25,971 nt of DNA from a virus, in IMG/VR virus record IMGVR_UViG_3300032117_000136, positions 1-25,971 of that record. One strand, given 5' to 3'. The translations under genes were made by a program, and so were the position numbers. Within the stretch, counting starts at the first letter, position 1, and each line of letters starts with the position of its first letter. The notes below the pieces were generated by a model. The model was not told the DNA's origin, searched no databases, and saw only the letters and a program-made list of their open reading frames with translations. This document shows, one piece after another, positions 1-25,971 of this stretch.

Positions 1-2
1 CA

Positions 3-3000
3 GCTGGACCTAGCGAACGCAATGAACCCAAACCAACTCGGACAAGTGCTGGTGAGCAGCAACCTGGAGTTGAGAACCTTCCTAACGGCAACGGAGAACG
101 AGTTCCCGTTCAACGTGCAGGTGAGCAAGTCGGACCCGAGGGCGGAGTCGGCGCTGAAGGAAACAAACCTTCAGGAATGGGTGAACCTAGCGGCGTCAGT
201 GGTAAACGTGTCGAGTCTAGAGTAAGTGATCGGCGTGGTCTTGAAACAGAGACGGCGCATCAAGTTACTTATGAGCCTCATTCGCAATCGGCATCAGTTG
301 GTACGTTAGTCCCACGTGGGTTGCAACAATCTATTGATACAGCACTAACCAAGCTAGAAGAGGCTGTAGGCCCCATTGATGATTATGTGGGTGAAGCCCT
401 ACGTATGAGTAATGATGAGCTGTACAAGGCGTTCTCTGCAGAACAGATTGATGCTCTTGCCTTGTCTATTCATAACGCCGAACAGGGCAGTGGATTCATC
501 ATTGGCGACCAGACAGGTATTGGTAAGGGCCGTGTTGTTGCAGGGATGATTAAGTACGCATTGGTCAATGGCAAGATCCCAATTTTTGTTACTGAGAAAC
601 CCAACTTGTATGCGGACATGATCCGAGACTTGGACGACATTGGGTTAACCAAAGAACTTGGTTTGGATGACAAAAAATCTAAGATCTTGGTCACGAACAC
701 AGATGATCCAGTCGAATATAAGTTATCCAGAGAAGAAGATGGAGAAAAGGTTGAACACAAATTTACACTTGTTTCTCCAGAAAAAGACGCTAAGACATTA
801 AAGGCTTTATTCCAGAAGATGATGAACGAGGACAGCATTGGTCCTTACAAAGTTATCTTTACAACATACAACCAGAATCAAACCCGTGGCGGTAGTGAAA
901 CAGACCGGATGCGGTTTACTAGTCACTTTGCTAATGGCAACTATGTGATTCTTGATGAGAGCCACAACGCAGGTGGTTCTGGTGAAGCCAAACCAAATGC
1001 AGAAGGTGAACCAGAAGTTGCAGGTCGTGCAGGCTTCTTCCGCAATCTGATTGGTAAATCATTCGGATCTTTCTTTTCGTCAGCCACTTATGCGAAAAGA
1101 CCGGAAGTTATGAGCTTGTATGCCAGCACGAACATGCGTCAGGCTGTAGATCATATTTCTCAACTTGCCAATGCCATCAAAGAGGGTGGCATCCCGATGC
1201 AGCAGATCGTGGCGAACATGCTGACTTCCGATGGTCAGTACATTCGCCGTGAACGCACCTTTGCTGGTGTGTCTTATGAAACAGTTCCTGTTGATGTAAA
1301 CAAAGAAACCGCAGAAAAGATGGCAACTTCTTTGCGGTCCATTCTGAGTTTTTCTCAAAATAAAGAAACAGCCATTAAAAACATCCAAGAAGAATTGGAT
1401 CAGATGGGTGAGGTCATTGACGGCAAACGCATAACAGCTGATATTGAGGGTGCTGAATTTGGCTCACGGATGCACAATTTGATCAATCAAATGTTGCTGT
1501 CCTTGAAAACTGCTGAGACAGTTAAGTTTGCTATTGAGAGGTTGAAAGCTGGTGAGAAGCCAGTGATCACGGTAGCCAACACAATGGGTTCATTCTTATC
1601 AGAATATGCCGAACTGAATGGAATCAAGAATGGTGATGCGATCAATTTGTCTTTCAAAGACATGTTCTTACGCTACCTTGAAAAGCAAAGAGAAGCAAAA
1701 ATCACCAACCCAAATGGTGAGAAAAGTTATATACGCCTTAGTGACGAACAGCTGGGACCAAAACTTGTCAAGCAGTTCAATGATATTAAGAGTTTCATTG
1801 AGAACGCTGGGTTTGGTTCGGCTCCTATGTCGCCCATCGACTACATGCACAATGAGCTGCGTAAGGCCAAATACAAAACGGACGAGATCACTGGCCGTAC
1901 AGTCATAGTTAATTATGCAGATGGGGTTCCCATCCTAGAGGGAAGAGATCCAAATACAAAACAACGTACCGCTGCAATTGATTCTTTCAACCGTGGTGAT
2001 ACCGATGTTTTGATCATTAATCAATCGGGTGCAACTGGTCTGTCGTTACATGCGTCAGAAAGGTTTGATGACCGGCGTAAACGTCACATGATCATTGCCC
2101 AAGCCGAGGCAAACATCGACACCCACATGCAAATGCTGGGCCGTGTTCACCGTACTGGTCAAGTTCTTGTCCCATCGTATTCACAAATGATGGCAGACAT
2201 TCCAGCTGAGATGCGCCCAGCAGCCGTTCTCATGAAGAAGATGGCTTCACTGAACGCCAACACCACAGCGTCCCGCAAGTCGGCTGTAACGGCTGAAGGT
2301 GTTGTTGACTTTATGAATGACTACGGCGGTAAAGTTGCTGCTGAGTATTTGGAAGATAACCCAGATGTATACGAACAGTTGGGCGGCAAGGAAACTATTA
2401 AGGGTATTCCCAAGCCAGAAGCTGCCACTGAAGACTTCATTCGTAAGTTAACGGGTGTTATCCCAACGCTTCCTTTGGAAACGCAAGAAAAGGTTTATAA
2501 AGACCTTACTGAGCGTTACAACGAATTGATTGAGCGTGAGAACAGCATGGGCACCAACAAGTTGGAAGCCAAAGCTCTTGACTTGGATGCTAAGACCATT
2601 GCATCTGCTCCGCTTACTGATCGCAAAGAAGGTGATTCAATCTTTGCAGCCCCAGCTAACATGGAAAAGGTTGACGTTAAACGCACTGTCATACCTTTTA
2701 CGAAAGATCAATTAATAGAGTTGGTTCATAAGAATGTTGGAACATTTTCTAGGACTGCTGGCAGAGAACACAATCAAAAATTAAAAGATGCGTTCATGCC
2801 GAAGTCGGATGAATTTGTAGCCAAACAAGTTCAAGAGATGACACTGGCTGGTAAAGAGCAGCCGGTTATCGACAAGGTTGAAAGCAACCAGCGTACTTTG
2901 AATACAAAGATAGCCGATATTCTGAACAACTATTTCATTGGATCATCTTACGCAGTCAAAGATCAGAACGGCCAGACTTTCTACGGCATTATCACCAACA

Positions 3001-6000
3001 TTGAGAACAAGGCCAAGACCAAAAATCCTGCTGCTTTGTCCAACTGGAAGATGACTATTGCTCTGGCTGATGGCGACGATAAGGCAATAACCATCAACTT
3101 TGGTGCGATTGACAAAACGATCACCTTGGAAAGAGAGAGTACTGCTCCTGTCTTTAACTTTGAGAAAGACACTTTCGAGCATGTGCCAATTGCAGATCTA
3201 TTTGATCGTGGTGCTGTATCTCGGCGTGAAAAACGCTGGATGATTACGGGCAACATCTTGGCTGGTTTTGCATCAGAGAATGGTGTTGGTCAGATCATTA
3301 CCTATACCAAGGAAGATGGGACAACGGGTCAGGGCGTATTGATGCCCAGAACTTATGATTTTGACAAAGCGCAGCAAGCCAAGCCGGTTTTGTTCAAAAA
3401 TGCAGCTGATGCAATCAGCTTCATGACTCAACATGATGGTGTGCTTTCATCGAGCTTCCCGAATCCCGGACTGAAAATCTCTTACCGGCGTGGTAATTAC
3501 ATATTTACAGTTCCTAAGAGCAAGAAGTCTGGCGGCTTCTTCTTTGGCAACGAAGGGTTTAGAGCTAAGTTTGGTGACTACTACAACGGCGTTAAGACGT
3601 TTAGCAGTGATAATCAAGCCCGTGATGCTATTGATTACATCATCAACCAAATGGGAGTGCCGTTAAAGGCCGAGACGAATGTTTCGACTGCTAGGCATTA
3701 CTATGGCCCCCGCCAGTTGCCTTCACTGGCCCCTGCTGGTAAGTCGATTCGTGCGCTAACTTCCGATATTCACCAGCGTCAGGTGCAGCAGCTGGCCGAA
3801 GCACGGCGTGGTTTCACCAAACTCAAGCGTGAGATCATCAAAGGCCGCGCTGGTATTGACACCCAGCGTCTGTTGACTGAACTCGATGAGCTTAGTCGAG
3901 ATCTGGCAGCAGACAAAAAGCTGACGGCAGAGAAGAAGACACGGCCTATCGACATTCATTTGAAGGCGTACAAAGAATTCGTTGCTGGCAATATCAGCAA
4001 GGATGTATTTGACGTTATTGATTGGATGTACCGCAACAAGCCTACGCTGCTGAACGGTTTGAGCTTGTCGGTGGTTAGTAAGCGCAAGAAGAGTGAGGAA
4101 GGTGGGGCTGGGGCGTTTTGGCACGCAGATCGTTTGATTCGTCTTTTCAAAGATTCAGGCGCTAGAGATCCATCTACGATTCGCCATGAGCTGATGCACG
4201 CTTTAGAGCAGCTGATGGACCCGCAAACCCGTGCTGCTGTCATTGACGCTTGGAAAAAGAGCTTTGAGGCGGCGATTAAGAAGCACACAGACGCTAAATC
4301 TCAAGAGTATTTCCATGCCGTACTGGATTACATCAATGATCCTACTCCGGATAAGATGGAACATGCCTTTAGTATCAATCCAAATATTGATTTCTATCAA
4401 TACTTTGATCCGTCAGAGTACTGGGCGGTCAATGCCGAGAGCTTGCTGGCTGCGAAAATGGGCACCCCTTGGGTTCGTTTCGTTAACTCGATCAAGTTCA
4501 TGATAGAAGGCATGAAAGCAGTTCTTGGCTTTGATAACCGCTTTGCTGTTCATCAAGCCTTTAACAATATATTGAAAGGTGAAGGCAAGTTTGTCACTGA
4601 AATGCAGTTGCGTGACTTTGTGTATAAAGGGTCTTTCAAGCCGACTTTCTTGTTGAGTGTCCAGAAGGTGGATGACACGCTGAATAAGTTTGGCCGTCCA
4701 CATACGCCTATCCATGTGTCTAACACTGTGATGGATCGTTTGCTGGGTGGCATCCAAGAGGCCAAGCGCATCGGTGCCAACATGGTTGGTCAACCCAAGA
4801 TGGCTGTCAACAACATGGTTGGCGGCTTGGACCGTGGCCTGCTCTACACCCGTGTAAAGAACACCGACTTCACGGCAGGCTTAACGGCTGCAGACCGTGG
4901 TAAGTACGGCCATATGCTGGAAGATAGTCACGGCAAGGCGATTGCTTCTGTGTCTATGAATCAGGCACTGAAGGCGGCTCGTATCGGCACTCAGGTGATC
5001 ATGAAGGGCAAGCTCTTGTTTGACCCAGCAACGCAGATGTTCCGTGCTGTGTCTGACAAGTTCTCGATGGCTAACGTCCTGACGGCCAAGCATGAGCTGG
5101 AAAAGCAGCTGGGCGCACAACGGGCAGCTGACTTGATCAATGGCTACTTTGAGGCCAAGCGTTCACGTTCGATTATCAATGAGTTCTTGAAGCGTGAAGG
5201 CCAGCTGGAAGACTTAAAGAATGAGCAGTTGGACCCCAACACCTCTGCTAGTCGCCAGCTGCAACTGCTGTCTGACATTGCCGAGGCCGAAGAAGATCTC
5301 AAGCGCATCAACACCGCCAAACAAAAAGTCAACATGAGCGATGATGAGATTGATGAGTTCTCTGACTTTGAGAAGGACTATCCAGAACTCCGCACGATGA
5401 TGGACAACTGGAACAGCGTCAACAAGAACATGGTTGACAACATGGAACACGCACGGATCATCAGCAAGCAACGTGCTGATACCTTGCGGGATATTGAAGA
5501 CTATGTGCCTTGGCAGCGTATCCAAGATGAGCAAAACGATCCCCATGCGCCTGTATACGGCTCCAAGGGTGTGCGTAACATCAACCGTGAGTCTAAGTTT
5601 AAAGAAGGCGAAACGGACAAGGATATCGACAACATTGTGGATAACATGCTCCACAATGTGATGACGACCACCCGTAACTGCATTAAGAACTATGCAGCCA
5701 ACCGGATTGCCCAAGAGTATGCAACCCGCAACGACAAGGGCAAGATCAAGGTATTCCCCAAGGAAGACTTTAATCAAGGCATCATGAAGATCTTGGTGAA
5801 TGGTCGCAAGATCAACATCCAGATTGCTGACCCCTTGGTGGCTCAGTCTGTGATTGGTATTGAGCATATCCAGATCCCGATGAATGAGGCTCTGGCATAC
5901 CTCTCGAATGGTTTGCGCCGTTCGTTGACCTTCTCTGGCATCTTCCAGCTGAAGCAGTTGTTCATGGATGCACCAACGGCTGCGCTGGTTAGCGGTGTTA

Positions 6001-7523
6001 AGAACCCTGTTGCCCTGTATGGCGGCGTGTTCTCATCATTCCTGCGTGGCTTGCACCAGCACGATCCTATTGTGCAGCTGCTGAAGGAACACGGCATTGG
6101 TGGTTATCACTCTCAGGCCAGAACAGCTGAACATCAATACAAGCAAGAGATTGGGATTATCAATAAAGATAACTTCTCTCGTGTAACTGGCATCCTAGAC
6201 AAGATTGCAGATGCTTCAGACTTTGCCCAGCGTAGATCCATCTACATGCGGGTAATGAAGGAAACTGGCGGATATCCAAACGGTGGAGATCAGCGCCGAG
6301 CAATCCTGGCTGCGACCAACGTCATTGACTTTGACAAGCGTGGTGCTGGGGCAACTGCACAATTCCTGAACCGCACGATTGCTTTCATGAACGCTTACGC
6401 CCAGCAGCTGGACGTGCTGGCTCAGGCGCTTGCTGAACCTGTGGCTGGTGGTGTTGAGGCTCTGACAGGGGCTAAAGTGACCAGCGTGAGCGGTGGCCTG
6501 CGTGGTATTGATCGTCAGAAGGCAATCACTCGTTTGGCTATCACGGCTGGCTTGTTGGCAACAACTTGCCTGATGTACTCGATGGCCGTTGGTGATGACG
6601 ATGAATACAAGAAGATGGATGACCAGACGAAGATGCGTAATTTCGTCATTCCTCGTTCACTCATGAAGACGATTGGCTACGATCACACGCTGCTGATCCC
6701 CATGCACACATCGGCATCATTCTTCTTCAAGTCGATTCCTGAGTTGCTCTATAACAAGATTACGAAGGAAGGCACTAAGGATGCGATTGACAATACACGG
6801 CTGCGTACAGCTTTGAAGACTGCGGCCATTGATGCGCTGCTGGGTCCTTTGACAACGCCTATCCCAACGGGTATCAAGCCTTTTGCTGAAGTGGCTTTGA
6901 ACCATGACTTCTACACTGGCGGTCAGATCACGCCTGAGACAATGAAGCACTTGGCTCCATACAGACAATACAGCGCCAGCACTTCAGAGTTGGGCAAGTG
7001 GTTGAGCTATGCCAGCGGCTTGGGATCTGATGAGCATCGGCTGTTGAACCCTATGGAGGCTGATCACGTCATGAAGGGCTTGGCGGGTAGCGTGGCCTCT
7101 ATTTCGATGTGGGGATCTAATCTGTTTAACGGTACTAGACCAGCCCCAGAAGAGCGCAGTAACATCCTCTACGGCTCGTTTGTGGCTCCTGAAGTGCCTC
7201 GTGGACGGGAAGACCTGTTCTATGACCTGAAGACCCGTGCTGAAACTGATCACGGCACTTATATGGATCTGATGAAGAAAGGCCATAAAGAAGAAGCCCA
7301 GCAGTGGTTTAAAGACCATGCAGGGACGATCAAGGCTTACGGCTTTGTTGAGTCGATGGGCCATGAGCTAACGACCCTCAACGGGGAGATCCGTAGAATT
7401 GAAGATCTGCCGGAATCCAAGATGTCTGCTCAAGAAAAGCGTGACCGTATCACGAAGTTCAAGAACATCAAGGAAGATATCTTGGCTAAGACGATTCAGT
7501 TCCGTCTAAAAGCCGAACAATAA
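3..7523 (+). CDS. Giant polyvalent phage protein (helicase, metallopeptidase, LPD38-like), 5' end outside window
   Basis: The frame is open from base 3 without a stop, so the gene begins left of the window; the first Met here (177) lies in a Gly/Pro/Glu-rich linker and is probably not the start. Residues are counted from that Met. A strawberry-notch-like SF2 helicase has its Walker A GDQTGIGKGR near residue 110, DESH near 260 and motif VI GRVHRTGQ at 655-662. A zinc-protease motif HELMH lies at 1337-1341 (4185-4199). A coiled, charged region follows at about 1680-1800, then a hydrophobic segment at about 2116-2138 before an LPD38-like tail with a PIPTGIKPFAEVALN stretch. DarB-like and polyvalent phage proteins of this build are thought to be injected with the DNA to protect or remodel it. 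The 3' end overlaps the convergent RusA gene by 38 bp. The helicase and protease motifs are read directly; the virion role is inferred from the family. Confidence 0.9.
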   Translation, partial: AGPSERNEPKPTRTSAGEQQPGVENLPNGNGERVPVQRAGEQVGPEGGVGAEGNKPSGMGEPSGVSGKRVESRVSDRRGLETETAHQVTYEPHSQSASVGTLVPRGLQQSIDTALTKLEEAVGPIDDYVGEALRMSNDELYKAFSAEQIDALALSIHNAEQGSGFIIGDQTGIGKGRVVAGMIKYALVNGKIPIFVTEKPNLYADMIRDLDDIGLTKELGLDDKKSKILVTNTDDPVEYKLSREEDGEKVEHKFTLVSPEKDAKTLKALFQKMMNEDSIGPYKVIFTTYNQNQTRGGSETDRMRFTSHFANGNYVILDESHNAGGSGEAKPNAEGEPEVAGRAGFFRNLIGKSFGSFFSSATYAKRPEVMSLYASTNMRQAVDHISQLANAIKEGGIPMQQIVANMLTSDGQYIRRERTFAGVSYETVPVDVNKETAEKMATSLRSILSFSQNKETAIKNIQEELDQMGEVIDGKRITADIEGAEFGSRMHNLINQMLLSLKTAETVKFAIERLKAGEKPVITVANTMGSFLSEYAELNGIKNGDAINLSFKDMFLRYLEKQREAKITNPNGEKSYIRLSDEQLGPKLVKQFNDIKSFIENAGFGSAPMSPIDYMHNELRKAKYKTDEITGRTVIVNYADGVPILEGRDPNTKQRTAAIDSFNRGDTDVLIINQSGATGLSLHASERFDDRRKRHMIIAQAEANIDTHMQMLGRVHRTGQVLVPSYSQMMADIPAEMRPAAVLMKKMASLNANTTASRKSAVTAEGVVDFMNDYGGKVAAEYLEDNPDVYEQLGGKETIKGIPKPEAATEDFIRKLTGVIPTLPLETQEKVYKDLTERYNELIERENSMGTNKLEAKALDLDAKTIASAPLTDRKEGDSIFAAPANMEKVDVKRTVIPFTKDQLIELVHKNVGTFSRTAGREHNQKLKDAFMPKSDEFVAKQVQEMTLAGKEQPVIDKVESNQRTLNTKIADILNNYFIGSSYAVKDQNGQTFYGIITNIENKAKTKNPAALSNWKMTIALADGDDKAITINFGAIDKTITLERESTAPVFNFEKDTFEHVPIADLFDRGAVSRREKRWMITGNILAGFASENGVGQIITYTKEDGTTGQGVLMPRTYDFDKAQQAKPVLFKNAADAISFMTQHDGVLSSSFPNPGLKISYRRGNYIFTVPKSKKSGGFFFGNEGFRAKFGDYYNGVKTFSSDNQARDAIDYIINQMGVPLKAETNVSTARHYYGPRQLPSLAPAGKSIRALTSDIHQRQVQQLAEARRGFTKLKREIIKGRAGIDTQRLLTELDELSRDLAADKKLTAEKKTRPIDIHLKAYKEFVAGNISKDVFDVIDWMYRNKPTLLNGLSLSVVSKRKKSEEGGAGAFWHADRLIRLFKDSGARDPSTIRHELMHALEQLMDPQTRAAVIDAWKKSFEAAIKKHTDAKSQEYFHAVLDYINDPTPDKMEHAFSINPNIDFYQYFDPSEYWAVNAESLLAAKMGTPWVRFVNSIKFMIEGMKAVLGFDNRFAVHQAFNNILKGEGKFVTEMQLRDFVYKGSFKPTFLLSVQKVDDTLNKFGRPHTPIHVSNTVMDRLLGGIQEAKRIGANMVGQPKMAVNNMVGGLDRGLLYTRVKNTDFTAGLTAADRGKYGHMLEDSHGKAIASVSMNQALKAARIGTQVIMKGKLLFDPATQMFRAVSDKFSMANVLTAKHELEKQLGAQRAADLINGYFEAKRSRSIINEFLKREGQLEDLKNEQLDPNTSASRQLQLLSDIAEAEEDLKRINTAKQKVNMSDDEIDEFSDFEKDYPELRTMMDNWNSVNKNMVDNMEHARIISKQRADTLRDIEDYVPWQRIQDEQNDPHAPVYGSKGVRNINRESKFKEGETDKDIDNIVDNMLHNVMTTTRNCIKNYAANRIAQEYATRNDKGKIKVFPKEDFNQGIMKILVNGRKINIQIADPLVAQSVIGIEHIQIPMNEALAYLSNGLRRSLTFSGIFQLKQLFMDAPTAALVSGVKNPVALYGGVFSSFLRGLHQHDPIVQLLKEHGIGGYHSQARTAEHQYKQEIGIINKDNFSRVTGILDKIADASDFAQRRSIYMRVMKETGGYPNGGDQRRAILAATNVIDFDKRGAGATAQFLNRTIAFMNAYAQQLDVLAQALAEPVAGGVEALTGAKVTSVSGGLRGIDRQKAITRLAITAGLLATTCLMYSMAVGDDDEYKKMDDQTKMRNFVIPRSLMKTIGYDHTLLIPMHTSASFFFKSIPELLYNKITKEGTKDAIDNTRLRTALKTAAIDALLGPLTTPIPTGIKPFAEVALNHDFYTGGQITPETMKHLAPYRQYSASTSELGKWLSYASGLGSDEHRLLNPMEADHVMKGLAGSVASISMWGSNLFNGTRPAPEERSNILYGSFVAPEVPRGREDLFYDLKTRAETDHGTYMDLMKKGHKEEAQQWFKDHAGTIKAYGFVESMGHELTTLNGEIRRIEDLPESKMSAQEKRDRITKFKNIKEDILAKTIQFRLKAEQ

Positions 7524-7845
7524 CCATACCTTTGACTTCTTCTTTGAAGACGAAGGTAGGGAGAAAGTTCTTATCGTTAACTTTGAGTGCGTCAGCCAGC
7601 CCGTCAAGCCCTGCCTTGATGCTGGCGACCATGTTGTCTGCGTCTCTGTGCCGTTTGTCGGGCGGGTAGAACGTCACCTCTATAGGGATTTTCCCTAATC
7701 CAACCACTTTCAGCTTTGCCTCAAGGGTCAAAACCCAGCAGGCTTCCCTGTACATCTTCTTAAATTTGGCCTTCTTTGCCCAATGAAGCGTGGAGTTGGG
7801 ACTCAGTTCTTTGGGAGGCCAAGGTAGGCAAACTTGATTGTTCAT
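7486..7845 (-). CDS. rusA: RusA-family Holliday junction resolvase
   Basis: This 119-residue protein matches the RusA family in length and motifs. It has an N-terminal LPWPPKELSPNSTLHW stretch, then a PPDKRHRDADN block followed by a Lys and the acidic GLADALKVND stretch, which together supply the catalytic aspartates and lysine. RusA cleaves Holliday junctions and resolves recombination and replication intermediates. It is the only leftward gene in this part of the window and overlaps the 3' end of the polyvalent gene tail to tail. An in-frame ATG at 7881 would add 12 unremarkable residues, but a TATAAT box (7887-7892) sits just upstream of that ATG, so transcription would start at about that codon. 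The Met at 7845, just before the conserved part, is therefore preferred. No strong ribosome binding site is visible for either start. Confidence 0.87.
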   Translation of the reverse strand: MNNQVCLPWPPKELSPNSTLHWAKKAKFKKMYREACWVLTLEAKLKVVGLGKIPIEVTFYPPDKRHRDADNMVASIKAGLDGLADALKVNDKNFLPTFVFKEEVKGMVIVRLLDGTESS

Positions 7846-7886
7846 AGTAGATGAATTAAAATGGGTATGACCTATTGACATGGTGA

Positions 7887-7916
7887 ATTATATCATGCAC
7901 ACTAGAGTCCCTTTAA
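7887..7916 (-). promoter_or_regulatory. Possible promoter for the leftward resolvase gene
   Basis: On the minus strand a perfect TATAAT lies at 7892-7887. A poor -35 (TTAAAG, 7916-7911) sits 18 bp upstream. The 50-bp gap between the divergent resolvase and exonuclease genes is a natural promoter location. The call rests on the -10 box only. Confidence 0.35.
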
Positions 7917-7931
7917 CTGCTAGGAACCCTT

Positions 7932-8822
7932 ATGAAACTCACAAACAAGTTCAACATACCGCAGACATTTGTCAATGTCTTGAAGCGGCCAACGTACTCG
8001 AAAGGCAAGGCGCATCTATCGGTGACGCAGCTGATCAACAGTCCCAAGATTGTGGCGCTGTCCAAGAAGTTTGAAGATGAGATTGAGCAAGACGTGTCGG
8101 AGATGGTTTGGTCCATCTTTGGCTCTGCTATTCATAACATCTTGGAACATGGCAAGGACGATAGCCACATTGTTGAGCAGCGCATCCATACCGAATTTGA
8201 AGGCTGGAACATTTCTGGTGCTGTTGACCTTCAGATCATTACGCCGGAAGGCATCTCTATCCGTGACTACAAGACCACCAGCGTCTGGTCTGTCATGAAC
8301 GAAAAGATTGAGTGGGAATACCAGCTCAACATCTATGCGTTCTTGGTGGAGCAGGTCAAGGTTGCCCCTGTCAAAGATCTGGGCATCGTGGCTATCCTGC
8401 GGGATTGGAAGTCTCGTGAAGTGGATCAGAAGGCTGGCTATCCAGAAGCCCCTGTGAAGGAAGTGCCGATTACTTTGTGGTCGATGAAAGAGCGTGAGGA
8501 GTTCATTGCTTCACGCATCTCAGCTCACTCTGCTTGCGAGTTTGCTTTGGAAAGCGGCGGTGACTTACCCGATTGCACACCAGAAGAAATGTGGGAAAAA
8601 CCTGCTGTATGGGCTGTGATGAAGGAGGGCAACGTCAGAGCCAAGTCATTGCACCCGAATCTGTTGGAGGCTGAAGAGGCCGTTGTCCAACTGAAACAAG
8701 AAAAGCCCAAGGACAAATACATCATCCAGCAGCGCAAGGGTGAGCGCACACGCTGCATGTCTTACTGCCCAGTTAGCACTTGGTGCAATCAATATCAAAC
8801 TTACTTGAAGGAACAAGCATGA
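7932..8822 (+). CDS. PD-(D/E)XK exonuclease (Cas4/RecB-like)
   Basis: This 296-residue protein has the core of the PD-(D/E)XK nuclease fold: GAVDLQ followed by IRDYKT gives the spaced acidic residues and lysine, and YQLNIYAF is the usual downstream helix. The C-terminus carries RCMSYCPVSTWC, a cysteine cluster like the iron-sulfur site of Cas4/AddB-type nucleases. In phages such enzymes resect DNA ends for a partner annealase. The next gene encodes exactly that (ERF) and starts inside this gene's stop codon (ATGA at 8819). The start at 7932 is preceded by TAGGAA in a recurring AACTGCTAGGA leader element. Enzyme class is well supported; substrate polarity cannot be read. Confidence 0.85.
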   Translation: MKLTNKFNIPQTFVNVLKRPTYSKGKAHLSVTQLINSPKIVALSKKFEDEIEQDVSEMVWSIFGSAIHNILEHGKDDSHIVEQRIHTEFEGWNISGAVDLQIITPEGISIRDYKTTSVWSVMNEKIEWEYQLNIYAFLVEQVKVAPVKDLGIVAILRDWKSREVDQKAGYPEAPVKEVPITLWSMKEREEFIASRISAHSACEFALESGGDLPDCTPEEMWEKPAVWAVMKEGNVRAKSLHPNLLEAEEAVVQLKQEKPKDKYIIQQRKGERTRCMSYCPVSTWCNQYQTYLKEQA

Positions 8823-9526
8823 ACGTCTATAAGAAACTCATTGACGCACGTCTGCGGTTGCAGGCCAAGCCAATGAAGAAGTCCGGCCACAACAAGTTTG
8901 CTGGCTACCAATACTTTGAGCTGGGCGACTTTCTGCCTGAGATCCAAAAGATCTTTAACGAAGTCGGCTTAGTGGACACCATCTCATTTACACCCACTAT
9001 GGCTGAGATGAACATCTATGACGTGGAGGACGGTAGCTTTGTTACATTCACCTCGCCAATGGGTTCGGCTGCACTCAAAGGTTGCCATGAGGTCCAAAAC
9101 ATTGGTGCTTGCGAGACGTATCAGCGCAGGTATCTTTATGTAACTGCCCTAGCCATCGTTGAGCATGATGCGCTGGAAGCTACGACAGGAGCTGTGGAGC
9201 CTGTTAAGAAGGAAGTAAAACCTGCTGCAGAAATCCCCACTATCCCACGTGGGACAGTTGCACCTAAGAACATTGAGGGTGAAGCTGGCTATCACCAGAT
9301 AGTCATCACCCCCCCTACGCAAGAACACGACCAAGTTTGGTTGAATGATTGCCGTAAAGCAGTTCATCTTCTCTTGGACACCTGCGTCAAGGAAGCTGAT
9401 GTGATGACGATTTTCAAGAAGAACAAAGTTCTTTTCGATACCGTCAAACAAATGGACCCAGCGTTCTTTAAGGACATGATGGTCAAATTTACCGAAACCA
9501 AAGAAAAGTTAGCTAACAAGGAGTAA
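8819..9526 (+). CDS. erf: ERF-family single-strand annealing protein
   Basis: This 235-residue protein opens with the ERF hallmark: a short helix, then KKSGHNKFAGYQYFELGDFLP, followed by GACETYQRRYLYVTALAI and a nearby acidic HDALEA. ERF proteins anneal complementary single strands and promote phage recombination and circularisation. It starts within the stop codon of the exonuclease gene with AAGGA six bases upstream, so the pair is translationally coupled. An upstream in-frame start at 8780 would lie inside the exonuclease gene and is not used here. The linker after the ERF core, at about residues 137-147, contains TIPRGTV, encoded by one of the dispersed 20-bp palindromes. The C-terminal 80 residues are helical and unassigned. 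Confidence 0.9.
   Translation: MNVYKKLIDARLRLQAKPMKKSGHNKFAGYQYFELGDFLPEIQKIFNEVGLVDTISFTPTMAEMNIYDVEDGSFVTFTSPMGSAALKGCHEVQNIGACETYQRRYLYVTALAIVEHDALEATTGAVEPVKKEVKPAAEIPTIPRGTVAPKNIEGEAGYHQIVITPPTQEHDQVWLNDCRKAVHLLLDTCVKEADVMTIFKKNKVLFDTVKQMDPAFFKDMMVKFTETKEKLANKE
9239..9258 (+). repeat. Dispersed palindrome, copy 1 (in erf)
   Basis: ACTATCCCACGTGGGACAGT is an inverted repeat of ACTRTCCCA and TGGGAYAGT around a 2-bp centre, read in frame as TIPRGTV. It matches the copies at 16739, 16766 and 24673 at all 18 non-central positions. Confidence 0.85.
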
Positions 9527-9528
9527 TC

Positions 9529-9786
9529 ATGGCATACGAAGTTAAACCCAATTCTGGATCACTGTTTCCCAATCAAAAGAAGGCTGACAACCATCCTGAT
9601 ATGAAGGGCGGTATTGCGCTGGACGTGAAGATGATTCAGTCCCTGATTGATCGTTCGGACGGCAACACTGTTCAAGTGACGGTGGCCGCATGGAAGAAGG
9701 TCAGTTCAAAGGGCTTGGCATTTCTGTCTCTGTCGGTTTCTGAGCCTTATGTGAAGCCACAACCATCAGGGAATCCTTGGGAATGA
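9529..9786 (+). CDS. Conserved hypothetical phage protein
   Basis: This 85-residue protein has a strong ribosome binding site (AAGGAG, spacing about 5) and begins two bases after the ERF stop. The N-terminus has the pattern MAYEVKPNSGSLFPNQKK, and near the end a WKKVSSKGLAFLSLSVS stretch resembles a beta strand-rich patch seen in small phage proteins next to recombinases. I recognise the type but not a function; a single-strand DNA-binding or recombinase-accessory role would fit the neighbours but is inference. There is no signal peptide or membrane segment. Its stop overlaps the next start (ATGA). Confidence 0.8.
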   Translation: MAYEVKPNSGSLFPNQKKADNHPDMKGGIALDVKMIQSLIDRSDGNTVQVTVAAWKKVSSKGLAFLSLSVSEPYVKPQPSGNPWE

Positions 9787-10205
9787 AAACACTTCAATTT
9801 GAGGCCGTCAAGGTCGCATTGAAACAGGACAAGACTGGCTATGTTTTGACCTTATCCATGCACCCAGACGAGATCCCAGAGGACTTGCTCAGGGATTTTG
9901 TTGGGGCAAGGTATCAGGTCGTGATGGTCAGGCTTGGTAGTGACGAGCAGCCGATGGACAAGCAAGAGGAATTTGCTGGCGACAGGGCGGTTCGTATAGC
10001 TGGGATGCTGTGCCGTGATCCAAGTTTCTGGCATTGGCTTTACACAGACGACAGGATCTTTACTGAGGATATGGAAGAGGCCACAGAGTGGGTTCGGAAC
10101 TATCTTGATATCCCAAGCAGGGCAGACCTGAAAACCAACCGTGCGGCGCAGCTGGCGCTGGACAAACTATACAGAGAGTATCAAGAATGGACCAACGAAA
10201 ACTAA
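9783..10205 (+). CDS. Conserved hypothetical phage protein in the recombination block
   Basis: This soluble 140-residue protein starts with ATG at 9783, overlapping the previous stop as ATGA; an in-frame TTG two codons upstream is possible but less likely. The N-terminal half reads as beta strands (VKVALKQDKTGYVLTLSMHP) followed by IPEDLLRDFVGARYQVVMVRLG, and the C-terminal half is helical and Trp-rich. The position after the exonuclease, ERF and one small protein suggests a DNA metabolism accessory. I do not recognise a catalytic motif. The 3' end overlaps the next gene by 19 bp. Confidence 0.75.
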   Translation: MKTLQFEAVKVALKQDKTGYVLTLSMHPDEIPEDLLRDFVGARYQVVMVRLGSDEQPMDKQEEFAGDRAVRIAGMLCRDPSFWHWLYTDDRIFTEDMEEATEWVRNYLDIPSRADLKTNRAAQLALDKLYREYQEWTNEN

Positions 10206-10468
10206 TCCCTTACAGCGTGTATTTGCCGGAAGAGCATCATCTGAAGCTCAAGGCACTTGCCAAGCAGCGCAAGGCATCAGAGTTGATTCGGGACGCTATC
10301 GGTATGCTTGCTGATGGCACGGACACATTTAACGCTGGGTATAACAAAGCTCTGAAGGATGCGGCCAAGGTGATCTATGAGTGCCCAGAAGCGCAGATGA
10401 TTGCTGTCAAAGGCCGTGACCTTGGGGTGGTGCTGTCTGAGCGCATCATGGAGTTAGCCCATGACTGA
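10187..10468 (+). CDS. Ribbon-helix-helix-like small protein
   Basis: This 93-residue protein begins with a basic stretch and a putative beta strand (KLIPYSVYLPEEHHLKLKAL) followed by a helix and ASELIRDAIGMLA. That order of strand, helix, helix is the ribbon-helix-helix (Arc/CopG) arrangement used by phage repressors and antitoxins. The remaining 45 residues are helical. It overlaps the previous gene by 19 bp and the next by 8 bp, so it belongs to the same transcript. A DNA-binding regulator is the best guess; the target is unknown. Confidence 0.65.
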   Translation: MDQRKLIPYSVYLPEEHHLKLKALAKQRKASELIRDAIGMLADGTDTFNAGYNKALKDAAKVIYECPEAQMIAVKGRDLGVVLSERIMELAHD

Positions 10469-10820
10469 CGAACAAATTATTGAGATGGCTAAACAAGCCC
10501 ATGTTGGCAGCAAAACATGGGTTGATATTTACAGCGACCAAATTACTGTCGGCGAAGTGCGTGATTTTCTTAAAGCCTTTGCCAAACTGGTAGAGGACAA
10601 AGTAACAGCGCGTTATATGCAGTTGTTTCTTGACCCTGAAAATCAGCCAACACAGTTTGGTACAGCAACTCAAGAGTATCGTCAGCAGGAAATTAAAGAT
10701 GAGCGTGAGGCGTGTGCGAAAGCGTTTGAAGCCGAAGCTGATACTTGGATTGCATGGCCTCAAGCTGGAGCGGCAAAGCGTAAAGGTTCTGAAGCAATCC
10801 GAGCAAGAGGTGAAGCATGA
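10461..10820 (+). CDS. Small modular protein with RARGE tail
   Basis: This is the first member of the tiny-gene array. Its 119 residues begin MTDEQIIEMAKQA and end with DEREACAKAFEA, a spacer and AIRARGEA. The N-terminal module recurs at 10817 and the C-terminal module recurs at 10817 and 11492. The tail codons (AGAGGTGA) also form the Shine-Dalgarno sequence of the next gene, whose ATG overlaps this stop. There is no known domain, signal peptide or membrane segment. Function is unknown. Confidence 0.75.
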   Translation: MTDEQIIEMAKQAHVGSKTWVDIYSDQITVGEVRDFLKAFAKLVEDKVTARYMQLFLDPENQPTQFGTATQEYRQQEIKDEREACAKAFEAEADTWIAWPQAGAAKRKGSEAIRARGEA

Positions 10821-11074
10821 CACAAGATGAAATCATTGAGATGGCTAGACAGTCTGGACTTCATGTGGCAACTGATGTGAATTGGATGCCAGTCATCGGG
10901 CTTGCATATGCCAAAAAGTTGGTTGAAGTGGCGGCACAGCATGAGCGTGAGGCGTGTATTGAAATTGCTGAAAAGCAACGCTATGCAATGCACATAAGCT
11001 TGACTTCTCACCCACCTCAAAACGGCACAGCAGTTGGAATTGCAAATCAAATCAGAGCAAGAGGTGAACCATGA
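10817..11074 (+). CDS. Small modular protein with RARGE tail
   Basis: This 85-residue protein starts MTQDEIIEMARQSGL, close to the N-terminus of the preceding gene. It ends with AQHEREACIEIAEKQRY, a spacer, PPQNGTAVGIANQ and IRARGEP. The second half matches the second half of the protein at 11492, although the first halves differ, which points to module exchange. It overlaps both neighbours by 4 bp (ATGA). No domain with a known function is visible. Confidence 0.72.
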   Translation: MTQDEIIEMARQSGLHVATDVNWMPVIGLAYAKKLVEVAAQHEREACIEIAEKQRYAMHISLTSHPPQNGTAVGIANQIRARGEP

Positions 11075-11271
11075 CTGACGAACGAATTGCAAAACTATAT
11101 GACCAAGCCTTGATTATTGAAAGCAATGGTGATTATGTTGCAGGTGAATTGGATCCTGCAAAGTTTGCCGAGTTGCTGATCCAAGAGGTTGCAAATGTGC
11201 TTCACGATAATGAACTTTGGAATCGGCATATCAGTCATGTGTTAAACGAACATTTCGGAGTTAAAGAATGA
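11071..11271 (+). CDS. Small modular protein, MTDERIAKLYDQAL type
   Basis: This 66-residue protein starts with MTDERIAKLYDQALIIESNG and continues YVAGELDPAKFAELLIQEV. The same N-terminal module opens the gene at 11492, with 48 bp of exact DNA identity across the start codon (11065-11112 and 11486-11533). Its C-terminus NEHFGVKE resembles the KQHFGVEP end of the next protein. The predicted structure is helical and soluble. Function is unknown. It is coupled to both neighbours by 4-bp overlaps. Confidence 0.7.
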   Translation: MTDERIAKLYDQALIIESNGDYVAGELDPAKFAELLIQEVANVLHDNELWNRHISHVLNEHFGVKE

Positions 11272-11495
11272 ACGAACGAATTAAAGAACTTTACTTACAT
11301 GCTTTTCCACCAAGTTTGAATGATTCAACTTTATGCCGAATGAGCGCTGAAAAGTTTGCCGAGTTGATTGTTAGGGAATGCATAGACATTGTTGCTAAAG
11401 AACACGACGAGGGTATTGATCGCCACGGTGATTATCAGTTAGCGTTATATGAAGTGTACAGAGAGATTAAACAACATTTTGGAGTTGAACCATGA
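11268..11495 (+). CDS. Small modular protein with HFGVEP tail
   Basis: This 75-residue protein begins MNERIKELYLHAF, has SAEKFAELIVRECIDIVAKEHDEG in the middle, and ends KQHFGVEP. The KFAEL core and HFGV end are shared with the preceding gene, while the N-terminus is diverged. It is rich in charged and helical residues with no recognisable catalytic motif. It starts and ends with 4-bp overlaps; the tail codons around TTTGGAGTTGAACC supply the GGAG ribosome binding site for the next ATG. Confidence 0.7.
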   Translation: MNERIKELYLHAFPPSLNDSTLCRMSAEKFAELIVRECIDIVAKEHDEGIDRHGDYQLALYEVYREIKQHFGVEP

Positions 11496-11737
11496 CTGAC
11501 GAACGAATTGCAAAACTATATGACCAAGCCTTGGTTATTGAAAACAATGGTGACTATGTCGCTGGCGAATTAGACCCCGTAAAGTTTGCCAAACTGGTAG
11601 CACAGCATGAGCGTGAGGCGTGTGCAAAAGAAGCAGATAAACGACTGTATGACTACACCATGCTTTTATCAAACCCGCCACAAAACGGTGCGGCATGGAG
11701 TATCGCAAACGCAATCCGAGCAAGAGGTGAAGCATGA
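11492..11737 (+). CDS. Chimeric small protein (N-module of 11071, C-module of 10817)
   Basis: This 81-residue protein has the N-terminal 35 residues of the gene at 11071 (MTDERIAKLYDQALVIENNG, then DYVAGELDPVKFAKL). These are joined to the AQHEREACAKEADKRLYDY, PPQNGAAWSIANA and IRARGEA parts found at 10817. The DNA identity is exact for 48 bp around the start, then decays. This is direct evidence that genes in the array recombine at module boundaries. Function is unknown; it is soluble and helical. Confidence 0.72.
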   Translation: MTDERIAKLYDQALVIENNGDYVAGELDPVKFAKLVAQHEREACAKEADKRLYDYTMLLSNPPQNGAAWSIANAIRARGEA

Positions 11738-11901
11738 CACCGACACCTAAACTGCGCTTTGTTGAGCGCGATATGTATGTTGGACTGCATGAAGTAAAAA
11801 CATACCGCATCCTCCAGCAATGGTATGCGCTACATCGTGATGGGCAAGCTACGCCTATGGGCGAATGGCGTGATGTGCCAATAGAAAAGGAAGAAGCATG
11901 A
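11734..11901 (+). CDS. Short conserved phage protein, 55 aa
   Basis: This 55-codon gene starts with ATG at 11734 inside the previous stop and ends at the TGA overlapping the next ATG at 11898. The peptide reads MTPTPKLRFVERDMYVGLHE, then KTYRILQQWYALH, and GEWRDVPIEKEEA. It is compact, soluble and probably beta-rich with Trp residues. I recognise the RILQQW and GEWRDVP style from other phage small proteins but know no function. Both ends are coupled, and AGAGGTGAAGC upstream gives a good ribosome binding site. Confidence 0.65.
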   Translation: MTPTPKLRFVERDMYVGLHEVKTYRILQQWYALHRDGQATPMGEWRDVPIEKEEA

Positions 11902-12080
11902 CTGACGAAGATATGCGAGTTGTCTTTGCCATGTTCATTATCAACGGAATGATGGGGCGGTTCGATCCCAAGGAGATAGACCCAGAGAACGTCTGGTATC
12001 TCGCCGATGAGATGGTTGCAGCAGGTAAACCCAAGGCGGGGCTTCCCGCCATAGAGAAAAGGAAAAAGAAAGATGATTGA
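11898..12080 (+). CDS. Small hypothetical protein, 60 aa
   Basis: The protein starts MTDEDMRVVFAMFIINGMMG and ends in a lysine-rich tail (IEKRKKKDD). The middle DPENVWYLADEMVAAGKPKAG is helical and resembles short phage proteins that end in a basic tail. The start is coupled to the previous gene by ATGA with AGGAAGAAGC upstream. The 3' end overlaps the next gene by 8 bp. No functional assignment is possible. Confidence 0.65.
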   Translation: MTDEDMRVVFAMFIINGMMGRFDPKEIDPENVWYLADEMVAAGKPKAGLPAIEKRKKKDD

Positions 12081-12345
12081 ATTATTAACTGCTAGGAAGA
12101 AGGCGTTGCAGGCCAAACAAAAGGTGGAGCGTACCGTTGGCAGAGCCGAAAGGATCATTGAGCTTGATTTGATGATTAACAAGGCCAAGAAGATGCAGCA
12201 GCGGGTGCTTGGTTACGTTGATTCAGAGGATCTAAAGAAGTTTGATCTGGGCTATGCGGCCTCATGCCAAGTATTTGACAAGATCGGTGAGACGGCTGTC
12301 CCTGTTTACGTTACGCAATCAGTTTTTAAAGAAATGGAGTTTTGA
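12073..12345 (+). CDS. Small coiled-coil-like hypothetical protein
   Basis: This 90-residue protein opens with a long charged helix (LLTARKKALQAKQKVERTVG, then RAERIIELDLMINKAKKMQQ) likely to form a coiled coil. A short C-terminal part ends VYVTQSVFKEMEF. The ribosome binding site lies in the purine-rich run before 12073. Codons 5-9 happen to contain TTAACTGCTAGGAA, the same string that acts as a leader and ribosome binding site before several other genes. It could be a relic of an insertion or a chance match. Function is unknown. Confidence 0.68.
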   Translation: MIELLTARKKALQAKQKVERTVGRAERIIELDLMINKAKKMQQRVLGYVDSEDLKKFDLGYAASCQVFDKIGETAVPVYVTQSVFKEMEF

Positions 12346-12346
12346 T

Positions 12347-12517
12347 ATGAATACTGTTCCACACTCAAAGATAAGTTACCCGCCCAAGGACTTCACATGG
12401 AAGTCTGGCAGCGATGTGCAAGCCCTCTGGCGCAAATACGGTTGGATTCCACCCAGCGAGAGCATGACACCGCCACCGCCTGAGAAATACATTGAAGTGA
12501 AAGGGGTGAAGAAATGA
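12347..12517 (+). CDS. Short conserved phage protein, 56 aa
   Basis: The ATG at 12347 follows the preceding stop by one base, with GGAG upstream at 12336. The 56-residue product reads MNTVPHSKISYPPKDFTWKS, then DVQALWRKYGWIPPSES and a proline run TPPPPEKY. I recognise the pattern W-R-x-Y-G-W-x-PPSE from other phage genomes, always as a hypothetical protein. The same frame is open further upstream (from 12242) but that part overlaps the previous gene and lacks a ribosome binding site. Confidence 0.68.
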   Translation: MNTVPHSKISYPPKDFTWKSGSDVQALWRKYGWIPPSESMTPPPPEKYIEVKGVKK

Positions 12518-12675
12518 GCGACTTTGGTGGCCTGATTGTTGGAGCGGTTCTGCTGGGCGCATGGCTGACTCACATTTTTTATTGCTTTGCACACCTGATG
12601 TGGGGCTTTTTGCTGGCTGGGGCGATCTTCTTCCCAATTGGCATCATCCACGGCATCTATCTTTGGTTTAATTAA
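12514..12675 (+). CDS. Small membrane protein, 53 aa
   Basis: The gene starts in the previous stop codon (ATGA) after a GGGGTGAAG ribosome binding site. The 53-residue product is almost wholly hydrophobic: a first segment LIVGAVLLGAWLTHIFYCFA and a second GFLLAGAIFFPIGIIHGIYL, joined by HLMW. Two transmembrane helices with a tight turn are likely. A holin-like role is possible from size and topology, but no lysis gene is next to it, so this remains a guess. Confidence 0.7.
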   Translation: MSDFGGLIVGAVLLGAWLTHIFYCFAHLMWGFLLAGAIFFPIGIIHGIYLWFN

Positions 12676-12765
12676 ATGACTTGGCCTTTTCCACTAACCC
12701 CCTTGCCTGACAAGCCGGGGGAGCCTAAATTTAACCCTGATAACTACGAGGAAGCACCGCTATGA
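12676..12765 (+). CDS. Very short coupled ORF, 29 aa
   Basis: The ATG follows the TAA of the membrane protein with no gap, and the TGA overlaps the next ATG at 12762. The peptide MTWPFPLTPLPDKPGEPKFN, then PDNYEEAPL, is proline-rich and probably unstructured. The exact tiling between two genes, with GAGGAAGCA near its end serving the next gene, argues for translation. Without homologs it could also be a coupling leader. Function is unknown. Confidence 0.5.
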   Translation: MTWPFPLTPLPDKPGEPKFNPDNYEEAPL

Positions 12766-13046
12766 AGAAAGTAGAACTTGTATTTGACCGCCTCAGCGTT
12801 GACTGGACGCCAGAGGAAGACGAAGCCTTTAACGAGGTGGAAAGACAGTCCAACTTGGGCAAGCAGATACTGCAAGAAATCAAGCCCAAGCGTGAATGGG
12901 TTAGCCTGACGGATGAGGAGATTATTGATGTAAATTTGTCCAAAGTGAAAAGATTAATTGACGATCCTATTGTTTGCGACACAGATCACAACATTATTGA
13001 GCTTGGCAAAGCCATTGAAGCCAAACTTAAGGAGAAGAACACATGA
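12762..13046 (+). CDS. Modular protein with W-x-x-LTDEE box
   Basis: This 94-residue protein has a charged N-terminus (VDWTPEEDEAFNEVERQ), the box KREWVSLTDEEI near residue 45, and ends AIEAKLKEKNT. The LTDEE box and the KEKNT tail recur in the next genes, whereas the parts between differ. The tail codons AAGGAGAAGAACAC form the ribosome binding site for the ATG that overlaps the stop. It is soluble and acidic. This family is common in phages but has no established function. Confidence 0.72.
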   Translation: MKKVELVFDRLSVDWTPEEDEAFNEVERQSNLGKQILQEIKPKREWVSLTDEEIIDVNLSKVKRLIDDPIVCDTDHNIIELGKAIEAKLKEKNT

Positions 13047-13369
13047 CTAAAGACGAAGCCCTACGCTTGGCGCTGGAGGCGCTGGATGCGTTGTGCATCA
13101 ATGATTACAGCGGGTATGAACTTGGAAAACGAGATGCACACCTTGTTGACAACGCCCTTACCGCCATTAAAGAAGCACTGGCACAACCAGAGCGTGAATG
13201 GGTTGGGCTGACGGATGAGGAAGCTCGTGTCAAGTTTGAAAGCTGGCACAAAGCTGAATATGTGCAGCCGCTTGAGCGCTACGGACATACCTACAAAAAT
13301 ATGCACGTTCGTAACCGATGGCAGGGGTGGTTAGCCGCCAACGGCATAAAGGAGAAACAGAATGATTAA
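13043..13369 (+). CDS. Modular protein with EALRLALEAL and LTDEE boxes
   Basis: The 108 residues begin with the helix DEALRLALEALDAL, followed by NALTAIKEALAQPE and the box REWVGLTDEE, then an aromatic C-terminus (RNRWQGWLAANGIKEKQ). The N-terminal half is paralogous to that of the gene at 13362. The two helices flanking a short variable insert look like a small helical hairpin. There is no catalytic motif. It is coupled at both ends (ATGA at the start, 8-bp overlap at the end). Confidence 0.72.
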   Translation: MTKDEALRLALEALDALCINDYSGYELGKRDAHLVDNALTAIKEALAQPEREWVGLTDEEARVKFESWHKAEYVQPLERYGHTYKNMHVRNRWQGWLAANGIKEKQND

Positions 13370-13805
13370 AGACGAAGCCCTACGCATGGCGCTGGAAGCG
13401 TTAGAGCGAAGCGTAGCTACATGTTTTACCCAATACTCGCATCAGCAAGTGATGAGTCATCCTGAGCACTTTATAAACCAAGCCATCACCGCCATTAAGC
13501 AAGCCCTTGCAGCACCTGTGCAGGAGCCTGTGGGGTGGATAAGCAACAAAGACTTTGAACCCATCAGAATCAGGATTATGCAAGAGGCTTATGAACTTGC
13601 AGACAACAATGATCCTGAAGGCTACAACGCAATCAAAGTAATGTGTGGGGATGTTCAAAAAATGTTGTCACCACAGCGCACATGGGTTGGGCTGACAGAA
13701 GAAGATTTAAAACTACTATCTGCTGAATGGCGAATTGTTTATGGCGCATGGATGGACGACTTCGCTAAAGACATCGAAGCCAAACTCAAGGAGAAGAACA
13801 CATGA
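13362..13805 (+). CDS. Modular protein with EALRMALEAL, LTEED box and KEKNT tail
   Basis: This 147-residue protein is the longest of the array. It contains DEALRMALEALERS, QAITAIKQALAAP, an extra VQEPVGW segment, an insert of about 60 residues, then QRTWVGLTEED and the tail DIEAKLKEKNT. It thus combines the N-module of 13043 with the C-module of 12762. The tail codons again supply AAGGAG before the next overlapping ATG. Function is unknown. Confidence 0.72.
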   Translation: MIKDEALRMALEALERSVATCFTQYSHQQVMSHPEHFINQAITAIKQALAAPVQEPVGWISNKDFEPIRIRIMQEAYELADNNDPEGYNAIKVMCGDVQKMLSPQRTWVGLTEEDLKLLSAEWRIVYGAWMDDFAKDIEAKLKEKNT

Positions 13806-14074
13806 CAGACGAGGACTTGGTTAAAAACCTAGCTTGGTTTAGACAAGAGGCTGGTCTTGAATCTGCGTATCCCGTTACGCACCCCATGTCAATGTTTATT
13901 AGGGCAATCGCCGCAAGAGAGCGCCTAAAGAAGCGTGAATGGGTTGGGTTAACGGATGAGGAAATACAAGAATGCTTACAAGGTTTGCCAACACAGACCA
14001 TTGATGTTTACGCAAGACGCATTGAAGCCAAACTCAAGCAAAAGAACGGCTACGCCGAGGAGAAGAACACATGA
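13802..14074 (+). CDS. Modular protein with LTDEE box and EKNT tail
   Basis: The 90 residues start MTDEDLVKNLAWFRQEAGLE and contain KKREWVGLTDEEI. They end RIEAKLKQKNGYAEEKNT, so the tail is extended relative to the neighbouring genes by a few residues, as if the EKNT end had been added twice. It is soluble and helical, coupled to both neighbours by ATGA. Function is unknown. Confidence 0.7.
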   Translation: MTDEDLVKNLAWFRQEAGLESAYPVTHPMSMFIRAIAARERLKKREWVGLTDEEIQECLQGLPTQTIDVYARRIEAKLKQKNGYAEEKNT

Positions 14075-14274
14075 GCGAAACACCTACAGCATTTCCGTGG
14101 ACACATGGCGATTTAACTTGCACGGGTATGACCCTGCGGGACTACTTTGCGGCAAAGGCTATGCAAGCGGCAATCACTGGATGCGCAACAAGAGGTGAAG
14201 TCGGTATTTATTCCAATTGGGCGGGTCTTGCTTACGATATGGCAGATGCAATGCTGAAAGCGAGGGAAGCATGA
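14071..14274 (+). CDS. Conserved small phage protein, 67 aa
   Basis: The product reads MSETPTAFPWTHGDLTCTGM, then TLRDYFAAKAMQAAITG and YDMADAMLKAREA. The core GMTLRDYFAAKAMQA with a C-terminal AxxMADAMLKARE is a widely seen phage and prophage small-protein pattern without known function. It lacks the LTDEE box, so it interrupts the run of modular genes. It is coupled by ATGA on both sides. Confidence 0.75.
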   Translation: MSETPTAFPWTHGDLTCTGMTLRDYFAAKAMQAAITGCATRGEVGIYSNWAGLAYDMADAMLKAREA

Positions 14275-14654
14275 ATCAAGCAATGAAAGTTGAAGGGCCA
14301 CTTCATGTGGTTTGCCAATGCGATAAATGCAAGGCAGAAAGCCAAGAACCTGTTGTTAAGTTGCAGGAGCCTACGGTTGAACGTGCTTGGTTCACGATTG
14401 CTGAGTTGAACGCATGGGCTGACAAGAAGTTATCCGAGAATCCACATTGGGTAATGCCAAAAGAGGAGCATGAGCGTAATGAACCCCCACCACAGCGCAC
14501 ATGGGTAGGGCTGACGGATGAGGAGGTTAACCAGCTATACACACAGATTCAAGAACAAGTTGACAAGCATTGGACTGACGGCGGCACCAGCATGATGTTC
14601 CCAACAACTTTGTATAAGGCTTTTGAAGCCAAACTTAGGAGCAAAAACACATGA
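14271..14654 (+). CDS. Modular protein with Cys pair, LTDEE box and KNT tail
   Basis: Starting at the ATG overlapping the previous stop, this 127-residue protein has HVVCQCDKCKAE (three cysteines, a possible small metal site) near the N-terminus. A segment ending KLSENPHWVMP and QRTWVGLTDEEV follows, and the tail reads AFEAKLRSKNT. The longer open frame from 14217 lies inside the previous gene and is not used. The end again encodes AGGAGCAAAAACAC before the next ATG. Function is unknown. Confidence 0.72.
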   Translation: MNQAMKVEGPLHVVCQCDKCKAESQEPVVKLQEPTVERAWFTIAELNAWADKKLSENPHWVMPKEEHERNEPPPQRTWVGLTDEEVNQLYTQIQEQVDKHWTDGGTSMMFPTTLYKAFEAKLRSKNT

Positions 14655-14821
14655 CAACACGTAAAGAATTAATGGAGTTATTGAAAGATTTGCCAAAGGA
14701 TGAAACATGGTTGGATGGACTTTTAAAACGCCTTAAAGAAAAAGACCCAGTCATCTATAACTACATGATTGCAAGCGCAAAAGAACGACTTGCTGAACTC
14801 AAGGAGAGAACACATGAGTAG
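14651..14821 (+). CDS. Small helical protein, 56 aa
   Basis: The gene begins in the previous stop (ATGA). The 56 residues read MTTRKELMELLKDLPKDETW, then LLKRLKEKDPVIYNYMI and AKERLAELKERTHE. It is almost entirely helical and charged. The C-terminal AELKERTHE is a degraded form of the tail module (AAGGAGAGAACACATG) without a long downstream gene: the ATG it precedes at 14814 opens only five codons. Function is unknown. Confidence 0.62.
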   Translation: MTTRKELMELLKDLPKDETWLDGLLKRLKEKDPVIYNYMIASAKERLAELKERTHE

Positions 14822-14832
14822 GTCAAGTTAAA

Positions 14833-15120
14833 ATGTATAGAAATAAACGGCTGCTCGAACTACTGCGAGAAAGCCCGTGCCAACATTGTGGAAAAAAAGA
14901 TGGAACTATTGTCGCAGCGCACTCAAACCAATTACGAGACGGAAAAGGTCGAGGTATCAAAGCACATGATTATCGGGCGGCTGCTCTCTGTTACAGCTGC
15001 CACATGGAACTTGACCAAGGAAGCAAACTTAGCAAAGACGAGCGAGTGGAACTGTGGGAGGACGCACACCGCAAGACCATCGGCTGGCTATTTGAGAATG
15101 ACCAAATAGTGATACAATAG
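14833..15120 (+). CDS. HNH-type endonuclease-like protein (DUF1364-like)
   Basis: This 95-residue protein has the zinc-binding frame CQHCGKKDGTIVAAHSN, then GKGRGIKAHDYRAAALCYSC and HMELDQGSKLSKDERVELWE. Two CxxC pairs flank the conserved AAH and CHMELD, as in small phage HNH proteins (the DUF1364 type). Such proteins nick or cut DNA and are often near phage replication genes. The ribosome binding site is weak (AGG eleven bases upstream). It is the last rightward gene before a strong terminator and the large RNA region. A homing role cannot be excluded. Confidence 0.8.
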   Translation: MYRNKRLLELLRESPCQHCGKKDGTIVAAHSNQLRDGKGRGIKAHDYRAAALCYSCHMELDQGSKLSKDERVELWEDAHRKTIGWLFENDQIVIQ

Positions 15121-15180
15121 CTGTGTCAGTTGCCATCATCACCTGACGCACTTTTTATCCTAGCAGTTAAAAGTGTAATT

Positions 15181-15212
15181 AACCCTCAAGCTCACCCTTG
15201 GGGGTTTTTTTT
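15181..15212 (+). terminator. Rho-independent terminator after the HNH gene
   Basis: A 10-bp stem (AACCCTCAAG with CTTGGGGGTT, one G-U pair) has a 6-base loop and runs into a T8 tract. It closes the rightward transcript of the tiny-gene array. A weaker hairpin just before it (15150-15176, CACTTTT with AAAAGTG) holds an inverted copy of the AACTGCTAGGA motif. Confidence 0.85.
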
Positions 15213-15226
15213 CGTATACTTGAGCC

Positions 15227-15311
15227 GTTGGTGGTGCATCGGGTTAGCGCCGATGGAGTCAATTCATCTTCTATTCCTTCTAGGTAACACTGCTTTATGT
15301 GAGCCACCAAC
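15227..15311 (+). ncRNA. Structured RNA domain upstream of the large RNA
   Basis: GTTGGTGG (15227-15234) pairs with CCACCAAC (15304-15311). The loop contains a perfect 6-bp hairpin CATCGG/CCGATG with loop GTTAGCG. No gene covers it. It could be a separate leader RNA or the 5' domain of the following structured RNA. Confidence 0.45.
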
Positions 15312-15321
15312 AACTAATTTG

Positions 15322-15352
15322 TTGACACAACCGAATTGGTTGTGTGTATAAT
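15322..15352 (+). promoter_or_regulatory. Sigma-70-like promoter with palindromic spacer
   Basis: TTGACA (15322-15327) and TATAAT (15347-15352) are both consensus but 19 bp apart. The spacer carries a perfect inverted repeat, ACACAACC and GGTTGTGT around GAATT (15325-15345), which looks like an operator. Transcription would start near 15359, just where the dense RNA structure begins. The over-long spacer suggests weak or regulated activity. Alternatively the palindrome is only an RNA hairpin. Confidence 0.5.
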
Positions 15353-15404
15353 CCAAAACATCAACGGATTGGTAACCCGTTGTAGTTCACTGAAACGCAA
15401 CCGC

Positions 15405-15502
15405 AAACCCATTGGTGAGCGGGCTTCGTCAAAGCTGGGATGTCCTGTCAGTGCAGGCTCTCATGCGGCAACCAAGCCTAAAGCTCGTTCACCAATGGGT
15501 TT
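15405..15502 (+). other. 22-bp hairpin with T6 tract
   Basis: Bases 15405-15426 pair with 15481-15502 over 22 positions including several G-U pairs; the outer 13 pairs (AAACCCATTGGTG/CACCAATGGGTTT) are perfect. The 54-base apical part contains CCTG/CAGG. T6 lies at its 3' edge (15500-15505), so it may also act as a terminator or attenuator for the promoter at 15322. Confidence 0.6.
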
Positions 15503-15520
15503 TTTGCTTTCTGGCCTACC

Positions 15521-15571
15521 CGTACTCCGCACGATAGCAAGCACCCCAGTCGTGGTGGCGCGGAAGGAAAG
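15521..15571 (+). repeat. Duplicated RNA stem module, copy A
   Basis: CGTACTCCGCACGATAGCAA starts the module. TCCGC (15526-15530) pairs with GCGGA (15560-15564) and CGA with TCG inside. Twenty of the first 22 bases match copy B at 15903. Confidence 0.65.
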
Positions 15572-15590
15572 CGTAACCGGTATGCAACCG

Positions 15591-15725
15591 TGTGATTGAT
15601 GATGGTGTAGCTCAACAAGGCGCTGGCATATATTGAAACCAGCTAGTCGGCAGACGAAGATGCGGTAGAGCGGCCTCGGCAGGGGACGGTTACGGGTTCG
15701 ATTCCCGTCGCCATCATCAATCACA
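15591..15725 (+). ncRNA. tRNA-like domain closed by a 17-bp helix
   Basis: A perfect T-arm (ACGGG, TTCGATT, CCCGT at 15692-15708) is followed by CGCCATC, which pairs with GATGGTG at 15601-15607 as a 7-bp acceptor stem. TA and GCTC (15610-15613) pair with GAGC (15668-15671) as a D stem, with the typical GGTAGAGC. The D loop carries an insert of about 45 bases with its own GCTGG/CCAGC hairpin. Only 20 bases separate D and T stems, too few for a normal anticodon arm. The acceptor helix continues outward for ten more pairs to 15591 and 15725. It is therefore tRNA-derived but probably not a functional tRNA; it may be a folded domain of the larger RNA. Confidence 0.65.
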
Positions 15726-15902
15726 TGGGCTAGGGGGCAGTTCCCGAATAATCCGTGCGGCTGGTCGAATCATCAAGCCGGGGGCATACGGTATCCAATC
15801 CGTAGCATGATTGAAATTAAGCACCGTGTTGGCATAGAACACGGAAAATTGGTGGATGTAGCCACGCTATAAGGATTTGCCATCCCTAGGCATTAAATTG
15901 GG

Positions 15903-15952
15903 CGTACTCCACACGACAGCAAGCGCATGAAATCGGCGGCGTGGAAGAAAAG
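15903..15952 (+). repeat. Duplicated RNA stem module, copy B
   Basis: CGTACTCCACACGACAGCAA starts this copy. TCCAC (15908-15912) pairs with GTGGA (15941-15945), so the G-C pair of copy A has become A-T here while pairing is kept. The 3' part GTGGAAGAAAAG matches GCGGAAGGAAAG of copy A. Confidence 0.65.
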
Positions 15953-16204
15953 ACTATCCTGCCAGAAAGACTAACTGGTGGGTGTGAGCCTTGGTAAGGG
16001 GACTCACACAGGCATACACAACTGTGACGGCGTTAGTGTGTATCCCGATGAACTGCCCGTCCTGCGCACTTGGCCTTTTGTTGTCACTGACACATGAGGT
16101 GGAGAACGTGAACATCACCAGTTCACCTTGCGTAGTTATGGAAAAAACTAACTTGCGCCAATTTTGTAATTTTTATAAACTGACCCTTCAGCTAGGAGAA
16201 ATGA

Positions 16205-17056
16205 TTGAAAAAGATAAATGCTCTAGCCATCCGCACAGACGGTGGCACTCAGGTTCGGTTCAAGCTGCATGAAGACAAGGTAGCTGAATATGCAGAACTG
16301 ATGAAAGAGGGAATTGTATTTCCGCCCCTTGTAGTTTTTCATGATGGTGTTGACTACTGGCTTGCAGACGGATTTCACCGTTTCTTTGCATACAAAAAGA
16401 ACGGCAATACTGCGATTGATTGTGACGTTCGTCAAGGCACTTTGGAAGATGCTAAACGCTTTGCTAGAACGGCCAACAACAAACACGGCATCCCTTTGTC
16501 GGTAGAGGAATGGAAGGCGATTGCCAACTATTACTTCACATCAAAAGAGTATCAAGATTGGTCAACCAGACAGATAGCCAAAGAACTTGGCAAATCCAAT
16601 TCCACAATTTCAAGGTGGAGGGCTGAATTAACTGAAGCCCCAGCACAGGTGACTTACGTCAGGGACGGCAAGAAGCTCACCATGAAAACGGACAAGATTG
16701 GCAAGTCAGACAAAGTGGCTCCGAAGAAAGAAAAGGCCACTATCCCACATGGGACAGTAACGCCCACTATCCCAAGTGGGACAGTAGAGAACGACAAGAT
16801 TCAAGAACTTTCCTACACGATTGAAGAGTTGCATCAAGAGTTGACGGCGGCAAAGGACGTGATTGCGTCAAAGCGTTGGGATGCAACAGAGATTGAGCAG
16901 GAAGATTTGCTGGAGACGGTCCAGCAGCTGCGGGAGGAATTGAAGATGCGAGACATGGAGATTGCTACGCTGCGGGACAGTCGGGACATGTTCCAGCAGA
17001 AGAACGCAGAGTTGATTCGTCAACTCAATTCGTTGAAGAAAAAAATAGGCATTTAA
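16205..17056 (+). CDS. ParB/Srx-domain protein with HTH and coiled coil
   Basis: The start is TTG at 16205, six bases after AGGAG; the ATG at 16201 is out of frame and too close to the AGGAG. The 283 residues begin with a ParB-N-like domain (FPPLVVFHDGVDYWLADGFH, with the DGxHRxxA pattern). An HTH follows at about residues 118-140 (STRQIAKELGKSNSTISRWR), then a linker with two TIPxGTV boxes and a C-terminal coiled coil. ParB-type proteins bind DNA sites and may act as CTP-dependent clamps or regulators. The next gene, a helicase, starts directly after its stop. An AT-rich TATAAA at 16174 may be part of a local promoter. A DNA-binding role is likely; partition is not implied. Confidence 0.83.
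   Translation: MKKINALAIRTDGGTQVRFKLHEDKVAEYAELMKEGIVFPPLVVFHDGVDYWLADGFHRFFAYKKNGNTAIDCDVRQGTLEDAKRFARTANNKHGIPLSVEEWKAIANYYFTSKEYQDWSTRQIAKELGKSNSTISRWRAELTEAPAQVTYVRDGKKLTMKTDKIGKSDKVAPKKEKATIPHGTVTPTIPSGTVENDKIQELSYTIEELHQELTAAKDVIASKRWDATEIEQEDLLETVQQLREELKMRDMEIATLRDSRDMFQQKNAELIRQLNSLKKKIGI
16739..16758 (+). repeat. Dispersed palindrome, copy 2 (in ParB-like gene)
   Basis: ACTATCCCACATGGGACAGT encodes TIPHGTV. Apart from the two central bases it is identical to the other three copies. Confidence 0.85.
16766..16785 (+). repeat. Dispersed palindrome, copy 3 (in ParB-like gene)
   Basis: ACTATCCCAAGTGGGACAGT encodes TIPSGTV. It starts 27 bp (nine codons) after the start of copy 2, in the linker between the HTH and the coiled coil. 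Confidence 0.85.
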
Positions 17057-18553
17057 ATGTCACTCGTCCTGCGAGAACACCAGATGGGTGTGGTGGACAA
17101 ACTCCGTGATGGTTTTAAAGACGGCCACAGATGCCAGCTTCTTTATGCCCCCACGGGGTTTGGCAAGACTGAGGTAGCCATCTATCTCATGAAGGCCACG
17201 GCACAGAATTACAAACGTGCTGCCATGTTGTTGGACCGTATTGTTTTAATCGACCAAACCAGCAACAGGTTATTTAAGTATGGCATCCGGCATGGTGTCA
17301 TCCAAGCGAATCATTGGAATCAGGACAAGCGTGAGAAGATTCAAATCTGTTCATCGCAGACCCTTGAGCGCAGGACAACCCTTCCAGACATTGATTTGCT
17401 TATCGTTGATGAGTGCCACATCACACGCAAGAAGGCCACAGAGATTATCCAGAGTAACCCCAACATTAAAGTGATTGGGCTTACGGCAACCCCTTTCACT
17501 AAAGGGCTTGGTTCCATTTATTCAAACGTAGTTGTTGGGTCAACGACAGAGTTCTTGGTTCAGAACAAGTGGCTTGCCCCGTTGCGGGTGTTTATCTCGA
17601 AAGAGATTGACATGAAGGGCGCAAAGAAGGTTGCTGGCGAGTGGAGTCCAGACGAAGTTACCAAGCGGGGGATGCAAATCACTGGTGACATTGTTGCTGA
17701 GTGGGAAAAGAAAACCTACGAAGTGTTTGGCAAACCAAGAAAGACGATTGTCTTTTGTGCTGGCGTAGACCACGGCAGGGACTTGGTGGAGCAGTTTGCA
17801 CGGAAGGGCTATAACTTTGTTTCTATCTCTTACAAAGAGGACGGTCAATACAAACAGGACGTGATTGATGATTTCAGCAAGCCTGATACAGAGATTCACG
17901 GCCTTATTGCGACAGACATATTGACCAGAGGGTTTGATGTGCCTGATGTGATGATTGGTGTATCAGCGAGGCCGTTCTCAAAATCTTTGTCCAGCCATGT
18001 TCAGCAGATGGGGCGGGTCATGAGGGCAGCGCCCAACAAAGAGTTTGGTTTGTGGTTAGACCATTCGGGCAATTACTTGCGCTTCAGGGATGATTGGGAC
18101 GAGGTTTACACGGACGGCGTGAGTGAGTTGGACAAGAAGGTAGACAAGGCCAAGAAAGAACCGACAGAGCAGGCCAAGGAAGAGCAAAAGTGTCCCAAGT
18201 GCGGTGCGTTGTGGGTGAAGAACACCTATAACTGTGCGGCTTGTGGTTATGTCAAACCAAGAAAGCAGATTGCAGCTATTGAGGGTGAGTTGGTCGAGCT
18301 TGGTTTTGACAATGGGGCGGGTAAGGATTCCAAGCAAGATTTCTACTCAGAGCTTTTGGCAATTGCTTACAACAGAAGTTACAACCCGTATTGGGCGAAT
18401 AACAAGTATCGAGAGAAGTATGGTGTTTGGCCTAGAGGATTGGCTCAGACACCTAAAACCCCTACACCAGAAACTATTAAGTGGGTCAAGCATAGGAACA
18501 TTGCTTGGTCGAAACGTCAAAACAAGATAGGACAACAAGATGGAATTCGTTAA
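17057..18553 (+). CDS. SF2 DEAD/DEAH-type DNA helicase with zinc finger
   Basis: This 498-residue protein shows the superfamily 2 motifs in order: Walker A APTGFGKTEVA at about residue 31, DECH at about 118, GLTATP at about 142, ATDILTRGFDVPDV near 285, and QMGRVMRAAP near 317. A C-terminal zinc ribbon CPKCGALW with CAACGY lies at about 383-400. Phage helicases of this type unwind DNA during replication or repair. It starts right after the ParB-like gene's TAA (TAAATG) and overlaps the Toprim gene by 14 bp, so the three form one expression unit. The substrate is not defined by the sequence. Confidence 0.92.
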   Translation: MSLVLREHQMGVVDKLRDGFKDGHRCQLLYAPTGFGKTEVAIYLMKATAQNYKRAAMLLDRIVLIDQTSNRLFKYGIRHGVIQANHWNQDKREKIQICSSQTLERRTTLPDIDLLIVDECHITRKKATEIIQSNPNIKVIGLTATPFTKGLGSIYSNVVVGSTTEFLVQNKWLAPLRVFISKEIDMKGAKKVAGEWSPDEVTKRGMQITGDIVAEWEKKTYEVFGKPRKTIVFCAGVDHGRDLVEQFARKGYNFVSISYKEDGQYKQDVIDDFSKPDTEIHGLIATDILTRGFDVPDVMIGVSARPFSKSLSSHVQQMGRVMRAAPNKEFGLWLDHSGNYLRFRDDWDEVYTDGVSELDKKVDKAKKEPTEQAKEEQKCPKCGALWVKNTYNCAACGYVKPRKQIAAIEGELVELGFDNGAGKDSKQDFYSELLAIAYNRSYNPYWANNKYREKYGVWPRGLAQTPKTPTPETIKWVKHRNIAWSKRQNKIGQQDGIR

Positions 18554-19364
18554 TTTTGCTAGGGAATACGGATTGATTCTGGATGATGTTAAATACAACA
18601 GATGGGTGGCTACACCAACGGTAGACCATCCACGTTCGTCAAACGGACGGTATAAATTTTTGGGTGAGGTAGGTTGGGTTCAGAATTGGGCTACGATGGA
18701 AAAGCCAGTAACATGGTTTGCGGACGGCAAAACTTCCGTCAGCCCGATGGTGCGCCAACAGTTGCGTTCGTCAAACGATGAAAGGACGGCAGCAGCGGAC
18801 AAAGCCGCAGCAAAGGCGCAGTGGATACTCAGCCAGTGCAGCCTAGAAAAGCATCCGTATCTTGAGAGAAAGGGATTCCCAGAGGAGTTGGGTAACGTCT
18901 GGGTGAAGGATGGCGTTCGGTTATTGGTTATACCAATGTGGAACAAAGGAAGAGTGTGCGGTTGTCAGCTCATTGACCATGAGGGGCAAAAGAAGTTCTT
19001 GCATGGTCAAGTTTCTAAGGGAGCAGCCTTTTCTATCGGGACAAAAGGCATCGCAGTATTTTGCGAGGGTTACGCCACTGGCTTGAGCGTCAGGGAGGTC
19101 ATGAAACATATAAACATTCCGCACAACATCAGCGTGACGTTCTCCGCATCCAACATGGAGTTCGTAAGTGGGCACGTCAAGCATGGCCTCATCATTGCTG
19201 ATAACGATAGCAGCGGTGTCGGCCAAACTGTCGCCGAAAAAACAGGCAAGCCGTATTTCATCAGCGAAACAGTTGGGGATGATTTTAATGACTATCATCA
19301 GAAGGTTGGTTTGTTCAAGGCAAGCCAGCGTCTAAAGAAACTTTTACTTTCCGTAAAAATTTAG
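18540..19364 (+). CDS. Toprim-domain primase-like protein
   Basis: The 274-residue protein has a Toprim core: IAVFCEGYATGLSV (the catalytic Glu), a central VTFSASNMEF, then LIIADNDSSGVG (the DxD) and GDDFNDYHQ. This order matches the phage and plasmid Toprim proteins that form the catalytic half of DnaG-like primases. The N-terminal 130 residues lack an obvious zinc-finger set (CHC2), so a zinc-less or split primase is likely. The start overlaps the helicase stop by 14 bp. Its 3' end overlaps the convergent sigma-like gene by 50 bp. Confidence 0.88.
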   Translation: MEFVNFAREYGLILDDVKYNRWVATPTVDHPRSSNGRYKFLGEVGWVQNWATMEKPVTWFADGKTSVSPMVRQQLRSSNDERTAAADKAAAKAQWILSQCSLEKHPYLERKGFPEELGNVWVKDGVRLLVIPMWNKGRVCGCQLIDHEGQKKFLHGQVSKGAAFSIGTKGIAVFCEGYATGLSVREVMKHINIPHNISVTFSASNMEFVSGHVKHGLIIADNDSSGVGQTVAEKTGKPYFISETVGDDFNDYHQKVGLFKASQRLKKLLLSVKI

Positions 19365-19599
19365 CCTCAATCTGGCGTATACGTTCTTTGCTCAGATTGT
19401 ATGCGTCAGCCACAGATTGCAGGGTGTTTCCGCTGTTACGCATTACCAGAATTTTCCAGATGGTGTCACGCCGTTCTGCTTTGATTCTGGAATACATTTC
19501 GTCAAAGGTTTCTCTGGCAGGAAAATCAACCAGCTTTATAGGGGTTTCACCCCCCACAAAGACTGGCACTTTCCTAAAGCCGCAGTCTTTTAAGTTCAT
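19315..19599 (-). CDS. Sigma-70 region 4-like HTH protein
   Basis: This 94-residue protein ends with a region that reads like sigma-70 region 4.2: TLQSVADAYNLSKERIRQIE followed by AKFLRKVK. Host sigma factors carry a close analogue (V-S-R-E-R-I-R-Q-I-E-x-K-A-L-x-K-L). Region 2, which melts the -10 element, is missing. A stand-alone region 4 protein may bind the RNA polymerase flap or -35 DNA and divert host transcription. The N-terminus (VPVFVGGETPIKLVDFPA) is unassigned. It is the last gene of the leftward operon and overlaps the Toprim gene by 50 bp. Confidence 0.8.
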   Translation of the reverse strand: MNLKDCGFRKVPVFVGGETPIKLVDFPARETFDEMYSRIKAERRDTIWKILVMRNSGNTLQSVADAYNLSKERIRQIEAKFLRKVKVSLDAGLP

Positions 19600-19817
19600 T
19601 CCAACTCCTTAATTCTAAAATCGTGTATTGAGTATTCTTCTGCCATGTCGCCACAGGCCACGGCAGCGGTTTGAGATGTGAGATAGCTGTTCAGTTCTTT
19701 CAAAGCCTCCTTATAGGTTCTGAATCGCACAGGAGTGGTGTCCCCATCGCTATCCATGTGACTCCAGCAGTTAATCCAGCCATCACCAAGTGTCCATGTC
19801 TGCACTTCGTATCTCAT
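19596..19817 (-). CDS. Conserved small phage protein, 73 aa
   Basis: The product starts MRYEVQTWTLGDGWINCWSH and contains RFRTYKEALKELNSYL and a GDMAEEYSIHDFRIKEL end. This beta-hairpin plus helix layout, with a G-D-M and a terminal F/Y-R-I, is seen in many phage small proteins related to DUF-type proteins of unknown role. It is coupled to its neighbours by ATGA overlaps (19817 side and 19599 side). There is no signal or membrane segment. Confidence 0.75.
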   Translation of the reverse strand: MRYEVQTWTLGDGWINCWSHMDSDGDTTPVRFRTYKEALKELNSYLTSQTAAVACGDMAEEYSIHDFRIKELE

Positions 19818-19963
19818 TCATCAACCTCTTGCACATAGGCCTTCAAATAGTATTCGTCTACAAACCTGAGCAATTCATCGATTGCTTGCAGGTTTAGGTC
19901 TTCAACGTCCTTAACGATTTGGCGCAGGACACGCCCCATCAGCAGTTCGTATTCGTCTCTCAT
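19814..19963 (-). CDS. Small acidic hypothetical protein, 49 aa
   Basis: The 49-codon gene starts at 19963 and stops at 19814, overlapping both neighbours by 4 bp. The peptide MRDEYELLMGRVLRQIVKDV, then EDLNLQAIDELLRFVDEYYL, is acidic and entirely helical. The tight tiling on both sides is the main evidence that it is translated. Function is unknown. Confidence 0.65.
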   Translation of the reverse strand: MRDEYELLMGRVLRQIVKDVEDLNLQAIDELLRFVDEYYLKAYVQEVDE

Positions 19964-20148
19964 GCGGCCTCCATCATTTTGTTTTCAGAGACAAACACTT
20001 CTGTCCATTCACCGTCATGCAGCCAATCGTCACCTTCAAGGCGGTGCATTTCTTTCCACGCTAGGTTTTCGGCATCGGCTTCGTCTTCGGCATCTACATA
20101 AACGTCAACGTGCGTCACATAGCGCAAAGTTACTGTATAGCTTTTCAT
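19960..20148 (-). CDS. Small acidic hypothetical protein, 62 aa
   Basis: The start chosen is ATG at 20148, with GAGGTGA eight bases upstream supplied by the last copy of the 39-bp repeat in the preceding gene. The 62 residues read MKSYTVTLRYVTHVDVYVDA, then EDEADAENLAWKEMH and a GEWTEVFVSENKMMEAA end. It resembles phage proteins with a single beta-alpha-beta fold. The frame is open further upstream only because of the repeat array and would give a HFLQRHGRGDREG repeat, which is not credible. Function is unknown. Confidence 0.7.
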   Translation of the reverse strand: MKSYTVTLRYVTHVDVYVDAEDEADAENLAWKEMHRLEGDDWLHDGEWTEVFVSENKMMEAA

Positions 20149-20399
20149 TCGGTCACCTCTTCCATGTCTTTGTAGAACATGGCCTTCGCGGTCACCTCTT
20201 CCATGTCTTTGTAGAAAATGGCCTTCGCGGTCACCTCTTCCATGTCTTTGTAGAAAATGGCCTTCGTAGGCCGTGTAAAGCCGCATATGGTGGCGTCAGT
20301 TTCCATGACGTATTCCAAGTCGTTCAGAGCGTTGTCGAGCGCCACTTGAGGGGTTTCCCCCTCTACCAGTAGCGTTACAGATACTTTGTAGATTTTCAT
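20145..20399 (-). CDS. Small protein with three 13-residue C-terminal repeats
   Basis: The 84 residues start MKIYKVSVTLLVEGETPQVA, continue DNALNDLEYVMETDATICGF and end in three copies of the 13-residue unit AKAIFYKDMEEVT (the last with Met for Ile). The core resembles the beta-alpha-beta small proteins nearby. An in-frame ATG at 20411 would add four residues; neither start has a strong ribosome binding site. The repeat DNA also encodes AGAGGTGA in each unit, the Shine-Dalgarno sequence of the next gene. Confidence 0.7.
   Translation of the reverse strand: MKIYKVSVTLLVEGETPQVALDNALNDLEYVMETDATICGFTRPTKAIFYKDMEEVTAKAIFYKDMEEVTAKAMFYKDMEEVTE
20151..20267 (-). repeat. Tandem repeat, 3 x 39 bp
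   Basis: Three units of 39 bp (starting at 20151, 20190 and 20229 on the plus strand) are nearly identical; copy 1 differs by AACAT in place of AAAAT. The period is 13 codons, so the frame is kept. Each unit contains GAAGAGGTGACC on the minus strand. Confidence 0.92.
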
Positions 20400-20404
20400 T
20401 TGGC

Positions 20405-20839
20405 TTACCATGATGATTGATAGTGGAAGGACATTTTCTTGCTTGCGGGTTCTTCTAGCAGCTTGGTCAGACCGTCTAATGTGTCTTGCAAATACTCCCA
20501 GTAGTAGTCGGTCACTTCGCCTTCGCCAAAAAAGAATCCAGTAGTTGGCGGCAGCGTTTCGGTGTCACGTGTGTCCAGCACCTCTTTGCACAGGTCACGC
20601 AAAGCCTCCAACTGTTCACGTTCTACTTCGTATTCGCCACAGTCGTCTAATTCGTTCTGCACGACATTGACAAACCATCCGTGAATAGCATTAGCCTTAC
20701 GCCAATACATCAGGTCAAAACGCACCTCACTGACCTCATAGTTATCCACGCCCAGCACTTCAGCAATCTCCTTGCGTTTGGGTTGTTCTTCGTCACGCCA
20801 CAGGTATTGTTTACCCGTCAAATACATATCTAAGCCCAT
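20405..20839 (-). CDS. Conserved phage protein of the MGLDMYL family
   Basis: The 144-residue protein has the family hallmark MGLDMYLTGKQYLW, then YWRKANAIHGWFVNVVQNEL with DDCGEYEVEREQLEALRDLC, and LPPTTGFFFGEGEVTDYYWE. This is a widespread phage and bacterial family without known function; its pattern of Trp, His, Cys and Asp suggests a folded soluble domain. The start at 20839 is preceded by AACTGCTAGGAG (AGGAG ideally placed). That leader is the 3' strand of the hammerhead ribozyme upstream, so cleavage would create the 5' end of this gene's mRNA 26 bases before its start codon. Confidence 0.82.
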   Translation of the reverse strand: MGLDMYLTGKQYLWRDEEQPKRKEIAEVLGVDNYEVSEVRFDLMYWRKANAIHGWFVNVVQNELDDCGEYEVEREQLEALRDLCKEVLDTRDTETLPPTTGFFFGEGEVTDYYWEYLQDTLDGLTKLLEEPASKKMSFHYQSSW

Positions 20840-20852
20840 AGGGTTCTCCTAG

Positions 20853-20959
20853 CAGTTAATCAAAGACAAGTAACCAATTTGCGGACTCATGCCAAGGGCA
20901 ATTTGCGGACTCATGGTTACTTGTTTCGTCCTTCAGGACTCATCAGTTTGATACGACTG
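20853..20959 (-). ncRNA. Type I hammerhead ribozyme (HHR1)
   Basis: On the minus strand from 20952: stem I AUCAAA, core CUGAUGA (20946-20940), and stem II GUCC-UGAA-GGAC follow. GAAA (20927-20924) comes next, then a 10-bp stem III CAAGUAACCA/UGGUUACUUG with a 37-base loop, then UC and stem I UUUGAU (20864-20859). All invariant positions (C3 U4 G5 A6, G8 A9, G12 A13 A14, A15.1-U16.1, C17) fit, and cleavage is expected between 20865 and 20864. Stem I extends through an internal loop by CAGU (20959-20956) and ACUG (20856-20853). The open stem is stem I, so it is type I. The fold is read directly from sequence; activity is untested. Confidence 0.92.
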
Positions 20960-21494
20960 TATGCTCACGTTCTTTCCACTTGGGGATACGCACCTTGAAA
21001 CCGTGTGGTGTCTTGAAGGCGGTAGTTCCGGCATCGGGTTCATAGTAAAAGGTATCCAATGCACCAAGGCCCATAAACCGCAGCGGCTTGGCAAACTTCA
21101 CCATTGCACCAGCTTTGACCTTCACGGCCTTCTTTTCCAGCTTGGCACGGCAGCTGGCTCGCCACTTCAATGCGAATTCGCTTGTAGTTGGATACAGGGT
21201 GTCCAGCTTGTCTAGCAGCTTCTTGGGTGCATCGGTGTAGTAGGGGCCACAGGACTCGCCCATGTCCTTGTAGCCTATCTGCCCATCCTTGCGAGAAATG
21301 AGGATAACCATCCCTTCGCCATGCGTCATGTTGGTGTTCTTGTTCAGACAATGCTGAATGCAATAAACCACGTTGCCACGCACAGATACGTCAGTTATCC
21401 ACCATTTGCCACGTTCGTTATCTTCTGAGAATTCATTGACAATGAAATCCTTGGTTGTCAGCCCATAGTCGTTTTGAAATAGCCAGCCCATCAT
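20943..21494 (-). CDS. Hypothetical phage protein with stop codon inside a hammerhead core
   Basis: The 183-residue soluble protein starts MMGWLFQNDYGLTTKDFIVN with GAAAGGA upstream of the ATG at 21494. It contains a GKWWITDVSVRGNVVYCIQH beta-rich stretch and ends IPKWKEREHTVVSN. I know no function, though the style resembles phage proteins of about 180 residues next to small membrane genes. The final codons lie in stem I of the hammerhead and the stop UGA is exactly U4 G5 A6 of the ribozyme core. The previous gene's stop overlaps its start (ATGA). Confidence 0.75.
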   Translation of the reverse strand: MMGWLFQNDYGLTTKDFIVNEFSEDNERGKWWITDVSVRGNVVYCIQHCLNKNTNMTHGEGMVILISRKDGQIGYKDMGESCGPYYTDAPKKLLDKLDTLYPTTSEFALKWRASCRAKLEKKAVKVKAGAMVKFAKPLRFMGLGALDTFYYEPDAGTTAFKTPHGFKVRIPKWKEREHTVVSN

Positions 21495-21670
21495 TCTTTC
21501 CTTTCATAGCATTGTTCGAGCAGCGGCTCGATTTTGATAAATGTCACAGGGTCAATGGTCAGCCAATTGGTCTGGCCTTTCTCTGAGCGTATTTGCAATC
21601 TCAGCTCACCGCATTTTTCGGGCGGCAGCGGGCAGACCTGCATGAGTTGTTTTGAGATATAGGTTTCCAT
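21491..21670 (-). CDS. Small hypothetical protein, 59 aa
   Basis: The ATG at 21670 has a strong GAGGAG ribosome binding site seven bases upstream. The 59 residues read METYISKQLMQVCPLPPEKC, then GELRLQIRSEKGQTNWLTID, and PVTFIKIEPLLEQCYERKE. It looks like a small beta-rich fold with three cysteines. The TGA overlaps the next gene's start. Function is unknown. Confidence 0.68.
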   Translation of the reverse strand: METYISKQLMQVCPLPPEKCGELRLQIRSEKGQTNWLTIDPVTFIKIEPLLEQCYERKE

Positions 21671-21673
21671 TGG

Positions 21674-21865
21674 TTACTCCTCATTAACATCAAGGGCTTC
21701 AAAAGACCCGACACGGTTGCCGTTGGTGTCGTAGATGTAACCGTGTTCTTGTTGGTTTTGCAGCTTGGCAATCACGGCCTTCAGGTTGGATTCGATTTCC
21801 AACAGGTAATTGGGGTATTCATAGGCATCATTCTCTGTATTGATTTCAATAACAAACTTGTTCAT
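21674..21865 (-). CDS. Small hypothetical protein, 63 aa
   Basis: The 63 residues start MNKFVIEINTENDAYEYPNY, then LLEIESNLKAVIAKLQNQQE, and end in GSFEALDVNEE. Layout is a short beta strand, a helix and an acidic C-terminus, typical of phage small proteins that end in an N-G-N-x-x-G-x-F-x-x-x turn. The ATG overlaps the preceding stop, and its last codons (GATGTTAATGAGGAGTAAC) carry the ribosome binding site of the next gene. Function is unknown. Confidence 0.72.
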   Translation of the reverse strand: MNKFVIEINTENDAYEYPNYLLEIESNLKAVIAKLQNQQEHGYIYDTNGNRVGSFEALDVNEE

Positions 21866-22056
21866 GATTCCATTCCTAGCATTGTGTTGAGTTGTTCGTA
21901 TACGGATTTCTTTGACCCTTTGAGGCCAAGTTCGTCCTTGATGATTGCGTAGGCAGAGCGCCCACGCCGTTTCAGACCCTTGAGTTCGAGGCGCAACATC
22001 TGGCGCAAGGTCAGCAGCCGATACACGGCTATTTGGTCGGGCGTCTCCAGCATCAT
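21862..22056 (-). CDS. Small basic hypothetical protein, 64 aa
   Basis: The start is the first of two adjacent ATG codons (22056, 22053), right after the stop of the upstream gene; the longer frame from 22176 lies inside that gene. The 64 residues read MMLETPDQIAVYRLLTLRQM, then LRLELKGLKRRGRSAYAIIK, and DELGLKGSKKSVYEQLNTML. The helices and basic patch (KRRGRSAY) and a GSKKSVYEQL helix resemble a small DNA- or RNA-binding protein, but I cannot name the family. Confidence 0.65.
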   Translation of the reverse strand: MMLETPDQIAVYRLLTLRQMLRLELKGLKRRGRSAYAIIKDELGLKGSKKSVYEQLNTMLGMES

Positions 22057-22057
22057 G

Positions 22058-22423
22058 TCAATACTCCGAAGGCAGCATGAGGACGTTATCAGCCAGATAG
22101 AATTTCCACAGACCCGTTGGGCAGTCGGTGTAATCAACCTTCTCAACACACAGGGTGTTGCAGTCACCATCCTCAAACGTGATGGTGGCCTTGTCTTTCA
22201 GGACAGACAAGCAGATAACCAAGAACGGCTCTTTCTTGAGTGCAGGGCGTTGTTTGACGTTGATGGCAATCAGGTCAATGAACCAGTAAGCATGGGCGTT
22301 ATCAACGAAGTATTGGACACCATCGGTATGCACCATATCAGGGGCAAACAATGGGTTTGTTCGGTGATAGTTTTCAGTTCCAATAAAATGGTGAAGGTTG
22401 TCAATTAGTTCAGCGGTTTGCAT
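22058..22423 (-). CDS. DUF6876-like protein
   Basis: The 121-residue protein matches the DUF6876 pattern: FIGTENYHR near the start, HTDGVQYFVDNAHAYWFIDL in the centre, and KVDYTDCPTGLWKFYLADNV ending with LMLPSEY. The family is common in phages and mobile elements but has no established function. The start at 22423 follows GAGG of a 10-bp palindrome CTCAATTGAG (22432-22441), so the ribosome binding site could be hidden in a small hairpin. The hammerhead at 22445-22493 sits in its leader. Confidence 0.78.
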   Translation of the reverse strand: MQTAELIDNLHHFIGTENYHRTNPLFAPDMVHTDGVQYFVDNAHAYWFIDLIAINVKQRPALKKEPFLVICLSVLKDKATITFEDGDCNTLCVEKVDYTDCPTGLWKFYLADNVLMLPSEY

Positions 22424-22444
22424 AGTTAATCCTCAATTGAGTTA

Positions 22445-22493
22445 GTCAAAGACCCCTTGCGGGGTTTCGGCCTTTTGGCCTCATCAGTTTGAC
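22445..22493 (-). ncRNA. Minimal type I hammerhead ribozyme (HHR2)
   Basis: On the minus strand, GUCAAA, core CUGAUGA (22487-22481), stem II GGCC-AAAA-GGCC, GAAA (22468-22465), stem III CCCC-GCAA-GGGG, UC, then UUUGAC (22450-22445). All conserved hammerhead positions are present and every stem is fully paired in 49 bases. Cleavage is predicted between 22451 and 22450. The element starts two bases after the stop codon of the upstream gene and lies 21 bases before the start of the downstream one. Stem I is the open stem (type I). Confidence 0.94.
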
Positions 22494-22495
22494 GG

Positions 22496-22732
22496 TTAGC
22501 GGCAGTAGCTGAGTTGGCGGTTGGCTCTATCCTCAGCATCCATGTAGGGGTCTCTGAAGCGCAGACCTATGTCGAAGTATGAATAGACGCCGTTATCGTG
22601 CCGAAGGCGGACAGGTTCAGCGGCTTCTTCAATGGCATCGCACAGTTCTTCCATCATCGTGCCGTCACCAAGTTCAGAACCCAGATAGTGGGCATCAGCG
22701 GGAACATCGGCGTATTGTGTGTAGGTTTTCAT
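22496..22732 (-). CDS. Small acidic hypothetical protein, 78 aa
   Basis: The start is ATG at 22732 with GGAGA eight bases upstream; an in-frame codon at 22780 lies inside the previous small gene and is not used. The 78 residues read MKTYTQYADVPADAHYLGSE, then LGDGTMMEELCDAIEEAAEP, and VRLRHDNGVYSYFDIGLRFR. It is soluble and acidic. Its TAA (22498-22496) is two bases from the hammerhead, so ribosome position at the stop would cover the ribozyme's 5' strand. Function is unknown. Confidence 0.72.
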   Translation of the reverse strand: MKTYTQYADVPADAHYLGSELGDGTMMEELCDAIEEAAEPVRLRHDNGVYSYFDIGLRFRDPYMDAEDRANRQLSYCR

Positions 22733-22733
22733 A

Positions 22734-22832
22734 TCAAGCTCTCCAGATAAAAAGGTCAAGAAACAGGACAACAAGGGCAATCAGATACAGGCAGAACATT
22801 ACCTTGTTGGTGGGTGAGTAGTAGCGGCTCAT
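22734..22832 (-). CDS. Very small membrane protein, 32 aa
   Basis: The peptide MSRYYSPTNKVMFCLYLIAL, then VVLFLDLFIWRA, is a single transmembrane helix after a short polar N-terminus. It starts two bases after the stop of the gene before it on this strand and ends one base before the start of the next gene, so it tiles the operon. Ribosome binding would rely on coupling. Too small for a confident function; one-helix phage proteins often act in lysis or membrane regulation. Confidence 0.58.
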   Translation of the reverse strand: MSRYYSPTNKVMFCLYLIALVVLFLDLFIWRA

Positions 22833-22834
22833 GG

Positions 22835-22969
22835 TTATTTACCGTAGCGATAGAAGCCAGCGGCAGCGGCAGCGCACACAAGCGTTGAAACAAGAAAGGG
22901 AATGCTTTGCTCGTAGGCAGCGAGGATGCCCAGAAGAACGGCCTTGATAGCGAAGTTGATGTAGAACAT
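22835..22969 (-). CDS. Small membrane protein, 44 aa
   Basis: The ATG at 22969 has AAGGAG seven bases upstream. The 44 residues MFYINFAIKAVLLGILAAYE, then QSIPFLVSTLVCAAAAAGFY, form two short hydrophobic segments around a polar QSIP turn. It precedes another one-helix membrane peptide. A role in membrane binding or lysis is possible but not shown. No cleavage site of a signal peptide is evident. Confidence 0.65.
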   Translation of the reverse strand: MFYINFAIKAVLLGILAAYEQSIPFLVSTLVCAAAAAGFYRYGK

Positions 22970-22979
22970 GGTTGTCTCC

Positions 22980-23261
22980 TTATGCGTTGAAGCTGGCGGC
23001 AGCGGCTTTTTGTTTGTTCATTTCATACCATGTGACAAGCCACTTTTTAGCCTCGTTGGTAGTTTTGAAGATGAAGGGTTCAATAAAAAGACCGTGAGCG
23101 GCTTGATAATGCGTCCCGTAGTCAAGAACGGTTAGGTCATAACTTGCATATCCAGCTTCACGCATTTCACATTCGAGAACCGCATCGAATGCTTTTAGGC
23201 AATTAGGGTTAAACATTTCCATAGTGAAACCTGAAGCTGGCTTGAATTTTAAGATTGACAT
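22980..23261 (-). CDS. Small hypothetical protein, 93 aa
   Basis: The start is ATG at 23261, eight bases after GGAGA; a TTG at 23276 lies in the T-rich tail of the preceding terminator-like hairpin and is not preferred. The 93 residues read MSILKFKPASGFTMEMFNPN, then CLKAFDAVLECEMREAGYAS, and YDLTVLDYGTHYQAAHGLFI. It has a helical N-terminal half and a beta-rich centre, with a helical KWLVTWYEMNKQKAAAA end. Function is unknown. Confidence 0.72.
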   Translation of the reverse strand: MSILKFKPASGFTMEMFNPNCLKAFDAVLECEMREAGYASYDLTVLDYGTHYQAAHGLFIEPFIFKTTNEAKKWLVTWYEMNKQKAAAASFNA

Positions 23262-23274
23262 TTTGGTGTTCTCC

Positions 23275-23293
23275 AAAAAGCCCCGAAGGGCTT
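23275..23293 (-). terminator. Short hairpin with UUCG loop and T5
   Basis: On the minus strand AAGCCC-UUCG-GGGCUU runs into T5 (23279-23275). It lies between two genes of the operon, so it is an attenuator or partial terminator. The UUCG tetraloop makes it very stable. Confidence 0.65.
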
Positions 23294-23297
23294 GGTG

Positions 23298-23525
23298 TTA
23301 GGCGTTGATGATTTCTTGAGCGTATGCGTGTCTGGCTTTAACGGCTGCCTTGATACGAGCAAATGCACGAGTAGCGTTGCAGTTAGCGTCAGAGAAGTAT
23401 TCGAGAATGTCTCCATCGTCCCAAGCCTCGACTACATAGTCCCAGCCGTTCTTGTCGTAGTTACGCATAGCGTGATTGCGAACGTAGGCAATGAATTCTT
23501 GCTCATTGATTGTCGTAAGTGTCAT
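23298..23525 (-). CDS. First gene of the leftward operon, hypothetical, 75 aa
   Basis: The 75 residues start MTLTTINEQEFIAYVRNHAM, then RNYDKNGWDYVVEAWDDGDI, and end FARIKAAVKARHAYAQEIINA. The WDYVVEAWDDGDI stretch followed by a helix-rich C-terminus is a pattern I have seen in phage small proteins of unknown function. The ATG at 23525 follows a leader with AACTGCTAGGAG, giving AGGAG at a spacing of about nine. Promoter and 5' hairpin lie just upstream. Confidence 0.74.
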   Translation of the reverse strand: MTLTTINEQEFIAYVRNHAMRNYDKNGWDYVVEAWDDGDILEYFSDANCNATRAFARIKAAVKARHAYAQEIINA

Positions 23526-23557
23526 GTCTAAACTCCTAGCAGTTGGTTGTTTTGCGT

Positions 23558-23609
23558 CTCACCTATGTGGTGAGGCTCTATTGTCACTAGCATAGATATT
23601 GAATGTCAA
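23558..23609 (-). promoter_or_regulatory. Promoter and 5' leader hairpin of the leftward operon
   Basis: On the minus strand TTGACA (23609-23604) is 18 bp from GACAAT (23585-23580). Transcription would begin near 23573, at the foot of a perfect 6-bp hairpin CTCACC/GGTGAG (23574-23558). That hairpin could stabilise the 5' end or act as an operator. A run of T and A tracts (about 23611-23635) lies upstream as a possible UP element. Confidence 0.6.
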
Positions 23610-23671
23610 CACTTTTTTTTAACTATTTTTAAAAGTTCAATGTTTTCAAGCACTTAGCGTAGGTTCGAAGT

Positions 23672-23740
23672 ATGGCCACAAACGCTTATTTGTGGGTCAG
23701 AGGCCACAAAAGGGTGAAGTATCGGAATTGGGGCGCATGA
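23672..23740 (+). CDS. Tiny ORF, 22 aa, possible
   Basis: ATG at 23672 opens MATNAYLWVRGHKRVKYRNW, two more residues, and a TGA that overlaps the next ATG (ATGA). The ribosome binding site is poor. The peptide's basic, aromatic character and the coupled layout hint at translation but conservation would be needed. Its promoter may be divergent from the leftward operon. Confidence 0.35.
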   Translation: MATNAYLWVRGHKRVKYRNWGA

Positions 23741-23823
23741 ACCAGCCTGCAGTTCAGGCGGTTGTGTTGCAGCGGGAAAGTGGGGTGCAGCGGGCGGTTG
23801 TGTTGTCCAGGCGCATTGAGTGA
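23737..23823 (+). CDS. Tiny ORF, 28 aa, possible
   Basis: It is coupled by ATGA to the previous ORF. The peptide MNQPAVQAVVLQRESGVQRA, then VVLSRRIE, contains an internal near-repeat (QAVVLQ and RAVVLS). The DNA shows the matching repeat GCGGTTGTGTTG twice. No ribosome binding site stands out; conservation is needed. Confidence 0.38.
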   Translation: MNQPAVQAVVLQRESGVQRAVVLSRRIE

Positions 23824-23901
23824 CGGGCCAAGATGGTCGCGTGTTGATAGCGAAGCGAAACGGTGTGATAATCCCCCAAACAGTATTCTCAAAAGATACC
23901 C

Positions 23902-24837
23902 ATGAAGAAATTAACAAGGTCAGAGATAAAGGAGGGATTGAACACAGTCCCGATAGATACCATAGTGCTAGGTGCAAACAACCCAGCGGGAATCAAACTC
24001 ACCAAGAAACAAAAGCATTTCGCTGAACAGGTCGTCGCCACAGGTAACAAGAGCGAAGCGTATAGGAGAGCATATAACACCAAGGGCAAGAGAGAGACTC
24101 TCGCAAGGGATGCAATCAAGGTGGCAGCACATCCCAGCGTGTCCACATATATCACGGCCTTGGAAGCGGCTAAACAGGCAGAGGAGTATCTTTTACCCGC
24201 TCGATTGAGGGCGTTGACCATACACAAACTATCCCAACTGGCTCTATCGGACGAGATAGCACCAGCGCAACAGTTGAAGGCCTTAGAGCTTATCGGCAAG
24301 ATGACTGAGGTCGCATTGTTCTCTGAACGGCGTGAGATAGTTCATAGTCTGGATAGCAATACGTTGAAGGCCAAGCTAATGGAAGCGGTGCAGCTGGCTA
24401 TTAGTAAGAGCAAGAGCATACGGACGAGCACTAAGAGAACCGCACAGGACTTGCTGGCAGAGATTACAGACGTAGAGGCGAAGGAATCAGCGCCAGAAGC
24501 GGACGGGGAGGGCTTCAGCGATGTAGCGGTGGCGACCCCCACGGGGGTGCATCCCCCCGAATCCGTGAGCATTGGGGCGGGGCATTTGCATAGTATTCCA
24601 GACAATCAATCTGCATCTATACCCATTCCAGACAATCAATCACCAGCCAATCCATCCAACGAGTCAGACCTTACTATCCCAAATGGGACAGTTGCAAAAG
24701 TTATGAGTGATGGTGTTTATATATCTGAAGATGTATATGGGGGTGGGGTTGTTAAAACGGATTGGGTTGATGGGGAGGTTGTTATGGAGAAGGCCCCCGT
24801 CACTGTTTGGAATGAAAAAGGGGTGGGGGGTATATAA
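23902..24837 (+). CDS. terS: Terminase small subunit
   Basis: The 311-residue protein has the TerS N-terminal HTH pattern LTKKQKHFAEQVVATGNKSE, then AYRRAYNTKG and HPSVSTYITALE. TerS binds the packaging site and feeds DNA to TerL. After about residue 150 the sequence becomes a low-complexity linker with two IPDNQS boxes and one TIPNGTV box (from a dispersed palindrome), ending in a Gly/Val-rich tail. It is long for this family, mainly because of that linker. No good Shine-Dalgarno sequence precedes 23902; an in-frame TTG at 23938 follows AAAGGAGGG but too closely. TerL follows after one small gene. Confidence 0.85.
   Translation: MKKLTRSEIKEGLNTVPIDTIVLGANNPAGIKLTKKQKHFAEQVVATGNKSEAYRRAYNTKGKRETLARDAIKVAAHPSVSTYITALEAAKQAEEYLLPARLRALTIHKLSQLALSDEIAPAQQLKALELIGKMTEVALFSERREIVHSLDSNTLKAKLMEAVQLAISKSKSIRTSTKRTAQDLLAEITDVEAKESAPEADGEGFSDVAVATPTGVHPPESVSIGAGHLHSIPDNQSASIPIPDNQSPANPSNESDLTIPNGTVAKVMSDGVYISEDVYGGGVVKTDWVDGEVVMEKAPVTVWNEKGVGGI
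24595..24641 (+). repeat. Direct repeat in TerS linker, 2 x 17 bp
   Basis: ATTCCAGACAATCAATC occurs at 24595-24611 and 24625-24641, a 30-bp period in frame, encoding IPDNQS twice. Confidence 0.9.
24673..24692 (+). repeat. Dispersed palindrome, copy 4 (in terS)
   Basis: ACTATCCCAAATGGGACAGT encodes TIPNGTV in the TerS C-terminal linker. It matches the other three copies except for the central two bases. Confidence 0.85.
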
Positions 24838-24840
24838 AAA

Positions 24841-25068
24841 ATGACACCGGCGCAAAAAGAGATCTTTATGGTGATTGAGGAGTGGTGGGCTACGTTTGGA
24901 TTTGGGCCGACCATTGATGACATCATGCACATTACGGGGGATAAGGGGCGGGGTAATGTGAATAGGAAGATGCGGCGGCTGATTGAGCTGGGGGTGTGTA
25001 AGGGGAACAGTAAGTATCCGAGGAGTATTAGGCCAGCGCATATGCGGATGAAGGGGTTGCCCGGATGA
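24841..25068 (+). CDS. LexA-like winged-helix DNA-binding protein
   Basis: The 75-residue protein reads TPAQKEIFMVIEEWWATFGF, then GPTIDDIMHITGDKGRGNVN, and RKMRRLIELGVCKGNSKYPR. That matches the LexA N-terminal DNA-binding domain: a helix with YxPTxxDI-type turn, a recognition helix, and a wing ending in R-S-I-R. It has no protease part. Placed between TerS and TerL and coupled to TerL (ATGA), it may help DNA recognition in packaging or regulate late genes. The ribosome binding site is a distant G-run. Confidence 0.75.
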   Translation: MTPAQKEIFMVIEEWWATFGFGPTIDDIMHITGDKGRGNVNRKMRRLIELGVCKGNSKYPRSIRPAHMRMKGLPG

Positions 25069-25971
25069 TGGATGAACTGATGGAGATACTGAAGCAGTTG
25101 CCGCAGGAGGAGCAGGAGATGCTGTCTCCGCTGGCTACGGCGTATCAGGATGCTTTGTTGAGGGAGAGTGGTCAGGTTGACTTCATGTCATTTGTGGAGA
25201 CGATGTGGCCGGGGTTTATTCATGGGGCGCACCATGCGTTGATGGCGAGCAAGTTTGAGGAAATAGCGGAGGGGAAGATAAAGCGGTTGATTATTAATAT
25301 GCCGCCACGACACACGAAATCGGAGTTTGCTTCTTATCTCTTACCGGCTTGGTATCTGGGTAAGTTTCCTAATAAGAAAATCATTCAGTGTTCTAACACG
25401 GCTGAGTTGGCGGTTGGGTTTGGGCGTAAGGTGCGTAACTTGGTGGATGGGGAGCGGTACTCGAAGGTGTTTCCGAATGTGGCACTGAGGTCGGACTCGA
25501 AGGCGGCGGGGCGCTGGAGTACGAATAGTAACGGTGAATATTTTGCTATTGGTGTTGGCGGTACGGTGACGGGTAAGGGCGCGGATCTTTTGATCATTGA
25601 TGACCCGCACTCGGAACAAGAGGCGGCGTTAGCTGCTAGTGATCCATCGGTGTTTGATAAGGTGTATGAGTGGTACACGTCTGGGCCAAGACAGCGGTTG
25701 CAGCCGGGCGGGTCGATTGTGGTGGTGATGTGCATGACCGGAGATACGAATGTATTGATGGCGAACGGGACAACACAACAACTTAAAGATATCAAGGTTG
25801 GAGATCATGTTGCCACTTTTGATAACGGCAAATTGTCAAAAAGTAAGGTCAATAATTGGCGGTCAAGTGGTATTGATTCCATATACAAGATACAAACACA
25901 ATCTGGCATAATGCTTCGTGCAAACGAGAGACATCCGTTTCTTGTAATGAACGAAGGAGTGCTGGAATGGA
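25065..25971 (+). CDS. terL: Terminase large subunit, intein-interrupted, 3' end outside window
   Basis: The frame starts at ATG 25065 (overlapping the previous stop) and is open to the right edge. Walker A PPRHTKSE lies at residues 80-87, Walker B LLIIDDPH at about 175-182, and GGSIVVVM at 215-222, where TerL proteins normally continue with TRWH (motif III). Here Cys223 begins an intein instead. TerL is the ATPase and nuclease that packages DNA into the prohead. The nuclease half is not in the window. TerL identity is firm; the mature protein needs splicing. Confidence 0.92.
   Translation, partial: MMDELMEILKQLPQEEQEMLSPLATAYQDALLRESGQVDFMSFVETMWPGFIHGAHHALMASKFEEIAEGKIKRLIINMPPRHTKSEFASYLLPAWYLGKFPNKKIIQCSNTAELAVGFGRKVRNLVDGERYSKVFPNVALRSDSKAAGRWSTNSNGEYFAIGVGGTVTGKGADLLIIDDPHSEQEAALAASDPSVFDKVYEWYTSGPRQRLQPGGSIVVVMCMTGDTNVLMANGTTQQLKDIKVGDHVATFDNGKLSKSKVNNWRSSGIDSIYKIQTQSGIMLRANERHPFLVMNEGVLEW
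25731..25971 (+). other. N-terminal part of an intein (Hint domain) in TerL
   Basis: From Cys223 the sequence reads CMTGDTNVLMANGTTQQLKD, then IKVGDHVATFDNGK, an intein block A with the catalytic Cys1. About 60 residues later SGIMLRANERHPFLVM matches block B, with the conserved His but Asn where Thr is usual in TxxH. The C-terminal blocks and any homing endonuclease lie beyond the window. Insertion falls immediately before the TerL motif III, so the +1 extein residue is probably Thr of TRWH. Confidence 0.9.

Follow-up and report, generated by a model that had tools for sequence, protein, structure and literature searches.

Whether a self-cleaving ribozyme can sense translation of the gene that ends inside it is the question raised by one gene junction in a virus record of the IMG/VR collection (IMGVR_UViG_3300032117_000136). 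The window, that is, the whole stretch of DNA analyzed, comprised positions 1 to 25,971 of this 26-kb record. On its minus strand, a hammerhead ribozyme, HHR2, had been predicted between a DUF6927 gene and an uncharacterized gene, with the stop codon of the former lying in the catalytic core. The original prediction proposed that a ribosome reading or stopping there would prevent the ribozyme from folding, so that cleavage could be tied to translation of the upstream gene.

Inspection of the minus strand revealed that all predicted coordinates and stems of HHR2 were correct (Table 1). The element has the type I core (CUGANGA...GAA, an A15.1-U16.1 pair and an H17 cleavage site) in the form CUGAUGA, GAAA, U16.1 and C17. 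Of its three helices, stem I is open and stems II and III are closed by loops. HHR2 lies in the untranslated gap, and the downstream ORF follows a short leader (25 nt, AGGAG). The loop of stem III contains CATGAGTCCGCAAATTG twice, at a spacing of 24 nt. The two copies represent a 24-nt tandem duplication (20875-20915, minus strand) that has no other copy in the window, is absent in L005 (collected loci are designated by L numbers), and keeps a small frame, MSPQIALGMSPQIGYLSLINC*, open past the cleavage site.

Table 1. Features of the HHR2 locus and its operon. Positions are those of the window.
Feature	Position	Strand	Remarks
HHR2, type I hammerhead ribozyme	20859..20952	-	proximal stem I to proximal stem I
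HHR2 stem I, 6 bp	20952-20947 / 20864-20859	-	AUCAAA / UUUGAU
HHR2 catalytic core CUGAUGA	20940..20946	-	second UGA is U7 G8 A9
U4 G5 A6 of HHR2 core, UGA stop of 183-aa gene	20943..20945	-	retained in L003, L004, L005, L142/L301, L300, L302
Second in-frame UGA	20942-20940	-	directly after stop of 183-aa gene
HHR2 stem II, 4 bp	20928..20939	-	GUCC-UGAA-GGAC
HHR2 GAAA segment	20927-20924	-	
HHR2 stem III with long loop, 57 nt	20867..20923	-	CAAGUAACC...GGUUACUUG; at least 9 contiguous bp
U16.1 C17 of HHR2	20866-20865	-	
HHR2 predicted cleavage site	C17 (20865) / U (20864)	-	from hammerhead chemistry
Predicted 25-nt 5'-OH leader of downstream mRNA	20840..20864	-	Shine-Dalgarno AGGAG; recurrent leader motif AACTGCTAGGAG
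Upstream gene, 183 aa	20943..21494	-	DUF6927 (PF21992), phrog_21047
Downstream gene, 144 aa	20405..20839	-	phrog_7971, uncharacterized; starts 25 nt after cleavage site
HHR1, type I hammerhead	22445..22493	-	core 22487-22481; predicted cleavage 22451/22450
1586-nt RNA segment between two predicted cuts	20865..22450	-	DUF6876, small ORFs, DUF6927; putative release

We evaluated HHR2 and its relatives using model R1, a covariance model trained on 45 other type I phage hammerheads, and using Rfam models. HHR1 scored 60.6 bits (E 4e-14) with R1 and 27 bits with RF02275, and the homologues of HHR2 scored 58-61 bits with R1. HHR2 itself scored 23.8 bits with R1 (22-24 bits overall), below Rfam gathering scores, because its stem III carries a 46-nt insert. 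Its best Rfam score was 22.3 bits, for RF00008 (gathering 48.5); the L005/L296 homologue reached 33.2 bits against the full RF00163 model (gathering 34). In the window, the core pattern matched HHR1 and HHR2 only. These two matches, versus 0.88 expected, are not significant alone, so the case for HHR2 is carried by its stems, homologues and covariation. The full type I detector yielded 396 matches in 2.65 Mb of collected loci and none in the same sequences reversed.

Pair counts from R1 are not independent evidence because its training set was picked for complementarity. The unbiased covariation tests are the stem II pair that the pattern left free, which was Watson-Crick in 284 of the 284 type I matches listed, and stem I in the core-only matches: 187 of the 282 listed had a 6-bp stem I, versus 16 with shuffled partners. 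Among the relatives of HHR2, the stem II sequence GUCC/GGAC is changed to GACC/GGUC (L142/L301, L300), a compensatory change that keeps the pairing, and stem III is swapped for short hairpins of other sequence, again with pairing kept. In the predicted minimum-energy fold of HHR2, the native stem I is missing, and that region is paired in an alternative way. Overall, HHR2 is a real, canonical type I hammerhead whose cleavage is predicted from sequence.

Coordinates confirmed that the stop codon of the 183-aa gene is U4 G5 A6 of the core and that an in-frame UGA is next to it. Moreover, the codons UCA AAC UGA (Ser-Asn-stop) span stem I and the core, such that stem I is indeed built by the last codons of the gene. 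An alignment of relatives had been proposed as a check of whether stop and core stay fused. The fusion was kept in every ribozyme-bearing DUF6927 homologue (97% and ~41% protein identity), each of which ends ...Ser-Asn-UGA. Homologues lacking the ribozyme at this junction (L297, L298, L306, L299, L303-L305, L307) have other protein ends. With respect to the ribozyme-bearing loci, L003 is identical to the window locus. L004 shares ~96% identity with it across most of the region and has an identical ribozyme, while L005 is ~86% identical over the longest aligned stretch and has a ribozyme with C at N7 and a wholly different stem III (CCCC...GGGG). L142, which is the contig of L301, was found independently by the core-pattern scan: its DUF6927 protein is 41% identical, its downstream gene is the same, and stems II and III of its hammerhead are of other sequence and still paired. 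A profile search added two further ribozyme-bearing homologues, L300 and L302.

The second UGA, originally pointed out as part of the arrangement, is dispensable as it is lost in L005, where U7 is C; this rules out the double UGA as the point of the arrangement. Readthrough of UGA was likewise unsupported: the frame is open for 26 codons past both UGAs in the window, but relatives replace stem III. Downstream-gene homologues that lack DUF6927 upstream (L128, L129, L131, L132) gave no hammerhead match with R1, which shows the ribozyme to accompany the two genes as a pair. Annotated phage genomes contained no DNA match to the HHR2 locus, and a genome collection scanned with the DUF6927 alignment gave no match. 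N-terminal relatives of DUF6927 exist in Klebsiella phages; for L293, the one such relative examined, R1 gave no hammerhead match within the surrounding 3.3 kb.

The relationship between upstream genes and hammerheads was evaluated using viral contigs, in which three pattern scans, two of them yielding at least 120 matches each, gave at least ~330 hammerheads of type I and at least 100 of type III. As these counts are lower bounds and the search patterns prescribed U7 and the greater part of stem II, the sample is not random. Open reading frames were called by length only. Among the type I matches listed, upstream stops clustered at positions 0 (35), -4 (39), -9 (35) and -10 (25) relative to U4. 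As stem I was exactly 6 bp in 284 of the 331 type I hammerheads among the matches listed, the clustered stops sit in the core, in stem I or abutting stem I. For the null expectation, all three frames were read into hammerheads without a nearby ORF end, assuming random frames; the observed set consisted of 140 family-by-offset cases. Frames running through the core were avoided, at 8% observed (family bootstrap interval 3-12%) versus 41% expected. Stops were found at -10/-9 in 29% of cases versus 7% expected and at -8 to -3 in 28% versus 15%. Stops exactly at the core were not enriched, at 18% (interval 12-26%) versus 23% expected, and selection favouring a core stop was rejected on this basis. 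Based on these percentages, it is the passage of ribosomes through the core that is avoided, the core stop being the chance yield of a built-in UGA. Core stops occurred in 25 gene families among the type I matches listed; an early excess of 25 versus 11 families (p 1e-5 against one-third) is due to this avoidance of through-core frames and not to a preference for the core.

Within gene families, the offset was often kept, as among four members that are 71-98% identical and in a 479-aa pair sharing 89% identity; shifts occurred mostly at ~38-43% identity and also in closer pairs. In several gene families other than DUF6927, the ribozyme was kept while the stop had moved (-13/0, 0/-6, 0/-9, 0/-4). 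The TAA of the gene upstream of HHR1 is 12 nt before U4, and in L005 there is no upstream ORF stop near HHR1. Several loci have multiple hammerheads on one strand, at junctions between genes of a single predicted transcript: HHR1 and HHR2 in the window, and two or three in L299, L300, L301 and L303. In relatives, hammerheads at other junctions have U4 at 1487 and 2197 (L299) and at 1300 and 2043 (L303), with stops at 0 and -4. Sites therefore differ between junctions while the position rule is kept. As a rule, then, upstream genes terminate at type I hammerheads or shortly ahead of them and avoid running through them. Within this rule, the dual use of stop and core at HHR2 is economical, conserved in the DUF6927 lineage and ordinary in frequency. 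Accordingly, the premise of the original prediction, a conflict between translation and folding, is borne out by the scarcity of through-core frames, but the fusion as a special regulatory device is not, given the core-stop frequency, the shifted stops and the type III hammerheads. No published description of the positional rule or of the stop/core fusion was found among the open-access papers searched, which is weak evidence of novelty.

Type III phage hammerheads occur at the same kind of gene junction, with the upstream stop ~57 nt before U4. Because the type III cut precedes stem I and the core, the upstream product is left without ribozyme hairpins. The stretch from stop to cleavage site is a strong hairpin in these loci, with a mean z, based on dinucleotide shuffles, of -2.87 versus -0.45 for segments of equal length that follow other stops of these loci (p ~1e-19). 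Strong hairpins were seen in L092, L061, L037, L050 and other type III loci, several of which have GTGTCTTCAAAGACAC, or a sequence close to it, as stem and loop. The median distance from stop to cleavage site was 46 nt for type I and 39 nt for type III. Type I and type III hammerheads thus read as one design, in which the upstream message is hairpin-ended soon after its stop and the downstream message has a short 5'-OH leader.

A further claim concerned a distal 4-bp helix of stem I, beyond an internal loop, where type I hammerheads make tertiary contacts. The letters are present (CAGU 20959-20956, ACUG 20856-20853), but the helix is at chance level and is not conserved: distal stem I helices of at least 4 bp were found in 23% of type I hammerheads versus 24% with shuffled partners (331 among the matches listed), and the helix is absent from the L142/L301 homologue. 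It was rejected as a tertiary contact for these reasons. Pairing of loop II with the flanks of stem I, as a pseudoknot, showed no excess over shuffles. The A-G conserved at the outer end of stem I and the UNANU of loop II in type I hammerheads suggest themselves as better candidates for tertiary contacts than the distal helix.

The ACUG belongs to AACTGCTAGGAG, which is a repeated ribosome-binding leader. Exact minus-strand copies of this 12-nt sequence occur at 20846-20857 and 23533-23544 of the window and at 748-759, 2205-2216, 3568-3579 and 4214-4225 of L142. Allowing up to two mismatches, there were 7 matches in the window versus 1.85 expected. In several cases, the copies are just before a gene start, and they also occur at sites without a hammerhead. 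Among the type I matches listed, the leader after cleavage had a median length of 26 nt (277 hammerheads), and a Shine-Dalgarno-like match preceded 169 of the 277 downstream starts.

Three other observations were made in the window. At 15601-15716 (plus strand), an Rfam tRNA match of 33.7 bits, above gathering, has a 51-nt insertion in the D-arm; ARAGORN reports no tRNA there. Tandem in-frame repeats at 20145-20286 (minus strand) include three KAIFYKDMEEVTA-like copies, with GHFLQRHGRGDRE in another frame. Finally, a single 2448-aa ORF at 177-7523 (plus strand) has helicase-like motifs near its start and, by eye, is probably a large polyvalent phage protein.

Taken together, the data indicate that HHR2 probably splits an operon, as a type I hammerhead between two co-transcribed phage genes; the cleavage, end chemistry and effects on stability are deduced. 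The operon would have at least two such sites. At HHR2, the cut in the polycistronic RNA would fall 80 nt downstream of the first base of the DUF6927 stop, leaving an upstream mRNA that ends in stems II and III of HHR2 with a 2',3'-cyclic phosphate and a downstream mRNA that opens with a 5'-OH, the 25-nt leader, AGGAG and the start codon. Upstream genes end at or inside stem I, or shortly ahead of it, presumably because ribosomes must not cross the core. At HHR2, the frame fits: the obligatory UGA of the core serves as the stop, and the last codons encode stem I. Some delay of cleavage by translation is to be expected, as a terminating ribosome would transiently mask stem I and the core, and such a delay may plausibly have a regulatory role. 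The position rule and the type III hairpin rule provide a concrete, testable account of phage hammerheads, in which each cut would yield an upstream message capped by a hairpin and a downstream message with a short leader. Stops in the core, conserved in the DUF6927 lineage, are natural constructs for testing for competition between a ribosome and a small ribozyme on one RNA. The cut at HHR2 may also destabilize the downstream message rather than mature it, since an mRNA with a 5'-OH can be targeted for decay, glmS being an example (PMC3997798).

An alternative is that a ribosome translating the DUF6927 gene, or terminating on it, gates cleavage by covering stem I and the core, such that cutting reports upstream translation. 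Given the general footprint of a ribosome, one halted at U4 would lie over both, which counts for such gating. So do the location of the stop inside the core, at HHR2 as in all homologues with the ribozyme, the class-wide avoidance of through-core frames and the dual coding of stem I by the last codons. Nevertheless, core stops are no more frequent than in random frames, the ribozyme is kept with a moved stop in other gene families, and the type III stop is far from U4. Even in the same operon, the stop at HHR1 is outside the core, and none is near it in L005. We therefore consider gating unlikely. We hold the same doubt toward the narrower proposal that, in the DUF6927 lineage, the fusion has been kept since the terminating ribosome times cleavage, making the ribozyme a sensor of upstream translation. 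If true, this sensor would decide when the downstream message is released.

The remaining alternatives are less probable still. A decay switch, in which the 5'-OH end lowers expression of the downstream gene, has a precedent in the glmS ribozyme, which acts in this way via RNase J1 (PMC3997798), but the 3' product of HHR2 would retain its entire short leader, ribosome-binding site included, as is typical of the class, and there is no evident ligand-binding domain; we judge it quite improbable. It is very improbable that the 1586-nt RNA is freed by the two hammerheads and its ends ligated, for example by RtcB, to a circular or spliced RNA. The same-strand hammerheads do flank a block with compatible ends, and hammerhead-bounded blocks recur in relatives, but experiments on tandem phage hammerheads that sought such products detected none (PMC3088659). 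In addition, no constant unit is excised, as relatives differ in the number and place of hammerhead sites. Least credible is a chance resemblance or a dead remnant: the frequency of the bare core pattern and the low score due to the stem III insert are compatible with it, but homologues at 41% protein identity keep the core, the pairing and the stop despite changed stem sequences, and the detector was silent on reversed sequences.

Tandem hammerheads of types I-III in phages and prophages were described by Perreault et al. in 2011, who proposed operon splitting; they cut co-transcripts in vitro, and one set did so in E. coli (PMC3088659). The role of phage hammerheads has been called an open question (PMC6155905). 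The elements of Perreault et al. have the same fold as HHR2, and several flank single genes or short gene blocks in phage transcripts. Stop codons have no occurrence in the main text of that study, whereas here the core is the upstream stop, the position rule is quantified and a type III hairpin rule is added. Among Rfam families, Hammerhead_1 (RF00163), in a clan with RF00008 and RF02275, is matched over its full model, just below gathering, by L005/L296, while HHR2 of the window differs by its 57-nt stem III. The glmS ribozyme-riboswitch similarly self-cleaves in an mRNA leader and leaves a 5'-OH on the downstream coding fragment, an end that marks the mRNA for decay in B. subtilis (PMC3997798). 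In contrast to HHR2, it has an unrelated fold and is ligand-dependent. To our knowledge, glmS does not overlap an upstream stop codon. HHR2 thus probably joins the operon-splitting hammerheads of phages, with a core that doubles as a stop codon.
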